A DNA stretch of 64,000 nt from Massilia litorea (GTDB lineage: Bacteria; Pseudomonadota; Gammaproteobacteria; Burkholderiales; Burkholderiaceae_D): assembly GCF_015101885.1 (NCBI RefSeq), contig NZ_CP062941.1:2232001-2296000 (forward strand), in the 5' to 3' direction. Under the pieces are notes generated by a model that was given only the letters and a program-made list of their open reading frames with translations, was not told the origin of the DNA and searched no databases. Shown piece after piece: positions 1 to 64,000 of this stretch; the first letter of the stretch is position 1; each line of letters begins with the position of its first letter. The position numbers and the translations under genes are program-made.

Positions 1-149
1 CCGGCAACGACCACCGGCGTGCGCAGCCCACGCTCGACGCGGGCGATCTCGTCATCGTGAGCGCTGGTGGAGGCGGCGAAGACGGGCAGGGCGGCAAATG
101 CAAGGACAGGCAAGGCGTATGCGGCGGCGCGGATGGTTGCGATGGACAT
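1..149 (-). CDS. N-terminus of a secreted protein, cut by the window edge
   Basis: Only the first 49 codons are visible. The reading frame opens with ATG at 149 and starts with a clear Sec signal peptide: two Arg/Ala-rich residues, an Ala/Leu-rich core and a probable cleavage after AFAALPVFA. The mature part begins STSAHDDEIARVERGLRTPV. The pattern of a short helix followed by 'ERGLRTPVVVAG' is reminiscent of CubicO/beta-lactamase-type serine hydrolases, but the catalytic region lies outside the window, so I do not assign a function. It lies 110 bp downstream of the HupE-like gene on the same strand and might be a distal member of that operon. Confidence 0.6.
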   Translation of the reverse strand, partial: MSIATIRAAAYALPVLAFAALPVFAASTSAHDDEIARVERGLRTPVVVA

Positions 150-259
150 GGTCGGCAGGCTGTAGTTGAAAGAACCCATCCTGGCACGATCGCGTCCCCA
201 TTTTCCCGGACTTGCGACGAACTGCAGGATGGCGCGACAGGCGGCTGCCTGCTTCTCCC

Positions 260-1387
260 TCACGCCAGCAGCTTCAGGTCGAGCGCCCGCTCGGCCAGCC
301 ACACCATGGCAATCAGCGCAATCAGCGCCGAGCCGCCGGCCAGCACCACGCGCCGGTAGAACAGCCCGCGCCGCAATGCATAGGCCAGCGGCAGGAACAG
401 GCCGACGATCGCCAGCTGCCCCAGCTCCACCCCGACGTTGAATCCCACCAGCGACAGCACGAGCGCTCCTTGCGGCAGCCCGAGGTCGGCCAGCACGCTG
501 GCAAAGCCGAAGCCGTGGATCAGGCCGAAAACGAAAGCGACAAGCGCGCGCCAGCGGTGCACCAGCGGCCACAGGTTGTTCAGGGCGGCCAGGACCACCG
601 AGGCGGCGATCGCCGATTCGACCAGCCGGGACGGCAGGCTGAGCGCGCCCAGCGCGGCCAGGGTCAAGGTCAGCGAATGCGCCAGCGTGAATGCCGTCAC
701 GATTTTCAGGACGTCGATGACCGACGCCTTCAAGGTCTCGCGTCCCTGCCAGCGGCCTTCATGGCGCACCAGTACCGCCGGCAGCAGCAACGAGACGAGG
801 AACAGGATGTGGTCGAAGCCGATCCAGATATGCCAGACGCCGTGGCGCACGTATTCGGAAAACTGGCGCCAGCGCGAGGGCGCGGCCACCTGCAGCGTCT
901 GGCTGCGCGCATCGGGCGCGAAGATCGCGGTGCCGGTCTTGGCGCCATGGGTCAGCCGCAATAAACCCTTGTGCTGCGGGTCGATGTCGAACAACAGGTT
1001 ATAGCCGACCGTCAAAGCGGTTACCGGCGACGCGCAGGCCGCCTGCAGGCGCAGCACGGCATAGGCGCCGTCGGTATGGCTGTCGACCAGGTGCTCCGTC
1101 ACGCGCAAGGGGCAGGCCGCGCCGCCGCTGGACAGCTTCAGGCGAGAGAGCGAATACGCGGCGATCGCCTCGTGGCGCGCGCGCACCTCGTCCCAGGTGA
1201 TGGCGGCGTCGCCGTTCGCGTCGAGCCCGACGGCCATCTCGAGGTCGCGCAGGGCGATGTCCCACTGCCCGTCGATGCGGTCGCCCTGCACGTTCAAACT
1301 CAGGTAACTGTCGCTCGCCTTGTGCGCCTGCGCGGGCAGGGCGCAGCCAAGCAGCAGCGCCATCAAGATCAGGCAGCGCGCGATCAT
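260..1387 (-). CDS. HupE/UreJ family membrane protein
   Basis: This 375-residue protein has a signal peptide (residues 1-21) and a periplasmic N-terminal domain of about 160 residues. That domain holds an EF-hand-like stretch at 56-67 with Asp/Asn ligands (DANGD). A polytopic C-terminal half follows. The membrane part carries the family hallmarks HIWIGFDHILFLV (about 186-198), FTLAHSLTL, HGFGFA (about 296) and GFNVGVELGQ. HupE/UreJ proteins are Ni/Co permeases or secondary transporters in known cases; the periplasmic extension is typical of the HupE/UreJ_2 branch whose substrate is unknown. The start ATG overlaps the stop of the upstream TPR gene by four bases (ATGA), implying translational coupling. 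The family call is firm; metal transport is inferred. Confidence 0.85.
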   Translation of the reverse strand: MIARCLILMALLLGCALPAQAHKASDSYLSLNVQGDRIDGQWDIALRDLEMAVGLDANGDAAITWDEVRARHEAIAAYSLSRLKLSSGGAACPLRVTEHLVDSHTDGAYAVLRLQAACASPVTALTVGYNLLFDIDPQHKGLLRLTHGAKTGTAIFAPDARSQTLQVAAPSRWRQFSEYVRHGVWHIWIGFDHILFLVSLLLPAVLVRHEGRWQGRETLKASVIDVLKIVTAFTLAHSLTLTLAALGALSLPSRLVESAIAASVVLAALNNLWPLVHRWRALVAFVFGLIHGFGFASVLADLGLPQGALVLSLVGFNVGVELGQLAIVGLFLPLAYALRRGLFYRRVVLAGGSALIALIAMVWLAERALDLKLLA

Positions 1388-2556
1388 GCCTTGTTCCCCA
1401 GGAGCGCCGTGGTCGCGGCAAGGGTGGCGTCTTCGATGGCGCTGGTGTTGAGCCAGTTGCGGACGATGGCGCGCGCCTCCGGGTCGCCGCTGGCGGCGGC
1501 GGCCTGGGCGAGGATGCGCAGGTCCGCCGGCTCCTTCTGCACCGCCCAGTTCAGCTTCGCCAGGCGCACGGCGGCGGCCGTGTCGCCGCGCAGGACCAGC
1601 TCGAAGCGCGCCTGCTCGCGCTGGTGCACGCTGTCGCGGCGGCGCATGGCGGCGTCGAAGCGCGCCGCCAGTTCGGCGCTCGCACGGGAAGCGTCCGGCC
1701 GCCGCGCATCTTTCAGGGCGATCGCGTAGCGCAGCAGCAGCGCGTCGGCCGCGGTCTTGTCCTTCAGGAGCGTGACGACTTCCGCCGGGCGGCCGCGGTC
1801 GAGCAGGAAATCGGCGTAGGCGCCGAGCAGGTAGCTGTCGGCCGGGTCGAGGGCAAGCGCCTCGCGAAAATGCGATTCCGCCGCGTCGAGCCGGCCAAGG
1901 CGCGCGGCCATCTCGCCGAGCAGGGTGGCGACCCAGGCGCGCAGCATCGGGGAACTGTCGGCGCGCGCCGCATAGGTCTGGCGCAGGCGTTCGTAGCTGG
2001 GCGCCGCCTGGCCGCTGATGCTGCCCACGCTGGACAGGCAGGCCTGCACCACCAGTTCCGGCGCGCGCGAATACAGGCGCATGCAGCTGCTGCGCGCGCC
2101 CGCAAAATCGCCGGTGATCAGCTGCACCGTGGCGCGCGTCAGCCAGGCCTGGCTGTTGCCGCTGTCGCGTTTTAATACGGTTTCAAGGTCCGTCAGGGCA
2201 GGGGCGAACTGGTGGGTGCTCTGGCGCAGCGTCGCGCGCAGCACCAGGACCGGGGAGGGCGGCTGCGGCTGGGTCCACCAGGGGGCAAGGGCCGCCTGGG
2301 CATAGCCGAGATAGCGTGGATCGCCGTCGCGCCGGCTTTGTTCGATATAGCGCTGGGCCAGCCTGGTGGCGAGGTCCAGGTTGTGCGGATCGGCACCGAG
2401 CGCCGTGCGCAGGGTCTGCAGCTCGCGGCGCGCGGGATCGAGGCCGCCGGGCAGCCGTTCGAGCACCTGGGCGCCGCTCGCCGGAACATGGGGAGCCGCA
2501 GGCGCCGTCGCGATGACGCAGGCGCAGGCGGAGAAAAGCACAATCTTGCCGAGCAT
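1384..2556 (-). CDS. Secreted tetratricopeptide-repeat protein
   Basis: A 390-residue protein beginning MLGKIVLFSACACV, a signal peptide ending near APAA. The rest is Ala/Leu/Arg-rich helical repeats with TPR spacing. Examples are the runs around NSQAWLTRATVQLITGDF and SHFREALALDPADSYLLGAY, where Ala8/Ala20/Pro32-like positions are recognisable. A start 18 codons upstream is possible but would bury the signal peptide behind an Arg/Pro-rich extension, so I use 2556. The gene sits between the small lipoprotein and the HupE-like gene and overlaps the latter by four bases. A TPR scaffold in the periplasm beside a HupE-like permease suggests an assembly or chaperone role, which is inference only. 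Confidence 0.82.
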   Translation of the reverse strand: MLGKIVLFSACACVIATAPAAPHVPASGAQVLERLPGGLDPARRELQTLRTALGADPHNLDLATRLAQRYIEQSRRDGDPRYLGYAQAALAPWWTQPQPPSPVLVLRATLRQSTHQFAPALTDLETVLKRDSGNSQAWLTRATVQLITGDFAGARSSCMRLYSRAPELVVQACLSSVGSISGQAAPSYERLRQTYAARADSSPMLRAWVATLLGEMAARLGRLDAAESHFREALALDPADSYLLGAYADFLLDRGRPAEVVTLLKDKTAADALLLRYAIALKDARRPDASRASAELAARFDAAMRRRDSVHQREQARFELVLRGDTAAAVRLAKLNWAVQKEPADLRILAQAAAASGDPEARAIVRNWLNTSAIEDATLAATTALLGNKA

Positions 2557-2614
2557 GGATACTCCGGAAGAAGAGCACGCGGGGCGCCTGGGCACCCCGC
2601 GCGGGAACATCAGA

Positions 2615-2896
2615 TCAACCGACCGGTTTCGGTTCGGTGTCTTCGGGTGTCGTCGCGGTCACGCCGTCGGTCGCTTCCGGTTCACCGTCGTCGATCAGGG
2701 AGTAGACGCGTGCGGCGACGTAGTCGAAGAACGAGTCGCTCCCGAACGCCGGCGTGGTCGGCGTGCCGGCCGTCGGCGGCGGGTCGTGGCGCGGCGCGTC
2801 GCTGCCGCTGCCGCAGGCAGTCAGGACGAGTGCCGTGCACAGGGCCGCCACGCGCAGGGCGCCACGCGGCGGGCGGGGAAGAAGTTGCATGGACAT
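2615..2896 (-). CDS. Small lipoprotein, unknown function
   Basis: A 93-residue protein with a lipoprotein signal peptide: Arg-rich start, hydrophobic core ALCTALVL and lipobox LTAC, with Cys28 as the probable lipidated residue. The mature part is short, low in complexity and rich in Asp, Pro and Thr, with a single predicted helix around FFDYVAARVYSLIDDG. The ATG is preceded by GAGGAGA at good spacing. It begins 15 bp after the stop of the first DUF4331 gene on the same strand, so it is almost certainly co-transcribed with it. I do not recognise a family. Confidence 0.75.
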   Translation of the reverse strand: MSMQLLPRPPRGALRVAALCTALVLTACGSGSDAPRHDPPPTAGTPTTPAFGSDSFFDYVAARVYSLIDDGEPEATDGVTATTPEDTEPKPVG

Positions 2897-2911
2897 GATC
2901 GTTCTCCTCGC

Positions 2912-4408
2912 TTACTGGTTGCCCGGCAGCGGCGTGTTCAGGTAAGGGAAGGCCGCCTTGAAGCTGTTGGCATCCTTGCGCACGCCGTCGGTCAGCGGCA
3001 GGCCGCCGGCCGGTGCGTCCGACGGCTTGCAGCCGACGCCGAGCGCATCGTTCGCGCCGGTCAGCACGCACAGTGCGCCCATCGCCACGCGCAGCGAGAC
3101 ATCGACGATATCGTCGGCCGGACGGCGTCCGTTCGGGAAGCCCGCATTGTCGCCGGCGGCGACGCCGAGCACATTCTGCGAGGCCTGCGCGGTCGGTTCG
3201 ATGCTCGTATTCAGGCGCAGCATTTCGGACGCGACGACGTTCTTCGGCTGGTTCACGCCGGGAAGGCCCTTCAGGAAGGCAGTGACCAGGTCGGTGCGCG
3301 GGAAGTTGGTCGGCGCCTTGGCCGATGGGAACAGGGTCTCGACGACCGCCGGCAGCACCGGATTGGTCACGTAGTTGGCCCACTGGGCATCATCCCGCGG
3401 CTTGGAGGCGTTGAAGCGGTCCTTGTCGTCCATGCCGATGATGACTTCGTTCACGAGCGGCATGCCGACGCGCGAGACCTGCGTCCAGGCGCCGCCTTCC
3501 TTGACGGCGTTATTGATGCCCGATGCAGGGATCGGGTTGATCAGGCGTGCCTGGCGCATGCTGGCCGTGGCATAGGCGCCGATCACCGGATCGGCGGCGG
3601 TCGCCAGGCAGCCGACCGGCAGCTCGAGCGCGATCGAGCTGACGTTCTTGTTTTCCAGGTCGTTCTTGTTGCCGCCCGATTCCGCGCCGAGCGGGTTCAG
3701 GTTGAACAGATCGAAGATCTTGCCGACCGCGATGTAGAAGGGCTCCTTGCGCTGGCCGACGAACACGCGGCCGGTGCCGCAGCCGGGAACGTTGATGTCG
3801 TAGATATGCTGGTTGGCATAGGTTTCGTAGCCGCCCGTGCCGCCGAAGACCTTGTCGCCGATGTTGTCCACGGGCTTGTCGAATTCGGTGGCGCCGTTCG
3901 CTGCCGCCAGGCGCGTGCGGGTGCCGCTGCGGCGGTCGCCCTTGACCATGTCGATGGTATAGGTTTCGCGCACGTTCAGCGAAGCCGGATTGACGCCGCT
4001 GATGGTCGACGAATTGATCAGGGGGATCAGGACCTGCTTGCCGCCGATGGTCAGCGCGGTGCGTTTCGAGGTGTTCTTGAAGCGGATCTGGAAGGTGATG
4101 TCTTCCTTGGCGTCGCCGTTGTTGTCGACGTGAATTTCGTACAGGGCGTTCTGGTCGAACTGGTAGAAGTTCGGGCCGCCCTGCGGATCCTGGAACGGAA
4201 TGAAGTTCGCAATCATGGTCACGAAGCCGCTGCGGCCGGGAGCATAGCTGCGGAACATGTAGAAGTCGGTACCGTCGACTTTTGGTGAATTCGTCAAAAA
4301 TGGGGCTTCACGGTGACTTGAGGCAACCGCCGGGCCGGACAGCGCAGCAAGCGCCGCACCTGCCAAAACGGCTAATGTCCATAGGGATTTCTTCTGCACT
4401 TGTCTCAT
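2912..4408 (-). CDS. DUF4331 family secreted protein (copy 1)
   Basis: A 498-residue protein with a signal peptide (residues 1 to about 29, ending AVAS) and then the SSHREAP motif that opens the mature DUF4331 domain. Other family blocks are KVDGTDFYMFRSY, IHVDNNGDAKEDITF (an acidic, Ca-loop-like DNNGD segment), NGRRPADDIVDVSL and a C-terminal PYLNTPLPG. The biochemical role of DUF4331 is not established. The start at 4408 follows GGAG at normal spacing; an upstream in-frame ATG would add 28 residues lacking signal-peptide character. It is the first gene of the operon running down to the HupE-like gene and lies about 50 bp from a Fur-box-like site. About 45% of positions look shared with copy 2 at 6633-8195, judged by eye. 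Confidence 0.9.
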   Translation of the reverse strand: MRQVQKKSLWTLAVLAGAALAALSGPAVASSHREAPFLTNSPKVDGTDFYMFRSYAPGRSGFVTMIANFIPFQDPQGGPNFYQFDQNALYEIHVDNNGDAKEDITFQIRFKNTSKRTALTIGGKQVLIPLINSSTISGVNPASLNVRETYTIDMVKGDRRSGTRTRLAAANGATEFDKPVDNIGDKVFGGTGGYETYANQHIYDINVPGCGTGRVFVGQRKEPFYIAVGKIFDLFNLNPLGAESGGNKNDLENKNVSSIALELPVGCLATAADPVIGAYATASMRQARLINPIPASGINNAVKEGGAWTQVSRVGMPLVNEVIIGMDDKDRFNASKPRDDAQWANYVTNPVLPAVVETLFPSAKAPTNFPRTDLVTAFLKGLPGVNQPKNVVASEMLRLNTSIEPTAQASQNVLGVAAGDNAGFPNGRRPADDIVDVSLRVAMGALCVLTGANDALGVGCKPSDAPAGGLPLTDGVRKDANSFKAAFPYLNTPLPGNQ

Positions 4409-4461
4409 CTCGCTCTCCGGTAAATAGGGTGGTTTAATTTTTAGTCGGCTTACTAATTTGA

Positions 4462-4476
4462 TGATATTGATTATCA
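4462..4476. promoter_or_regulatory. Fur-box-like palindrome between DUF4331 and sigma factor genes
   Basis: The sequence TGATATTGATTATCA matches the 7-1-7 Fur consensus TGATAATNATTATCA at 14 of 15 positions. It lies in the AT-rich divergent region, 54-68 bp upstream of the DUF4331 start and about 185 bp upstream of the sigma factor start. That is promoter-proximal for the minus-strand operon. Fur control is inferred from the match alone. Confidence 0.55.
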
Positions 4477-4660
4477 TGCAAGTCGGTCGCACGATTGTGT
4501 GGACAGGAACATGTCCTCTCGCACAGCCGGCCGTATCGACATATACGCAGCCCCGGGCTTATTGGATTCAAAATATTTTCTTGCAATGTCTCAGCCGTAA
4601 ATATGGTATTTTTCTTTTCATCATCACGAGCGCCATGACCATGATTTCCAGGGAAGCACA

Positions 4661-5242
4661 TTGAGCACCGTCGCAGCACAATCCGATCCGGCGCAGTTGC
4701 GCGCCTGGCTGCACGGGGCGGCGCACCGCGACCGCACGGCCTTCCGCTCGCTCTACGACGCCAGCTCGCCCAAACTGTATGGCCTGGCCCTGCGCATACT
4801 CGGACGGCGCGAGCTGGCCGAAGAGGTGCTGCAAGAAAGTTTTGTAGCGATCTGGCACCACGCGGTCGATTACGAAAGCGCGCTGTCCGCGCCGATGACC
4901 TGGATGACGACGATCGTGCGCAACCGCGCCTTCGACGTACTGCGGCGTACCCGCAACGACGACACCGACACGATCGACGGCGCGGCCCTCGAGTCCATCG
5001 CCGACCTGGCAGCCACGCCGGCCGAGCGCCTGCAGATGAGCAGGGAAGCGCAGGCACTGGCCGACTGCATGGCAACCCTTGAAGAAAGACACCGCGAAGT
5101 CATCGGCATGGCCTTCTTCCACGACCTGTCGCATAGCGACGTCGCCGACAAGCTGACGCTGCCGCTCGGTACTGTGAAAACCTGGATCCGGCGCAGCCTC
5201 GCGCGCCTGCATAGCTGCCTGAGCGCGCGGGGGGCGGCATGA
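4661..5242 (+). CDS. ECF sigma factor (SigK/RpoE-like)
   Basis: A 193-residue sigma-70 family factor containing only regions 2 and 4. Region 2 spans about residues 28-95 (LYDASSPKLYGLALRIL, EVLQESFVAIW, TWMTTIVRNRAFDVLRR). Region 4 spans about 130-188 (HREVIGMAFFHDLSHSDVADKL, then LGTVKTWIRRSLARL). The start is TTG at 4661, preceded by CAGGGAAGC. Its stop overlaps the ATG of the anti-sigma gene by four bases. It is divergent from the first DUF4331 operon. Known SigK/RskA pairs control small regulons of envelope proteins, so the flanking DUF4331 genes are natural candidate targets, but I did not identify a shared promoter motif. Confidence 0.9.
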   Translation: MSTVAAQSDPAQLRAWLHGAAHRDRTAFRSLYDASSPKLYGLALRILGRRELAEEVLQESFVAIWHHAVDYESALSAPMTWMTTIVRNRAFDVLRRTRNDDTDTIDGAALESIADLAATPAERLQMSREAQALADCMATLEERHREVIGMAFFHDLSHSDVADKLTLPLGTVKTWIRRSLARLHSCLSARGAA

Positions 5243-5967
5243 ACCTGCGTGGCAACGAAGCCTTGCGCGAACGCCTGGCGGCGGAATATGTGCTCGGTAC
5301 CCTGCGCGGACGCGCGCGCCGCCGTTTCGAGAGCCTGATGTACAACGATGCGGCCCTGCGCCGCACCACTCGCGAATGGAACGAGCGCCTTGGCGCGATG
5401 GCCGAATTTGCGCCGGCGGTGGCGCCGGACAAGCAGGTCTGGCGCGCCATCGAGGACCGGCTGAACCTGCGCCCGGCCGCCCCGCGCTGGCAGTTCTGGC
5501 GCCATGGCTCGCTGGCGCTGTGGCGCGGCTTCGGCCTGGCCTCGTCCGCCGTCGCCGCACTGCTGCTGGTCGCGGTGCTGGCCGTGCGGCCCGATACCGG
5601 GTACCTGAGCGGGCACCTGGGCGCGCGGGTGAGCGACATCGCCAGCCTGACGGATGAAGGCGCGCGTCCCGCCGTGGTGGTCACGGCCGACCGCCAACGC
5701 AATCTGATGACGGTAAAAGTTGTCGCGAGCGTCGCCTTGACGCCGCAGCAGGCCTTGCAACTCTGGGCCGTGCCGCGCGACGGCAAGCCGCGTTCGCTCG
5801 GCGTGCTGGGCGCGCGACGCGAGCTGACCCTGCCGCTGCCGGCGAATGCCATCGGCGACGACGTCGCGCTGCTGGCGGTCAGCCTGGAACCGAAAGGCGG
5901 CTCCCCCGATCCGAACGGGCCAAGCGGCCCGATCCTGTACAAGGGCAGCTGGGCGCGCCTGCTGTAA
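5239..5967 (+). CDS. RskA-type transmembrane anti-sigma factor
   Basis: A 242-residue protein. The N-terminal 90 residues are cytoplasmic and helical (EYVLGTLRGRARRRFESLM), as in anti-sigma-K/ASD folds, without a zinc-binding HxxxCxxC motif. One membrane helix follows at about 94-116 (SSAVAALLLVAVLAV). The periplasmic C-terminal RskA domain contains the family-typical ALQLWAVPRDGKPRSLGVLG and ends in a GPSGPILYKG loop. It is translationally coupled to the upstream ECF sigma factor (ATGA overlap), the usual arrangement for a membrane anti-sigma factor that releases its sigma partner on proteolysis. Confidence 0.88.
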   Translation: MNLRGNEALRERLAAEYVLGTLRGRARRRFESLMYNDAALRRTTREWNERLGAMAEFAPAVAPDKQVWRAIEDRLNLRPAAPRWQFWRHGSLALWRGFGLASSAVAALLLVAVLAVRPDTGYLSGHLGARVSDIASLTDEGARPAVVVTADRQRNLMTVKVVASVALTPQQALQLWAVPRDGKPRSLGVLGARRELTLPLPANAIGDDVALLAVSLEPKGGSPDPNGPSGPILYKGSWARLL

Positions 5968-5988
5968 GCGCTCGCTGCGCCGTACCGG

Positions 5989-6018
5989 CAGCGCTGCCGC
6001 AAGCCTGCGGCAGCGCTG
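5989..6018. terminator. 13-bp inverted repeat between convergent genes
   Basis: Perfect arms CAGCGCTGCCGCA and TGCGGCAGCGCTG are separated by AGCC. They lie exactly between the convergent anti-sigma gene and the PEP-CTERM gene. There is no T tract on either side, so this is a stable hairpin that may stop or protect both transcripts rather than a textbook intrinsic terminator. Confidence 0.5.
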
Positions 6019-6022
6019 TCCA

Positions 6023-6610
6023 TCACGCTGCCAGGCCTGCCTTGCCTGCCGGGGCGGTCCTGCGCACCCCAACCAGTACGCCTATCCCAAGCAGGAGCAG
6101 CGCGACCGGGGCCGGTTCCGGCACCTCCCCGGCGTCGAGACGGATGTCGTCGATCACCAGGTCGCCGTCGGCCATGAAACGCAGCTCGGTCAGTCCGGTC
6201 CACATGGGCGCGGTGAGCGGGCCCAGCTGCGACAGCGCCAGCAAAGTGCTGAGCTCGCTGTTGTCGCCGAAGATGCCCGTGATGCGCAGCGCGGCACTGC
6301 CCTGGGTGTCGAGCGATCCGGCGGCCAGTCCTGCAAAGCTGAACAGGCCACCATCGTTCGCCATCAGGCTGACCGTACTGCCGTCGAGCAGTACGAGCGC
6401 GCCGGTCATGGCACTGCCCAGGCCATCGATCGTGAGGAAGCCGGCGGCCTCGCCGCTCAGGGCAAAGCCGGCTTCGCGATACACGGCGCGGCCGCTGGCG
6501 TTGTCGATATCGATGAGTGCCGGGCTGTCGAAGTTGACGACGGCGGCCCCGGCAAGCTGGCTTGCGCCCAGGGCGCAGGCGGTGGCCAGTGCACCAAGTA
6601 GTTTTTTCAT
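6023..6610 (-). CDS. PEP-CTERM surface/exported protein
   Basis: A 195-residue protein with a signal peptide (MKKLLGALATACALGASQLAGA). It has a beta-rich extracellular body (VVNFDSPALIDIDNASGRAV) and the tripartite C-terminal sorting signal: VPEPAPV, hydrophobic helix ALLLLGIGVLVGV, then a basic RRTAPAGK tail. PEP-CTERM proteins are processed by an exosortase (EpsH), which is not in this window. The gene begins 22 bp after the second DUF4331 gene on the same strand with AGGAG before the ATG, so the two are probably one transcript. The body resembles no enzyme I recognise; many relatives are biofilm or matrix proteins. Confidence 0.85.
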   Translation of the reverse strand: MKKLLGALATACALGASQLAGAAVVNFDSPALIDIDNASGRAVYREAGFALSGEAAGFLTIDGLGSAMTGALVLLDGSTVSLMANDGGLFSFAGLAAGSLDTQGSAALRITGIFGDNSELSTLLALSQLGPLTAPMWTGLTELRFMADGDLVIDDIRLDAGEVPEPAPVALLLLGIGVLVGVRRTAPAGKAGLAA

Positions 6611-6632
6611 GTCGGTCTCCTGTGATGGATGC

Positions 6633-8195
6633 TTACTGCGCGCCGGGTAGCGGCGTGTTCAGGTACGGGAAGCCGGACAGGAAGGGCTGGACTGCCTGGT
6701 CGACCGCATCGTGCAGCCGGAAGGCGGTCGCACCCAGCGGCACGGCGGACGGGTTGCAGGCCGCGCCGAAGCCGAACGCGTTGTTGTTCCCGTTGGCCAT
6801 GCACAGGCCGCCCATCGCCACCACCAGCGAGATGTCGACCACATCATCCTTCGGACGGCGGCCGTTCGGATAGCCGGCGTTGTCGGATCCGCCGGCGAGC
6901 ACATTGCCCACGATGCCGAGCCGGTTCTGCTGGGCAAACGGCACCGCCGGGATCGACGTGTTCAGGCGCAGCATTTCGGATGGCGTCGGATTGAGCGGAC
7001 GGTTGACGTTCGCGATGCCGGTCAGGAAAGCGGTCACCAGGTCCTGGCGCGGCAGGTTGCGCGGCGCGGCGCTGCCCGGCGCCAGTCCCATCGCAATCTC
7101 CACCAGTCGCGGCAGCGTCGGGTTGGTGACATAGGTGGCGAACTGGCCGTCATTTTGCGGCAGTGAGCTGTTGAAGCGGTCCTTGTCCGGCAGGCCGATG
7201 ATCACTTCGTTCACGAGCGGCATGCCGAGACGCGAGACCTGGACGAAAGCGCCGCCATAGCTGACCGTGGTCTGGTGGCCGGAGGGCGGGTTCGCATTGA
7301 CCAGCTGGCTTTGACGGATGCTGGCCGTGGTCCAGGTGCCGATCACCGGATCGGCCGTCGTCTTCGACAGCAGGCAGCTCTTGTGGACTTCCACCGCCAG
7401 CGAGGTCACGTTCTTGTTGGCCAGCGGGTTGGGCGCGGCATTGATCAGCGACGGATTGGTGATCACCGACAGCGGCGCGTTGATCAGGTCGAACACCGTG
7501 CCGAGGTTGACGGCAAAGCCTTCGCGCCGCTGTCCGGCAAACACGCGGCCCGGCACCGAGCAGCCGGGAATGGTCACCTCATAGACGTGCTGGGCTGCAT
7601 ACGCGGCATACTGCGGGATGGTCTTGGTGCCGATATTGTCGACCGGCTTGTCGAAACTGGTGGCGCCGCTGCCCACCCGCGCCAGCGCCGCTGCCTGGCC
7701 GCTGCGCCGGTCGCCACGGATCAGGGTGACGGTGAACTTTTCGTTGACGTTCAGCGCCGGCGAATTCGGTCCCTGCACCTGGCCTGCCTGGGTCAGCGGA
7801 ATGGGTACGCTCTGGGTGCCGATCGGCAGCGAGATACGGTTGAAGACATTCTGGAAGCGGAACTGGAAGGTCAGGTCTTCCTTCGCATCGCCGTTATTGT
7901 CGATGTGAATCTCGTAGAGGGCGTTCGGATCCATTTTGAAATAATTCGGCCCGCCGAACGGATCCTGCAAGGGCTGGTAGTTCGCGATCAGGGTCACATA
8001 TCCGGAACGCCCCTGTTCATAGCTGTTGAAGGCATAGAGATCGGTGCCGTCGACTTTCGGCTGGGTGGTGATGAACGGGGCTTCGCGGTGGCTCGATGCC
8101 TGGGCGGGCAGTGCCGCCACGATGGCCAGGAGAGGACAGCTTGCGGCGATGAGTAATTCACGGAACGATGGACGGCGTACGGCGTGGTCAACCAT
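6633..8195 (-). CDS. DUF4331 family secreted protein (copy 2)
   Basis: A 520-residue paralogue of the 2912-4408 product. It has a signal peptide ending near ALPAQA, then SSHREAPF, KVDGTDLYAFNSYEQGRSG, IHIDNNGDAKEDLTF, NGRRPKDDVVDISLVVAMG and terminal FPYLNTPLPGAQ. The ATG is preceded by AAGGAG with seven bases spacing. It leads a two-gene unit with the PEP-CTERM gene. A sigma-54-like promoter lies about 120 bp upstream. The duplication on either side of the sigma/anti-sigma pair suggests that both copies belong to one surface system. Function unknown. Confidence 0.9.
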   Translation of the reverse strand: MVDHAVRRPSFRELLIAASCPLLAIVAALPAQASSHREAPFITTQPKVDGTDLYAFNSYEQGRSGYVTLIANYQPLQDPFGGPNYFKMDPNALYEIHIDNNGDAKEDLTFQFRFQNVFNRISLPIGTQSVPIPLTQAGQVQGPNSPALNVNEKFTVTLIRGDRRSGQAAALARVGSGATSFDKPVDNIGTKTIPQYAAYAAQHVYEVTIPGCSVPGRVFAGQRREGFAVNLGTVFDLINAPLSVITNPSLINAAPNPLANKNVTSLAVEVHKSCLLSKTTADPVIGTWTTASIRQSQLVNANPPSGHQTTVSYGGAFVQVSRLGMPLVNEVIIGLPDKDRFNSSLPQNDGQFATYVTNPTLPRLVEIAMGLAPGSAAPRNLPRQDLVTAFLTGIANVNRPLNPTPSEMLRLNTSIPAVPFAQQNRLGIVGNVLAGGSDNAGYPNGRRPKDDVVDISLVVAMGGLCMANGNNNAFGFGAACNPSAVPLGATAFRLHDAVDQAVQPFLSGFPYLNTPLPGAQ

Positions 8196-8502
8196 GATGC
8201 GTCTCCTTGATGAATTTAAATTACCAAAATAATCAAATTTTTGCTTGTTTTGCAGTCTCCGGCTGAGAACCTGGCCCTCGATTTGCCAAAAATGCGGCTT
8301 TTGAAGCCGTAGGCATAAAATGTGCCACGATCCGAATTGCCTATGACACGTTCAGGCCGCCCAGCCGGCAAGGGTGGTCGCCTGTAAAGGATTCCGACAA
8401 ATTGCAGTGCGAAAATTTCTAGGAACGGGGGGAAGGTGCTGCAGACAATGCAGGTGCGCTGACGGATTGCGGTCGGACCAGGAACCGGTTTCCGGCAGGG
8501 TT
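8196..8502. other. Intergenic region upstream of DUF4331 copy 2
   Basis: About 300 bp without a convincing gene. Near the DUF4331 start it is AT-rich (8216-8250). It contains the sigma-54-like element at 8312-8327 and a short hairpin CGGCTT-TTG-AAGCCG at about 8295-8309, close to the inferred transcription start. The rest, toward the response regulator, shows no clear element. Confidence 0.5.
8312..8327 (-). promoter_or_regulatory. Sigma-54-type promoter candidate
   Basis: On the minus strand the sequence TGGCACATTTTATGCC has the GG-N10-GC geometry of a -24/-12 promoter. It differs from TGGCAC-N5-TTGC at one core base. It points at the DUF4331/PEP-CTERM pair, whose start codon is about 118 bp downstream. 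PEP-CTERM genes are often predicted to be under RpoN with the PrsK/PrsR system, which makes the placement plausible. Confidence 0.5.
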
Positions 8503-8895
8503 TTATTTGGCTGGCAAGGGGGGCAGGGTCGCGAGGATGGCCTCGAGCTTGACGGGCTTGACCAGGTAATGGTCGAAGCCCGCCTCGTGCGCCAGCCGGG
8601 CGCAGTCGGGCGACAGATGGCCGGTGATGGCGACGATCAGCACGTCCGCCATCTGCGGCATGCGGCGCAGCGCCGCGCACAGGTCGAAACCGCTTTGGTC
8701 GGGCAGGTGAATCGCGGTGAAGACGGCTTGCGGGCGGAACAGGGGAGCCCAGGCGAGGGCTTCGGTGCCCGTGGTGACGGTCTTGACTTCATACCCCATG
8801 CTCAGGAACAGGGCCGCGAACAGGTCGCGCGTTTCCTCGCTGCGGTCGGCCAGGAGAATCCGGAAAGGCTGCTCTCCACATGTCGTTGGAAGCAT
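8503..8895 (-). CDS. Stand-alone pseudo-receiver protein lacking the phospho-acceptor Asp
   Basis: A CheY-like receiver domain of 130 residues. The first acidic residue is present in ILLADRSEE, but the second of the usual DD pair is Arg. The phospho-acceptor position, in the block VFTAIHLPDQSG, is Ala instead of Asp. The conserved Thr (VAITGH) and Lys (LVKPVK) are kept. The fold is therefore intact but Asp phosphorylation is not expected, so it may bind partners constitutively or act as a decoy. Start at 8895 has AAAGG upstream; an in-frame ATG at 8916 adds seven residues with poorer context. It is divergent from a canonical receiver at 9064. Confidence 0.8.
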   Translation of the reverse strand: MLPTTCGEQPFRILLADRSEETRDLFAALFLSMGYEVKTVTTGTEALAWAPLFRPQAVFTAIHLPDQSGFDLCAALRRMPQMADVLIVAITGHLSPDCARLAHEAGFDHYLVKPVKLEAILATLPPLPAK

Positions 8896-9063
8896 CTCAT
8901 TGCCTTTCGTAAACATCGAAGCCCAGTATGGGCGTCGCGTCGCGGTAAACGCAAGGCATTTGTACTGCCGTGCACCGAAAAAGGGCGGGTCCTACGACAG
9001 TGCAATATGTAAAACATTCACATTGTCACGTCACGACACAATGCAGGTGCTGTAGGATGGGGC

Positions 9064-9453
9064 ATGGTCAAAAAAGCCCTGATTGTTGATGACTTCCCCT
9101 TCGACGCCGAATTGACGCGCCGCGTCCTGCAGAGCTGCACCGCGGAGCATGAAATCGTCGTGGTATCGGATGGGGAAGAAGCACTGCGCGAACTGAACAA
9201 GGAGCAGGACTTCGACGTCGTCCTGCTCGACCTGAAGCTGCCCAAGGTGGACGGTTTCGAAGTCCTCAAGGAAATCTCCTCGAAACCCTTCCTGTCCGAC
9301 ATCCCCGTCATCGTGCTGTCGAGCTCGCGCAACGAGGCGGACCGCATGCGCACGCGCGTGCTCGGCGCCGGGGACTTTGTCGAGAAGGCGATCGATTATG
9401 CGGTGTTCAAGGCGGAGTTGACGCGGGCGCTGGCGCAGTTCGGGTTCGCGTAA
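9064..9453 (+). CDS. Single-domain response regulator (CheY/Rcp-like)
   Basis: A 129-residue receiver with all active-site residues. The acidic pair is in LIVDDFPFD, the phospho-acceptor Asp in VVLLDLKLPKVDGF, the Ser in VIVLSSSRN and the Lys in DFVEKAID. There is no output domain, so it must signal through protein contacts. The beta4-alpha4 region (SSSRNEADRMRTRVLGAGDF) resembles Rcp-type receivers that pair with phytochrome-like or hybrid kinases. AGGATGGGG precedes the ATG. Its cognate kinase is not adjacent. The divergent neighbour is the pseudo-receiver. Confidence 0.88.
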   Translation: MVKKALIVDDFPFDAELTRRVLQSCTAEHEIVVVSDGEEALRELNKEQDFDVVLLDLKLPKVDGFEVLKEISSKPFLSDIPVIVLSSSRNEADRMRTRVLGAGDFVEKAIDYAVFKAELTRALAQFGFA

Positions 9454-9527
9454 GCGGCGGGCGCCCGTCCTGCGCCTTTTCAAAGCTCATGCAGCGGTCC
9501 CGGTTCACCAGCCGACTGGTCAGCTGA

Positions 9528-10592
9528 TCAGGCCGGCAGCGCCGCCGGCACGGTCCAGGCGCCGTCCGCATACACCCGTTCCTCGCCCAGGTAGACGGCA
9601 TCGGTCACCACGAACACGTCGATGTGGTAGCGCGCATCCTTCCTTTTGAAACCCGGCTTCGGATACACGCCGTGCTTCGCGCCGAGCGAGAGGTGGATGC
9701 CGCACATGCGCTCGTAAGTACCGATGTCGTCGACGCGGCGCTCGCGGGTAAAGGCGCGGTTCATGCCGAAGCCCAGTTCGCGCACCCAGACTTCGCCCTC
9801 GTCGGCGCGGATGTTGTCGAGGACCTGCCGGAAGGCGGGCGTCGCGTTTTCGGCCCCGACCACGCGTCCGCGCTCGACGACGATCGTCACCGGCACGGCG
9901 GGCCGGTTCGACAGGTAGGAGGTGTCGCCGAACACGTGGATCTGCGCGCGCCCGTTGACCGCTTCCAGGTCGAGCGCCTCGGTAAACACTTCGCCGATCG
10001 GGAACTGGCCGCCGACGTTGTTCATCTCGCCGTAGTCGCCCACGTTCAGCTTGGCCGGCTCCAGCGGCGAGGCAAAGCGCAGCTCTTCTCCGCCGCCGCA
10101 GACGCGCGCATGGGGCGCCGCGTCGATGCGGCTTTTCAGCGCGCGGCCGACGCCGCGGAAGTAGGCGGGATCGTAGGCCAGCGCTTCGATGTAGTGCTCG
10201 CCTTGCACCCCGGGCATGCGCGACAGGTGCATGTGCTCGACCACTTTCAGCCCGAGCTTGAACAGCTCGACGCGAATCCGGAAGGCCTCGAGGCGGAAAT
10301 TGGTCGACTGGACCAGCACCACCAGGTCCTTCGGCGCCAGCTCGCGGAAGCGTTTTAAAACCTCGGCGTGTTCGACGCTGTCGAAGTCGAGGAAATCGGC
10401 CTGCAGCAGCTTGCGCCGGTAGGCTTCCACCAGTGCGCGCGCCAGGCCCGTCCGCGTGTCGTAGACGACCAGCGCCCGCTGGTGCGGGCCGTGTTCGATG
10501 GCGATGGCGAGGACGTTTTCCAGGTGGCTGGCGGCGGCGTCGACGGCGTGCGGGGGCAGGTCAGGCGTGGGGGCGAGGGCGGGAGCGGTCAT
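9528..10592 (-). CDS. M29-like metallo-aminopeptidase family protein
   Basis: About 354 residues. The C-terminal half carries the pattern of metal ligands seen in M29 (AmpS/aminopeptidase T) enzymes: Glu in FPIGEVFTEA, Glu in VRELGFGMN, His in MCGIHLSLGAKHG, and His/Asp in RYHIDVFVV. The N-terminal half has the alpha/beta pattern of the family (ALVVYDTRTGLARALVEAY, DLVVLVQSTNFR). M29 enzymes are Co/Zn/Mn-dependent exopeptidases acting in the cytosol; substrate unknown here. No good Shine-Dalgarno is visible; ATG at 10622 would add ten residues. It stands alone, divergent from the tubulin-like operon. Confidence 0.72.
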   Translation of the reverse strand: MTAPALAPTPDLPPHAVDAAASHLENVLAIAIEHGPHQRALVVYDTRTGLARALVEAYRRKLLQADFLDFDSVEHAEVLKRFRELAPKDLVVLVQSTNFRLEAFRIRVELFKLGLKVVEHMHLSRMPGVQGEHYIEALAYDPAYFRGVGRALKSRIDAAPHARVCGGGEELRFASPLEPAKLNVGDYGEMNNVGGQFPIGEVFTEALDLEAVNGRAQIHVFGDTSYLSNRPAVPVTIVVERGRVVGAENATPAFRQVLDNIRADEGEVWVRELGFGMNRAFTRERRVDDIGTYERMCGIHLSLGAKHGVYPKPGFKRKDARYHIDVFVVTDAVYLGEERVYADGAWTVPAALPA

Positions 10593-10760
10593 GGAGGAAG
10601 AGGGCACGGATGGACCCGGCATTATAAGGTTTCGGGCGCGGTTTTCACGATCGGGATTTTCCCAGGGGCGCATGAGTCGCCCCTTGCGGTGCCGCCAGGC
10701 GCTACCGGGCGAACGGCGCGCCGCGAAGGAGCCGGGGCAGTTATGATTTAGACAGCAATG

Positions 10761-10783
10761 ACCGCCCGTCGCACCTGGGCGGT
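10761..10783. promoter_or_regulatory. Hairpin in the leader of the tubulin-like operon
   Basis: Perfect 7-bp arms ACCGCCC and GGGCGGT flank a nine-base loop, 38 bp before the first gene of the operon. It could be a leader structure or an operator; nothing further can be said. Confidence 0.3.
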
Positions 10784-10820
10784 ATGCATATCTCCAATCA
10801 CTCGGGAACGGCGCAGCACG

Positions 10821-12302
10821 ATGGCAACACGATGGGACACGCCAACCAGCACCTGGCTGGAAGACGAGACGAGCGGGCAGTTCGCGCTCCAGGCCACGAC
10901 CGGCCTGGGGCCGATCGACTGGCAGGCGCATGCACGCGGCCGGCTGCCGGACGTCGCCCATCTGCTCGGCGCTTCGCTGCCCGCCAGCTGCGCACACGCC
11001 GGCATCTACCCTGAAGGTTTCAGTTTTTGCCCCACCTGCGGCGCGCCGCTCGAACGGCTCGATGGCCAGGTCCAGCACCAGCCCGACTGGTGGGGCGCCG
11101 CCAGCGACCAGGCCCTGCCGCGCCACGTGCCGCACGGTTTGCCGGTGACCTCGCTGGCGCTGGGCGACCGCCTCGAAGGACGGCCCGCCGCCCCGGCAGT
11201 CAATCGCGCGGAACTGGCCATGCCGGCGCCGCCGAACGCGCATTGCGTCTTCATCGCCGGCACCTACGGCTTTCCCGAGCAGAGGTTGCTGGCCCTCGCG
11301 CCGGCACGCGGCGTGCTGCAGTACTGGGATCCGCTGGCCCAGCTGTGGCACGTGATGGGCGCCGAAGAAGCGGGCGCCGAGCTGCGCTTCAACGCCGGGG
11401 GCTACGGCTGGCTGCCCGCACTCAATCCCGCGCGCGGGGAGGTCGGCATCGTGCCGCTCGATACGGGTCTGTCTCGCCTGTGGATCAATCCGGTCAACGA
11501 AAGCTACCGCCTTGAGCTGCTGTTCGCCGGGCGCCTGGCCTCGAGCCCTGGCGTCATGCGGCGCCAGGTCGGCTGCCTGTACGTGGAAGACGGCGTACTG
11601 AACCTGCTCGATGCGCAGCTCGACTTCGTCAACGGCACGACCTGGGAATGCCCGGATGCGCCGACCTCGGGCTGGATGCGCCCGATCGGCTACGACAACC
11701 GCCTGTTCTGGCTGCATCCGCAAGGGCAGCTGGTCTGGCGGCCGGGCGAAGAGCCGCGCTGGACGCCGTGGCCGCGCGGCTGGACGCCGAAGCTCGATTT
11801 CGGCGGCCCGACCCAAAGCCGCGACGGCCGCCTGTGGCACATCGGGCACGACGGCCAGGCCTATTCCTTCCTCGAACTCGGCGCCGACAATCCCCAGGTG
11901 GAACCGATCGACGGCGCCCGTCTCGGCTTTGCCAACTTCCTGTTCCGGCGCGGCCATCCCGTGCTCGATCAACCCTGGTCGGCCGAGCACATCGAAGACG
12001 CGGCCCAGGACGATTCGCTGGTGCTGCCGCTGCTGCGCAGCTTTAATAACAACCGCAGCCAGCCGAGCGGCCTGGTGCTGCGCTTTCATGCCTACACCGG
12101 CCGCGCCGAGGAGGCGCTGGCGGGCCGCACGATCGCGCGCACGACGATCGAATGGATCGGCAAGCGCAACCTGATCCTCGACGAGGTCGCGCGCCTGGCG
12201 CGGCCCCTCGACTGCGTGCCTTTCGTGTATGCCGGCGCGCTATGGCTGCACCATCCGGACTGGAACACGGTGCGCGGCTGGCGCCTGGAAGCCCTGACGT
12301 GA
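10821..12302 (+). CDS. Zinc-ribbon protein of the tubulin-like operon, unknown function
   Basis: A 493-residue protein without signal peptide or membrane helix. Cys57, His59, Cys70 and Cys73 (the last pair in FCPTCG) form a probable zinc ribbon. The remaining 400 residues are Trp/Gly/Leu-rich with repeating beta-strand patterns and Gly-Trp turns (GGYGWLPALNP, IGYDNRLFWLHPQGQLVW, RDGRLWHIGHDGQAYSF). This suggests a beta-propeller or similar beta-repeat scaffold. The start at 10821 has no strong Shine-Dalgarno. Its stop shares one base with the ATG of the next gene (TGATG), so translation is coupled. I do not recognise a family; the operon context suggests a cytosolic partner of the tubulin-like protein. 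Confidence 0.78.
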   Translation: MATRWDTPTSTWLEDETSGQFALQATTGLGPIDWQAHARGRLPDVAHLLGASLPASCAHAGIYPEGFSFCPTCGAPLERLDGQVQHQPDWWGAASDQALPRHVPHGLPVTSLALGDRLEGRPAAPAVNRAELAMPAPPNAHCVFIAGTYGFPEQRLLALAPARGVLQYWDPLAQLWHVMGAEEAGAELRFNAGGYGWLPALNPARGEVGIVPLDTGLSRLWINPVNESYRLELLFAGRLASSPGVMRRQVGCLYVEDGVLNLLDAQLDFVNGTTWECPDAPTSGWMRPIGYDNRLFWLHPQGQLVWRPGEEPRWTPWPRGWTPKLDFGGPTQSRDGRLWHIGHDGQAYSFLELGADNPQVEPIDGARLGFANFLFRRGHPVLDQPWSAEHIEDAAQDDSLVLPLLRSFNNNRSQPSGLVLRFHAYTGRAEEALAGRTIARTTIEWIGKRNLILDEVARLARPLDCVPFVYAGALWLHHPDWNTVRGWRLEALT

Positions 12303-13783
12303 TGGCGGCGCTGGCACGTATCCTCATGGTCGCCGCACTGCTGTGCGGCGCGGGTTCAAGCTGGGCCACGCCGCATGTCTTCCTGGTCCAGAACTCGGGC
12401 TGGATGGAGCCCTTCTACAGCGATCCCGCCTCGCCCTTCAAGCCGCTGGTGACGGAACTGGCGCTCGCCGTGGCCCAGCCGGGCGACGCGCTGGTAGTGG
12501 CCGCCTTCAACCAGTCGCAGCCGAATGCGCCGTCGCCGCGTGCGCTCGTCTCCACCACGGTCGACAAGGGCACGCGCACGGCCGTCACGCGCGCGCTGGC
12601 CGGCCTCGATACGGCCCATAAAGCGGGTGGCGCGCTGGCCGACACCGACCTCGGCGAAGCGGTGGGGGCCGCCCTGGGCCAGGCGCTGGGCGGCAAGGAC
12701 GGCATCGTCTGGCTCGTCACGAACAACCGCAACAGCCCGAACAACGACCAGGCCACCGCCCAGCGCAACCGCGAGTTCTACCAGTTGATCCACCAGGGAG
12801 GCAAGATCCGCACCGCGCTCGCTTTCCCGCTGCGCATGCCGGTGAAGGGCGCGCACTACAGCGCGAACGGCCTGATGGTGTATGCCTTCGCCATCGGAGA
12901 GGGCGGCGCGCGCGCCCTCGACGGCTTGCTGGCCTCGGGCTCTGTACGCAAGATCATCACCGAGCCGCCGGCGCGCCTGAAACCGCTCGACCGCGATACC
13001 GTGCGCCTGGTGCCGCGCAAGGTCGAGAACGCGCCGGGCGTCAGCTTCGCAATGAGCCAGAACGGCGTGCTGCGCGCCGACGTGGCGCCGAACGCGCGCT
13101 CGCCCAACGCGAAGATCGCCTGGCACCTCGAGAACACGATGTACCCGTACACCATCGTCAGTGCGAGCTTGAGCGCGCGCTCGAAGCTGGGCGGCGAAGA
13201 CCGCGCCGTCACGCTGGGCAGCAGCCACGTGACGGCGCTGGCGCCAGGCAAGCCGCAGCCGCTGGGTTCTACCCTGCAGCTGCCGGTGGCGCAGCTGCCC
13301 GGGAAATGGTCGGTAGAAGCCCTGAAATCGGCCGGCTCGGCCTATGTGCTGCCGGGGACCATCGAGCTGCACCTGGCGGAGCAGAAGCTGGCGCTGTCCC
13401 AGGGGTTCAGGGAACGCATGACGGAACTGTTCCCGGGCGACCCCTTGCCCGACATTTTTACGCCGCCGGCCCAGGTGCAGGCCTCGACCGCCGTGCTGCC
13501 GATCGAAGTGCGGGTGCATTACGGTTCGGGCCCCTTGCTGGCCGCCGGCGGCGCCTTGCTTGCGCTGCTCGCTGCTGGTCTGGCAGCCGCCTACGGCTGG
13601 ATGCGTCCACGCCGCGCACTGGTGACGGTCGAGGACGAGCAGCGCACCATGCATGCGCGTACCGGCACCGTGCAACCGATTTACGACAAGGCGGGCAATG
13701 AAGTGGCGCGCCTGAAGACCACCCTGTTCGGCCACCAGTTGATTGACCTGCGCGAAGGCGCGCAAGTCCGTCTTGGCCGCTGA
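12302..13783 (+). CDS. vWA-like secreted domain with C-terminal membrane anchor
   Basis: A 493-residue protein: signal peptide (1 to about 22, ending SSWA), then an alpha/beta domain starting HVFLVQNSGWM. Its pattern of strand, acidic-loop position, long helix (PLVTELALAVAQPGDALVVAAF) and later strand GIVWLVTNNRNSPNN is that of a von Willebrand A fold. The MIDAS Asp is replaced (QNSGW instead of DxSxS), so metal binding may be lost. A beta-rich region follows, then a membrane helix at about 415-440 (LLAAGGALLALLAAGLAAAYGW). A basic cytosolic tail of about 55 residues ends the protein. The topology would let a periplasmic sensor contact the cytosolic tubulin-like protein. Confidence 0.75.
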   Translation: MAALARILMVAALLCGAGSSWATPHVFLVQNSGWMEPFYSDPASPFKPLVTELALAVAQPGDALVVAAFNQSQPNAPSPRALVSTTVDKGTRTAVTRALAGLDTAHKAGGALADTDLGEAVGAALGQALGGKDGIVWLVTNNRNSPNNDQATAQRNREFYQLIHQGGKIRTALAFPLRMPVKGAHYSANGLMVYAFAIGEGGARALDGLLASGSVRKIITEPPARLKPLDRDTVRLVPRKVENAPGVSFAMSQNGVLRADVAPNARSPNAKIAWHLENTMYPYTIVSASLSARSKLGGEDRAVTLGSSHVTALAPGKPQPLGSTLQLPVAQLPGKWSVEALKSAGSAYVLPGTIELHLAEQKLALSQGFRERMTELFPGDPLPDIFTPPAQVQASTAVLPIEVRVHYGSGPLLAAGGALLALLAAGLAAAYGWMRPRRALVTVEDEQRTMHARTGTVQPIYDKAGNEVARLKTTLFGHQLIDLREGAQVRLGR

Positions 13784-13809
13784 TCAATAAAGAAAAAAAG
13801 GAAAACACG

Positions 13810-14235
13810 ATGCAAGCCCAGACCGATCCCGGATTCAAGCTCCCCGCCGATAAATCGACGCCGGACGACCCGCAACCAAAAACCACGCCCGAAACGGCGA
13901 CCGGCCCGGTCGAGGTGGTGCCGGGCAAACTGGCGCCCGCCACCGACACCTCGACCCGCGACGTCGCCATCGGCGGCGCCATCTTCATCGTGCTGCTGGT
14001 CGTCTACTTCTTTGTTCGCAACGCCTACGTGCACCACATGGTCGTGCGCCGCGTGGCGCCGTCCACCGCCGGCAGCGCCGGCTGGATGCTGTTCGTCGGC
14101 CTCGCCTTCCTGTCGGCTGCCGTGGTGCTGGCGATCGTCAATGCGAGCAAATACCTCACCTTCGGCGTCACCGCGCCGCTGGTGGCAGTCGGCGTGGTGG
14201 CCTTGATTGCGGCGCTCGTCATCGGCCGCCGCTAA
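13810..14235 (+). CDS. Small three-helix membrane protein
   Basis: A 141-residue protein. The first 55 residues are Pro/Thr/Asp-rich and disordered (TPDDPQPKTTPETATGP). Three hydrophobic helices follow: GGAIFIVLLVVYFFV, WMLFVGLAFLSAAVVLAIV and TAPLVAVGVVALIAALVI, ending in a basic GRR. It lies 26 bp after the vWA-like gene, with AAAGGAAAACACG before the ATG, and 12 bp before the tubulin-like gene. No family recognised. It is a likely membrane tether within this operon. Confidence 0.78.
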   Translation: MQAQTDPGFKLPADKSTPDDPQPKTTPETATGPVEVVPGKLAPATDTSTRDVAIGGAIFIVLLVVYFFVRNAYVHHMVVRRVAPSTAGSAGWMLFVGLAFLSAAVVLAIVNASKYLTFGVTAPLVAVGVVALIAALVIGRR

Positions 14236-14247
14236 AGAAAGAACGAC

Positions 14248-17200
14248 ATGGCAGACATCCCCACCCTCGATCAAATCAACCGCAAGTCCGAGCTGAAGGT
14301 CGACCTGCGCCCGACGCTGTTCATCGGCGCCGGCGGCACCGGCATGGAAGTCATGATGCGCATCCGGCGGCGCATCCTGTCCGCGGTCTGGAACCGCCAT
14401 CACCCGACGCGCGTCGAATCGATTGCCGACTTTCCGGTGGCGCGTTTCCTTCACTTCGACCTCGATTCGAACGCCGTCATCGACGAGGGTAAATCGCAGC
14501 GCACCGATCCCTGGTACGAGCTGGTCAAGCTCACCGATGAAGAGCGCCTGGTCGAACCGCTCGACCTGCCGCAATACCACGAGTCCGACGACAGCCTGGC
14601 GCGCTTCCCCTTGATCGAGAAATGGATGCCGCTGCGCCCGAAAAAACTGCGCTCGCTCGGCATCGACCCCTCGAAAGGGGCAGGCCAGATCCGCGCCGTG
14701 GCGCGGCTGTACTTGTTTGATAAATACCCGAAGCTGCGCGGCCGCATCAAGGGCGCATTGAACTACCTGGGCAGCAATGCCGGCATCGAACGCAAGGAGA
14801 ATTACCAGAGACTGGGCCTGCAGGTCGATACCTCGAAATTCCGCATCGTCGTCATCGCCTCGAACGCGGGCGGCACCGGCGCCGGCAGCGCCATCGACCT
14901 GGGCTGGATGGCAAAAGCCATCGCGCGCCAGGAAGTGGCGGACAGCCAGGTCGACCTGGTCATGTTCATGCCTTCCGGTTTCGCCAAGGCCAATAAGGAG
15001 CGCACCGAGGCGAATGCCTACGCGACCATGATGGAGCTGGAGACCACCATGCGCGACATGAACGCGCAGGTGAAATGGATGGACCCGGACAGCATCACGG
15101 GCCGCGGCGCGCCCTTCGACGACGTGTATTTCGTCGATACCGCCAATCTCGCCAACAAGGCGACCCAGGACGTGAAGGACGTCTACCAGATGGTGGCCGA
15201 TACCCTGTTCGAGGATTTCGCCTCGGCGGACTTTGCCAACCGCAAGCGCTCGGTCGCGGTCAACCAGCAGCAGCATAAACTCGGCCCCTACAATCCGCGC
15301 GTGCCGGAGGGACGTTTCGGCGACATGCGCCTGTCCTACTCGAAGGTGTATTCGGCCTTCGGCCAGTCGGTGCTCGACACCCAGCAAAGCCTGCGCGAGG
15401 ATATCCGCGCCTACGAGCTGGCGGCGCTGATGGTCAAGGAATTCTTCGGCCTGGTGGGGCGCGACGGCGCGCTGGCGCGGCGCGCGGGAGACCAGGAACG
15501 CGACGGCTTCATGCGCGAGCAGATGGACATGCGCGAGCTGCCCTTCGACGAATTCCCCGATTTTAAAAAGGGAACCGTCGACGTCACGCCGTTCCAGGAA
15601 TACGCATTGACCGGCCTGCTCCTGCGCGACAAGGAAGGGCGCTCGCTGCTGGAACGCGTCGAGAGCAAGGTGAACCTCGAGATGGACCGCATCATGGCCG
15701 CCTTCGACGTGCCCCAGTGGCGCGAGCGCGTGGCGGAACTGCTGCCGAACCTCGAGCGCGACGCCATCCGCGAGGCCGGCGCCAGCGCCGAGACCAGCGA
15801 AGACCGCATCAAGCGCCACACGATCGAACTTACCGGAGGCCTCAAGGCGCGTGTGCGCGAGCGCCTGTACGCGCTGCTCGACGATCGCAAGCAGGGCGGG
15901 CTCGAATTCGTGCTGTCGCTGCTGGAGCAGGTCAAAGCGCGCCTGCAGCAGCGCGACCTCGCCAACGCCGAGCGCAACGGCCGCCGCTACCGCGACATCC
16001 GCGACGCGCTGCGCACGCGGCAAGTCGAGGAATCGCTGAACAACCTGTCGCAGGCCTCCGGCCGCCTGTTCGGCAAGGACGCGCAGGCGCGCGAGGTCAT
16101 GGCGCATTTGAAACGCGACATCGCCGACTACCTGCGTTTTCATTTGCTGGCCGTGGCCGCCGGCCAGGCGATCGAGGTCATGCGCGGCATGTCGACCTGG
16201 CTGGGCGAACCGCAGTCGACCGACGAGCAGGGCAACGCCCAGTGGAGCGGCATCGCCGGCGAATTCCAGGAGGGACGCAGGCATGTGCAGGAGATCCTGC
16301 GCGCGGTCGACGGCCGCATCAGCCAGCTGCGTGCGGATGCGCGCCAGGAGCACGCCACCTACATCAAGCTGGCCGGCGACGTGATGCCGGCGCCGGTGCG
16401 CCTGACCGGGGATGTGAGCGCCTGGAGCGAAGAAGTGCTGCTCGAATTCGGCGGTTCCGGAAAACTGTTCCCACAGCTGGGCGACGAGCGTACGCGCGCG
16501 GATCTGTTATTAAAACTGTTCCGGCGGGCCCAGACCCAGCTCTCGAATACGGAGCTGGAAGGCGAGCCGACCGATCCGCTGCTCGACCGTCTGAATGCGA
16601 TGACGCCGCAGGAACGCCAGCGCGTCTTCGCGGAATGGATCCGCAGCGCCATGCCTTGGGTGAACGCGCGCTTCTCGGCCGAGTTCACGCCGAATGCCGA
16701 CCAGTTCAAGTGTTTTATCGGCGTCGGCGACGTGTCGGCCTGGCGCAGGATGGAAGGCGAGATCCGCGCCGCCGTGCCGACCGGGTATTTTCATGGCGAC
16801 CTGGTCTCGGTCGTGAACACCGGCATTCCGGGCCGCGCGGTCTGCTATATCGAGCTGTCCGGTTTCCCGATGACGATCCTGCGCGGCCTGCCGACCTGGC
16901 GCGCCTCGTACCAGATCGAGAACCCGAAGATCCCGACCCACCTGCACTTCGATTCGACCCGCTTCCGCCACCCGATCTCGCCCTCGATGGACGAACTCAA
17001 TCGCCTGGCCGACGATTACGAGTGGTTTTTACAGGCGATCGCGCTCGGCGTGATTCGCCGGAAAGTCGACGCGGGCGACCGCGAGGCGGCCTTCCAGCCG
17101 CGCGGACAATACCTGTTCGAAGTCGAGCCGGGTTCCGGCGAATGGCTGCAGATCGGGAACGAGTACGCGATCCGCTCGAACGGCCTGCCGCCGTATTACC

Positions 17201-17898
17201 GCGAGCAGGTGATCGCGGCCGTGCGCAACCGCCAGGCCGGGCTCGGACCGCACCAGTTGCTGCTGCTCGCCGCCCTGATGCGTCATTACCAGCTGCGCGT
17301 GTACGAGCCGCGCCTCGAGATGGACGAAACCGGCGCCCAGCTGCCGTCGCCGTCCCTGCCGAACATCACGGCGCGCCGCCTGTACGAGGCCTGGCTGCGG
17401 CGCGCGCAGGCGGCTGCCCCCACCTTGTCGAACGTGGCGGTCGATGCGGCCCTGGCCGCAATCGCGGCCTGGAGCGACACCGTGCCGGATTCCGCCATGG
17501 ATGCCTACAGCTGGGAAGTCGAGCGCCCGATCGACAAGCGCATCGTCAAGCCCGAGATCCTGGCCAGCGAGGCGCGCGCCGCCGCGGCGCTGGAAGTGCG
17601 CGGCCTGGGCTCGCCCGTGAGCGTGGTGGCCACGATTCCCGATCCGGCGCCCGCACCGCAGGGCGCCCGCTACAAACTGTTCGTGGCCGGCGCGCAGCGC
17701 GGGCCGTTCGCGGTGGACGAGGTGGCGCAACAGCTGGCGCGCGGCGAGATCGACCTCGGCACGCGCGCCTGGGATATGGCGCAGGACCCGAAGTCCGGCA
17801 AGTGGGGACTGGTGTCCGACATTCCTGGCATTGCCGCCATGGCCGGCCATGCGCCATCGATTCCCGATCCGGACGACGGCGTCCCGGATCCGCAGTAA
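14248..17898 (+). CDS. Tubulin/FtsZ-like protein with C-terminal GYF_2-like domain
   Basis: A 1216-residue cytosolic protein. The N-terminal 500 residues have the nucleotide-binding signatures of the 'tubulin-like' (Tubulin_2) family. These are a first Gly loop FIGAGGTGMEVM at about 26-36 and the tubulin signature loop SNAGGTGAGSA at about 205-215, matching the GGGTG[ST]G motif of FtsZ and tubulin. A long helical middle with Arg/Glu-rich coiled-coil segments (about 500-720) follows, then a mixed domain. Residues about 1142-1195 (YKLFVAGAQRGPFAVDEVAQ, with the GPF and a terminal W.L..D) look like a GYF_2 peptide-binding domain. It is about three times longer than FtsZ. It likely forms GTP-dependent filaments or a membrane-associated scaffold; polymerisation is inference. 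Confidence 0.85.
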   Translation: MADIPTLDQINRKSELKVDLRPTLFIGAGGTGMEVMMRIRRRILSAVWNRHHPTRVESIADFPVARFLHFDLDSNAVIDEGKSQRTDPWYELVKLTDEERLVEPLDLPQYHESDDSLARFPLIEKWMPLRPKKLRSLGIDPSKGAGQIRAVARLYLFDKYPKLRGRIKGALNYLGSNAGIERKENYQRLGLQVDTSKFRIVVIASNAGGTGAGSAIDLGWMAKAIARQEVADSQVDLVMFMPSGFAKANKERTEANAYATMMELETTMRDMNAQVKWMDPDSITGRGAPFDDVYFVDTANLANKATQDVKDVYQMVADTLFEDFASADFANRKRSVAVNQQQHKLGPYNPRVPEGRFGDMRLSYSKVYSAFGQSVLDTQQSLREDIRAYELAALMVKEFFGLVGRDGALARRAGDQERDGFMREQMDMRELPFDEFPDFKKGTVDVTPFQEYALTGLLLRDKEGRSLLERVESKVNLEMDRIMAAFDVPQWRERVAELLPNLERDAIREAGASAETSEDRIKRHTIELTGGLKARVRERLYALLDDRKQGGLEFVLSLLEQVKARLQQRDLANAERNGRRYRDIRDALRTRQVEESLNNLSQASGRLFGKDAQAREVMAHLKRDIADYLRFHLLAVAAGQAIEVMRGMSTWLGEPQSTDEQGNAQWSGIAGEFQEGRRHVQEILRAVDGRISQLRADARQEHATYIKLAGDVMPAPVRLTGDVSAWSEEVLLEFGGSGKLFPQLGDERTRADLLLKLFRRAQTQLSNTELEGEPTDPLLDRLNAMTPQERQRVFAEWIRSAMPWVNARFSAEFTPNADQFKCFIGVGDVSAWRRMEGEIRAAVPTGYFHGDLVSVVNTGIPGRAVCYIELSGFPMTILRGLPTWRASYQIENPKIPTHLHFDSTRFRHPISPSMDELNRLADDYEWFLQAIALGVIRRKVDAGDREAAFQPRGQYLFEVEPGSGEWLQIGNEYAIRSNGLPPYYREQVIAAVRNRQAGLGPHQLLLLAALMRHYQLRVYEPRLEMDETGAQLPSPSLPNITARRLYEAWLRRAQAAAPTLSNVAVDAALAAIAAWSDTVPDSAMDAYSWEVERPIDKRIVKPEILASEARAAAALEVRGLGSPVSVVATIPDPAPAPQGARYKLFVAGAQRGPFAVDEVAQQLARGEIDLGTRAWDMAQDPKSGKWGLVSDIPGIAAMAGHAPSIPDPDDGVPDPQ

Positions 17899-17910
17899 CG
17901 GGGGAGGGCT

Positions 17911-18753
17911 GTGCAAGAAGATTCGATGGTCCGCTGTATCCAGGCCGCGTGCGGGCATGTCCTGCCGCGGCGCGTGAATTTCTGTCCGTATTGCGGGACC
18001 GCGCAAGGGGCGGCGGGAAGCACGCGGCTGCATCCGGTGGACAGGTCCGACGCCGTGCCGGACAAGCCGCTACCGGTCGCGGTCCCCGTGGCGGCGCCTG
18101 CGCCCGCAACACGTTCCGAACCCGCGGCGCCGGCATCGAGCGCGCCGGCGCCGGCCGCAGCGCAGAGTGCAACGCCGGCGCCGGCGCCGATGCCAACGCC
18201 GGCGCCTGTTGCGGCCGGCCCGGGCGTGCCGCCGCCACCGGCCGCCACGCCTTCACCCCAGCCGCCCCGTGCCGTGCCCGCCGGCGGCGCGGCGCCGCCG
18301 CGGCGCGAACCGGTGCGCCTGCGCTGGTGGCTGCTGGCGCTGGCGGCGCTATGGGCGATCTGGCTGATTGCCAAGCCGTCGAACCGGCGCATCGAGGCGC
18401 AAATGGACAAGGCGATCGCGCTGGCGGCCGAGTGCAAGGCGCGCGAAGCCCAGAGCGAACTGATCGCCCTGCGCGGCACCAGGGCCACAGCCGAGCAACT
18501 GCAGAAGGTGCAGGCGGCGCTCAACGAGGCGAGCGCCGCCTGCACCCGCAAGCGCCAGCGCGACAAGGCCTGGCGCGAGACGAAGCCGGCGATCGAATCG
18601 GCGCTGTCGGCTTCCTCGTTCGAACGTGCCCGTGCGCGCCTGCGCGCCTTTACCAGGCGCTGGGGCGAGGACGACGAGACGCGCGCGCTGAAGGAGCAGA
18701 TCGACGCCCGCGCGCCCGAACATCGGCGCGCCGACGAGGTCGAAGGAGGATGA
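17911..18753 (+). CDS. Zinc-ribbon, Pro/Ala-linker, single-helix membrane protein
   Basis: A 280-residue protein starting at GTG 17911, preceded by GGGGGAGG. An N-terminal four-Cys zinc ribbon (Cys9, Cys14, Cys25, Cys28; last pair in FCPYCG) is followed by about 90 residues of Pro/Ala linker with very high GC. A membrane helix lies at about 137-155 (RWWLLALAALWAIWLIA). A charged helical C-terminal domain of about 120 residues has regularly spaced Cys and Arg/Glu. The zinc ribbon would be cytosolic and the helical part periplasmic. The GYF_2-like domain of the preceding protein is of a type that binds Pro-rich peptides, so the Pro-rich linker is a plausible ligand. This is inference from composition and adjacency. 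Confidence 0.8.
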   Translation: MQEDSMVRCIQAACGHVLPRRVNFCPYCGTAQGAAGSTRLHPVDRSDAVPDKPLPVAVPVAAPAPATRSEPAAPASSAPAPAAAQSATPAPAPMPTPAPVAAGPGVPPPPAATPSPQPPRAVPAGGAAPPRREPVRLRWWLLALAALWAIWLIAKPSNRRIEAQMDKAIALAAECKAREAQSELIALRGTRATAEQLQKVQAALNEASAACTRKRQRDKAWRETKPAIESALSASSFERARARLRAFTRRWGEDDETRALKEQIDARAPEHRRADEVEGG

Positions 18754-18819
18754 CGCGCAGGGTGATGCAAAGCGCACGCAAGGTGTATGCTTCAGGAAAC
18801 ACGACTACAGGAGCAAAGC

Positions 18820-19173
18820 ATGAAGAAGACGACCATGTTCGGTGCATTGCTGGTGCTGGCCCTGGCCGCCGGCTGTTCGCGCCAGGACCACGGCATGGGC
18901 CCGGCGCAACAGGCCGGCAAGGCGGTCGACGAAGCCGGCGACAAGGTGGCCGAAGGACTACGCGCACCATTGGAAAAGGCGGACGCGGCGGCGAAAAAGC
19001 TGGCCGAGCGCGCCGACCAGGAACGCCGCCAGCTGGCCGAGCGGACCGAGGACGCGCGCGAGAAGATCAAGGACGCGACCCAGGAAGCCGGCCGCGGGCT
19101 GCAGAAGGCGACCGGCAAGGTCGGCGAGAAGGTCGAGCAGGCCGGCGAGAAGTTGCAGGACGCGGCGCGCTGA
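18820..19173 (+). CDS. Helical lipoprotein, apolipoprotein-like repeats
   Basis: A 117-residue lipoprotein: signal MKKTTMFGALLVLALAAGC with Cys19 as lipidation site. The mature part is almost entirely amphipathic helix made of Ala/Lys/Glu/Asp heptads and 11-mers (KAVDEAGDKVAEGL, KVGEKVEQAGEKLQDAA). CAGGAG precedes the ATG at 18820; an ATG 11 codons earlier lacks lipoprotein character. It follows the zinc-ribbon gene by 66 bp and may be the last gene of the tubulin-like operon or have its own promoter. It is convergent with the diguanylate cyclase gene, 24 bp away. Confidence 0.8.
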   Translation: MKKTTMFGALLVLALAAGCSRQDHGMGPAQQAGKAVDEAGDKVAEGLRAPLEKADAAAKKLAERADQERRQLAERTEDAREKIKDATQEAGRGLQKATGKVGEKVEQAGEKLQDAAR

Positions 19174-19197
19174 TAGCGTCGGCTGATCGAGGGAGGG

Positions 19198-21267
19198 CTA
19201 CGCGCTGGCCCGCAACTCCGGATACCCACCTGTCACGATCGACAGATCGACAAACCCCGCGCGCCAGGCCTGTTCCAGGTTCTGTTCGACTTCTTCCATC
19301 GAGGTGCGCCCGAAATTGGCGAACCCGCGCACGCCGTAGGCGCGGTTGCGGCCGTGGCCCTTGGCCATGTACAGCGCCATGTCGACCAGGTTGACGGCGC
19401 GTTCCCAGGGCAGCGGCTTGCCGGCCGGCGCCAGCGGGTAGGGTGCAAAGCCGATCGACACGTTCACGGACAGCGTCGTGCCCTGGAACTCGATGCTGGT
19501 CTCGCTGATGCCGTTCAGCAGGCGGCGCGCCACCTCGTCCAGGCCGCTCGCCGGGATCGCGGGTAAAAAGGCGAGGAATTCCTCCCCGCCCCAGCGCACG
19601 ATCATGTCGGTCTCGCGCAGGATCTCGCGCAGGCTCTCGGCAATCCTGATCAGGACCGCGTCGCCGGCGCCATGGCCCCAGGTGTCGTTGATGTGCTTGA
19701 AGTGGTCGACGTCCATCAGGAACAGCGCGCTGACCATCGCCTCGCCCGAGGTGCCGGCGCCGCGTTTTTCGTCCACGCGGTGGCCGCGCATGAAGTCCTG
19801 GAAGTGGCGGCGGTTGTACAGCCCCGTGAGCGGATCGCGCACGCTCTGCTGCTTCAGTTCCTGGTTCTTCAGGTAGAGCTGCGCGTTCGCGTGGCGCACC
19901 TTGCGGTACAGGAGGCCGACCACGAGCGAGGCCAGCGCGAACACCACGACCAGCAGCCACCAGACGCGCTGCTGCAGCCGGCGGTTGTCGATCTCGACCG
20001 ACTTGACCTGGTTCTCGCGTTCCAGCAGGACGATCTGGCGCTGCTTCTTGTCGGCGTCGTATTTTTCCCGGAGTTCGAGCATCGCCTTCTGGCGGCGCTT
20101 CTCGAACAATTCGTTCGACAGGCTGCGTTCGCGGTGATACGCCTGGACTGCGCCGGCATAATCTCCCGCGCGCTCGAGCGCCGAGCCGTATTCGGCCAGC
20201 ACGGTCTGCAGCTCGGGCTTGTCGCCGTTTTTTTCGTAGGCGGCCAGGCCCGCTTCGAAGCTGCGCTTGCCCTCGGCCAGGCGGCCGGTGGCAAGATAGG
20301 CCTGGCCCAGGTTGACGCGGGCGGTGGCCAGGCCATTTTCGTCGTTGATCGCGCTTGCCGCGGCGATCGCCTGGTTCGCGTAGGACGCCGCATGGGCGTA
20401 GTCGCGCATGCGCAGGTAGCAGTCCGACAGGTTCACCAGCGAGCGCGCGGCCAGCGCGTGCGCGCCGATCTGGCGTTCGAGCGCAAGGGCGGCCGTCTGT
20501 GCCTTCAGCGCGCGCTCGAGTTGTCCGGATTCGACCGCAAGGCCGTATTCGGTGCTCTTCAGGGTCGCCAGGCGGCCCGGCGAATCGGTTTTTTCCGCAG
20601 CGACCAGCGCCTCGGCCAGCGCCTCGAAGCCCTTGTCGTACTCGCGCATCTGGCGGTACAGCCGCGCCAGCGAATTGAGCACGATCACCAGGTGGACCGG
20701 ACCGCCATGCTGGCGCGTATAGGCCAGCGTCGCCTGCATTTTTTCGAGGGCGCGCGGGAAGTTGCCCTCCTCGGCGAAAGACTCGGCAGCCGACACGCCG
20801 ACGCGCACGCGCAGTTCGACGTCATCGGTCGTGTTCGCGAGGCGCTCCGCTTCCCAGATCAGTTCATGCGAAGCGGACAGCTCGTTCCGGTCGTACTTGA
20901 TGTAGCCCTTGCGTACCAGGCCCTTGGCCAGGGCGGCATTGTTCTGGTGCGCGCGCCCGAAAGCGATCAGCTCGTCGCAGGTGGCCAGCGCCAGTTCCTG
21001 CTTGCCCACCTTCTGGTAGGCGACGCACAGCTGCGCCAGCATTTCGCCGGCGTCCTCGACCGAACCCGCGCGCGCCTCGGTCTCGATCCTGAGCAGCATC
21101 GGCAGGGCGCGTTCGGGCGTAAAACGGTTGATTTCGCGGATCTCGGCCAGGCGCTCGCCAAGCGGCGCGGCAGCCTGGGCCCAGGCGCAGGAGCTCGCCA
21201 GCAATAACGAAGCCAGCAGCGTCGCGGTGCGACGGCGTGGCTGTCTGGACGTGCGTGCTGCCGGCAT
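19198..21267 (-). CDS. Membrane diguanylate cyclase with periplasmic TPR sensor
   Basis: A 689-residue protein. It has a signal peptide (ending AWAQA), about 380 residues of TPR-type helical repeats, a coiled coil (KYDADKKQRQIVLLERENQV) and a membrane helix at about 433-455 (VWWLLVVVFALASLVVGLLY). A cytosolic GGDEF domain follows. The active site is GGEEF (about 559-563) and an inhibitory I-site RETD sits five residues before it, so it should be an active, product-inhibited cyclase making c-di-GMP. The substrate loop LFLMDVDHFKHINDTWGH is intact. The TPR part probably senses a periplasmic peptide or protein. It is a single-gene unit, convergent with the helical lipoprotein. Confidence 0.9.
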   Translation of the reverse strand: MPAARTSRQPRRRTATLLASLLLASSCAWAQAAAPLGERLAEIREINRFTPERALPMLLRIETEARAGSVEDAGEMLAQLCVAYQKVGKQELALATCDELIAFGRAHQNNAALAKGLVRKGYIKYDRNELSASHELIWEAERLANTTDDVELRVRVGVSAAESFAEEGNFPRALEKMQATLAYTRQHGGPVHLVIVLNSLARLYRQMREYDKGFEALAEALVAAEKTDSPGRLATLKSTEYGLAVESGQLERALKAQTAALALERQIGAHALAARSLVNLSDCYLRMRDYAHAASYANQAIAAASAINDENGLATARVNLGQAYLATGRLAEGKRSFEAGLAAYEKNGDKPELQTVLAEYGSALERAGDYAGAVQAYHRERSLSNELFEKRRQKAMLELREKYDADKKQRQIVLLERENQVKSVEIDNRRLQQRVWWLLVVVFALASLVVGLLYRKVRHANAQLYLKNQELKQQSVRDPLTGLYNRRHFQDFMRGHRVDEKRGAGTSGEAMVSALFLMDVDHFKHINDTWGHGAGDAVLIRIAESLREILRETDMIVRWGGEEFLAFLPAIPASGLDEVARRLLNGISETSIEFQGTTLSVNVSIGFAPYPLAPAGKPLPWERAVNLVDMALYMAKGHGRNRAYGVRGFANFGRTSMEEVEQNLEQAWRAGFVDLSIVTGGYPELRASA

Positions 21268-21557
21268 AGGTGATCTCTCGATGGGGTGGTCGGTATCGCG
21301 TCTTCACGCGCGCCCATCTGTCATTATATTCTTGTTGCAGATCAGAAACTTCGCTTTTTTTCGCGCTATTCGCAAAAATGCGACGTTGAAAGGACAACGT
21401 TGGCGTTAGATTATGCCTCCTGCTTGCGGCCAGGCGGCGCCGTTGGCTCCCATCCCCCGATGCCACGAAGATGACGCAGGGTCCCTGGACCTGGCCGTCC
21501 CCTGAAGGTCACCCCGCCGCATGGTAAGCTGCGCGAACATACAAAAAGGGCAAGCGA
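21268..21557. other. Divergent intergenic region, cyclase / KaiC-like gene
   Basis: 290 bp upstream of both genes. It contains an AT-rich patch (21318-21365) suited to a promoter for the minus-strand cyclase, and AAAAAGGGCAAGCG before the KaiC-like start. I see no repeat or recognised operator. Confidence 0.4.
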
Positions 21558-23117
21558 ATGAATGGATTGGTGAAGACCGGCATTGTCGGTCTCGACGAAG
21601 TACTGCACGGCGGCATTCCGCGTAACAACAACCTGATCGTCGAAGGGCCGCCCGGCTCGGGCAAGACCACGCTGGGCCTGGGTTTCATCTACCACGGCGC
21701 GCTTGACCACGACGAGGCGGGCGCCATCGTCTCGTTCGAGCTCGACCCTGCCAAGCTGCTGCGCGACGCCGCCGGTTTCAACTGGGACCTGCAGGGCATG
21801 ATCGACCAGGGCAAGATCAAGATCATCCAGACCAGCCCGGCCGTGCTGCTGAGCGAGTTCCGCAGCGCCGACGGCGCCTTTGCCGCCTCGCTGGCCGCGA
21901 TGGGCGCCAAGCGCCTGCTGATCGACGGCCTGACGCCGCTGCGGCTGTATGCCGAGGTGAACGACATGAATTTCCGCGAGGACGTACACCTGCTGATCGA
22001 AGGACTGACGCGCCTGGGCGTGACGACCATGGTCACGGCCGAGAAGGACGAGTCCCTGACCGGCGTGCTGGCGCACGAGCGCTTCGTCTTCGACACCATC
22101 ATTTCGCTCACGCGTGAAGAAACCCGGCGCCGCGTGCACCGGCGCCTGACGATCATGAAGTCGCGCGGCCAGGATTTTATTGGCGGCAGCCACACGATGC
22201 GCATCGAGCCGGGCATGGGCGTGCACGTCTACCGCCGCGCCCAGTCGCGTCCGATCGCCCATGCCGACCAGCCGACCTCGGAAGAGCGCATGTCGACCGG
22301 TTCGCCGGCGATCGACAAGATGATGGACGGCGGTATCTATAAAGGTTCCGTCACGCTGGTGAGCGGCATCTCCGGTACCGGCAAGACGGTGCTGAGCGTG
22401 CAATTCCTGACCAATGCCATCAAGGAGGGCCACAAGACCCTGCTGGTGAGCCTGGACGAACACCCGGCCCAGCTGATCAGGAACGCCAAGTCGCTCGGCT
22501 TCGACCTGGCGGGCCTGGTCGAGTCGGGCGATCTGTTCATCCATTACGAGTCGCCGCTGGAACTGGAACTCGATGTCCACTTCGACCGCATCGTCAAGCT
22601 GGTCGAAGAGCAGGGGATCGATTGCGTGGTCTTCGATTCGATCGCCGTCTACGAGATGACCAGCCGCAGCGAAGTGGCCGACTACCTGTACGCGCTGGCC
22701 ACCTTCTTCAAGGACCGCCTGGCGACGATCCTGTTCAACTACGAAAGCCCGGAGCTGCTGGGCGTGTCGCAGATCAGCGAAGAGCTCAAGGGCTCGCACC
22801 TGGTCGACAACATCATCCTGCTGAACTACGTCGAGGTCTCCACCGTCCTGCGCCGCGCGATCGCCGTGCCGAAGGTGCGCGGCAGCCGCAACCAGCAGAT
22901 CACGCGCGAGTACACCATCGGCGTCGGTGGCCTGCTGCTGATCGACGAGAGCGACAACGACACCCAGTCCAGCGCCGTTCCGCAACTGCCGTTCTCCTCG
23001 TACTACGGCCTGCTGTCGCGCTCGCCGTCGCGCCAGAGCCCCCTGATCGAGGAAGCCGTCGTCAAGGGCAAACCCCTGCCCGAATCGCCGGACCTGCCGA
23101 CCGAAAAGCCGCAGTGA
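21558..23117 (+). CDS. KaiC-like double RecA-domain ATPase (copy 1)
   Basis: A 519-residue protein with two tandem KaiC/RecA domains. Walker A motifs are GPPGSGKTT (about 30-38) and SGISGTGKTV (about 268-277). Walker B-like strands are RLLIDGL and CVVFDSI. The catalytic acid region is SFELDP in domain 1 and SLDEHP in domain 2. The C-terminal block LKGSHLVDNIILLNYVE aligns with the KaiC phosphorylation segment: Ser413 fits Ser431 of cyanobacterial KaiC, but the Thr432 equivalent is His. No KaiA or KaiB gene is nearby. The stop overlaps the GTG of a histidine kinase gene, so the pair is co-translated and probably works as one signalling unit. Confidence 0.88.
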   Translation: MNGLVKTGIVGLDEVLHGGIPRNNNLIVEGPPGSGKTTLGLGFIYHGALDHDEAGAIVSFELDPAKLLRDAAGFNWDLQGMIDQGKIKIIQTSPAVLLSEFRSADGAFAASLAAMGAKRLLIDGLTPLRLYAEVNDMNFREDVHLLIEGLTRLGVTTMVTAEKDESLTGVLAHERFVFDTIISLTREETRRRVHRRLTIMKSRGQDFIGGSHTMRIEPGMGVHVYRRAQSRPIAHADQPTSEERMSTGSPAIDKMMDGGIYKGSVTLVSGISGTGKTVLSVQFLTNAIKEGHKTLLVSLDEHPAQLIRNAKSLGFDLAGLVESGDLFIHYESPLELELDVHFDRIVKLVEEQGIDCVVFDSIAVYEMTSRSEVADYLYALATFFKDRLATILFNYESPELLGVSQISEELKGSHLVDNIILLNYVEVSTVLRRAIAVPKVRGSRNQQITREYTIGVGGLLLIDESDNDTQSSAVPQLPFSSYYGLLSRSPSRQSPLIEEAVVKGKPLPESPDLPTEKPQ

Positions 23118-24343
23118 TCAGGGTCGAACTGCCTGGTAATACGCCGGTCGACTGGGAGGACTGGGACACGCCGCTGACGCAGTTTACGGAAGCGACGGGC
23201 CTGGTCACGTCCGCCTGGGACACGGCCGGCGTGCGCCGTATCGGGCCGAAGACGGGCTCGCGCCTGGCGAGCCTGCTGGCCCGCTCGCGGCTGTGGGACG
23301 AGGATGGGCCCGGCACGGCGCTCGAACGCACACTGGTCGAAGCGGCCTGCGCCAGCGGCGAATGCGGCTCGGCGCAGTTCGGCGGGCTGCGCGTCTGCGC
23401 CCAGCCGCTGCTGCTGCGCGGCGAGGTGTATGGCGTGCTGGTGTTCGGCTGGCGCTTCGCCGACTTCAGTTCGCCGCTCGAGTGCGAACGCATCGCCAAG
23501 CAGATCGGCCTGGCGGGCCACCTGCTGTGGAACGAGGTGCGCCTGGACGCGCCCGTGTCCGAGGGGCGCATGGCCACCTATGCGGCGCTGCTGGGTACCT
23601 TGTCGAACACGCTCGACCGCCAGCGCGAAACCATCGATGACCTGACGCGCGTGAACCGCACGCGTGAACTGTTCCTGGCCACGGTGTCGCACGAAATGCG
23701 CACGCCGCTGTCGGCGCTGTCGATGCGCATCGAACTGCTGCTGCGGACCATCCCCGACCTGCCGCCGAAAGTCGTCAGCGGCCTCGAATCGATGCGCGTG
23801 CACGTGCGCCAGGAAGCCGGCATGGTCGACGACCTGATCGACGCCGCGCGCACGCTGACCGGGCAGATGTCGATCACCCGTTCCCCGATCGCGCTGGGCC
23901 AGGTCCTGCGCGACGCGATTTCGACCGTGGAAACCTTCGCGCATACCAAGCACATCCGGATGCTGGTCACCCCCAGCGATTACGGCGACGCCATCCGGCT
24001 CGAGGCGGACGGGCGCCGCCTGCAGCAGGTGATCTGGAACCTGCTGTTCAACGCCACCAAATTCACGCCCGAAGGCGGCCTGATCCGGATCACGATCGGG
24101 CGCACCGCGGATACGGTGGCGATCGACATCGCCGACTCCGGGCAGGGCATCGAGCCGGACGACCTGCCGCACGTGTTCGGCGCGTTCAATCTCCAGCAGC
24201 AGGACAATGCGACCGGGCTGGGTCTGGGCCTGTACATCGCGCGCCGCATCGTCGAGCTGCACGAGGGCACCCTGAGCGTCAGCAGCGCCGGGCGCGGGCA
24301 GGGCGCGACCTTTGCGATCCGGCTGCCGGTCGCGCCAGGGTAA
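23114..24343 (+). CDS. Cytosolic sensor histidine kinase paired with KaiC-like ATPase
   Basis: 409 residues, starting at GTG that overlaps the KaiC-like stop (GTGA). The first 150 residues have a GAF-like alpha/beta pattern (CAQPLLLRGEVYGVLVFGW). The HisKA domain has phospho-acceptor His193 in FLATVSHEMRTPLSALS. The HATPase_c domain has an N box (QVIWNLLFNATKFTPEGG), G1 (DIADSGQGI) and G2 (GLGLGLYIARRIVELHEG). No membrane helix is seen, so the input is cytosolic. The tight overlap with the KaiC-like gene recalls output kinases that read KaiC state (for example SasA), but here no KaiB-like domain is visible. No response regulator adjoins it. Confidence 0.88.
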   Translation: MIRVELPGNTPVDWEDWDTPLTQFTEATGLVTSAWDTAGVRRIGPKTGSRLASLLARSRLWDEDGPGTALERTLVEAACASGECGSAQFGGLRVCAQPLLLRGEVYGVLVFGWRFADFSSPLECERIAKQIGLAGHLLWNEVRLDAPVSEGRMATYAALLGTLSNTLDRQRETIDDLTRVNRTRELFLATVSHEMRTPLSALSMRIELLLRTIPDLPPKVVSGLESMRVHVRQEAGMVDDLIDAARTLTGQMSITRSPIALGQVLRDAISTVETFAHTKHIRMLVTPSDYGDAIRLEADGRRLQQVIWNLLFNATKFTPEGGLIRITIGRTADTVAIDIADSGQGIEPDDLPHVFGAFNLQQQDNATGLGLGLYIARRIVELHEGTLSVSSAGRGQGATFAIRLPVAPG

Positions 24344-24364
24344 GCGCGCGCCCCGGCGGCGCCG

Positions 24365-26155
24365 TCACACCGCCAGCTGCTGCAGCAAATACAATCTCTG
24401 GTACAAGCCGCCTTCGATGCGCATCAGCTCCTCGTGTGCGCCCGATTCCGTAATCCGCCCGTGGTTCAGCACCACGATCCGGTCCGCATCCCGGATGGTC
24501 GACAGCCGGTGCGCAATCGCGATGATCGTCACGTGCCCGCGCAATTCGTCCAGCGCTTCCTGCACGATCTGTTCGGTCGCGCTGTCGATGCGCGAGGTCG
24601 CCTCGTCCAGCAGCAGGATGCGCGGCTCGCCGGCCAGGGCGCGGGCGATCGCGATCAGCTGCTTCTGGCCGGAGGACAAACGCGAACCGCCTTCCCCGAG
24701 CGAGGTCTCGTAACCCTGTTCCAGCGCTTCGATGAAGTCGTGCGCATGGGCGGCACGTGCGGCCGCCTCGATGCGGTCCAGCGACAAGCCGCGCCCCATG
24801 TCGATGTTCTCGCGCGCCGATGCCGCCAGGATGAACGGGTCCTGCGGTACCAGGCCGACCTCGTTGCGGAAGCGTTCGTTGTCGATGCCGGCGATCGGTT
24901 CGCCGCAGATCTCGATGCGGCCATGCTCGGCCGGGTAGTAGCGCAGCAGCAGGGATAATAAAGTCGACTTGCCGCTGCCGGTGTGGCCGACGATGCCGAA
25001 GAAGGCCCCTTGCGGGATGTCGAGCGTGATGTCGTGCAGGACGTTCTGGCCCGGCACATAGGCGAAACTCAGGTCGCGCACGCGCACGGCCGGTGCGTCG
25101 GGACGCGCTTCCAGACGCGATCCGGCGGCGCGGCCAGCCAGGTGTTCGGCGGCGCCGGCTTCGTCGAGCAGGCCGGCGACGCGCGCGGTGGCGACGACCG
25201 CCTGCTGCAGGCCGCTGAACTGCATCGTGATCTGGATGAGCGGCTCGACCACGCGTGCGATATAGCTGATGAAGGCGTACAGCACGCCGACTTCGACCGC
25301 GCCGATTTGCCGCTGGCCGAAGCTGAAGATGACCACCGCCAGCAGGATCACGTTGAGCAGGTCCAGCGCCGGGCGCAACAGGAACGCGTTGGCCTTCAGT
25401 TCGGCCAGGCGCGCATGGTAATGCCGGTCGTTGGTGGCGGCGAAGCGCTCGCCGAAGCGGCCCGCCGCATTGCTGGCCTGGAGCACCGTCATGCCGCCGA
25501 TCGACTCGGCCATCTGGCCGTTGATGTCGCTGCGCAAAGCGCGTGCGCGCGTCACCGCCGGCGCCGACAGGCGCTGGTAGAGCCAGACGATCACCAGCAC
25601 CGCCGGCAGCAGGGCCAGCACGATCAGCATCAGGCGCCAGTCGAGCCAGGCCATGGCGATCATGGTGCCGACCAGGACGATGCTCGAGTCGAGCAGCACG
25701 AACAGCACCTGGATGTACAGGGTTTTCACGGCCTCGGTGTCGTTCGTCACGCGGCTGACCAGCTGACCCGTGATGGCGCGGTCGAAAAAGGCCATCGGCA
25801 GGCGCATCACGTGGCCATACACCCATTCGCGCAGGCGCCGCACCGAGCGCATCGCCATGCCCGACAGGCGGATCAGCTGCAGGTAGCGCAGCCAGGAGGC
25901 GGCCCAGCCTGTGACGAGCACGCCGCCCAGCAGCAAGCCCATGCGGGTCCAGTCGGCGTGGCGCGGGACCAGGTGCTCGTCGATCAGGGCTTTGCCGAGG
26001 ATCGGGCCGATCACTTCCAGGAAGGCCGACAGCATCAGCCACAGGGTCGCCAGCATCAGCTGGCGGCGGTCCGGCCAGGCGGCGCGGCGCAGCAGCGAGG
26101 CCGCCTGGGTGAGCTGGGCGCGGCCCGCTTTCACGATGGTCTCAGGCTGCGTCAA
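24365..26155 (-). CDS. ABC exporter half-transporter, MdlB-like
   Basis: About 596 residues, with TTG start at 26155 behind a strong GGAGG and overlapping the preceding gene by 14 bp; ATG at 26203 lacks a Shine-Dalgarno. Six membrane helices occupy about residues 30-310. The ATPase domain has Walker A GHTGSGKSTLL (about 390), signature LSSGQ (about 490) and Walker B ILLLDEATS with the catalytic Glu. The signature departs from LSGGQ. Its partner has the reverse defect, as in heterodimeric exporters with one degenerate ATP site. The family exports lipids, peptides or drugs; substrate unknown. Confidence 0.88.
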   Translation of the reverse strand: MTQPETIVKAGRAQLTQAASLLRRAAWPDRRQLMLATLWLMLSAFLEVIGPILGKALIDEHLVPRHADWTRMGLLLGGVLVTGWAASWLRYLQLIRLSGMAMRSVRRLREWVYGHVMRLPMAFFDRAITGQLVSRVTNDTEAVKTLYIQVLFVLLDSSIVLVGTMIAMAWLDWRLMLIVLALLPAVLVIVWLYQRLSAPAVTRARALRSDINGQMAESIGGMTVLQASNAAGRFGERFAATNDRHYHARLAELKANAFLLRPALDLLNVILLAVVIFSFGQRQIGAVEVGVLYAFISYIARVVEPLIQITMQFSGLQQAVVATARVAGLLDEAGAAEHLAGRAAGSRLEARPDAPAVRVRDLSFAYVPGQNVLHDITLDIPQGAFFGIVGHTGSGKSTLLSLLLRYYPAEHGRIEICGEPIAGIDNERFRNEVGLVPQDPFILAASARENIDMGRGLSLDRIEAAARAAHAHDFIEALEQGYETSLGEGGSRLSSGQKQLIAIARALAGEPRILLLDEATSRIDSATEQIVQEALDELRGHVTIIAIAHRLSTIRDADRIVVLNHGRITESGAHEELMRIEGGLYQRLYLLQQLAV

Positions 26156-27893
26156 GGCTGGCCTCCAGTTGTTGGTAGCGCCACTGGCTGGCATACCAGC
26201 CATTCAGTAGCAGCAGGGTGTCGTGGTCGCCCGATTCGACAATGCGGCCATCTTTCAGCACGACGATCAGGTCGGCGTTCACCACGGCCGACAGGCGGTG
26301 GCTGGCGATGATCGCCGTCAGCTCCGGCCGTGCAGCGCGCAGTTCGGCCAGGTGTTCGAGGATGCGGGTTTCGGTGCCGGTGTCGACGGCCGACAGGGCG
26401 TCGTCGAGCAGCAGCAGCGAGCTTTGCGCCAGCAGCGAACGGGCGATCGCCACCCGCTGGCGCTGGCCGCCCGAGAGCGTGATGCCTTTTTCGCCGACCG
26501 GGGTGTCGTAGCCCTGCGGGAAGCGCAGGATGTCGTCGTGGATCGCGGCCATGTCCGCCGCCTGTTCGATCTCGGCGCGGCTGGCGCCGGGACGGGCGAG
26601 CGCGATATTCTCGGCGATGCTGGCCGAGAACAGGAAGGATTCCTGCGGCACCCAGCTGGTGGCCGCGCGCAGCGCAGCGAGTCGATAAAGCTCCAGCGGA
26701 TGGCCGCCCCAGGTGACGGAGCCCGCCTGCGGCGTCGCCTGGCGCAGCAGCACGCGCAGCAGGGTCGACTTGCCGGCGCCGGTCGGGCCGACCAGGCCGA
26801 GCGTCATCCCGGGCCGCAGCGCCACCGAGACGCCGTCGAGCGCAGGCCGCTCCGCGCCGCCGTAGGCGAAGCGCAGGTCGCGCAGCACCAGCGGGCCGTC
26901 TTCGATGCGATCGAGTTTTCCCTCGTCGACCACGCTCAAGGGCGCGTCCAGCATCGGCTGCAGGCGCGCCAGGCCGGCGCGTCCGCGCTCGATCAGCGAC
27001 AGCACCCAGCCGGCCGCGAACATCGGCCAGATCAGCTGCCCGAGGTACATGCTGAAACTGGTCAGTGCGCCGATGGTCAGCTGGTTGTTCCAGACCAGGT
27101 AGCCGCCCAGGCCCAGGGTCAGGGTGCTGGCCGCGGTCAGGGTCAGGCCGACCGCCGGCTCGTAGGCCGCTTCCCATTTCTGGGCGGTGAGGCTGGCGTC
27201 GGCCGCCTGGCCGGCCAGTTCCGAGAACTGCTTGCTGCTTCTCGCTTCCAGGCCCAGGGCGCGCACCGTGCGCACGCCGGACAGGGATTCCTGCACATGG
27301 TCGTTCAGGCTTGAGAAACGTTTTAATGAATCCGTTTCCGCCGTGTGGATGTGGCGCGAGATGTACCAGAAGGCCAGGCCCATGAGCGGGAAGGGCAGCA
27401 GCGCGATCAGGGCCAGGCGGTAGTCGACCCCGAGCAGCATCACGCCCAGCACCATGATCAGGGTCAGCGTGCCGTCGAAGCCGGCCAGCATCGCCTCGCC
27501 GGCGGCCATCTCGATGGCGTCGATGTCGTTGGTGGCCAGCGCCATCAGGTCGCCGGTGCGCTGCTTCTGATAGAAGGCCGGGCCTTGCGCGGACAGGCGC
27601 GCATATAAACGCGTGCGCAGTTCGACGCCGAGCCGGTAGGCGGCCGAATACAGGCGGATGCGCCAGCTCACGCGCAGCACGTAGATCGTCAGACCCAGCG
27701 CCAGCAATTGCAGGATCTGCACGGTGAGCTCATGGTCGGATAAGCGGTGCGCGGCCAGGCCGTCGATCATGGCGCCGACCTTGCGCGGGATCCAGACGGT
27801 GCAGATGGCGACGCCGGCCAGCATCACCGCCGACGAAGCGTAGGCTTTCCAGTGGCGCAGCACGAAATTGCCGACCAGGCTTGCGAGACTCAT
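26142..27893 (-). CDS. ABC exporter half-transporter, MdlA-like
   Basis: 583 residues. Six membrane helices lie in about 1-300 (SAVMLAGVAICTVWI, LQLLALGLTIYVLRV and others). The coupling segment is FYQKQRTGDLMALATNDIDAIE. The ATPase domain has Walker A VGPTGAGKSTLL (about 370), canonical signature LSGGQRQRVAIARSLL, and Walker B LLLLDDALSAVD, in which the catalytic Glu is Asp. AAGGAAA precedes the ATG. It is the first gene of a two-gene unit with the MdlB-like partner. The Asp substitution marks the non-hydrolysing site of a heterodimer. E. coli MdlA/MdlB are similar in length and order; substrate unknown. Confidence 0.88.
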   Translation of the reverse strand: MSLASLVGNFVLRHWKAYASSAVMLAGVAICTVWIPRKVGAMIDGLAAHRLSDHELTVQILQLLALGLTIYVLRVSWRIRLYSAAYRLGVELRTRLYARLSAQGPAFYQKQRTGDLMALATNDIDAIEMAAGEAMLAGFDGTLTLIMVLGVMLLGVDYRLALIALLPFPLMGLAFWYISRHIHTAETDSLKRFSSLNDHVQESLSGVRTVRALGLEARSSKQFSELAGQAADASLTAQKWEAAYEPAVGLTLTAASTLTLGLGGYLVWNNQLTIGALTSFSMYLGQLIWPMFAAGWVLSLIERGRAGLARLQPMLDAPLSVVDEGKLDRIEDGPLVLRDLRFAYGGAERPALDGVSVALRPGMTLGLVGPTGAGKSTLLRVLLRQATPQAGSVTWGGHPLELYRLAALRAATSWVPQESFLFSASIAENIALARPGASRAEIEQAADMAAIHDDILRFPQGYDTPVGEKGITLSGGQRQRVAIARSLLAQSSLLLLDDALSAVDTGTETRILEHLAELRAARPELTAIIASHRLSAVVNADLIVVLKDGRIVESGDHDTLLLLNGWYASQWRYQQLEASLDAA

Positions 27894-27956
27894 GAGTTTC
27901 CTTGCGTTGCTGCCCGCGCAAAGAAGGCCGCGCCCGAAAGCACAGGGCGCGGCGCG

Positions 27957-27981
27957 AAAAAAAAGCGGGCCGAAGCCCGCT
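27957..27981 (-). terminator. Intrinsic terminator of the phasin gene
   Basis: The stem AGCGGGC / GCCCGCT with CGAA loop lies at 27964-27981 and is followed on the minus strand by eight T residues. It is about 50 bp downstream of the phasin stop and before the ABC exporter genes, so the two units are transcribed separately. Confidence 0.85.
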
Positions 27982-28028
27982 AGTTTACTGTCTTTGATCG
28001 TCAGGCGCAGCGCGCCTCAGGAAGCCGG

Positions 28029-28736
28029 TCAGTTGTGCTTGCGGCGGCCCTTGGTGCCACGCAGTTCCGTGACCTTGGTCGTCGCCGGCGCCGCCACCGG
28101 CGGCGTCGCGTCGACCGGTTCGACCTTCGGCAGCTCGATCTCGACCGAGACCTCGACCGGGACGCTGGCGGCCACCGGGTGCGGCGGCGCGACCGGCAGG
28201 TCGAGCACTTCGCTGGCGGCCTTGGCGATCGCCGTCGGCTCGGCGTCCGGTTCGACGTCGGAGGTGACGATCGCGATGGCGGCAGCCTTCTCCGCTTCGG
28301 GTTCCGGAGCAGGCGCCGCTTGCTGGGCGGGAGCGGCCGGGGTCACGCTGGACACGGCGGCGTCGACGGTTTGCTGCGCCGCAGCGGCAGTCGCCGTGCT
28401 GATGGCATTCAGGGCGTCGACGCTGTAGCTGCGCAGCGGGGCGAAGCCGGTGCCGGCGGCGATGGAAAACAGCTCGCTGCCGAAGTTGAACATGGTGCGC
28501 AGGTTCTGCTGCGATTGGGCGCCCAGCGCGAGCAGGTCGCGCGGGTCGCGCACGGCCAGCAGCTGGCGCAGGGCATCGGACGATTGTGCGATGGCGGCGC
28601 GCGAAGCCTCGAACTGGAGCGCGACGACGCGGCTGGTGCGGTCGAGCGCTTGCTCGCTGAAGCTTTGCAACAGGTTGAAACCATTGTCGAGCTGGGTAAT
28701 GCGGGCTGCGGAGAACTGTTCTTGAAGTGAAGTCAT
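28029..28736 (-). CDS. Phasin family protein (PHA granule-associated)
   Basis: 235 residues. The first 125 form the phasin helical domain: MTSLQEQFSAARITQLDNGF, SFSEQALDRTSRVVALQFE and RDPRDLLALGAQSQQNLRTMF, typical of Phasin_2. A long Ala/Pro/Glu/Val-rich linker and a basic tail (GTKGRRKHN) follow, reminiscent of PHA granule proteins that also contact DNA. Phasins coat polyhydroxyalkanoate granules and control their number and size. AAGGGA precedes the ATG. It is a single-gene unit with its own terminator and a TGCA-rich palindrome upstream. No PHA synthase gene lies in the window. Confidence 0.88.
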   Translation of the reverse strand: MTSLQEQFSAARITQLDNGFNLLQSFSEQALDRTSRVVALQFEASRAAIAQSSDALRQLLAVRDPRDLLALGAQSQQNLRTMFNFGSELFSIAAGTGFAPLRSYSVDALNAISTATAAAAQQTVDAAVSSVTPAAPAQQAAPAPEPEAEKAAAIAIVTSDVEPDAEPTAIAKAASEVLDLPVAPPHPVAASVPVEVSVEIELPKVEPVDATPPVAAPATTKVTELRGTKGRRKHN

Positions 28737-28871
28737 CGTGATTCCCTTATCGGTCGGCTTATCGTTTGGCAGTTGATTCGACGGCTAATGATTCGTTATG
28801 GCGCACTGCAACATAAACAGTGTAGCCTCGTTGCGCAACGCCGCAAAGCGAAATTTGCCAATGTGGCATCG

Positions 28872-28885
28872 GTGCAATATTGCAC
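28872..28885. promoter_or_regulatory. TGCA-rich palindrome upstream of the phasin gene
   Basis: The perfect 14-bp palindrome GTGCAATATTGCAC lies within a larger TGCA-rich stretch (GGTGC...GCACC, 28871-28894), about 135 bp upstream of the phasin start and 86 bp upstream of the codA-like start. PhaR-type regulators of phasin genes bind TGC-rich sequences, so this is a candidate PhaR operator. Confidence 0.4.
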
Positions 28886-28970
28886 TGCAGCACCCCGGCA
28901 CGTCCTCATCGGTAAATCGTCGAAAACGATGGGAAATCGCTACAATCAATGTATCTGAACAGGAGCGTCC

Positions 28971-30245
28971 ATGGACCTTGTCATCCGCAATGCCACCCTG
29001 GCCGACGGCCGCCGCGGTATCGATATCGGCGTGGTCGGCTCACGCATCGCCGCCGTCGAGCCCGCCCTGCCGGCACGGGGCGTACGCGAAATCGACGCCG
29101 GTGGCGACCTCGTCTCGCCGCCCTTCGTCGATGCCCATTTCCACATGGACGCGACGCTCAGCTACGGCCTGCCGCGCGTCAACGAATCCGGAACCTTGCT
29201 CGAAGGCATTGCGCTTTGGGGCGAGCTGAAACCACAACTCGCGCAGGAAGCGCTGATCGAACGGGCGTTGCATTATTGCGACTGGGCCGTGGCGCGCGGC
29301 CTGCTGGCGATCCGCACCCACGTCGATATCTGCGATGACCGCCTGCTCGCCGTGGAGGCCTTGCTCGAGGTCAAGCGCCGGGTGGCGCCGTATATCGACC
29401 TGCAGCTGGTTGCCTTTCCGCAGGACGGGCTGCTGCGCAGTCCCTCCGCGTTCGAGAACCTGAAACGCTCGATTGCGATGGGCGTGGACGTGGTCGGCGG
29501 CATCCCGCATTTCGAGAGAACAATGGCGCAGGGGGCGGAATCGGTGCGGCTGCTGTGCGAGTTCGCGGCCGGCAAGGGGCTGCGCGTGGACATGCATTGC
29601 GACGAGACCGACGACCCGCTCTCGCGCCACGTCGAGACCCTGGCCTACGAGACCTGGCGCCTCGGGCTGCAGGGGAGGGTCGCCGGTTCCCACCTGACCT
29701 CGATGCACTCGATGGACAATTACTATGTCAGCAAACTGCTGCCGCTGATGAAGGAATCGGGCGTGGCGGCGATTGCGAATCCCCTCATCAACATCACGCT
29801 GCAGGGCCGCCACGATACCTATCCGAAGCGGCGCGGCATGACCCGCGTGCCCGAGCTGCTGGCGGCGGGCATCGACGTTGCCTTCGGCCACGACTGCGTG
29901 ATGGACCCGTGGTACGGACTCGGTTCGGGCGACATGCTGGAAGTGGCGCACATGGGCCTGCACGTGGCCCAGATGACGGGGCAGGCGGCGATGCGCGAAT
30001 GTTTTCTTGCCGTCACCGAGACGCCGGCGCGCATCCTCGGACTCGAGGGCTACGGTATCGAACCGGGCTGCCATGCCGACTTCGTGCTGCTGGGCGCATC
30101 GAGCCCGGTGGAGGCGATCCGCCTGCGCGCCGCGCGGCGCGCCGTCGTGCGCCGCGGAGCGGTCGTGGCCGAAGCGCCGCCTGCGGCCTCGACCCTGCAC
30201 CTGGACGGGCGCCCGGCCGCGGTCGATTTCCGAATCAAGCGCTGA
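28971..30245 (+). CDS. codA: Cytosine deaminase-like amidohydrolase
   Basis: 424 residues, close to E. coli CodA length. The amidohydrolase TIM barrel has the metal motif HFHMD (about 56-60), a later metal His within DMHCDETDD, then GSHLTSMHSM and the fourth metal ligand in AFGHDCVMDPWYGLGSGDM. The last block is particularly CodA-like. CodA hydrolyses cytosine to uracil and ammonia in the cytosol. It is preceded by AGGAG. No CodB permease is adjacent, and amidohydrolases of this subgroup can act on other cyclic amides, so the exact substrate is uncertain. It is followed by a GNAT acetyltransferase gene. Confidence 0.8.
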   Translation: MDLVIRNATLADGRRGIDIGVVGSRIAAVEPALPARGVREIDAGGDLVSPPFVDAHFHMDATLSYGLPRVNESGTLLEGIALWGELKPQLAQEALIERALHYCDWAVARGLLAIRTHVDICDDRLLAVEALLEVKRRVAPYIDLQLVAFPQDGLLRSPSAFENLKRSIAMGVDVVGGIPHFERTMAQGAESVRLLCEFAAGKGLRVDMHCDETDDPLSRHVETLAYETWRLGLQGRVAGSHLTSMHSMDNYYVSKLLPLMKESGVAAIANPLINITLQGRHDTYPKRRGMTRVPELLAAGIDVAFGHDCVMDPWYGLGSGDMLEVAHMGLHVAQMTGQAAMRECFLAVTETPARILGLEGYGIEPGCHADFVLLGASSPVEAIRLRAARRAVVRRGAVVAEAPPAASTLHLDGRPAAVDFRIKR

Positions 30246-30306
30246 CCTCGCTTGCCCGGTGCTAGAATCGCCAGCTTGTTTATTGATTCATGAGTTTCTA
30301 CCAGCC

Positions 30307-30831
30307 GTGAAAGACATCCAGATCCGCCCCGCCACCAGCGCCGATTTCGAGGCCATGTGGACCATTTTCTGCGCCCACGTGAGTGCCGGCGAGACCTATC
30401 CGTTCGGTCCGGAGGTCACCCGTGAAGCGGCGCAGATGTACTGGTTCGGGCAGGGCGTGACCAGCCGCGTGGCCACGCTCGGCGAGCGCGTGCTGGGCAT
30501 GTACCGCGTGGTGCCGAACCAGCTCGGACGCGGGCGCCACGTCGCCAACGCCTCCTACATGGTCAGCCCGGCGGCGCAGGGCGTGGGCGTGGGCCGCCTG
30601 CTGGGCGAACACAGCCTTGGCGAGGCGCGCAGCCAGGGCTACCTGGCGATGCAGTTCAATTATGTCGTCAGCACGAACGTCGCCGCCGTCATGCTCTGGA
30701 AGAAGCTCGGGTTTTCGATCGTCGGCACCCTGCCGAAAGCGTTCCGGCACAAGCGGCTGGGCTATGTCGATGCCTACGTGATGTACCAGTTGCTGCAGGA
30801 TCCGGACCACTGGCCGACCGCTGACGAGTAA
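30307..30831 (+). CDS. GNAT family N-acetyltransferase
   Basis: About 174 residues of GNAT fold. The N-terminal strand-helix is IQIRPATSADFEAMWTIF. The acetyl-CoA loop motif is in AAQGVGVGRLLGEHSL (QxxGxG/A pattern), followed by the conserved Asn-rich helix NVAAVMLWKKLGFSIVGTLP. The start is uncertain: GTG at 30307 begins the conserved fold, but no Shine-Dalgarno is clear and a TTG eight codons upstream is possible. Substrate not predictable. It lies 61 bp after the codA-like gene and may be co-transcribed. Confidence 0.82.
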   Translation: MKDIQIRPATSADFEAMWTIFCAHVSAGETYPFGPEVTREAAQMYWFGQGVTSRVATLGERVLGMYRVVPNQLGRGRHVANASYMVSPAAQGVGVGRLLGEHSLGEARSQGYLAMQFNYVVSTNVAAVMLWKKLGFSIVGTLPKAFRHKRLGYVDAYVMYQLLQDPDHWPTADE

Positions 30832-30932
30832 GCGCGTCCGGTATTTCCGCCCGGATGCAGTGCAGCGTGGCGTTCTGTGCGATGGTAGGATGAGATTGTC
30901 AATTCATCATCCCTGAAAGCAGCCAGAATCCC

Positions 30933-31913
30933 ATGCCATCCGCCGCCCCCGGTCCGAACGCAGCCTTCTATGTCGTGATGAACGCCGGCTCCGGTCACTC
31001 CGAAACCGAGCTGCGCGAGTCGACCATCCGCGACGTATTGCAAGCTGCCGGACGCAGCTGCCACCTCGAAGTCGTCGACGATCCCGAAAAACTGGGCGAG
31101 ATCGCACGCCGCATGGCGCAGAAGGCGAAGGAGGACGACGGCGTCGTGGTCGCGGCCGGCGGCGACGGCACCATCAACACGGTGGCGCACGAGGCGGTGC
31201 GGCAGGGCTGCCTGTTCGGCGTACTGCCGCAGGGGACCTTCAACTATTTCGGCCGCACCCACGGCATCCCCGAAGACCTGGCCGAGGCTGTGCACGCGCT
31301 GCTCGACGCGCGCGTGACGCCGGTCCAGATCGGGATGGTCAACGACCGCATCTTCCTCGTCAACGCCAGCGTCGGCCTGTATCCGCAGCTGCTCGAAGCG
31401 CGCGAGCTCGATAAACGCCACTACGGTCGCAGCCGCGTGGTGGCGATCATCTCGGCCCTCAAAACGGCGCTCGGCCGCTACCGCCCGCTGCGCATCACCC
31501 TCGACACCGAAGGGCAGACGCGCAAGCTGCGCACACCGACCCTGTTTGTCGGGAACAACCGGCTGCAGATGGAGCAGGTCGGCATGGAACCCTTGAAAAT
31601 TGCGCTCGAAGAGGGAGAGCTGGCGGCCATTGCGCCGCGCTCGGTCGGCAAGATCGGCATGCTCGGCCTGATGCTGCGCGGGGCGCTCGGGCGGCTGGGC
31701 GAGGCCGAGAACGTGGTCGCGTTTTCCTTCAAACGCCTGATCGTCAAGCACGCGCGGCTGTCGCCGCGGCGGCGCATCAAGGTCGCCACCGATGGCGAAG
31801 TGACGCATATGAACATGCCGCTCGAGTTCCGGGTGGTGGAGGGGAGGTTGAAGCTGCTCAAGCCGGCGGCCGAAGCCGCCGCGAGCGCGCCCGTATCGGC
31901 CGAGCGGGCCTGA
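30933..31913 (+). CDS. Diacylglycerol kinase-family lipid kinase
   Basis: 326 residues. The DAGK catalytic domain has the nucleotide loop VVVAAGGDGTINTVAH (GGDGTxN). Substrate-side motifs are LFGVLPQGTFNYFGRTHGIP and LFVGNNRLQ, with a C-terminal basic segment (ARLSPRRRIKVATDGEV, the DGE pattern). It belongs to the DgkB/YegS/sphingosine kinase superfamily, acting on membrane lipids at the inner membrane; the exact lipid is unknown. It stands 101 bp after the GNAT gene and precedes nnrU by 72 bp on the same strand. Confidence 0.87.
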   Translation: MPSAAPGPNAAFYVVMNAGSGHSETELRESTIRDVLQAAGRSCHLEVVDDPEKLGEIARRMAQKAKEDDGVVVAAGGDGTINTVAHEAVRQGCLFGVLPQGTFNYFGRTHGIPEDLAEAVHALLDARVTPVQIGMVNDRIFLVNASVGLYPQLLEARELDKRHYGRSRVVAIISALKTALGRYRPLRITLDTEGQTRKLRTPTLFVGNNRLQMEQVGMEPLKIALEEGELAAIAPRSVGKIGMLGLMLRGALGRLGEAENVVAFSFKRLIVKHARLSPRRRIKVATDGEVTHMNMPLEFRVVEGRLKLLKPAAEAAASAPVSAERA

Positions 31914-31985
31914 ATTGCGGCCAGCCTTCTGCTAGAGTAGGGTGTCCGCGCCCGGAGGCGCGCTCCCAACCGATACGAGGTGCGC

Positions 31986-32678
31986 ATGTCTGGTTCGATG
32001 CTGGTGCTGGCAGCCGCCGGCGCATTCGTGGCAACCCATTTCATCCTGTCCCATCCGCTGCGCGGGCCGCTGGTGCGCGCCGTCGGCGAGAAGGGGTTTC
32101 TCGCCCTCTACTCCCTCGTTGCCTTCGTCACGCTCGGCGCCACCGTCTGGGCCTATCGCAGGGCGCCGGCGACAAGGCCGCTGTGGGAAGTCGGCGACGG
32201 CCTGTGGGCCTTCGTCACCGTTGCCATGCTGATCGCCTCCATCCTGCTGCTCGGATCGCTGATCCGCAATCCGGCCCTGCCCGGCGCCGCCAGGAGCGCT
32301 GCGACGGCCGAGGCGCGCGGGGTCTACGGCATCACGCGCCATCCCATGATGTGGGCCTTCGCGATCTGGGGCGCCTGCCACATCCTGGTCTATCCGGTCG
32401 AAAAGAACATCATCGTGGCCGGCGCCATCATCGTGCTCGCCCTGGTCGGCGCCGCGCTCCAGGACCGCAAGAAGGCCGCGCAGGACCCGCAGGGCTGGAG
32501 CGCCTGGCAGGCGCGCACCAGCTACCTGCCGTTCGCGGCGATCGCGGCGGGCAGGGCGCGCTTCGGCGGCTTCGGCGGGCATGCGCTCGGCGGCGGCATC
32601 GCCGTCTGGCTGCTGGCCACCTGGCTGCACATTCCGGCTTCCGGCTGGGCGGCAGGGATCTGGCGCTGGCTGACCTGA
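31986..32678 (+). CDS. NnrU family membrane protein
   Basis: 230 residues with about six membrane helices. NnrU hallmarks are THFILSHPLRGPL at the first helix, GEKGFLALYSLVAFVTLGA, and RGVYGITRHPMMWAFAIWGACH, which carries the conserved ITRHP-M pattern shared with isoprenylcysteine methyltransferase-like proteins. NnrU was named from denitrification clusters but is widespread; no denitrification gene is seen here. ATG at 31986 is preceded by GAGG. The stop is one base away from the stop of the convergent six-hairpin glycosidase gene. Confidence 0.85.
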   Translation: MSGSMLVLAAAGAFVATHFILSHPLRGPLVRAVGEKGFLALYSLVAFVTLGATVWAYRRAPATRPLWEVGDGLWAFVTVAMLIASILLLGSLIRNPALPGAARSAATAEARGVYGITRHPMMWAFAIWGACHILVYPVEKNIIVAGAIIVLALVGAALQDRKKAAQDPQGWSAWQARTSYLPFAAIAAGRARFGGFGGHALGGGIAVWLLATWLHIPASGWAAGIWRWLT

Positions 32679-32679
32679 A

Positions 32680-35589
32680 TCATTCCACCCGCTGCACACG
32701 CACCCCATACAGGTCGACCCGATTAGACGGCCCGCCCGTGCCGCCGGCGCCGCTGAAGCTGGCGTTGCTCTCCAGGTAGCTCATGTTATAGAAATCGGCG
32801 AGCCGTACGCGGTAGGCGCCCGGCTGCAGGTGAGCCGGGAGTGGTGTCGACAGCGGCGCCGGCGTGTTTGCGCGCGCCGGTTTCGTGTGTGGCAGCTGGA
32901 CCACGCCCTGCGCGATCGGGCGGCCGGCCGCGTCCTCGATCGTCATCCACTTCACGCCGCCGCTGATGCCGAGGTTGATCTGGTTCGCCTCGTTGCGGTA
33001 GCGCAGCTGGATGCGGTAGTCGCCGGCGCGCTCGATGCGCAGGTCGCGCAATTCGAAGCGGTCTTGCGGTGCGCCCCAGCCGGCGATGCGCGGTGCGGCA
33101 TCCGTCGTCATCTTCAGGTTCGACGATACGCGCGCGTCCGTGATCGCGATTTCGGTTGCGGCATCAAGGCAGCGCGGCACGCTGTGGTGGCTGCGGTTGC
33201 CGGCGTTTGAAAATTCCGCCTCGACGGCATAGCAGGCATAGGGATGCGCTTCGGGATCGAGCCAGGCGCCGCGTGCCAGCTTTGCCGCCACCAGCTTGCC
33301 GTCGCGGTAGACGTGATAGACGGTTTTCGCCTTGGCGCCGGCCCCGTTGCCACCCGCATTGAAGCGCAGGCGGGCATGGCCCGATGCATCGCGGTCGAGG
33401 GCCTCGATGACGGGTTCACGCGGACCGAACACCGCGGGCGATTCGAGGTAGGGATCCGCGTTCACACGGCGGATGCCATTGTCTCCCTTGATGACCGCGC
33501 CGAGCGCGACCTCGATGACGTCGCCGTCGCGCAGCCGGGCCCACGGGATCGTGGCACCGGTCGGCGCGCCGTTGAGCAGCACCTGCTCGACCTTGTGATA
33601 ACCCTCGCCCGTGTCCGCGGGCGGAAGCAGCAGGCGCACGGTGACACTCGCACCGCGCAGGCGCAGGCTGTGCAGCGTGGCCTGGTTCGTGCCGGCGAAG
33701 GTCTCGCGCCGCAGTTTCGCCGTCACGAAGGGCTGCAGCCGGATGCCTTCATCGAGCGGCGTCACGCCGAACACGTTCTCGATCACCATGCCGAGATAGG
33801 CGCCGACCGACCATAGCTGGCGCCGAGAATTGATCACGGGGCCGATCAGGGAAGGGTTTTTCTCGTCGAGCAGCAGCGGCTGGCCGCTCAGCCACTCGAG
33901 GTTTTCCATGTTCGACATGTTCAGCGCCGCGCCGCGTACCAGCGAATCGTAGGCGGCATCGGCCACGGCGGCATTGCCGCTCATGGCCGCGGCCTTGAGG
34001 CCGTAGGCCGTCACGAAGGGCCAGATCGCGCGGTTATGGTAGACCGGCGTACCTTGCTGCTGCGGCCAGATCACGGGCGGTCCCATCGGACCGTGCGGAT
34101 AGCGCGCGAGGATGCTGTGCGCCTGTTCGCTGCTCGCGATGCCGGTGACGATGGCCAGCGATTGCCCGAGCCAGTCGAATTTATGCAGCGGCGCGCCGTC
34201 GAAATGGGCGGCGGTGAGACTGCTGTACATGCCGGCGTCGGGCAGCCACAAGCGCGCGTTGATGGCCTGTTTCAGCGCGCCGGCCCAGGCGCCGTACCGG
34301 GATGCGCGCGCGCTGTCGCCCATATCCTGCGCGAGGCGCGCCGCCAGCGTCAGCGCCTTGTAGTGCGCCGCATTGGTCGAGACCGATTTCGAACCCGCCA
34401 TCGCCGCCAGGTCGTCCGTGATCCAGGCCGCGTAGCTCTGGTCGCGCCAGTCGAGGAAGGATTGCTCGCCCGTGTACAGGCCATCCTGCGCATCGAAGGC
34501 GGCGATGCGGTCGTTCTCGATCGTGTTCGACAGGGCCGTCAGGGCGCGCGCGGCAAAGGCGGCGCGCTCGTCCGGCGGCAGCATGCGCAGGGTTTCCTCG
34601 GCCGCGAAGGCCCAGGCGACGCGGTCGGTGCTGACCGGCCAGCTGCCGCCGCTGCCCGTGTCCTGCACGATTTGTAGGCCGTCCTGCGTGCCCGCCAGGT
34701 GCGGCGCTTTTGGCACCCCGGCACGGTAGCCGGCCAGCTTGAATTCGAGCGAATTGCGCACCCGCTGCGGATCGAGCAGGGCGAGGCCCAGGTCGGCCGC
34801 ATACGACAGGTCGCGGGTCCACACGTAATGCCACTTTTCACCGGTCTCGAAGCAGTCGCAGGCAATCGCAGCGCCGCCCTTGTAATTGCCGTCGCGGATT
34901 TCGCTCACCGCATCCTGGCGCATCTCGTTCGCCGCCAGCGCGAACAGGGCGTCGAAGGCAAGGTTCCCGCTGCGGAGAATGGGCAGCTCGGCGCGCTCGG
35001 CATAGTTCGTGTGCTGCGGCACCGGGTCGCGCAGTGTCATCGTCGTCGAATGGGTGTAGCTGCGCAGCTGGGCTTCGGGGTCAAGCAGCGAGAAGCGCGC
35101 CGTTTCCTGCCTGCCGTCCCAGGTGGCGAAGGCGAGCGTGGCGACGCGTGCGCGGCCCGCATGCGGATCGGCGGCCGGGCCGCTCTTGCGCTCGGCCAGG
35201 CGCGTCACGCGCAGGATCGGCGCCCCTGCCTGCTTCGCGTCCAGCGTGAAGCGGTAAGTGGCGGTGCTGCGTACGAACAGCGTGGCCTCGGGGCCAGCGT
35301 GGGTGGCGAGCCGCACCGGCTGGCCTGGCTTGACGGCGACGCTGGTGTCAACGCTCGGCACCCATTCGCGGCTCCAGTCGCGGGTGCCCAGTTTAAAACC
35401 GTGGTTGCCGGGGCTGACCTGGATGTCTGCCTCGTAGACGCCATGGCCCTTGTGCTGCAAGGCGTTGTCGAGGCCCCAGGCATTGAAGCCGCCGCGGACA
35501 AAGAAGGCTTCGCGCAGCGGGCCGGGATCGGCGGCGACGGTGCTGCAGGCAAGCAGGAGGGTGGGCAGCAGCCAGCGGGGCGAAATCAT
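32680..35589 (-). CDS. Secreted six-hairpin (alpha/alpha)6 glycosidase with N-terminal CBM48-like domain
   Basis: 969 residues with a signal peptide (ending STVAA). Residues about 25-110 resemble the E-set/CBM48 glycogen-binding fold (FFVRGGFNAWGLDNALQHKG, then PGNHGFKLGTRDW). The middle 500 residues are an (alpha/alpha)6 barrel of the GH15/GH63 type: EKWHYVWTRDLSYAADLGLAL, SGGSWPVSTDRVAWAFAAEE, SFLDWRDQSYAAWI and GTPVYHNRAIWPFVTAYG, each with acidic residues suited to acid/base catalysis. C-terminal beta domains follow. The subfamily is uncertain; glucoamylase-like or alpha-glucosidase activity on maltodextrin fits the operon. It is the last gene of the three-gene glycosidase operon, 21 bp after the GH133 gene. 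Confidence 0.82.
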   Translation of the reverse strand: MISPRWLLPTLLLACSTVAADPGPLREAFFVRGGFNAWGLDNALQHKGHGVYEADIQVSPGNHGFKLGTRDWSREWVPSVDTSVAVKPGQPVRLATHAGPEATLFVRSTATYRFTLDAKQAGAPILRVTRLAERKSGPAADPHAGRARVATLAFATWDGRQETARFSLLDPEAQLRSYTHSTTMTLRDPVPQHTNYAERAELPILRSGNLAFDALFALAANEMRQDAVSEIRDGNYKGGAAIACDCFETGEKWHYVWTRDLSYAADLGLALLDPQRVRNSLEFKLAGYRAGVPKAPHLAGTQDGLQIVQDTGSGGSWPVSTDRVAWAFAAEETLRMLPPDERAAFAARALTALSNTIENDRIAAFDAQDGLYTGEQSFLDWRDQSYAAWITDDLAAMAGSKSVSTNAAHYKALTLAARLAQDMGDSARASRYGAWAGALKQAINARLWLPDAGMYSSLTAAHFDGAPLHKFDWLGQSLAIVTGIASSEQAHSILARYPHGPMGPPVIWPQQQGTPVYHNRAIWPFVTAYGLKAAAMSGNAAVADAAYDSLVRGAALNMSNMENLEWLSGQPLLLDEKNPSLIGPVINSRRQLWSVGAYLGMVIENVFGVTPLDEGIRLQPFVTAKLRRETFAGTNQATLHSLRLRGASVTVRLLLPPADTGEGYHKVEQVLLNGAPTGATIPWARLRDGDVIEVALGAVIKGDNGIRRVNADPYLESPAVFGPREPVIEALDRDASGHARLRFNAGGNGAGAKAKTVYHVYRDGKLVAAKLARGAWLDPEAHPYACYAVEAEFSNAGNRSHHSVPRCLDAATEIAITDARVSSNLKMTTDAAPRIAGWGAPQDRFELRDLRIERAGDYRIQLRYRNEANQINLGISGGVKWMTIEDAAGRPIAQGVVQLPHTKPARANTPAPLSTPLPAHLQPGAYRVRLADFYNMSYLESNASFSGAGGTGGPSNRVDLYGVRVQRVE

Positions 35590-35610
35590 GGAAGCCTTTC
35601 AATCTAAAAC

Positions 35611-37926
35611 TTAGCGGTATTCGTGCCGTTCGATGATGCCGCGCAGCGCATCCTGCGAGCGCAGCACGGGGAAGTCCTCGCTGCGATAGGTCTTCGGCGT
35701 GACGAAGCGCAGCGTGCCGATCTTGGCGGCATACGAAGGCCGGGCTTGCGTCACCGCCAACCTGCGGCCGTCGAGCGCCGCACGGCGCGTGCCCAGCGCC
35801 AGCGTCACTGCCTTGCCGGGCCCCAGCCTGAAGCTGGTCAGCGAGCGGCTCTTGTCCTTGTTCAGCCAGGCCATGCGCAGGGTGCGCGGTGTGCTGCCGC
35901 GCAGGGTGAAGGTCCAGCGCTCGCCATGTTGCGCGCGCACGAAATCGACGCCGACTTCTTCGCCCGCGCCGAAAGGGAGCAGGGCTTTGAATCGCGTCCA
36001 GGCGGCGGGAATCGCCGGCTCGAAGGCGAGCGTGTCCTGCGGCAGGTCGGGTTTGAAACCGACGTAATCCTGGTAGCCGTTGCGCGCATATTCGGCCACG
36101 CTCCAGGACTGGGCGAAGGTGCCGCTCGGCTTCAGGCGGCCATTCTCATGGGGCAGGGCATCGAGGTTCTCGCTCATGCTGCCCAGGGTGCCCAGGCCGA
36201 GGATCTGCCGGCCGAGGTTTTGCGTGAGTTGCCAGCTCAGGTCCTGGTAGCCGAAGCGGTTCAGTGCAGTTACCGTAAAGCCCGCGTTCCAGCCCCAGAT
36301 GGTGCCGTTGTGGTAAGCCGCATCCTTGTGGTGGAAGGCCGGGTTCTCGTGGCGTGGGTGGAAGTACGGGTCGTCCTGGCTCAGCGAGGCGATGCCGTAG
36401 GGGTAGAGCAGCGCCGACACCGCATTCTTCGTCACGCGCGCCTGCACGACGGGCGGGACGAAATCGTCGAAGGGGATGGTCGCCAGCATCAGCTGGTTGG
36501 GCCGCACTTTGATGTCGCGGCTGCCGTCTTCGCGCAGGCGGTCGGCCATGGTGGAGCCATCCCAGAACAGGCGCAGGAAGCTGGCGCGGGCTTTGGCCGC
36601 CAGCGCGCGCCATTCGCCTGCGCGCTGATGGTCGCCGGCCTGCTCGGCCAGCCAGGCGCCGGTGTCCAGGGCCGTGTACCAGAGCGCCTGGATGTCGTTG
36701 GCACGCGCTCCCCGGTCGGACCAGGGCTGGTGCGTCGGGTTCTCGACGCGCGCATCCATCCAGGTGTCGGACGCTGCATGTTTCAGCAGGCCGTCGGCGT
36801 CGACATAATTGGCGATGGCGCCCTCGAAATAGGGCACGGCCAGCTTGTACATCTCGGCGGCGAACGCCTTGTCGCCCGTGTAGCGGATGTATTCATGGGC
36901 TTCGCGCAGCATCCAGGGTGTGCCGTCGACCGTGTTGTAGATGATCTCGTCCGGGGATACCCGGTTCGGGATGCGGCCATAGTCCTTGTCGCGCGGGGTG
37001 CGCAGGTTCTGGAAGCGGGCGAAGTTCGCCAGCACGGCGCGCGCGTCGGCGAACTGGCCGGTGACCAGCAGGGTGCCGGGCAGGGCGATAAAGGTATCGC
37101 GGCCCCAGTTCTCGCGGAACCAGGGCAGGCCGGCCCAGATGCCGGCGCCGTATTCGTCGACGACGAATAAACGCGCGGCGGCCTTGGCCCAGTTCAGCGC
37201 CTTGTTGTATTCGAGGTCGCTGGTGGCGAGGTAGCTGCTCGTCAGCGCCGCGTGGGTGGCGCGGCGTTCGTCGCCGATCGGGTCGCCGGCGGCCAGCCTG
37301 CGCGCGCGGCCCGCTGCCTCCTCGGCCGTCGCACCGAAAGCCGCGACCACGGTGAAGGAAGCCGTCGGCGCGCCGGCGCGCAGCAGCAGGCCGTCTTCCA
37401 GCACGAAGGGGAGCTGGCTTGCCAGCGCCATGAACTGCGTCGCGCCCTTGCCTGGGGCCACGGTGACGATGCCATTGTCGAACGTGACCGCGCCCTGGGT
37501 CTTCAACAAAGGCCGGATCGCCAGCCGCGCCGGCTGCGCACCCGTCACGCGCAGCGCCAGCGCATGCTTTTTCGAGAGCAGGGCCAGTTCCTCGGTACTG
37601 CCGTTGGCATACGCAACGCGGTGACCGAAGGGCAGCACCTGTTCGCGCCCGGACGCGCGTTCGTTGCGCACGCCGTCCAGGTAGCTCATGTAGTTATGGA
37701 AGACGGTCCCGCTCTTGAACACGTAGCCGGCGCCGAGCTCGTGGCTGTGCGTAAAACCTTCGAAATAGCCGGCCAGGTTGTCGCCCGCGACGAAGCGCGC
37801 TTGCTGTCCCGGCGCGGCCTCGATCGCCATGGAATTGAATAAGGCGTCGACGCCGGGCCTGTCGACGGCAGCGGCGGGTGCCAGCGCAAGCGAGAGGGAC
37901 AGCGCGAGGAGCGTGCGGCGCATCAT
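35611..37926 (-). CDS. Secreted GH133-type amylo-alpha-1,6-glucosidase (debranching enzyme)
   Basis: 771 residues with a signal peptide (MMRRTLLALSLSLALAPAAA). It resembles the C-terminal catalytic domain of glycogen debranching enzyme: PWFRENWGRDTFIALPGTLL, GRIPNRVSPDEIIYNTVDGT, YPYGIASLSQDDPYFHP and YHNGTIWGWNAGFTVTAL. The Asp of GRD and later acidic residues are the expected catalytic groups. Bacterial GH133 domains often lack a signal peptide; here it should act on alpha-1,6 links in the periplasm or outside. Start overlaps the SusA-like stop by four bases (ATGA). It is the middle gene of the glycosidase operon. Confidence 0.85.
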   Translation of the reverse strand: MMRRTLLALSLSLALAPAAAVDRPGVDALFNSMAIEAAPGQQARFVAGDNLAGYFEGFTHSHELGAGYVFKSGTVFHNYMSYLDGVRNERASGREQVLPFGHRVAYANGSTEELALLSKKHALALRVTGAQPARLAIRPLLKTQGAVTFDNGIVTVAPGKGATQFMALASQLPFVLEDGLLLRAGAPTASFTVVAAFGATAEEAAGRARRLAAGDPIGDERRATHAALTSSYLATSDLEYNKALNWAKAAARLFVVDEYGAGIWAGLPWFRENWGRDTFIALPGTLLVTGQFADARAVLANFARFQNLRTPRDKDYGRIPNRVSPDEIIYNTVDGTPWMLREAHEYIRYTGDKAFAAEMYKLAVPYFEGAIANYVDADGLLKHAASDTWMDARVENPTHQPWSDRGARANDIQALWYTALDTGAWLAEQAGDHQRAGEWRALAAKARASFLRLFWDGSTMADRLREDGSRDIKVRPNQLMLATIPFDDFVPPVVQARVTKNAVSALLYPYGIASLSQDDPYFHPRHENPAFHHKDAAYHNGTIWGWNAGFTVTALNRFGYQDLSWQLTQNLGRQILGLGTLGSMSENLDALPHENGRLKPSGTFAQSWSVAEYARNGYQDYVGFKPDLPQDTLAFEPAIPAAWTRFKALLPFGAGEEVGVDFVRAQHGERWTFTLRGSTPRTLRMAWLNKDKSRSLTSFRLGPGKAVTLALGTRRAALDGRRLAVTQARPSYAAKIGTLRFVTPKTYRSEDFPVLRSQDALRGIIERHEYR

Positions 37927-39770
37927 GCCCCCGGCAGTTCGATGAGCAGCGTCGCCTTCGGCGCCAGGCGCAATTCGCGTGTCAGGTCGACCGTCTTGCC
38001 GCTCAGGAGATCGACGCCGTTTGCCGTCCCCTTCAGCATCTCCTCGAAGCGTGCGGTCGGCAGGACCATCTCTTTGTCGTTGTTGTTCATTGCGACCATG
38101 ATGCGTTTTTTATCGTTGTATCGGAAGTAGACCCAGGTATTGTTCTCGGGGCCGAAGTGCATGAGCTTACCGGTGTGGATCACCGGCTCGCCTTTGCGCC
38201 AGTTGGCGAGCTGGCGCACCAGCGCCAGGGCCGCGCGCTGCTGGGCGGAGAGGCCGGCGCCTGTGAATGCGTTGCGCTTGTCGCCTGCCCAGCCGCCGGG
38301 GAAGTCGATGCGGTAGCTGGCATCGTCGCGCCCCTTGACGGTGCTCGTCATGAGGATCTCGTCACCCGTATAAAACTGCGGGATGCGCGGCATCGTCATC
38401 AGGAACACCAGGTTCATGCGGTAGCGGTCGAAGTCTTCGCCCACGACGCTGAACATGCGCGCCATGTCGTGGTTGCCGCCGAACAGAACGAGTTTATCTG
38501 GCTCCGGATACAGATGGTCCAGCGACAGCGTCTCGTAGACGTCGTTCAGGCTGTTTTCCTCGGGCTTGGCCAGGGCGCTGCGCATGCTGTCGACCAGCGG
38601 GAAGTCCATCAGGCCGGGCAGCGAGGAGACGTAGCCGTCGGCGTTGACCTTGCCGCGCTGCCAGTGCGCGACCACCGGCACACGCGTGCTCCATTCCTCG
38701 CCCACCATGTTCAGGTTCGGGTATTCGTCCATCAGGCGCTGCGTGTAGCGGGTGAGGAAGGCGCCGTCGGAATAGCCGTAGGTATCGATGCGCAGGCCGG
38801 ACAGGCCCGCGTACTCGATCCACCAGATATTGTTCTGGATGAGGTAATTCGCCACCAGCGGGTTGGTCTGGTTCAGGTCGGGCATCGCCGGGCCGAACCA
38901 GCCGGCCGTGAAATTGCGGCGATCCGCCTGTGCGGCATATGGGTCCTGCACGGCGACGCGGTGGTGCGCCGTGGGCACGAACCGGCCGCCGAAATTGATC
39001 CAGTCCGGCGTCGGCAGGTCCTTCATCCACCAGTGGTGCTTGCCGATGTGCGAGAGCACCACGTCCTGGATCAGGCCGATGCCGCGTTGTTTCGCTTCCC
39101 GCGACAGCCGCACGAAGTCCTCGTTGCTGCCGTAGCGCGGATCGATCCGGTAGTGATTGGTGGCCGCATAGCCATGGTAGGAATACGCCGGCATGTCGTT
39201 TTCGACCAGGGGCGTGGGCCACAGCTGGGTGAAGCCGAGGCCGGCGATGTAGTCGAGGCGGTCGATCGCGCCCTGGATGTCGCCGCCGTGGCGCCCGCCC
39301 GGCTTCTTGCGGTCGGCCTGTTCCAGCATGCCGGGGACGCTGTCGTTGGATGGATCGCCGTTGGCGAAGCGGTCCGGCATGATCTGGTAGATGGCGTCAC
39401 GGTTGCCGAACCCCTGGCGCATGGCGGAACCCGCCTCGCGTGCGCGCAGCTGGTAAGGGTAGCGCAGGGGTGCGCCGTCGCCCGCGAACACGATGTCGAA
39501 GCTGCCGGGTTTCGCATCCGGCGCGATCTCGAGATCGATGAACAGGTAATTGGCGTTCGCGACCCGGGTGGTGGAGGCGATGCGCACGCCCGGGTAGTCG
39601 ATGGCCGGCTGCAGCTTGCCGATGCCGGCCCCATGCACCATCAGTTGCAGGCCAGTGTGGCGCATGCCGGTCCACCAGAAGGGCGGTTCCAGGTGTTGGA
39701 CGGCAGGCGCGGCGCCGGCAGGCGCCAGGCAAGCGGCGGCGAGGAAAAGTGTTGCAAAAGAGCGTCGCAT
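37923..39770 (-). CDS. SusA-like periplasmic neopullulanase/cyclomaltodextrinase (GH13)
   Basis: 615 residues with a signal peptide (ending PAGAA). An N-terminal immunoglobulin-like domain of the cyclomaltodextrinase type (about 25-120) begins with HLEPPFWWTGM. The TIM barrel has GH13 regions YQIMPDRFANGDPSND, nucleophile Asp329 in GLRIDTYGYSD, acid Glu358 in VGEEW and Asp435 in FGGNHDM. SusA-type enzymes cut maltodextrins, pullulan or cyclodextrins. As first gene of the minus-strand operon it is divergent from the TonB-dependent receptor, the same functional pairing as SusA with SusC in Bacteroides or MalA loci in proteobacteria. Confidence 0.9.
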   Translation of the reverse strand: MRRSFATLFLAAACLAPAGAAPAVQHLEPPFWWTGMRHTGLQLMVHGAGIGKLQPAIDYPGVRIASTTRVANANYLFIDLEIAPDAKPGSFDIVFAGDGAPLRYPYQLRAREAGSAMRQGFGNRDAIYQIMPDRFANGDPSNDSVPGMLEQADRKKPGGRHGGDIQGAIDRLDYIAGLGFTQLWPTPLVENDMPAYSYHGYAATNHYRIDPRYGSNEDFVRLSREAKQRGIGLIQDVVLSHIGKHHWWMKDLPTPDWINFGGRFVPTAHHRVAVQDPYAAQADRRNFTAGWFGPAMPDLNQTNPLVANYLIQNNIWWIEYAGLSGLRIDTYGYSDGAFLTRYTQRLMDEYPNLNMVGEEWSTRVPVVAHWQRGKVNADGYVSSLPGLMDFPLVDSMRSALAKPEENSLNDVYETLSLDHLYPEPDKLVLFGGNHDMARMFSVVGEDFDRYRMNLVFLMTMPRIPQFYTGDEILMTSTVKGRDDASYRIDFPGGWAGDKRNAFTGAGLSAQQRAALALVRQLANWRKGEPVIHTGKLMHFGPENNTWVYFRYNDKKRIMVAMNNNDKEMVLPTARFEEMLKGTANGVDLLSGKTVDLTRELRLAPKATLLIELPGA

Positions 39771-39877
39771 GGCGGGACTCGGTTAAACAAAATCGGGATA
39801 AAAATTACCGGGCTCGGCGCATCGGTGCCCAGGCCAGCGGCTGTGTAGACACCGGCCGGCTCCGGCCGGTTTTCCAA

Positions 39878-39891
39878 TGACATCGATACCA
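39878..39891. promoter_or_regulatory. LacI-family operator candidate
   Basis: TGACATCGATACCA is a 14-bp imperfect palindrome with central CG, symmetrical at 10 of 14 positions and fitting the LacI/GalR-family pattern TGNNANCGNTNNCA. It lies 108-121 bp upstream of the SusA-like start. No LacI-family gene is in the window, so the regulator would be encoded elsewhere. Confidence 0.45.
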
Positions 39892-39903
39892 TTGCGTGAA
39901 TTG

Positions 39904-39937
39904 CACCAAGTTAGTGCAATTACGCACTAACTTGGTG
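39904..39937. repeat. Perfect 14-bp inverted repeat in the divergent promoter region
   Basis: Arms CACCAAGTTAGTGC and GCACTAACTTGGTG match exactly around a six-base spacer AATTAC. No T tract follows on either strand, so it is not a conventional terminator. Length and perfection suggest an operator for a large dimeric or tetrameric regulator, or a cruciform-forming site. Confidence 0.75.
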
Positions 39938-39951
39938 AAATGCAAGCAGGA

Positions 39952-39966
39952 TGTAGTACGACTACA
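39952..39966. repeat. Inverted repeat TGTAGT-N3-ACTACA
   Basis: Six-base perfect arms around ACG, 15 bp after the larger inverted repeat and about 105 bp upstream of the receptor's candidate -35. A secondary operator is possible. The ACTACA half recurs in the transporter promoter repeats at 47369 and 47456 as CTACAAAT. Confidence 0.35.
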
Positions 39967-40069
39967 CGTATGCACAGGTGCCTTTGTAGCTGCGATACAA
40001 CGATAGAGCATGTCATTCTATATAAGAGCGTAGGAAAATGACCAGAACCGTAGTGTGGATGAACTCCCG

Positions 40070-40097
40070 TTGACAGTGCATCTAGTTTTAGTACAGA
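40070..40097 (+). promoter_or_regulatory. Sigma-70-like promoter of the TonB-dependent receptor
   Basis: A consensus -35 TTGACA (40070-40075) is followed after 16 bp by TACAGA (40092-40097), a weak -10. A weak -10 with a perfect -35 is typical of activator- or repressor-tuned promoters. It gives a leader of about 95 nt before the ATG at 40197. Confidence 0.45.
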
Positions 40098-40108
40098 ATT
40101 CTTGCCAG

Positions 40109-40127
40109 AACGTCTAAAAAAGACGTT
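40109..40127 (+). promoter_or_regulatory. Palindrome at the start of the receptor leader
   Basis: Perfect arms AACGTCT and AGACGTT surround AAAAA. It sits just downstream of the predicted transcription start, so it can be either an operator or a 5'-end RNA hairpin. Confidence 0.4.
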
Positions 40128-40196
40128 GATTGAGGATCCCGTGCCGTGGCTGTCGCTGTTTTTCGGGAAATTACACAGTTTGATCTGAGGGGACAC

Positions 40197-42932
40197 ATGA
40201 CTATTTTCGCCAACAAGCGCGCCGCTGGTACGGGCCTTGTATTCCAGCTGAGCCCAGTTGCGGCCGGCTGCGCCATTTTCGTGTCGGCCATGGCCGGCAA
40301 TGCTTACGCACAGACCACCACCGAACAGGCCGAGCCGGTCGTCGCGACCGTCAAGGTCAGCGGCATCCGCCGCGGTATCGAAGACGCGATCTCGGTCAAA
40401 AAGGATTCGAGCTCGATCGTCGAAGCCATCTCCGCCGAAGACATCGGCAAGCTGCCGGACGTCAGCATCGCCGAATCGATCGCGCGCCTGCCAGGCCTGG
40501 CGGCCCAGCGCGTCGGCGGCCGTGCCCAGGTCATCAGCGTGCGCGGCCTGTCCCCGGACTTCTCGACCACGCTGCTGAACGGCCGCGAACAGGTCAGCAC
40601 CGGCGACAACCGCAGCGTCGAATTCGACCAGTACCCATCCGAGCTGCTGAGCGGCGTCACCATCTATAAAACCCCTGACGCGGCACTCGTCGGCCAGGGC
40701 CTGTCGGGCACGATCGACATGCAGACCGTGCGTCCGCTGTCCTTCGCCGGCCGCACCGTCGCCATGAACGCGCGCCTGGAGAAGAATTCGCTCGGTTCGA
40801 TCTCGAACGCGAATTCGCTCGGCAACCGCTTCAGCATCAGCTACATCGACCAGTTCCTGAACCGCACCCTGGGCGTGGCGATCGGCTATGCCCACCTCGA
40901 TTCGCCGGTGCTGTCCCAGGAAACCGGCCTGTACGAGCCATGGAAGATCCAGTCCCTGTCGGGCGTACCTGCGAATACCTATATCACCGAAGGCATCAAG
41001 GCAGTCGGCCGCAGCGGCGACAACAAGCGCGACGGCATCATGGGTGTGGTGCAGTACCGTCCATCGAAAGAGTGGACCAGCACCCTGGACGTCTACGCCT
41101 CGAAATTCCAGCGCGAAGAGACCGCTAACCAGATCGAAATCAACCTCGGCGGCTACAACGGCGGCTACAAGCCTGACGTGCTGTTCAACCCGGTCACCAC
41201 CGCCAACGGCGTCCTGACCGGCGGCACCGCCAACAACGTGTACCCGCTCGTGCGCGGCATGTACAACAACCGCGAAGACAAGATCCGCGCGGCTGGCTGG
41301 AACAACCTGGTCAAGCTGGGCGATATCACCGTCAACGCCGACCTGAGCATCTCGAAGGCCAAGCGCAACGAGCTGAACCTGGAAAACAACACCCAGTTCA
41401 CCAACGCCGCCGGCGATCCGTTCCTGGACAACGTCGGACTGGCATTTGCCGGCGGCGCTTTCCCGAGCATTCGCCCGACTCGCGACTACAGCAACCCGTC
41501 CAACCTGTTCGTGCGCGGCACGATCTACGGTTCGGGCTACGGCAAGGTGCCGAGCGTCGAGGACGAGCTGAAGTCGGCCAAGCTGGCCGCCAACTTCCCG
41601 CTGCCGGAATCGATGGCCACCTTCTTCTCGAGCGTGGACGTGGGCGTCAACTACTCCGACCGCAGCAAGAAGAAGCGCCAGCCGGAAGGCGACATCACCC
41701 TCAAGGGCAATGCCTTCACGGTGCCGGGCGAGCTGCAGTATGCACCGGTCAACCTGGGCTTCGCCGGCGCCGGCGTCATCCCGTCGTGGAACGTGCCGGC
41801 CGTCGTGGCCTACGGCATGGTGTTCCAGCCGAGCGATACCAAGGACTACCTGATCGCCAAGGCATGGGACGTCAACGAAAAGATCACGACCTCCTTCGTC
41901 AAGGCGAATATCGAGCATGAATTCGGCTCGGTCAGCCTGCGCGGTAACGTCGGCGTGCAAGTCCAGCGCACCGACCAGTCGTCGACGGCCAACTACTTCG
42001 ACGGCACCGCCCCGGCCGGCAGCCAGGTCAAGCCTGTCACCGATGGCAAGACCTACACCGATGTCCTGCCAAGCATGAACCTGGCCTTCGGCTTCGAGGG
42101 TGACCAGACCCTGCGCTTCGCCGCAGCCAAGCAGGTGGCGCGTCCGCGCGTCGACCAGCTGCGTTCGGCCCTGGACTTCGGCGTCGACAAGACCAACTTC
42201 AAGCCGGGCGGCAGCGGCGGTAATGCGCAGCTCGATCCATGGCGCGCAAATGCCTTCGACGTCTCGTACGAGAAGTATTTCGGCAAGAAGGCTTACCTGG
42301 CCGCTGCGCTCTTCCACAAGAAGCTGACCAGCTACATCTACACCCAGACCAACGACGCCTACGATTTCAGCAAGTTCGTCCCGGGTACGATCGCCAAGAC
42401 CCCGATCGGTAACTACACTGCGCCATACAATGGCCAGGGTGGCACCCTGAAGGGCCTGGAACTGTCGGGCTCCATGCCGCTGAACCTGGTCACCCCTGTG
42501 CTCGACGGCTTCGGCGTCACCGCCAGCGCGACCTTCAGCAAGAGTGGCATCTCGATCAAGGATCCGGGCGGCAGCATCGGCGAAGACATCCCGCTGCCGG
42601 GCCTCTCGAAGCGCGTGACCAACCTGACCGTGTACTACGAGAAGAATGGTTTCGAGACCCGCGTCAGCCAGCGTCGCCGTTCCGACTTCGTCGGCGAGAT
42701 CGGCAACTTCAACGGCAACCGCAGCCTGCGTTACGTGGTCGGCGAGAACGTGGTCGACTTCCAGGTCGGCTACAACTTCGAGACCGGCACGCTGAAAGGC
42801 CTGGGTCTGCTGCTGCAGGTGAACAACATCACCAACGCGGCCTACGAGACCTATGCGGCCCGCCGCGACCAGCCGCTCGAGTACCAGAAATACGGCCGTA
42901 CCGTCCTGCTGGGCGCGAACTACAAGTTCTAA
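40197..42932 (+). CDS. TonB-dependent outer-membrane receptor, maltodextrin type
   Basis: 911 residues. Signal sequence ends near GNAYA. A plug domain (about 55-180) contains KVSGIRRGIEDAISVKK, DIGKLPDVSIAESIARLPGL and VISVRGLSPDFSTTLLNGR, as in MalA/SusC-like and Xanthomonas carbohydrate receptors. The remainder is alternating beta strands of a 22-strand barrel, with final strand TVLLGANYKF ending in Phe as usual for outer-membrane proteins. GAGGGG precedes the ATG. It should take up malto-oligosaccharides by TonB energy. Its divergent neighbour is the SusA-like glycosidase operon. A strong terminator follows, so it is a single-gene unit. Confidence 0.9.
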   Translation: MTIFANKRAAGTGLVFQLSPVAAGCAIFVSAMAGNAYAQTTTEQAEPVVATVKVSGIRRGIEDAISVKKDSSSIVEAISAEDIGKLPDVSIAESIARLPGLAAQRVGGRAQVISVRGLSPDFSTTLLNGREQVSTGDNRSVEFDQYPSELLSGVTIYKTPDAALVGQGLSGTIDMQTVRPLSFAGRTVAMNARLEKNSLGSISNANSLGNRFSISYIDQFLNRTLGVAIGYAHLDSPVLSQETGLYEPWKIQSLSGVPANTYITEGIKAVGRSGDNKRDGIMGVVQYRPSKEWTSTLDVYASKFQREETANQIEINLGGYNGGYKPDVLFNPVTTANGVLTGGTANNVYPLVRGMYNNREDKIRAAGWNNLVKLGDITVNADLSISKAKRNELNLENNTQFTNAAGDPFLDNVGLAFAGGAFPSIRPTRDYSNPSNLFVRGTIYGSGYGKVPSVEDELKSAKLAANFPLPESMATFFSSVDVGVNYSDRSKKKRQPEGDITLKGNAFTVPGELQYAPVNLGFAGAGVIPSWNVPAVVAYGMVFQPSDTKDYLIAKAWDVNEKITTSFVKANIEHEFGSVSLRGNVGVQVQRTDQSSTANYFDGTAPAGSQVKPVTDGKTYTDVLPSMNLAFGFEGDQTLRFAAAKQVARPRVDQLRSALDFGVDKTNFKPGGSGGNAQLDPWRANAFDVSYEKYFGKKAYLAAALFHKKLTSYIYTQTNDAYDFSKFVPGTIAKTPIGNYTAPYNGQGGTLKGLELSGSMPLNLVTPVLDGFGVTASATFSKSGISIKDPGGSIGEDIPLPGLSKRVTNLTVYYEKNGFETRVSQRRRSDFVGEIGNFNGNRSLRYVVGENVVDFQVGYNFETGTLKGLGLLLQVNNITNAAYETYAARRDQPLEYQKYGRTVLLGANYKF

Positions 42933-42958
42933 GCCACACCGCGTTTTTACCCTGGAAA

Positions 42959-42988
42959 CCCCGTCGCGCCAGCGGCGGGGTTTTTTTT
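42959..42988 (+). terminator. Intrinsic terminator after the receptor gene
   Basis: A nine-base-pair stem CCCCGTCGC / GCGGCGGGG (one U-G pair) with loop GCCA is followed by eight T. It lies 26 bp after the stop codon of the receptor. Confidence 0.9.
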
Positions 42989-43100
42989 CTTTGGCGCCGT
43001 CCACGCGCCGCCCTGTCCCGTTTGTCTCCAAATTTGCACGTTGCCCGCCCTGAGCGAGTAAACTAGCGCTTTATTCAGTATCGTTTTTCGAAAGTCATCC

Positions 43101-44942
<1,842 letters not shown>

Positions 44943-44978
44943 TGTCGATGCGGCCTCGGCCGCATGGATGAGATGAGC

Positions 44979-45010
44979 GGCGAATCAGTCTTCTGGCTGA
45001 TTCGCCGTTT
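44979..45010 (+). terminator. Hairpin terminator after deaD
   Basis: Perfect 10-bp arms GGCGAATCAG and CTGATTCGCC with loop TCTTCTGG are followed by GTTTGCGTTT, a broken T tract. A second palindrome ATGCGGCC-TC-GGCCGCAT lies just upstream at 44948-44965. Confidence 0.65.
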
Positions 45011-45024
45011 GCGTTTCGGAGTAC

Positions 45025-45162
45025 CGTAGGGTGGGCTCTCGAGCCCACGCGGATGCGGCCCGTGCAGATCGAAACATCACTGGGCCGCAAAGGTGTGCGC
45101 ATTGAAGTGCTGCACCGCTGTGCGAACGGTGCGAACGCGTGGGCTCGAGAGCCCACCCTACG
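45025..45162. repeat. REP/BIME-like element with 27-bp perfect inverted ends
   Basis: The 27-bp sequence at 45025-45051, starting CGTAGGGTGGGCTCTCGAGC, recurs as an exact reverse complement at 45136-45162, enclosing 84 bp. Each arm also contains a hairpin GTGGGCTC-TC-GAGCCCAC. Such GTAGGGTGGGC-type units resemble dispersed intergenic REP-like repeats. It lies between the convergent deaD and esterase genes, 19 bp from the esterase stop, and may end transcription from both sides. Confidence 0.75.
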
Positions 45163-45180
45163 CTGCACCGCTGCTACGGA

Positions 45181-46041
45181 CTATCGGACAGCCTTCTCGT
45201 CCGCAAACATCCACAGCAGCGCCTCGCGCAGCTCGCTGCTCCAGAAGCCCTCATTGTGCTTCTGCTCCGGCACGATTTTCAATACCGTGTTCGCCGCCGG
45301 ATGCCCGCTGGCCTGTACCACCTGCGCCATGTGCTGCACGTCCGGCACCATCGAATCGCCTTCCTTCTCTCCCATCAGCAGGTAGACCCGCGCATCCTTC
45401 GGTAGCGGATGTTGCGCCATGAAGTCGAAGGAGGGCGCCGCCGTCCAGTAGGCGGGCGAGAACACGCCGGCCTTGCTGAACACCTGCGGGTACTGCGCGA
45501 TCGCGTAGTGCGAAGCCAGTCCGCCCATCGAGCTGCCCATGATCGCCGTATGCGCGCGGTCGGGCAGGGTGCGGTATCTGGCGTCGATATACGGCTTCAG
45601 CGTCCTGACGATGAAGTCCGTGTACTGCTTGCCCTCGGCTGCGCCGAAACGCGGGTTGTCCCAGGCGTTCAGTTCCGTGATGCGCTTGTCGCCGCCGTTG
45701 TCGATGCCGACCACGATCAGTTCCAGCTTGCCTTCTTTCGACAGCGCGTCCAGCGTCTCGTCGACTTTCCACTCACCGACGAACGAGGTCGCGTCGTCGA
45801 ACAGGTTCTGGGCGTCGTGCATGTACAGCACCGGATAGCGCTTGTTCGACGTCGCGTAACCCGGCGGCACGTACATGCGGATCTGGCGCTTGCGGTTCAG
45901 GCCAGGGATCTCGAGCAGCTCGGGCAGCAGGCTGACGCCGGGCAGGGCGGTCGAGGTTTTGGCGGGCGCCGGCATGTCGGCGGCGCAAGCGAGCGAAGCG
46001 GCGAGCAGGAAGGGGGCGAGGCAGAGTCGGATCGATGGCAT
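45181..46041 (-). CDS. Secreted alpha/beta-hydrolase, putative esterase family
   Basis: 286 residues with a signal peptide (ending ACA). The esterase-D-like alpha/beta hydrolase fold has the oxyanion region YPVLYMHDAQNLFDD and the nucleophile elbow GSSMGG. The acid is probably in LLMGEKEGDS, and the catalytic His lies in EQKHNEGFW. Relatives include acyl-carbohydrate esterases (feruloyl/acetyl xylan) and siderophore esterases. In this cluster it may remove acyl groups from alpha-glucans or act on an unrelated ester. It is downstream of the MFS gene (21 bp gap, same strand), so probably in one operon. No clear Shine-Dalgarno is visible before the ATG. Confidence 0.82.
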   Translation of the reverse strand: MPSIRLCLAPFLLAASLACAADMPAPAKTSTALPGVSLLPELLEIPGLNRKRQIRMYVPPGYATSNKRYPVLYMHDAQNLFDDATSFVGEWKVDETLDALSKEGKLELIVVGIDNGGDKRITELNAWDNPRFGAAEGKQYTDFIVRTLKPYIDARYRTLPDRAHTAIMGSSMGGLASHYAIAQYPQVFSKAGVFSPAYWTAAPSFDFMAQHPLPKDARVYLLMGEKEGDSMVPDVQHMAQVVQASGHPAANTVLKIVPEQKHNEGFWSSELREALLWMFADEKAVR

Positions 46042-46062
46042 GAAGGAGGTCTCTCTTGTTAT

Positions 46063-47337
46063 TCAGTGTGAAGCGGCGAATGCGGGCGTGGCGGCCGGCG
46101 CCGCCTTGCTGTCGCGCACCAGCAGCCACAGTGCGCTCGACACCGCCAGGCAGCCGCCGCAGATCAGGAACAGCAGGCTTTTGTCGGCTGCCGTGTTGAG
46201 CGCGAAGCCGACCACGGTCGTGGCCAGTTGCGGCAGCACCACCGACAGGTTGAACAGGCCCATGAAATAACCCATGCGGCTCTTGTCGACCTTCTCGCTC
46301 ATGATCGCGAAGGGCAGGCTGACCACCGCCGCCCAGCCGATGCCGACCACCGCCATCAGCACGTACAGCACGCCGGGCGAGCGCGCGAACAGGGCGATTG
46401 CGAAGTAGGCCAGCGCCATGATGCCGATGCAGGCCGCCTGCGTGCGCACGCGTCCGAAGCGCGTGACCAGGGGCGCCAGCACCAGCGCCGGCAAGAGGAA
46501 GCCGACCACGTTCATGACGGCGAAGGAGATCGCGATCACGTGGCCCGATTGCGCCGCCGCCTGTTCGGCGCCGGCACCGGGCGTGACCACGTGCTGCTGG
46601 ATGAACGAGATGATGTAGACGAACATCGCCTGCACGCCGAACCAGGTAAAGGCGTGCGCGGCCCACAGGCGCCACAGTTGCGGCCAGTCGGTGGCGGAGG
46701 CGGCTTCTTTGCTGACCGGTGCAATCTCGCGCGGCTCTTCGATCAGCAGCACGGGCAGGATCGAGAACACCAATATCAGCAGCACGCCCACCGAAATGAG
46801 GGTGTAGTTGTCGATGAAGGCGCCGATCAGATACGCCATCACGCCCCAGAAGCCGGAAATCGTCTGCATCCAGGTATAGCCGCGTGTGCGGGCGTCGCCG
46901 TCCGGCGTCACGTCCGCGATCAGGGAGCGGGTCGGATTGAAGCCGACGTTGATCGACAGGTCGAGCGTCAGCGCGATGATCACGGCCACCACAAGTAGGT
47001 TGCCGATGCCGAGCAGGTCCGCGACGACCTCGATCCGCGGCAGCAGGAACACGGACAGCGCCGCCAGCACGCCGCCGATCAAAATAAACGGCCGGCGCCG
47101 CCCGCCCCAGAACCAGGTTTTGTCGCTGATAAAACCGATGATCACCTGGCCCAGGATGCCGGCCAGCGGGCCGGCGGCCCAGACGATGCCGATCTCGTGG
47201 ATGTCGAGGTGGTATTTGGTGCTGAGCAGCCAGCTGAGCGCCGAAATCTGGATGCACAGGGCAAAGCCCATGGCCGTGGCCGGCAAGCTGCTCAGGGCAT
47301 AAAAGGCATTGCTCAGCCGGCGCTGCATGTCGAGCAT
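46063..47337 (-). CDS. MFS sugar transporter, SLC45/GPH-like (copy 1)
   Basis: 424 residues with 12 predicted membrane helices. The GPH/SLC45-type motif lies between helices 2 and 3 (GFISDKTWFWGGRRRPFILIGG, RRRP pattern). Others are NVGFNPTRSLIADVTPDGDARTRGYTWMQ and SEKVDKSRMGYFMGLFN. The family moves sucrose, maltose or maltodextrins with a cation into the cytosol. GGGAG precedes the ATG. It is divergent from a second transporter of the same family at 47635 and leads a short operon with the esterase gene. The pair of transporters presumably differs in substrate length or affinity. Confidence 0.87.
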   Translation of the reverse strand: MLDMQRRLSNAFYALSSLPATAMGFALCIQISALSWLLSTKYHLDIHEIGIVWAAGPLAGILGQVIIGFISDKTWFWGGRRRPFILIGGVLAALSVFLLPRIEVVADLLGIGNLLVVAVIIALTLDLSINVGFNPTRSLIADVTPDGDARTRGYTWMQTISGFWGVMAYLIGAFIDNYTLISVGVLLILVFSILPVLLIEEPREIAPVSKEAASATDWPQLWRLWAAHAFTWFGVQAMFVYIISFIQQHVVTPGAGAEQAAAQSGHVIAISFAVMNVVGFLLPALVLAPLVTRFGRVRTQAACIGIMALAYFAIALFARSPGVLYVLMAVVGIGWAAVVSLPFAIMSEKVDKSRMGYFMGLFNLSVVLPQLATTVVGFALNTAADKSLLFLICGGCLAVSSALWLLVRDSKAAPAATPAFAASH

Positions 47338-47368
47338 GGGTGTCTCCCGCTTTTTAGTTAAATTCTCT

Positions 47369-47385
47369 GTTATTTGACTACAAAT
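47369..47385 (+). promoter_or_regulatory. Direct repeat unit 1, GTTATTTGACTACAAAT
   Basis: It matches unit 2 at 47456-47472 at 15 of 17 positions. It is 32 bp upstream of the minus-strand transporter start, so it would overlap that promoter or leader. Candidate operator for a regulator shared by both transporters. Confidence 0.5.
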
Positions 47386-47455
47386 CCGCCCCCTGGAATG
47401 GCGAGCGTGATGATTCTACTACCACTTAGCCTGATTGACACCCGGAAAACGCCAT

Positions 47456-47472
47456 GTTATTTTGCTACAAAT
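47456..47472 (+). promoter_or_regulatory. Direct repeat unit 2, GTTATTTTGCTACAAAT
   Basis: Second unit of the pair, 87 bp after unit 1. Followed by an AT-rich run (ATAGTTAGG) suitable for a plus-strand promoter. The common core CTACAAAT is a candidate half-site. Confidence 0.5.
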
Positions 47473-47634
47473 ATAGTTAGGTAACTTAGTCTGCAACAGC
47501 CCGTCCTCATGGCCTACGGACGGGGACGCTCCCCAGCCTCTTCCTCGACTTCCGCATTGGCGCGGTATCGATAGCGAGCACGTGGCGCGTTCGCCACACA
47601 TATCGAGCCCGGACCCGGGCCATTGGGGACACAG

Positions 47635-48957
47635 ATGGACATGCATACCAAGGCGCTCAAACCACGCCTGTCGTTCTGGCAGTTGTGGAACATGAGCTTC
47701 GGCTTCTTCGGCATCCAGTTCGGCTGGGCGCTGCAAAACGCCAACGCCAGCCGCATCTTTTCCACGCTTGGCGCGGATGCCGACAATCTCTCGCTGTTCT
47801 GGCTGGCCGCGCCGGTGACGGGCCTGCTGGTGCAGCCGGTGATCGGCTATGCGAGCGACCATACCTGGCACCCGAAATGGGGCCGCCGCCGTCCGTTCTT
47901 CTTCGGCGGCGCGCTGCTGGCCGCGATTGCGATGTTCCTGATGCCCAATTCCTCGATGTTGTGGATGGCGGTCGCCGTCCTGTGGATGATGGACGCCGCG
48001 ATCAACATCTCGATGGAGCCGTTCCGCGCCTTCGTCGGCGACAAGCTCGACGCCTCGCAGCAGACCGCCGGCTTTGCGATGCAGACCTTCTTCATCGGCT
48101 GCGGCGGCGTGATCGCCTCGCTGCTGCCGCAGATCCTGGCCTGGCTGGGCGTGTCGAACGTGCCGGTCGACGGCGCCATTCCCGACACCGTGCGCTATTC
48201 CTTCTATGCCGGCGCCCTCGTATTCTTCCTGGCCGTCAGCTGGACCGTGTTCAGCGCCGACGAACTGCCGCCGCCCGACCTCGAATCCTTCCATAAGGAG
48301 CGCAAGCACGCGCGCAACCTGAACGTCGCCTTCGTCGAAATCCTGAGCGGTTTTACGAAGATGCCGAAAACGATGGTGCAGCTGGCCTTCGTGCAGTTCT
48401 TCACCTGGATCGGCCTGTTCGCGATGTGGATCTACACCGGCAGCGCGATCGCCGACACCATCTACGGCACCCGCGACGCCCAGTCGGCCGCCTTCCAGGA
48501 AGCCGGCAACTGGGTCGGCGTCATGTTCGGCGTCTACGGCGGCGTCTCCGCCCTGGCCGCCTTCATCCTGCCGGTGTTCGCGCGCGCCACCAGCCGCAAG
48601 ATCGTGCACGCGACCTGCCTCGCCATCGGCGGCATCAGCCTGGCGGGCATCGTCGCCATCGGCAGCAAGGAAATGCTGATGCTGCCGATGGTCGGCGTCG
48701 GCATCGCCTGGGCCAGCATCCTGACGATGCCGTATGCGATCCTGGCGGGCGCCTTGCCGGCCAGCCGCATGGGTTATTTCATGGGCCTGTTTAACTTCTT
48801 CGTCGTGATCCCGCAGATCGTCAGCGGTTTGCTGCTCGGTTTCGTCACCCGCGAATTTTTCAACGGCCATACCGTGCAAACGCTGGCGCTGGGGGGCGGC
48901 TGCATGCTGCTGGCAGGCGTATTGACGCTGTTCGTGACCGACAAGGCAGGGTCCTAG
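47635..48957 (+). CDS. MFS sugar transporter, SLC45/GPH-like (copy 2)
   Basis: 440 residues, 12 membrane helices. Motifs are ALQNANASRIFSTLGAD, GYASDHTWHPKWGRRRPFFF (D...R-RRP cation-sugar symporter signature), INISMEPFRAFVGDKLDASQ and LPASRMGYFMGLFNFFVVIP. This is a common transporter in proteobacterial maltose loci, where it imports maltose or short maltodextrins from the periplasm. ATG 47635 follows GGGGA; ATG 47641 is an alternative. It reads toward phosphoglucomutase (77 bp gap) and the MalS-like amylase, so the three form a plus-strand series. Confidence 0.9.
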   Translation: MDMHTKALKPRLSFWQLWNMSFGFFGIQFGWALQNANASRIFSTLGADADNLSLFWLAAPVTGLLVQPVIGYASDHTWHPKWGRRRPFFFGGALLAAIAMFLMPNSSMLWMAVAVLWMMDAAINISMEPFRAFVGDKLDASQQTAGFAMQTFFIGCGGVIASLLPQILAWLGVSNVPVDGAIPDTVRYSFYAGALVFFLAVSWTVFSADELPPPDLESFHKERKHARNLNVAFVEILSGFTKMPKTMVQLAFVQFFTWIGLFAMWIYTGSAIADTIYGTRDAQSAAFQEAGNWVGVMFGVYGGVSALAAFILPVFARATSRKIVHATCLAIGGISLAGIVAIGSKEMLMLPMVGVGIAWASILTMPYAILAGALPASRMGYFMGLFNFFVVIPQIVSGLLLGFVTREFFNGHTVQTLALGGGCMLLAGVLTLFVTDKAGS

Positions 48958-48975
48958 ACCTGCGCGCCATCCTTT

Positions 48976-50666
<1,691 letters not shown>

Positions 50667-50689
50667 CCACTTTTTACCAGGAACCCTGC

Positions 50690-52357
50690 ATGAAATTATC
50701 CGCACTTGCCGTCTCCCTGCTGTTCGCCACGCAAACGGCGAATGCGGCCCCCGCACCCTGGGCCGCGCCGTCGAAACCTTTCGTGTGGGAGAACGCGACC
50801 GTCTACTTCCTGCTGACGGACCGCTTCAACAACGGCAATCCGGATAACGACCATGCCTATGGCCGCAAGGACGATGCCGCGAAGCTGCGCGGTTTCATGG
50901 GGGGCGACTTCGCCGGCATCACGGCGAAGATCAAGGAGGGTTATTTCAACGAGCTGGGCGTGACCGCCCTGTGGATCACGCCGCCGGTCGAGCAGATCCA
51001 CGCCGGCACCGACGAAGGGACCGGCAAGAGCTACGGCTTCCACGGCTACTGGGCGCGCGATTTCACCGCCATCGACGCCAACCTCGGCACCGAGGACGAG
51101 CTGCGCACCCTGGTCGACACCGCCCATGCGCACGGCCTGCGCGTGCTGTTCGACGTGGTCATGAACCACACCGGCCCGGTCACCGGGAGCGATCCGGTGT
51201 GGCCGGCGGACTGGGTGCGTACCGGTCCCACCTGCACCTACAAGGATGCGCGCACGACGATCGACTGCACGCTCGTCAAAAACCTGCCGGACATTCGCAC
51301 CGACAGCAACAAGCCGGTCGCGCTGCCGCCTGCGCTGGTCGAGAAATGGAAACGCGAAGGGCGCTACGAGCGCGAAGTCAGGGAGCTCGACGCCTTCTTC
51401 AAGCGCACCGGCTATCCGCGTGCGCCGCGCTACTACCTGGTGAAATGGCATGCCGACTGGGTGCGCAAATATGGCGTCGACGGCTTCCGGGCCGACACGG
51501 TAAAACACACCGAGCCGGGCGTGTGGAAGGATCTCAAAAAAGTCGCGAGCGCCGCCTTCGAGGACTGGAAGAAGGCGAATCCGGCGAAGAAGCTGGGCGA
51601 CACTCCGTTCTACATGACGGCCGAGGTCTACAACTACGCCATCAAGCATGGCCGCGCTTTCGACCTGGGCGGCATGACGGTGGACTATCCGGCGCAAGGC
51701 TTCGACAGCATGATCAACTTCGCGATGAAGGCGGACGCCGTCGAGTCGTACGAGAAGCTGTTCAGCGAGTATTCACAGGCGCTGCAAGGGCCGATGAAAG
51801 GCTATTCGGTGCTGAACTACCTCAGCTCGCACGACGACGGCGAACCGTATGACGCGTTGCGCCAGCGTCCTTACGAGTCGGCCAACAAACTGCTGCTGGC
51901 GCCGGGCGCAGCGCAGATCTACTACGGCGACGAGACGGCACGCCTGTTGAAAGTGGAGGGCGCCGAGGGCGACGCCACGCTGCGCTCCTTCATGAACTGG
52001 GACGAACTGGCGGCGAACGCCCAGCGCGGCCTGAACCGCGTGATGGATGTACGCGAGCACTGGGCGAAACTGGGGCGCTTCCGCCAGGCCCATCCCGCCG
52101 TCGGTGCCGGCGTGCACCGCATGATCCAGCACTATCCGTACACCTTCAAACGCACGTATGAAAAGAACGGTGTGGTCGACCGCGTTGTCATCGCGCTGGG
52201 GCTGCCGGTCGACAAACCGGCGGCAGTGCCGGTGACGGGCGTCTTCCTCGATGGCCAGACCGTGCGCGACGGCTATTCGGGCAAGACGGCGGTCGTCAAA
52301 AACGGCAAGGTGCAGTTCGATGCGCGTTATCCGGTGGTGCTGATCGGGCAGGAGTAG
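50690..52357 (+). CDS. Periplasmic alpha-amylase, GH13, MalS-like
   Basis: 555 residues with a signal peptide (ending TANAA). GH13 TIM barrel: VYFLLTDRFNNGNPDNDHAY, GVTALWITPPVEQIH, VLFDVVMNHTG, nucleophile Asp269 in DGFRADTVKHTE, acid Glu312 in MTAEVYNY, and Asp382 in LSSHDDGEPY. A C-terminal beta domain closes the protein. It resembles MalS and related single-domain amylases that release short maltodextrins. It starts 24 bp after pgm on the same strand with CAGGAACC before the ATG, so it is probably co-transcribed with pgm and the transporter. Confidence 0.9.
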   Translation: MKLSALAVSLLFATQTANAAPAPWAAPSKPFVWENATVYFLLTDRFNNGNPDNDHAYGRKDDAAKLRGFMGGDFAGITAKIKEGYFNELGVTALWITPPVEQIHAGTDEGTGKSYGFHGYWARDFTAIDANLGTEDELRTLVDTAHAHGLRVLFDVVMNHTGPVTGSDPVWPADWVRTGPTCTYKDARTTIDCTLVKNLPDIRTDSNKPVALPPALVEKWKREGRYEREVRELDAFFKRTGYPRAPRYYLVKWHADWVRKYGVDGFRADTVKHTEPGVWKDLKKVASAAFEDWKKANPAKKLGDTPFYMTAEVYNYAIKHGRAFDLGGMTVDYPAQGFDSMINFAMKADAVESYEKLFSEYSQALQGPMKGYSVLNYLSSHDDGEPYDALRQRPYESANKLLLAPGAAQIYYGDETARLLKVEGAEGDATLRSFMNWDELAANAQRGLNRVMDVREHWAKLGRFRQAHPAVGAGVHRMIQHYPYTFKRTYEKNGVVDRVVIALGLPVDKPAAVPVTGVFLDGQTVRDGYSGKTAVVKNGKVQFDARYPVVLIGQE

Positions 52358-52465
52358 GACCCGGCCGGCACAGGTAGTTGCCGACGTGTTCATACCTGTT
52401 ATGCATGCGATATTAGCTGTGAAAACTTTGTTACTGGAGCGTTGTATGGCGCCCACCTGATTGTG

Positions 52466-52478
52466 GTGAAAGTTTCAC
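52466..52478. promoter_or_regulatory. Palindrome upstream of the chemoreceptor gene
   Basis: GTGAAAGTTTCAC is a perfect odd-centre palindrome 94 bp before the chemoreceptor ATG. A second small hairpin GTAGGA-GTTA-TCCTAC lies at 52520-52535. Either could be an operator; no -35/-10 pair is clear. Confidence 0.35.
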
Positions 52479-52571
52479 ACAAGCTACATTTTTTGCATTG
52501 AGTGATTGTTTGTTGTTTCGTAGGAGTTATCCTACCTGGGCATCTCGTCCATACAAACAACAGGCTTACTC

Positions 52572-54203
52572 ATGAACATGTCGAACTTCAAGATTGGCAC
52601 ACGTCTCAGCGGTGCTTTTGCAATTCTCCTCCTGTTGCTGGGCGTCGTGCTCGCCAGCGCCCTGTGGCAGCTCTCGCGCATCGATGAAGCCAAGGCCATC
52701 ATGGTCGGCACGAACTACAAGGCCAAGCTGGCGGCCGCCTGGCGCGAGGGCGTGGCCACCAACAGCGTACGCACGCTCGCGAAAGCCAATACCATCGATG
52801 CGGCCGAGGAAAAACACCTGGATGCCGAAATGAAGGCAGTCAGCGCCCAGGTCAGCAAGGTGCAGGACGAACTGGCCGCCCTGGTGACGAGCGAGAAGGG
52901 CAAGGAGAACCTGCGCCTCGTCGCCGAGCAGCGCAAGGTCTACACCACGGTCCGCAACGACCTGTTCAAGCGCAAGGCCGATTGGGGCGTGGACGACGTG
53001 TTCAGGAAAAACGTGGACCAGACCCTGGTGCCGGAGATGAAAAAATACCTGGCCGCCGTCGACAATGTCGTCGCCTACCAGGATTCGCTGTTCCAGGCCG
53101 CGAACACCCGCATCGACGAGGTGTATGCCGATTCGCGCAAGATCCTGATCGCGCTGGGCGTGTTTGCCCTGGCCTGCGGCGTCGCGCTCGGCACCACGCT
53201 GACGCGCAGCATCACGCGTCCCCTCGCGCGCGCAGTGGCGCTGGCGCAGCAGGTCGCGTCCGGCGACCTGACCGCCGATATCCGCGTGTCGTCGAAAGAC
53301 GAAGTAGGGGCATTGCTGTCGGCCCTGAAAGACATGAACGAAAGCTTGCTGAAGACCGTCGCCGAGGTGCGCACCGGCACGGACACGATTGTCACGGCTT
53401 CCCAGCAGATCGCCGCCGGCAACCTGGACCTGTCGTCCCGGACAGAACAGCAGGCAAGTTCGCTGGAAGAGACGGCGTCCTCGATGGAGGAGCTGACCAG
53501 TACCGTCAGGCAGAACGCCGACAACGCACGCGAAGCGAACGCGCTGGCGCAGGACGCATCGAGCATCGCCACCCGTGGCGGCCAGGTCGTCTCCCAGGTG
53601 GTCGACACGATGGCTTCGATCAACGAATCGTCGAAGAAGATCGCGGACATCATCGCGGTCATCGACGGCATCGCCTTCCAGACCAACATCCTGGCCCTGA
53701 ATGCCGCGGTCGAGGCGGCGCGCGCGGGCGAGCAGGGCCGCGGTTTCGCCGTGGTCGCGTCCGAAGTGCGCAACCTGGCGCAGCGCTCGGCGGCGGCGGC
53801 CAAGGAAATCCGCGGGCTGATCACCGATTCCGTGAGCAAGGTCGAAACCGGCGGCCACCTGGTCGAAGAGGCGGGCGCCACCATGCAGGAGATCGTGCAG
53901 GGTATTTCGCGCGTGACCGCCATCATGTCCGGCATCGCCAGCGCGAGTGCCGAGCAGACGCTGGGCATCGAGCAGGTCAATGCGGCGATTACGCAGATGG
54001 ACGACGTCACGCAGCAGAATGCGGCCCTGGTCGAAGAGGCCGCAGCCGCGGCCACGTCGCTCGAGGAGCAGGCCGCCTCCCTGGCGCAGCTGGTCAGCAC
54101 CTTCAAGCTCGACGGCAGCGCCGGCGGCCAGGGGGCCATGCACGCTGCGGGCGAGCGTGCAGGCGCATCGGGTCAAGCGTCGCGGCGCCTGGCCCTGGCC
54201 TGA
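52572..54203 (+). CDS. Methyl-accepting chemotaxis protein, four-helix-bundle sensor
   Basis: 543 residues. Membrane helix 1 (about 14-33, FAILLLLLGVVLASALW), a helical periplasmic sensor of about 155 residues of the 4HB_MCP type, membrane helix 2 (about 190-212, ILIALGVFALACGVALGTTL), HAMP (TRPLARAVALAQQVASGDLTA) and the cytosolic signalling hairpin. The tip IDGIAFQTNILALNAAVEAA is canonical. Methylation-type helices with Gln/Glu pairs (SRTEQQASSLEETASSMEEL) flank it. No CheR-docking NWETF tail is seen. It lies between the amylase and glucokinase genes and may mediate taxis to locus sugars, which is inference. Confidence 0.93.
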   Translation: MNMSNFKIGTRLSGAFAILLLLLGVVLASALWQLSRIDEAKAIMVGTNYKAKLAAAWREGVATNSVRTLAKANTIDAAEEKHLDAEMKAVSAQVSKVQDELAALVTSEKGKENLRLVAEQRKVYTTVRNDLFKRKADWGVDDVFRKNVDQTLVPEMKKYLAAVDNVVAYQDSLFQAANTRIDEVYADSRKILIALGVFALACGVALGTTLTRSITRPLARAVALAQQVASGDLTADIRVSSKDEVGALLSALKDMNESLLKTVAEVRTGTDTIVTASQQIAAGNLDLSSRTEQQASSLEETASSMEELTSTVRQNADNAREANALAQDASSIATRGGQVVSQVVDTMASINESSKKIADIIAVIDGIAFQTNILALNAAVEAARAGEQGRGFAVVASEVRNLAQRSAAAAKEIRGLITDSVSKVETGGHLVEEAGATMQEIVQGISRVTAIMSGIASASAEQTLGIEQVNAAITQMDDVTQQNAALVEEAAAAATSLEEQAASLAQLVSTFKLDGSAGGQGAMHAAGERAGASGQASRRLALA

Positions 54204-54235
54204 GCCGCCAGACAGGGGCGATCGTGCGTGAACTG

Positions 54236-54532
54236 CTACCGCAAAAGGATTGAAGCACGCTGCCGGTAGCGGTACGTGAACGACGATGCCTGGCTTTGGC
54301 GCACTGCGTAGCGTGCGGACGGTCCGGGGTATTCCTCCAGCGACCAGGTGTGGATGACGCAGTTGTCATGCAGCCGGCGCTGGCCGGGTTGCCGCAATAC
54401 GCGGCAAGCCGTCTCCATGGCCACGCCAGCTTCGCACAGCATGCGGGTTGCGGCGTACATTCCCTGCGCGCGCAAGATATTGATCGACGCATCGATCAGC
54501 TCGGCGGATACATGGTTTTCACGAGGGTTCAT
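54236..54532 (-). CDS. Small conserved-looking protein, unknown function
   Basis: 98 residues, mostly helical, no signal peptide. An N-terminal segment (AELIDASINILRAQGMYAATRMLCEAGVAMETACRVL) reads like two amphipathic helices, followed by an Arg/Tyr-rich tail (FTYRYRQRASILLR). Gene-like amino-acid composition and third-position GC support coding. It is antisense to the end of the chemoreceptor-glk gap and has no operon partners. I do not recognise a family. Confidence 0.5.
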   Translation of the reverse strand: MNPRENHVSAELIDASINILRAQGMYAATRMLCEAGVAMETACRVLRQPGQRRLHDNCVIHTWSLEEYPGPSARYAVRQSQASSFTYRYRQRASILLR

Positions 54533-54709
54533 CAGGGGACTATAGTCCCGGATCGACCGGGTGTGTGAATTCGTTCAATGGCGCACCGCAACTGTATGCG
54601 GGCGCCATCCGGCCACGCATGGGGCGGCCGGCAATCGATAGCCGGCTGGTAGCAATCAAACAATGCTATCCTGTGCGCCTCCCAGGTATCCCAGCCGTAC
54701 AGCACTGCC

Positions 54710-56575
54710 ATGATCACCGAACCAGACACCGAACAAAAATCCAGCCGTGCCTCCTACGCCGACGGCCCGCGCCTGCTGGCCGACATCGGCGCCACCCACG
54801 CCCGCTTCACGCTCGAGACGGCGCCCGGCGTGTTCCGCCAGACGGCGGTGCTGCGCTGCGACGACTACAGCGGCATCGTCCCGCTGCTGAACGCGTATCT
54901 CAGCCCATCCATCGCCGAGCAGAAGGGCGAGCGCATCACGCATGCGGCCTTCGCCATGGCCAATCCGGTCAGCGGAGACATGGTGCGCATGACCAACCGC
55001 GACTGGCAGTTTTCGACCGACGAAGTGCGGCGCACGATGGGATGGTCGACCCTGGTCATCGTCAACGACTTCACGGCCCTCGCCATGGCGCTGCCGGGCC
55101 TGCAGGCGAACGACGTGCTGCAGGTCGGCGGCGGCAAGGCCCAGCCGCACGCGGTGGCGGGCGTGCTCGGCGCCGGCACGGGTCTCGGCGTGTCGGGCGT
55201 GATCCCGACGGCCGACGGCTTCGTCACCCTGGGCAGCGAAGGCGGCCACGTCAACTTCGCCCCGAGCGACGAGCGCGAGTTCGCGATCCTGCAATACGCC
55301 TGGCGCGAGTGGCCGCACGTGTCGAACGAACGCATCCTGTCCGGTCCCGGCATGGAACTGGTCTACCGCGCGCTGGCCGAACGCAAGGGCGTGCAGGCGC
55401 CCGCGCGCACGGCCGCCGAGATCGTCGCCTGCGCGCTGGACGAACGCGATGCGCTGTGCCTCGAGGTGCTCGAATGCTTCGCCGGCATGCTCGGCGGCGC
55501 GGCGGCCAACCTGGCGCTGACCCTCGGCGCCTTCGGCGGCATTTTTATTGGCGGCGGCATCGTGCCGCGCATCGCGCAGTGGTTTGCGACCTCTCCGTTT
55601 CGCGCGCGCTTCGAGGCGAAAGGGCGTTTTACGGACTACCTCGCCGCGATCCCGACCTATGTGATCATGACCCCCAATCCCGCCCTGCGCGGCGTGTCGA
55701 CGATCCTGTCCGAACACCTGCGCGGGCGCAGCGGCGCGAATACCCTGATGGAGCGCGTCCAGCACCTGCAGCACGAACTGTCGCCTGCCGAGCAGCGTGT
55801 GGCCGCCCTGGTGCTCGAGCATCCCCGTAAAGTGCTGTCGGAGCCGATCGCCGAGATCGCGCGCCTGGCCGACGTCAGCCAGCCGACCGTGATCCGCTTC
55901 TGCCGCTCGCTCGGCTTCCAGGGCCTGGCCGAATTCAAATTGAAATTCGCCGGCAGCCTGACCGGTTCGATCCCGGTGCGCCACAGCCAGGTGCGCATGA
56001 GCGACAGCACCCATGACCTGTCGGCCAAGGTGATCGACAACACCGTCTCCGCGATCCTGAAATTCCGCGACGGCCTCGACGTGCACGCGATCGACCGCGC
56101 GATCGCGATGTTGAAAAATGCCGGCAAGGTCGAGTTCTATGCGATGGGCAACGCGCGCGTGGTCGCGCTCGACGGCCAGCATAAATTCTTCCGCTTCCGC
56201 ATCCCGACCACGGCCCACGGCGACGCCCACCTGTTCCAGCTCGCTGCCGAACTGCTCAAACCGAACGATGTGGTCATCGCGATTTCGACGGCGGGGCAGG
56301 CGCCCGAACTGCTGTCGGCCGTGGACGCCGCGCGCCGCGCCGGCGCCGGCGTGATCGCCATCACCAGCAGCAAATCGGCGCTGGCGAAGAAGGCGGACGT
56401 CTGCCTGGCGGTCGACCACGCCGAGGACAGCACGGTCTTCCTGTCGATGATTTCGCGCATCCTGCAGCTGCTCCTGATCGACATCATGGCGGTCGGGATT
56501 TCACTCGGTGCCCAGGCGGGGCAGGATGGGGACATCGAGGCGAGGAAGCTGCTCATTTCGCACCTGGACGTGTAG
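54710..56575 (+). CDS. glk: Bifunctional glucokinase / RpiR-type transcriptional regulator
   Basis: 621 residues, a fusion. Residues 1 to about 335 are a Glk-family glucokinase: LLADIGATHARFTLE (ATP loop), GAGTGLGVSGVIPTADGFVTLGSEGGHV and IGGGIVPRI. About 345-420 is an RpiR helix-turn-helix (LSPAEQRVAALVLEHPRKVL, DVSQPTVIRFCRSLGFQGLAEFKLK). About 460-600 is a SIS sugar-phosphate-binding domain (AMGNARVVALDGQHKFFRF, DVVIAISTAGQAPELL). It would phosphorylate glucose and sense a sugar phosphate to control genes for glucose use (for example the Entner-Doudoroff set). Fusion of this type is known in Burkholderiales. It acts as a cytosolic link between the locus products and regulation. Confidence 0.93.
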   Translation: MITEPDTEQKSSRASYADGPRLLADIGATHARFTLETAPGVFRQTAVLRCDDYSGIVPLLNAYLSPSIAEQKGERITHAAFAMANPVSGDMVRMTNRDWQFSTDEVRRTMGWSTLVIVNDFTALAMALPGLQANDVLQVGGGKAQPHAVAGVLGAGTGLGVSGVIPTADGFVTLGSEGGHVNFAPSDEREFAILQYAWREWPHVSNERILSGPGMELVYRALAERKGVQAPARTAAEIVACALDERDALCLEVLECFAGMLGGAAANLALTLGAFGGIFIGGGIVPRIAQWFATSPFRARFEAKGRFTDYLAAIPTYVIMTPNPALRGVSTILSEHLRGRSGANTLMERVQHLQHELSPAEQRVAALVLEHPRKVLSEPIAEIARLADVSQPTVIRFCRSLGFQGLAEFKLKFAGSLTGSIPVRHSQVRMSDSTHDLSAKVIDNTVSAILKFRDGLDVHAIDRAIAMLKNAGKVEFYAMGNARVVALDGQHKFFRFRIPTTAHGDAHLFQLAAELLKPNDVVIAISTAGQAPELLSAVDAARRAGAGVIAITSSKSALAKKADVCLAVDHAEDSTVFLSMISRILQLLLIDIMAVGISLGAQAGQDGDIEARKLLISHLDV

Positions 56576-56582
56576 CGCCGGC

Positions 56583-56879
56583 ATGGACGACAGCAAACGC
56601 AACGAACTCCTACGAATGGGCTGGGAGATACACGCTGCCGTCGAAGAGGCTTACCTGCTTCATCCGGCGACAAGGAACGACCCCGGCGCATGGCAGGCCA
56701 GGCAGCGCCTGCTGCTGGCTGACATGGCCATCCATTTGCTGCAGACGGCGATCGGGCCCGGGGACATCGAGCTCGAGAAGCTGCGAAACAACCTGCACGC
56801 GATTCTCACCATTTCAGACCAGTTCCTGCCTCAGGCCGGGTTGAAGCGGGCGACTGAAACCTTGTATGCCGGGCGCTGA
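56583..56879 (+). CDS. Small hypothetical protein downstream of glk
   Basis: 98 residues, all helical, no signal peptide. It begins MDDSKRNELLRMGWEIHAAV and contains LLHPATRNDPGAWQARQRLL and SDQFLPQAGLKRATETLYAG. It starts 7 bp after the glucokinase-RpiR stop on the same strand, so it is likely co-transcribed. Codon and residue use look like a real gene. No family recognised. Confidence 0.55.
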   Translation: MDDSKRNELLRMGWEIHAAVEEAYLLHPATRNDPGAWQARQRLLLADMAIHLLQTAIGPGDIELEKLRNNLHAILTISDQFLPQAGLKRATETLYAGR

Positions 56880-57065
56880 CATCAGGGGCGCCGCCAGCGG
56901 TATTGGTCAACAAAGGCCTGCCTGGACAAAATAGCAAGCTGGCCACTCCAGGGTGCCAGGGACAGGCTTTATGATGAAGGCCGGGCATGCTAAAGTGCAA
57001 GTTGGGCGGTTTTACAATATCCGGCAGATTTCCCGCCGCGATGCCGTCGACGTGGCTGGGAATTG

Positions 57066-58880
57066 ATGAAAACACGCAGTTACCTCCTCTTGATGCTGGT
57101 TGCGATCATCGTGCCGGTGGCTTGCCTGGCAATCCTCGGCTTATCGATGTTGCTGCGCTTCGAGCAGGAGTCGCGTTTTCGCAGCATCGAGGAAATCGCG
57201 AAATCGACCTCCCTGATGATCGACGGCGAAATCGCCGCCGCTGAAGCATCCGTCACCACGATCGCCCATTCGCACGATCTCAGGACGGACAACTTCGAGC
57301 GCCTGTACACCCTCCTGTCCGCGACGCGGACCTCCCCCCTGAGCTGGACCCTGATCGCCGACTACGAAGGGAACGGGCTGCTCAACACGCTGATGCCCTA
57401 CGGTACGCCCCTGGCCAGGCGTTCAGGGAAATGGGCGGCGATCGCCTACGATAAGCAAAAGTCGTCTGTCGGCGGTTACTTCATCGGCGCGCGTTCGCAG
57501 CGCGGCGTGGTGTCGGTCAACGTTCCGGTGCCTGCGTCGGCCGGCAAGAAATACGTCGTCACCCAGATTTTCGATCCAAGCTATTTCAATAAAGTCTTCC
57601 GCAAGAACACGCTGCCCGCGAGCTGGATCGTCGGCGTGTTCGACGCGAACGGCGTCTCGATCGCGCGCAACCGCAATCCGGAGAAAATGATAGGAGGGCG
57701 GGTGCGCCCCGAACTGTTCGACGCCTCCCGCCGCCGGCAAAGCGGGCTGGTACGCCACATGACCCGGGACGGCATCGAGGTCTACGACACCTTCGTGCGC
57801 TCGGAATTGACCGGCTGGACCGTTGCCGTCGGGGTGCCGGTCGGGGAAATCGAATCGGCTGCGCGCATGACCACCTGGTTCGCCGCGATGGCCTTGTTGG
57901 GCGTGCTGGGAGGCGCGGTGGGGATTGCCGTCTTCTTCGGCCACCGGATCGACAAGTCGCTGCGCAACGCCACCCTGGCGGCCCATGCACTGGCGCTGGG
58001 ACGCGTGACCCCGGCCACCCGCTCGCAGCTGAACGAAGTGAACGTGCTGCTGGAAGAACTGCACCGAAGCAGCCTGGCCCTGTCGCAGGAAAGCGCGGCG
58101 CGCGAGGCACTCGAGCGCGAGCGGGCACGCCTGTTGACGAGCGAACGCGCCGCCAGGAAGCAGGCCGAAGCCCAGAGCGACGCCAAGGACCATTTCATCT
58201 CGATGCTGAGCCATGAACTGCGCAACCCGCTTGCGGCCATCAGCGGGGCGATGTCGGTGATCCGCCTGCCGTCCATGCCGGCGGCAAAAACCGAAAAGGC
58301 CTGGGAGATCGCGACGCGCCAGTTGCGGCAGCTGACCCGGATGGTGGAAGACCTGCTCGACGTGCGCCGGGTCTTGTCCGGCAAGGTGATGATCGAGAAA
58401 GCGCGCGTGAATATCGGCAGCGTCGTGAAATTCTGCTGCGATTCCAGGATCATGGCGACAGCCTCGAAGCACGAATGGCAGATCCATACCGAGGACGCCT
58501 GGGTCATGGGCGACAAGACCCGCCTCGAGCAGGTCGTCGACAACCTGCTGGTCAACGCCATGAAATATTCGCCGGAGGGCAGCACGATCAGCGTCCGCAA
58601 CTACGCGGCCGACGGCATGGCGGTGATCGAGGTGATCGATAAAGGTGTCGGCATGGAGGCCGATGTTTTGCCGACCATCTTCGACTCCCTGGTGCAGGGG
58701 CCGACGACCATCGACCGTTCCCTTGGTGGATTGGGACTGGGCCTCTCGATCGCGAAAGGGCTGGTCGAACTCCACGATGGAACGATCACTGCGCACAGCG
58801 AAGGCGTGGGCAGGGGCAGCACCTTCGTCGTACGCTTGCCGCTGGCCGAACCGGATGCGGAGGCTGTTCCTCAAGCATAG
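57066..58880 (+). CDS. Membrane sensor histidine kinase with periplasmic Cache-like domain
   Basis: 604 residues. Membrane helix 1 (about 6-28), a periplasmic sensor of about 230 residues with the dCache-like pattern (RFRSIEEIAKSTSLMIDGEI, SWTLIADYEGNGLL, SWIVGVFDANGVSIARN), membrane helix 2 (about 262-290), and a coiled linker of HAMP-like position. HisKA has His383 in FISMLSHELRNPLAAIS. HATPase_c has QVVDNLLVNAMKYSPEGS and GGLGLGLSIAKGLVELHDG. ATG at 57066 is adjacent to an in-frame TTG. It precedes the second KaiC-like gene by 120 bp, which contains a TATAAT, so the two may be separately transcribed. Confidence 0.9.
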   Translation: MKTRSYLLLMLVAIIVPVACLAILGLSMLLRFEQESRFRSIEEIAKSTSLMIDGEIAAAEASVTTIAHSHDLRTDNFERLYTLLSATRTSPLSWTLIADYEGNGLLNTLMPYGTPLARRSGKWAAIAYDKQKSSVGGYFIGARSQRGVVSVNVPVPASAGKKYVVTQIFDPSYFNKVFRKNTLPASWIVGVFDANGVSIARNRNPEKMIGGRVRPELFDASRRRQSGLVRHMTRDGIEVYDTFVRSELTGWTVAVGVPVGEIESAARMTTWFAAMALLGVLGGAVGIAVFFGHRIDKSLRNATLAAHALALGRVTPATRSQLNEVNVLLEELHRSSLALSQESAAREALERERARLLTSERAARKQAEAQSDAKDHFISMLSHELRNPLAAISGAMSVIRLPSMPAAKTEKAWEIATRQLRQLTRMVEDLLDVRRVLSGKVMIEKARVNIGSVVKFCCDSRIMATASKHEWQIHTEDAWVMGDKTRLEQVVDNLLVNAMKYSPEGSTISVRNYAADGMAVIEVIDKGVGMEADVLPTIFDSLVQGPTTIDRSLGGLGLGLSIAKGLVELHDGTITAHSEGVGRGSTFVVRLPLAEPDAEAVPQA

Positions 58881-58934
58881 AAAGGAATGCGCGCCACTGT
58901 TAGGCAAGGCACATTTGATGCGATTTGTATATTT

Positions 58935-58940
58935 TATAAT
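58935..58940 (+). promoter_or_regulatory. Candidate -10 of the second KaiC-like gene
   Basis: TATAAT within an unusually AT-rich run (TTTGTATATTTTATAATTCG) 61 bp before the KaiC-like start. The nearest -35-like hexamer is poor, TTGATG only 14 bp upstream. Promoter is plausible, not proven. Confidence 0.4.
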
Positions 58941-59000
58941 TCGCCGACATATGCCCACTTGCCAGCGGCAGCGCCATCCAATCTTATGTAAGGGGCATTC

Positions 59001-60446
59001 ATGCATGCCGATATTGAACGAATCCAGACGGGCATCCCGGAGCTCGACGCGGTCCTGCGCGGCGGCCTGATCCGCCGCCGTGTCCACCTGATCGAAGGCC
59101 GGCCGGGAACCGGCAAGACCACCCTCGGGCTGCGCTACCTGATCCACGGCGCCTCGCTCGGCGAAGGCTGCCTGTACCTGACGCTGTCGGAAAGCCGGGA
59201 AGAGCTGCTCGCGAACGCGCACAGCCACGGCTGGAACCTGGACGGCATCGAGATCGAGGAAATCATGCCGATCGCGCCGGACACCAGGGCCTCGCAGACG
59301 ATCCTGCTGCCGACCGACAGCGAGCTGTCGGCCCTGGTGGCACGCATCGCCGAACGCATTGCGCACAGCGGCGCCAGGCGGGTCGTCATCGATTCGATGG
59401 TCGAAGTGCGCCTGCTGGCGCGTGACAGCGCCCATTACCGGCGCCAGATCATCGACCTGCGCCAGCGCCTGGCCGAGTTCCAGGCGACCGTCATCCTGCT
59501 CGACGACCTGACCTCCGACGGCCGCGAGTTCGAGCTGCAAAGCGCGGTGCACGGCGTGGTCACGCTCGAACAGCTCGAGCGCAGCTTCGGTGCCACGCGG
59601 CGCCGGCTGCGCGTGGTCAAGCTGCGCGGCGGCGACTTCCAGAGCGGCTGGCACGACTACGCCATCAAGAAAAGCGAAATCCTGGTCTTCCCCAGCTTGA
59701 TCGCCCAGGAGCACCATCGCGACGACGACGTGCTCGACATCCTCAGCAAGGTCGATAGCCTCGACCGCCTGGTCGGCGGCGCGCTCATCGCCGGCAGCTC
59801 GACGATGGTGGTTGGTCCGTCGGGCTCCGGCAAGTCCACGCTGGCCCTGCAATACGCGCTGTCGGTCGTCGAAAGCGGCCGCCAGGTCGGCTACTTCACC
59901 TTCGACGAGTCGGAGGTCACGCTGCGCTCGCGCATGGTCGAACACATGCATCAGGACGACGCGACCGACGAACAGCGCCTGTTCCACCTGCAGCGGGTCA
60001 ATCCCTCGCGCATCTCGCCCGGCGAATTCATCTGGAACGTGCGGCGCCTGGTCGAGGACCGCGGCGCGCGCCTGATCATCATCGACTGCATCAATTCCTA
60101 TCTCGACGTGATTCGCGAGGAAAAGTCGCTGCTGCTGCAGATGAACGAACTGTTCTCCTACCTGAGCAACATGAACGTGACCTCGATCATCGTCGGCGCC
60201 CATTCGGCCCGCCTCGATACCTCGAAGGAACCGGACGCGCTCAGCATCATCACGGACAACATCATTTCGCTGCGCTACTACGAGCACGACAACGTCGTGC
60301 GCAAGGCCATCTGCATGCTCAAGCGCCGCCACGGCCGCCATGAGCACGACGTGCGCGAATTCCACCTGACCGATGCGGGTATCGAGATCGGCGCGCGGGT
60401 CGCGGTACCGGTCGTCGAGTCGGGAGGCATGCCCCTTGAGTTCTGA
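59001..60446 (+). CDS. KaiC-like double RecA-domain ATPase (copy 2)
   Basis: 481 residues with two RecA/KaiC domains. Walker A EGRPGTGKTT (about 32-41) and VGPSGSGKST (about 270-279); Walker B strands RRVVIDSM and RLIIIDCI. The catalytic-acid segment is LTLSESREELL in domain 1 and TFDESE in domain 2. The phosphorylation segment is DALSIITDNIISLRYYE: Ser415 fits cyanobacterial Ser431 and the Thr432 position is Ile. AAGGGG precedes the ATG. Its end overlaps a hybrid kinase gene by 11 bp. It is distinct from the copy at 21558 (shared motifs, otherwise divergent). No kaiA or kaiB nearby. Confidence 0.88.
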   Translation: MHADIERIQTGIPELDAVLRGGLIRRRVHLIEGRPGTGKTTLGLRYLIHGASLGEGCLYLTLSESREELLANAHSHGWNLDGIEIEEIMPIAPDTRASQTILLPTDSELSALVARIAERIAHSGARRVVIDSMVEVRLLARDSAHYRRQIIDLRQRLAEFQATVILLDDLTSDGREFELQSAVHGVVTLEQLERSFGATRRRLRVVKLRGGDFQSGWHDYAIKKSEILVFPSLIAQEHHRDDDVLDILSKVDSLDRLVGGALIAGSSTMVVGPSGSGKSTLALQYALSVVESGRQVGYFTFDESEVTLRSRMVEHMHQDDATDEQRLFHLQRVNPSRISPGEFIWNVRRLVEDRGARLIIIDCINSYLDVIREEKSLLLQMNELFSYLSNMNVTSIIVGAHSARLDTSKEPDALSIITDNIISLRYYEHDNVVRKAICMLKRRHGRHEHDVREFHLTDAGIEIGARVAVPVVESGGMPLEF

Positions 60447-62100
60447 CGCGCTCGGCGCCGTCGCGGCCATCTTCGCGCCGATCGAAGGCGACGCCCACAC
60501 GCTGCGCCTGATGCTGGAAGAAGAGGGCGTGCAGGTGCAGGCGTGCGCCGACGAGCAAGCCTTCTATGCCGCCCTCGGCGACTGCACCTGGTGCGCGGTC
60601 GTCACCGAGGAAGGCCTGGACCGCTGTTCGCTCGAAGGCCTGGACGCGAGCCTGCGGCGCCAGCCGCCCTGGTCTGACCTGCCGGTGCTGACGCTGGCCG
60701 GCCCGGACGGCGGCAAGGTCGACAGCAACCGCTTCGCGCGCCTGGCGCGCATCGGCAATATCACCCTGATCGAACGGCCCACCTCGCGCGAGGTGCTCCT
60801 GATGTCGATCCGCGCGGCCCTGCGCACGCGCCGCCTGCAGTTTGCCCTGCGCGATCAATGGCAGGCCTTGCAGGAGCATGCCGGCTCGCTCGAGGAAGCG
60901 GTGCGCGAACGCACGCTGTCGCTGGAGCGCGAAGTGGGCGAGCGGCGCCGCGTCGAACGGGCGCTGGCCGAGGCGCGCCGGCTCGAATCGCTGGGCCGGC
61001 TGACAGGGGGCGTGGCGCACGACTTCAACAACATCCTGCAGGTGATCTCGGGTTCGGAGACACTGCTGCGCATGCTGCTGGCAAAGGACGCCAATCCGCG
61101 CAGCGAGCGAGCGCTCGACAGCATCCGGCGCGCCGCCGGCCACGGCGCCGCCCTGACGCAGCAACTGCTGGCCTATGCACGCAGGCAGCCGCTGAACAAC
61201 GTCGCCCTCGACCTGCCCCTGTACCTGAACGCCGCCGCCGAACTGCTGCTCGGATCGCTGGGACCGGGGATCGACTTGCGGCTGCAGATCGCACCCGCGC
61301 TGTGGCCGGTGTCGGTCGATCCGGCCCAGCTCGACGCAGCCTTGCTGAACGTGGCCGTCAACGCGCGCGACGCCATGCCCGGCGGCGGCAAGCTGGTGCT
61401 GGACGCGCGCAACCTGCACCTGCCCGATGCGGCCCTGCCGGAGGCGGGCGAGCTGGCCGGCGAATTCGTCTGCCTGGCCATGACCGACGAGGGCGAGGGC
61501 ATGTCAGACAAGACGGCGCGCCAGGCCTTCGAACCCTTTTTCACGACCAAGGCCGTAGGCAAGGGCACCGGCCTGGGCCTGTCGCAGGTGTACGGCTTCG
61601 CCAGCCAGAGCGACGGCCTGGCCTTCATCCGGCGTGAAGCAGTGGGCACCACGGTCGGCATCCTGCTGCCGCGCAGCAGCCGCAAGGCCGAGGCGGTGCA
61701 GGGCGGCACGGCCGAGGTGGCGCCGCACTCCCTGTCCGGGGTGCGTGTCCTGTGCGTCGAGGACGATCCGGTCGTGGCCGAGACCATGTCCTCGCTGCTG
61801 GCGGTGCTCGACGCCGAGATCACGATCGTCGACAGCGCCGACGCCGCCATCGAGGCGGACTTCGACGAAGTCGACCTGGTGCTGTCGGACGTCATGATGC
61901 CCGGCCGGCTGGACGGCATCGGCCTGGTGAACTGGCTCGCCAGTCACCATCCGCAGATCCCTGTGGTGCTTACCAGCGGCTACATGGTCGATCCGGGCCG
62001 GCTGCAGACCTTGCGCATCCAGTTCCTGCGCAAGCCCTATACGCTGGGGGCGCTGACCAACGCCATCTCGCTGGCGCTGGACAAGGCGGCCAGTTCCTAG
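60436..62100 (+). CDS. Hybrid histidine kinase with N-terminal pseudo-receiver and C-terminal receiver
   Basis: About 554 residues from TTG 60436, which follows GGAGG and overlaps the KaiC-like gene by 11 bp. Residues 1-135 have a receiver-like alternation (VAAIFAPIEGDAHTLRLMLEEEG, CAVVTEEGL, LTLIERPTSREVLL form) but no phospho-acceptor Asp and Arg in place of the Lys. A coiled coil (VRERTLSLEREVGERRRVERAL) leads to HisKA with His195 in GGVAHDFNNILQVIS. HATPase_c has VAVNARDAMPGGG and GTGLGLSQVYGF. The final receiver has phospho-acceptor Asp485 in VLSDVMMPG. Its tight overlap with the KaiC-like ATPase suggests a direct functional partnership. Confidence 0.9.
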   Translation: MSSDALGAVAAIFAPIEGDAHTLRLMLEEEGVQVQACADEQAFYAALGDCTWCAVVTEEGLDRCSLEGLDASLRRQPPWSDLPVLTLAGPDGGKVDSNRFARLARIGNITLIERPTSREVLLMSIRAALRTRRLQFALRDQWQALQEHAGSLEEAVRERTLSLEREVGERRRVERALAEARRLESLGRLTGGVAHDFNNILQVISGSETLLRMLLAKDANPRSERALDSIRRAAGHGAALTQQLLAYARRQPLNNVALDLPLYLNAAAELLLGSLGPGIDLRLQIAPALWPVSVDPAQLDAALLNVAVNARDAMPGGGKLVLDARNLHLPDAALPEAGELAGEFVCLAMTDEGEGMSDKTARQAFEPFFTTKAVGKGTGLGLSQVYGFASQSDGLAFIRREAVGTTVGILLPRSSRKAEAVQGGTAEVAPHSLSGVRVLCVEDDPVVAETMSSLLAVLDAEITIVDSADAAIEADFDEVDLVLSDVMMPGRLDGIGLVNWLASHHPQIPVVLTSGYMVDPGRLQTLRIQFLRKPYTLGALTNAISLALDKAASS

Positions 62101-62112
62101 GCGCCGCCCGGC

Positions 62113-64000
<1,888 letters not shown>

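Follow-up and report, generated by a model that had tools for sequence, protein, structure and literature searches.

Here we report a computational analysis of a gene cluster of Massilia litorea that encodes a protein of the tubulin/FtsZ superfamily and a conserved set of neighbouring proteins (Table 1). The cluster lies in a window of 64,000 nucleotides, which is the whole stretch of DNA that was analysed. An earlier note, made from the sequence alone, had described six closely spaced open reading frames with nucleotide loops as one operon. The frames, the loops and the tight spacing were all recovered at the positions given there by an ORF check; all six frames are intact in the window, and the intergenic gaps beyond the overlap of A and B measure 26, 12, 12 and 33–66 bp. 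The extent of the operon had to be revised, as F comes immediately after E in no more than 28 of 72 loci, lies further downstream behind other genes in 23 and was not found downstream in 13; the other 8 loci have no called E or stop at that point. F was therefore rejected as a member of the operon, and the unit is best read as genes A–E, a proteobacterial FtsZl1 module with F outside it. In part of the loci, F and a GGDEF gene adjoin the operon.

Table 1. Genes and sequence features of the cluster, with positions counted from the first nucleotide of the window
Feature	Position	Strand	Basis
-10-like box upstream of A, TATGAT	10742..10747	+	read by eye
Gene A	10821..12302	+	ORF; cluster present in 71/72 loci
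Zinc-ribbon-like knuckle of A (CAHAGIYPEGFSFCPTCG)	10989..11042	+	CPxC in 65/71 A proteins
Gene B	12302..13783	+	ORF; TGATG overlap with A
Degenerate MIDAS motif 1 of B, VQNSGWME (Q for Asp, W for second Ser)	12386..12409	+	alignment
Degenerate MIDAS motif 3 of B, TNNRNSPNN (Asn for Asp)	12719..12745	+	alignment
Gene C	13810..14235	+	ORF; cluster present in 72/72 loci
Gene D	14248..17898	+	1216 aa; PF13809 E 4.5e-48, residues 24-393
T1-like loop of D, GAGGTG, residues 27-32	14326..14343	+	invariant glycines
T4-like loop of D, NAGGTGAGS, residues 206-214	14863..14889	+	invariant glycines
GYF_2 domain of D, about residues 1142-1195	17671..17832	+	profile and PDB match
C-terminal peptide of D, IPDPDDGVPDPQ-COOH	17860..17895	+	motif count
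Gene E	17911..18753	+	ORF; cysteine pattern in 72/72 E proteins
Zinc ribbon of E, CIQAACGHVLPRRVNFCPYC	17935..17994	+	Zn_ribbon_3 match
Gene F	18787 or 18820..19173	+	helical lipoprotein; neighbour, non-core

Gene order and distribution

Conservation of the gene order among relatives, which the earlier note had named as a check, was borne out: the order A-B-C-D recurs in 70 of the 71 fetched loci, the exception (L015) being a contig that begins inside B, and the arrangement is thus not due to chance. This order also holds in L086, a genome from beyond the class, and in L090, from a different family within the order. Counting the window, 66 of 72 loci have E immediately after D. No E was called after D in the other six (L025, L029, L043, L046, L054 and L071), although an E-like stretch was seen by tblastn in L025, L029 and L043. 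Genes were called with an in-house script that sometimes placed the starts of E and B too late, and the counts for E proteins omit L086, L090, L170 and every locus where no E was called. The same gene lies upstream of the cluster in 65 of 72 loci. An alignment of the upstream regions of 19 loci, chosen from the 72, contains the -10-like box TATGATTT in 18 regions (by eye; L027 reads TATTATTT) and, about 40 bp upstream, a GCTACC block that is invariant in all 19; the box of the window was not listed by a generic promoter scan.

Of 59 genomes in the genus (own genome counted), 56 have B, and 52 of these are of the window type. Outside a few genera the system is patchy: it occurs in 65 of 245 genomes of the family and in 4 of 300 in a sample of the order, and a sample of 276 genomes of the class contained it in the own genome only. 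In sister-clade relatives the sixth gene is G, which encodes a glycine-zipper lipoprotein and is absent at the window locus. The complete set A-B-C-D-E-G was found in all five sister-clade Oxalobacteraceae loci examined (L174–L177, L179) and in both Acinetobacter loci. A 17-kb Azospirillum stretch with A-, C- and D-type genes contains no detectable B, so that B is not indispensable everywhere. D had no match in a phage collection, and a phage origin was rejected for this reason; four plasmid records match D.

Sequence features of the encoded proteins

By profile search, D is a member of the FtsZl1 family (Tubulin_2/PF13809) of the tubulin/FtsZ superfamily (164.7 bits, where the cut-off is 27), which agrees with the tubulin/FtsZ-like character first assigned to it. 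The protein consists of the Tubulin_2 core, a long middle region, the GYF_2 domain and a terminal peptide. The D alignment drew on the loci and on the 240 relatives that were listed among the 694 and 1181 found. Among the resulting 103 proteins, the window included, residues G29, G30, T31 and G32 of the loop IGAGGTG (residues 26–32) and residues G208, G209, T210 and G211 are invariant; among 22 diverse Tubulin_2 proteins, the residues of the T1-like loop are kept in 20–21 and those of the second group in all 22. The motifs of D and B are invariant down to an overall identity of 33%. Comparison of D with FtsZ alignments (hhalign) was collinear but weak (P 0.053 and 0.023), PF00091 matched with an E value of 0.34, and no catalytic T7 loop could be made out in D; polymerisation by D may therefore not occur. 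A position-by-position mapping of T6 and T7 was dropped as too weak (N300 conserved in 21 of 22). Canonical FtsZ is encoded separately in the genome, in two copies, and D is therefore probably not the division FtsZ. Searches with D or its GYF domain alone (phmmer) returned nothing meaningful, and the Pfam, NCBIfam and PADLOC models pointed to a function in A–F only through Tubulin_2, zinc ribbon and a weak GYF match.

The GYF_2-like tail previously noted in D was confirmed with the profile of the 103 D relatives, which matched PDB chain 7z3c_A (AgmX/GltJ) with an E value of 6.1e-9; the window copy itself reaches 18.2 bits with PF14237, below the cut-off of 25.8. In two listings, PF14237 is given for 120/120 and 107/120 (hand count) of the D relatives listed. 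The NCBIfam GltJ model covers the GYF domain in two of four Tubulin_2 proteins (22.5 and 17.5 bits against a cut-off of 450) and is not reached by D of the window. Only 30 of 80 D proteins fitted a strict regular expression for GYF, which was judged too strict, since tails that it missed visibly contain the domain and most relatives have PF14237 listed.

The GYF domain is flanked by phi-P-x-P peptides, and D ends in one. Such a peptide lies within the last 7 residues of 75 of 79 D proteins, as opposed to 0 of 1107 other proteins. The termini are of the IPDPE type or of the MPPPL type, the latter in the sister clade, with an exact [IV]PDP[DEQ] ending in 64 of 79 (these tail counts exclude L054, which is too short, and L071, which is cut; with L071 the total is 80). 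The Pro-rich linker of E was considered as a carrier of the IPDP[DE] motif of D and rejected (0 of 72 E proteins), and if this motif is the ligand of the GYF domain, E is thus not the partner. The motif occurs in 6 of 71 A proteins. A genome-wide DNA search for the D motif gave 54 matches, as compared with 26 for a reversed control. The frames were inspected at 30 of the 54 places, one of which is the D tail; four more (L198, L201, L207 and L209) lie within 24 codons of the end of a putative ORF.

B comprises a signal peptide, a vWA-like domain, a beta-rich region, one transmembrane helix and a cytoplasmic tail of about 58 residues (topology by inspection). Its earlier description as a vWA-like partner is probably right: alignment with VWA_2 (hhalign; reference alignment of 25 domains, from 30 fetched loci) gave an E value of 5.7e-5 and a probability of 65.7, against E values of 0.053–0.62 for the other seven pairings of the same comparison. 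None of 23 B proteins had a Pfam vWA match, and the profile of these 23 matched no PDB chain up to an E value of 10. The MIDAS (DxSxS, T, D) is not intact in B, which reads Q-x-S-x-W and carries N where the last D would stand. All 68 B proteins that include motif 1 have its Q and W (in the remaining 5 of 73 the called start lies further downstream), and the TNN of motif 3 is present in 73/73. C, aligned from 19 proteins, has a Pro-rich N-terminal segment and three transmembrane helices (by inspection).

The two zinc-ribbon proteins reported before correspond to A and E, with the conservation given in Table 1. A has 493 residues and an N-terminal zinc-ribbon-like knuckle, and is predicted to be cytoplasmic because no signal peptide was seen. 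Six A proteins have no CPxC: three are cut or late-called at the N-terminus, and three, L071 and both Acinetobacter, lack it; the knuckle is also lost in L090. Zn_Ribbon_1 matched weakly in 15 of 23 A members, and the profile of these 23 had no PDB match up to an E value of 10. E consists of an N-terminal zinc ribbon (Zn_ribbon_3, E 4.2e-5, 23.3 bits, below the cut-off of 27), a Pro-rich linker with at least 10 Pro in 66 of 72 E proteins, one transmembrane helix and a helical C-terminal part that is TPR-like by inspection; its cysteine pattern was counted with a loose pattern in frames extended upstream.

Related loci and known systems

The genome holds a second FtsZl1 locus (L003), with a Tubulin_2 gene, G-like and E-like genes and a caspase gene (Peptidase_C14, E 2.4e-14). 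Its glycine-zipper protein is a relative of G (hhalign E 1.1e-6, against 0.021–0.39 for seven controls), and another protein has the layout of E (by inspection), with TPR identified by Pfam. The locus differs from the cluster in having caspase and DUF4384 genes in place of A, B and C, and a Tubulin_2 protein without a GYF match (E up to 0.01).

FtsZl1 proteins were described as one of the most divergent groups of the tubulin superfamily (Makarova & Koonin 2010, PMC2875224), and the same authors inferred a role in membrane remodelling; for the surface-stress role suggested in the earlier note, the present analysis gave no support. The cluster agrees with the operons in the available part of that paper in the family match, the N-terminal tubulin-like domain with a long C-terminal extension, the adjacent membrane proteins and, probably, the adjacent vWA-like partner. 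It differs in the vWA metal site, which the paper describes as intact in the majority and which is lost in B, and in the P-loop GTPase or kinase partner, which is frequent but not universal there and was not found among A–F. Further differences are the set A-B-C-D-E-G of the relatives, the terminal phi-P-x-P peptide of D, and its GYF domain, the word GYF being absent from the text of PMC2875224. The suggestion of the earlier note that the cluster is a variant distinct from the published operons is thus supported. No experiment on an FtsZl1 protein was found among the titles and abstract beginnings listed in searches of the open-licence literature.

The GYF domain of D is of the type found in AgmX/GltJ of the Myxococcus gliding focal-adhesion machinery, and the similarity is limited to this domain. 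In the available parts of the respective papers, AgmX has a zinc-finger domain (PMC5182065) and is a potential membrane protein (PMC3169522), and CglB is, by a title cited in PMC12288465, a vWA adhesin acting at focal adhesions. Unlike the gliding machinery, A–F include no motor or MglA-type gene, and the cytoskeletal element would be tubulin-type instead of MreB. The GAP1-N2 systems predicted by Kaur et al. (2020, PMC7159879), which are centred on a GTPase, resemble the cluster in a tubulin-domain protein with an alpha-helical or coiled-coil extension and, probably, in a membrane vWA protein, whereas A–F gave no GTPase or FNIII-repeat match with general family models; the tubulin-containing systems in the accessible text are those of Firmicutes and Actinobacteria. 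ZitP of Caulobacter shares with E a cytoplasmic N-terminal zinc ribbon followed by one transmembrane helix, but has a C-terminal DUF3426 and PopZ as partner, with no tubulin-like partner named in the available part of the source (PMC5182065).

Interpretation of the module

With about even confidence, we interpret D from its sequence as a cytoplasmic tubulin-family scaffold that is coupled across the inner membrane by a trans-membrane set. D would be a cytoplasmic nucleotide-binding protein that binds and hydrolyses GTP, self-assembles, and builds or nucleates a scaffold at the cytoplasmic side of the inner membrane, where the dedicated trans-membrane set would hold it. The GYF domain could capture the phi-P-x-P tails of neighbouring D subunits or the Pro-rich linker of E, so that assembly and anchoring would be coupled; which peptide it binds is a guess. 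The vWA domain of B would face the periplasm, bind an envelope ligand without the MIDAS metal and report binding through the cytoplasmic tail, and G, where present, would extend the link towards the outer membrane. The output may concern shape, envelope repair, adhesion or signalling; most likely is a link, mechanical or positional, that joins the cytoskeleton to the envelope, as in the focal-adhesion proteins of Myxococcus, in which these domain types recur.

D could also serve as a nucleotide-controlled switch or chaperone-like scaffold, without filaments, in an envelope-sensing signalling complex, which we regard as possible if somewhat unlikely. Adaptor modules such as vWA, zinc ribbon and GYF would suit such a complex, as would F and the GGDEF gene beside the operon in part of the loci, whereas the invariant T1- and T4-like loops fit an assembling protein. 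The same holds for the layout of D, in which the core, long region and conserved terminal peptide resemble those of FtsZ, and no kinase or regulator was found among A–E. A switch without filaments would agree with the available text of Makarova & Koonin (2010, PMC2875224), who did not confidently find T6-H7 and FtsZ C-terminal domain similarity in FtsZl1.

A conflict or cell-death system, in which D would be the tubulin-type assembly platform for NTP-dependent immunity or suicide and caspases would act as the effectors of related loci, is quite improbable. The caspase gene of the second FtsZl1 locus, an Azospirillum D-type locus flanked by three genes of the caspase family and three of the OmpA family, the Thermus tubulin-like gene one gene away from brxL, and the co-occurrence of tubulin and vWA genes in GAP1-N2 systems (PMC7159879, available part) favour it, but no GTPase, HSP70, MoxR or effector family was found among A–F, and PADLOC gave no match for A–E and weak coiled-coil hits for F only. 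The stable chromosomal place, seen in the frequency of B within the genus and in the shared upstream gene, also argues against such a system, as do the missing phage match and the four plasmid records for D. That the locus is decayed or unimportant and kept by chance is extremely improbable; the window lacks G, but its frames are intact, B is kept in the genus, the gene order is conserved, and the motifs persist in distant relatives.

The module could further be a tubulin-type counterpart of a bacterial focal adhesion, a reading that we consider speculative and unlikely. D would then be self-cross-linked through GYF and phi-P-x-P into a membrane-bound patch that grips, via B, C, E and G, a metal-independent periplasmic vWA domain, and the two FtsZl1 loci would represent variants of a single envelope-coupling core (D-, E- and G-type proteins) with different output modules.

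What had been noted before is extended here by the loss of the metal site in B, the peptide at the end of D, gene G and the additional FtsZl1 locus. The invariant loops, the GYF domain, the clade-switching terminal peptide and the probable vWA domain without a metal site offer handles, and a small conserved set in culturable beta-proteobacteria makes the polymerisation and membrane site of FtsZl1 directly testable. Across the inner membrane, the proteins beside D may link it with an outside sensor-like domain, which would be an undescribed connection between cytoskeleton and envelope.

Conservation and distribution of the operon

The six open reading frames and the features that the earlier note ascribed to them are present in the window (see table), which lies on the larger of the two contigs of the 5.35 Mb genome. 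The 71 loci of relatives used for comparison were obtained by one scan of genome contigs, and their genes were called with a custom caller and clustered. In 70 of these 71 loci, as in the window, the genes A-B-C-D share one order and one strand; the remaining one (L015) begins within B. The order is also found in another class (L086) and in another family of the order (L090). E directly follows D in 66/72 loci, and F directly follows E in 28/72.

Features of the window
Feature	Position	Strand	Description
Divergent promoter region	10600-10821		GCTACC block invariant in 19/19 aligned upstream regions; GGCGCGCC-like sequence adjoining
A	10821-12302	+	zinc-ribbon-like protein
B	12302-13783	+	vWA-like protein
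C	13810-14235	+	three-TM protein (by inspection)
D	14248-17898	+	Tubulin_2 protein (PF13809, FtsZl1), 1216 aa
E	17911-18753	+	zinc ribbon protein
F	18787 or 18820-19173	+	helical lipoprotein
TPR-GGDEF gene	19198-21267	-	next to F
KaiC-like gene	21558-24343	+	follows the TPR-GGDEF gene; double ATPase
Histidine-kinase-like gene			follows the TPR-GGDEF gene; assigned by eye

B is encoded in 56 of the 59 genomes of the genus (own genome included), comprising 52 with the window type at 59-100% identity, among them one (G616) that also carries a 42% type, and four with the 42% type only; three genomes have none. It occurs in 65/245 genomes and 7/44 genera of the family, in 4/300 genomes of an order sample and, in a class sample of 276 genomes, in the own genome only. 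PF13809 is rare, with 7/299 genomes in a phylum sample (6 above the cut-off) and 7/300 in the order.

A D-type gene on an Azospirillum plasmid (NZ_CP039644.1; L170:3021-17468), with 28.6% identity over 97% of D, is preceded by C-type (tblastn, E 2.9e-8) and A-type genes (E 1.2e-10, with A of L086 as query); no B was detectable in this 17-kb stretch. Three caspase-family, three OmpA-family and two DUF4384 genes surround the D-type gene, and the plasmid is typed as mobilizable.

A quick tree of 42 proteins (midpoint root, long outgroup branches) resolved two groups: a window-type clade, with 20 rows at support 100, and a sister clade of Acinetobacter, Janthinobacterium and other sequences, with 16 rows at support 97. 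All five Oxalobacteraceae loci of the sister clade that were examined (L174-L177 and L179) have the gene set A-B-C-D-E-G, with E in three of them identified solely by its zinc ribbon and linker; G encodes a lipoprotein of about 240-250 aa with a glycine zipper. The set recurs in both Acinetobacter loci, and of the remaining 69 fetched loci, 9 contain G. The window has no G, and F occupies its place. The L179 genome has both operon types (L179:9949-18901), and its second copy adjoins a flagellar/motility-like cluster (MotB-like, MotA-like; assigned by eye).

The tubulin-like protein and its tail

D was identified by a family profile search as a full-length Tubulin_2 protein (residues 24-393 versus profile positions 1-352, E 4.5e-48), and its closest fetched relatives are from Massilia (96% identity over D), which makes the host very probably a member of the Oxalobacteraceae. 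The family is FtsZl1, described by Makarova & Koonin 2010 (PMC2875224); in a phylogeny published in 2023, Tubulin_2 proteins form a separate, divergent 'FtsZ-like' group (PMC9871819). Titles and abstract openings of the open-licence literature searched reported no FtsZl1 experiments. The loops G29-G30-T31-G32 and G208-G209-T210-G211 are invariant in an alignment of 103 D proteins (33-91% identity to the window), the second also in 22 diverse Tubulin_2 proteins, among them the second copy of this genome and sequences from Thermus and a cyanobacterium. When compared directly with aligned FtsZ sequences (20 proteins), D was collinear over T1, an ANTD-like strand, T3 and T4, but the match was weak (P 0.023, versus 0.17-0.24 for vWA), so the assignment of D to the tubulin superfamily relies on the curated family model and the loops. 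The genome also has two canonical PF00091 FtsZ genes (G000:C1:262654-263124 and G000:C1:3586618-3587088); among 18 other genomes of the genus searched, four have two copies and 14 have one.

At the C-terminus, PF14237 (GYF) was present in 120/120 relatives listed in one set and in 107/120 (hand count) in another. The D profile matched a single PDB entry at E below 0.1 (7z3c, E 6.1e-9), annotated as 'Adventurous gliding motility protein X'. The NCBIfam GltJ model matched this domain in the Tubulin_2 proteins of L174 and L073, and neither in those of L003 and L086 nor in D of the window. The GYF domain and zinc ribbon of GltJ reportedly control focal-adhesion assembly with MglA. A review lists GltJ among the effectors of MglA.

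The motif [IVLM]PDP[DEN] occurs in 66/80 D proteins and 6/71 A proteins of the fetched loci, and in 0/72 B, 0/72 C, 0/72 E and 0/826 other proteins. An exact [IV]PDP[DEQ] end was found in 64/79 D proteins, and phi-P-x-P within the last seven residues in 75/79 versus 0/1107 other proteins, counts that are not independent, given the relatedness of the sequences and the predominance of the window-type clade among the 79. MPPPL-type ends are frequent in the sister clade, and among the 87 alignment rows from Acinetobacter onward, 43 fit the strict pattern and 69 a looser one with PPP. The position of the terminal peptide is thus kept while its letters differ between clades. Similar motifs also lie upstream of the GYF domain in several tails. 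FtsZ, too, has a linker followed by a conserved C-terminal docking peptide, so that the D tail may, by analogy, have a docking or cross-linking role. IPDPD, the tail motif of D, also occurs in the A proteins of L039, L051, L053, L064, L067 and L069; in those that were aligned (L039, L051, L053) it lies in an inserted loop that other A proteins lack.

The vWA-like protein

B was not recognised by Pfam or PDB searches. Profile comparison with 25 VWA_2 domains (probability 65.7, E 5.7e-5) aligned the three MIDAS (metal site) positions; seven other pairings gave E 0.053-0.62, and for one of these, D versus FtsZ, a positive result had been hoped for. In motif 1, the first Asp is replaced by Gln and the second Ser by Trp in all 68 proteins covering it (of 73), and the last MIDAS Asp is Asn in 73/73. 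Since the FtsZl1-associated vWA protein of Thermus retains DTSGSM and TDG, these invariant replacements represent a conserved loss, which suggests that B may bind without the usual metal. The signal peptide, TM helix and tail of B were assigned by inspection. The Thermus oshimai plasmid locus (NC_019387.1, L171:3712-13363) encodes a TROVE-domain protein, the vWA protein with intact MIDAS, a tubulin-like protein and a hypothetical protein, followed by brxL.

A second locus and the proposed mechanism

The zinc-ribbon cysteine pattern is present in 72/72 E proteins, and the linker contains 10 or more prolines in 66/72; a hydrophobic stretch of E reads as a putative TM helix. The second FtsZl1 locus of the genome (L003:8000-16981; G000:C1, about 1.958-1.967 Mb) contains genes for a G-related glycine-zipper protein (E 1.1e-6 versus 0.021-0.39 for seven controls), a caspase (Peptidase_C14), a DUF4384 protein, a Tubulin_2 protein, a TPR protein with a cysteine-rich N-terminus and the layout of E, and an M64 peptidase. 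The two systems therefore have proteins of the D and G types in common and, judging by layout, also of the E type. Because of such caspase links of related loci, a conflict system built on D was retained as an alternative, but the stable genomic place of the operon argues against it, and we consider it unlikely.

The simplest account of the operon is a tubulin-family scaffold that is anchored in the membrane and linked, across the inner membrane, to a vWA domain in the periplasm. The sequence data establish the parts, the gene order and the motifs, whereas GTPase action and assembly of D, binding by its GYF domain and the output of the system are inferred.
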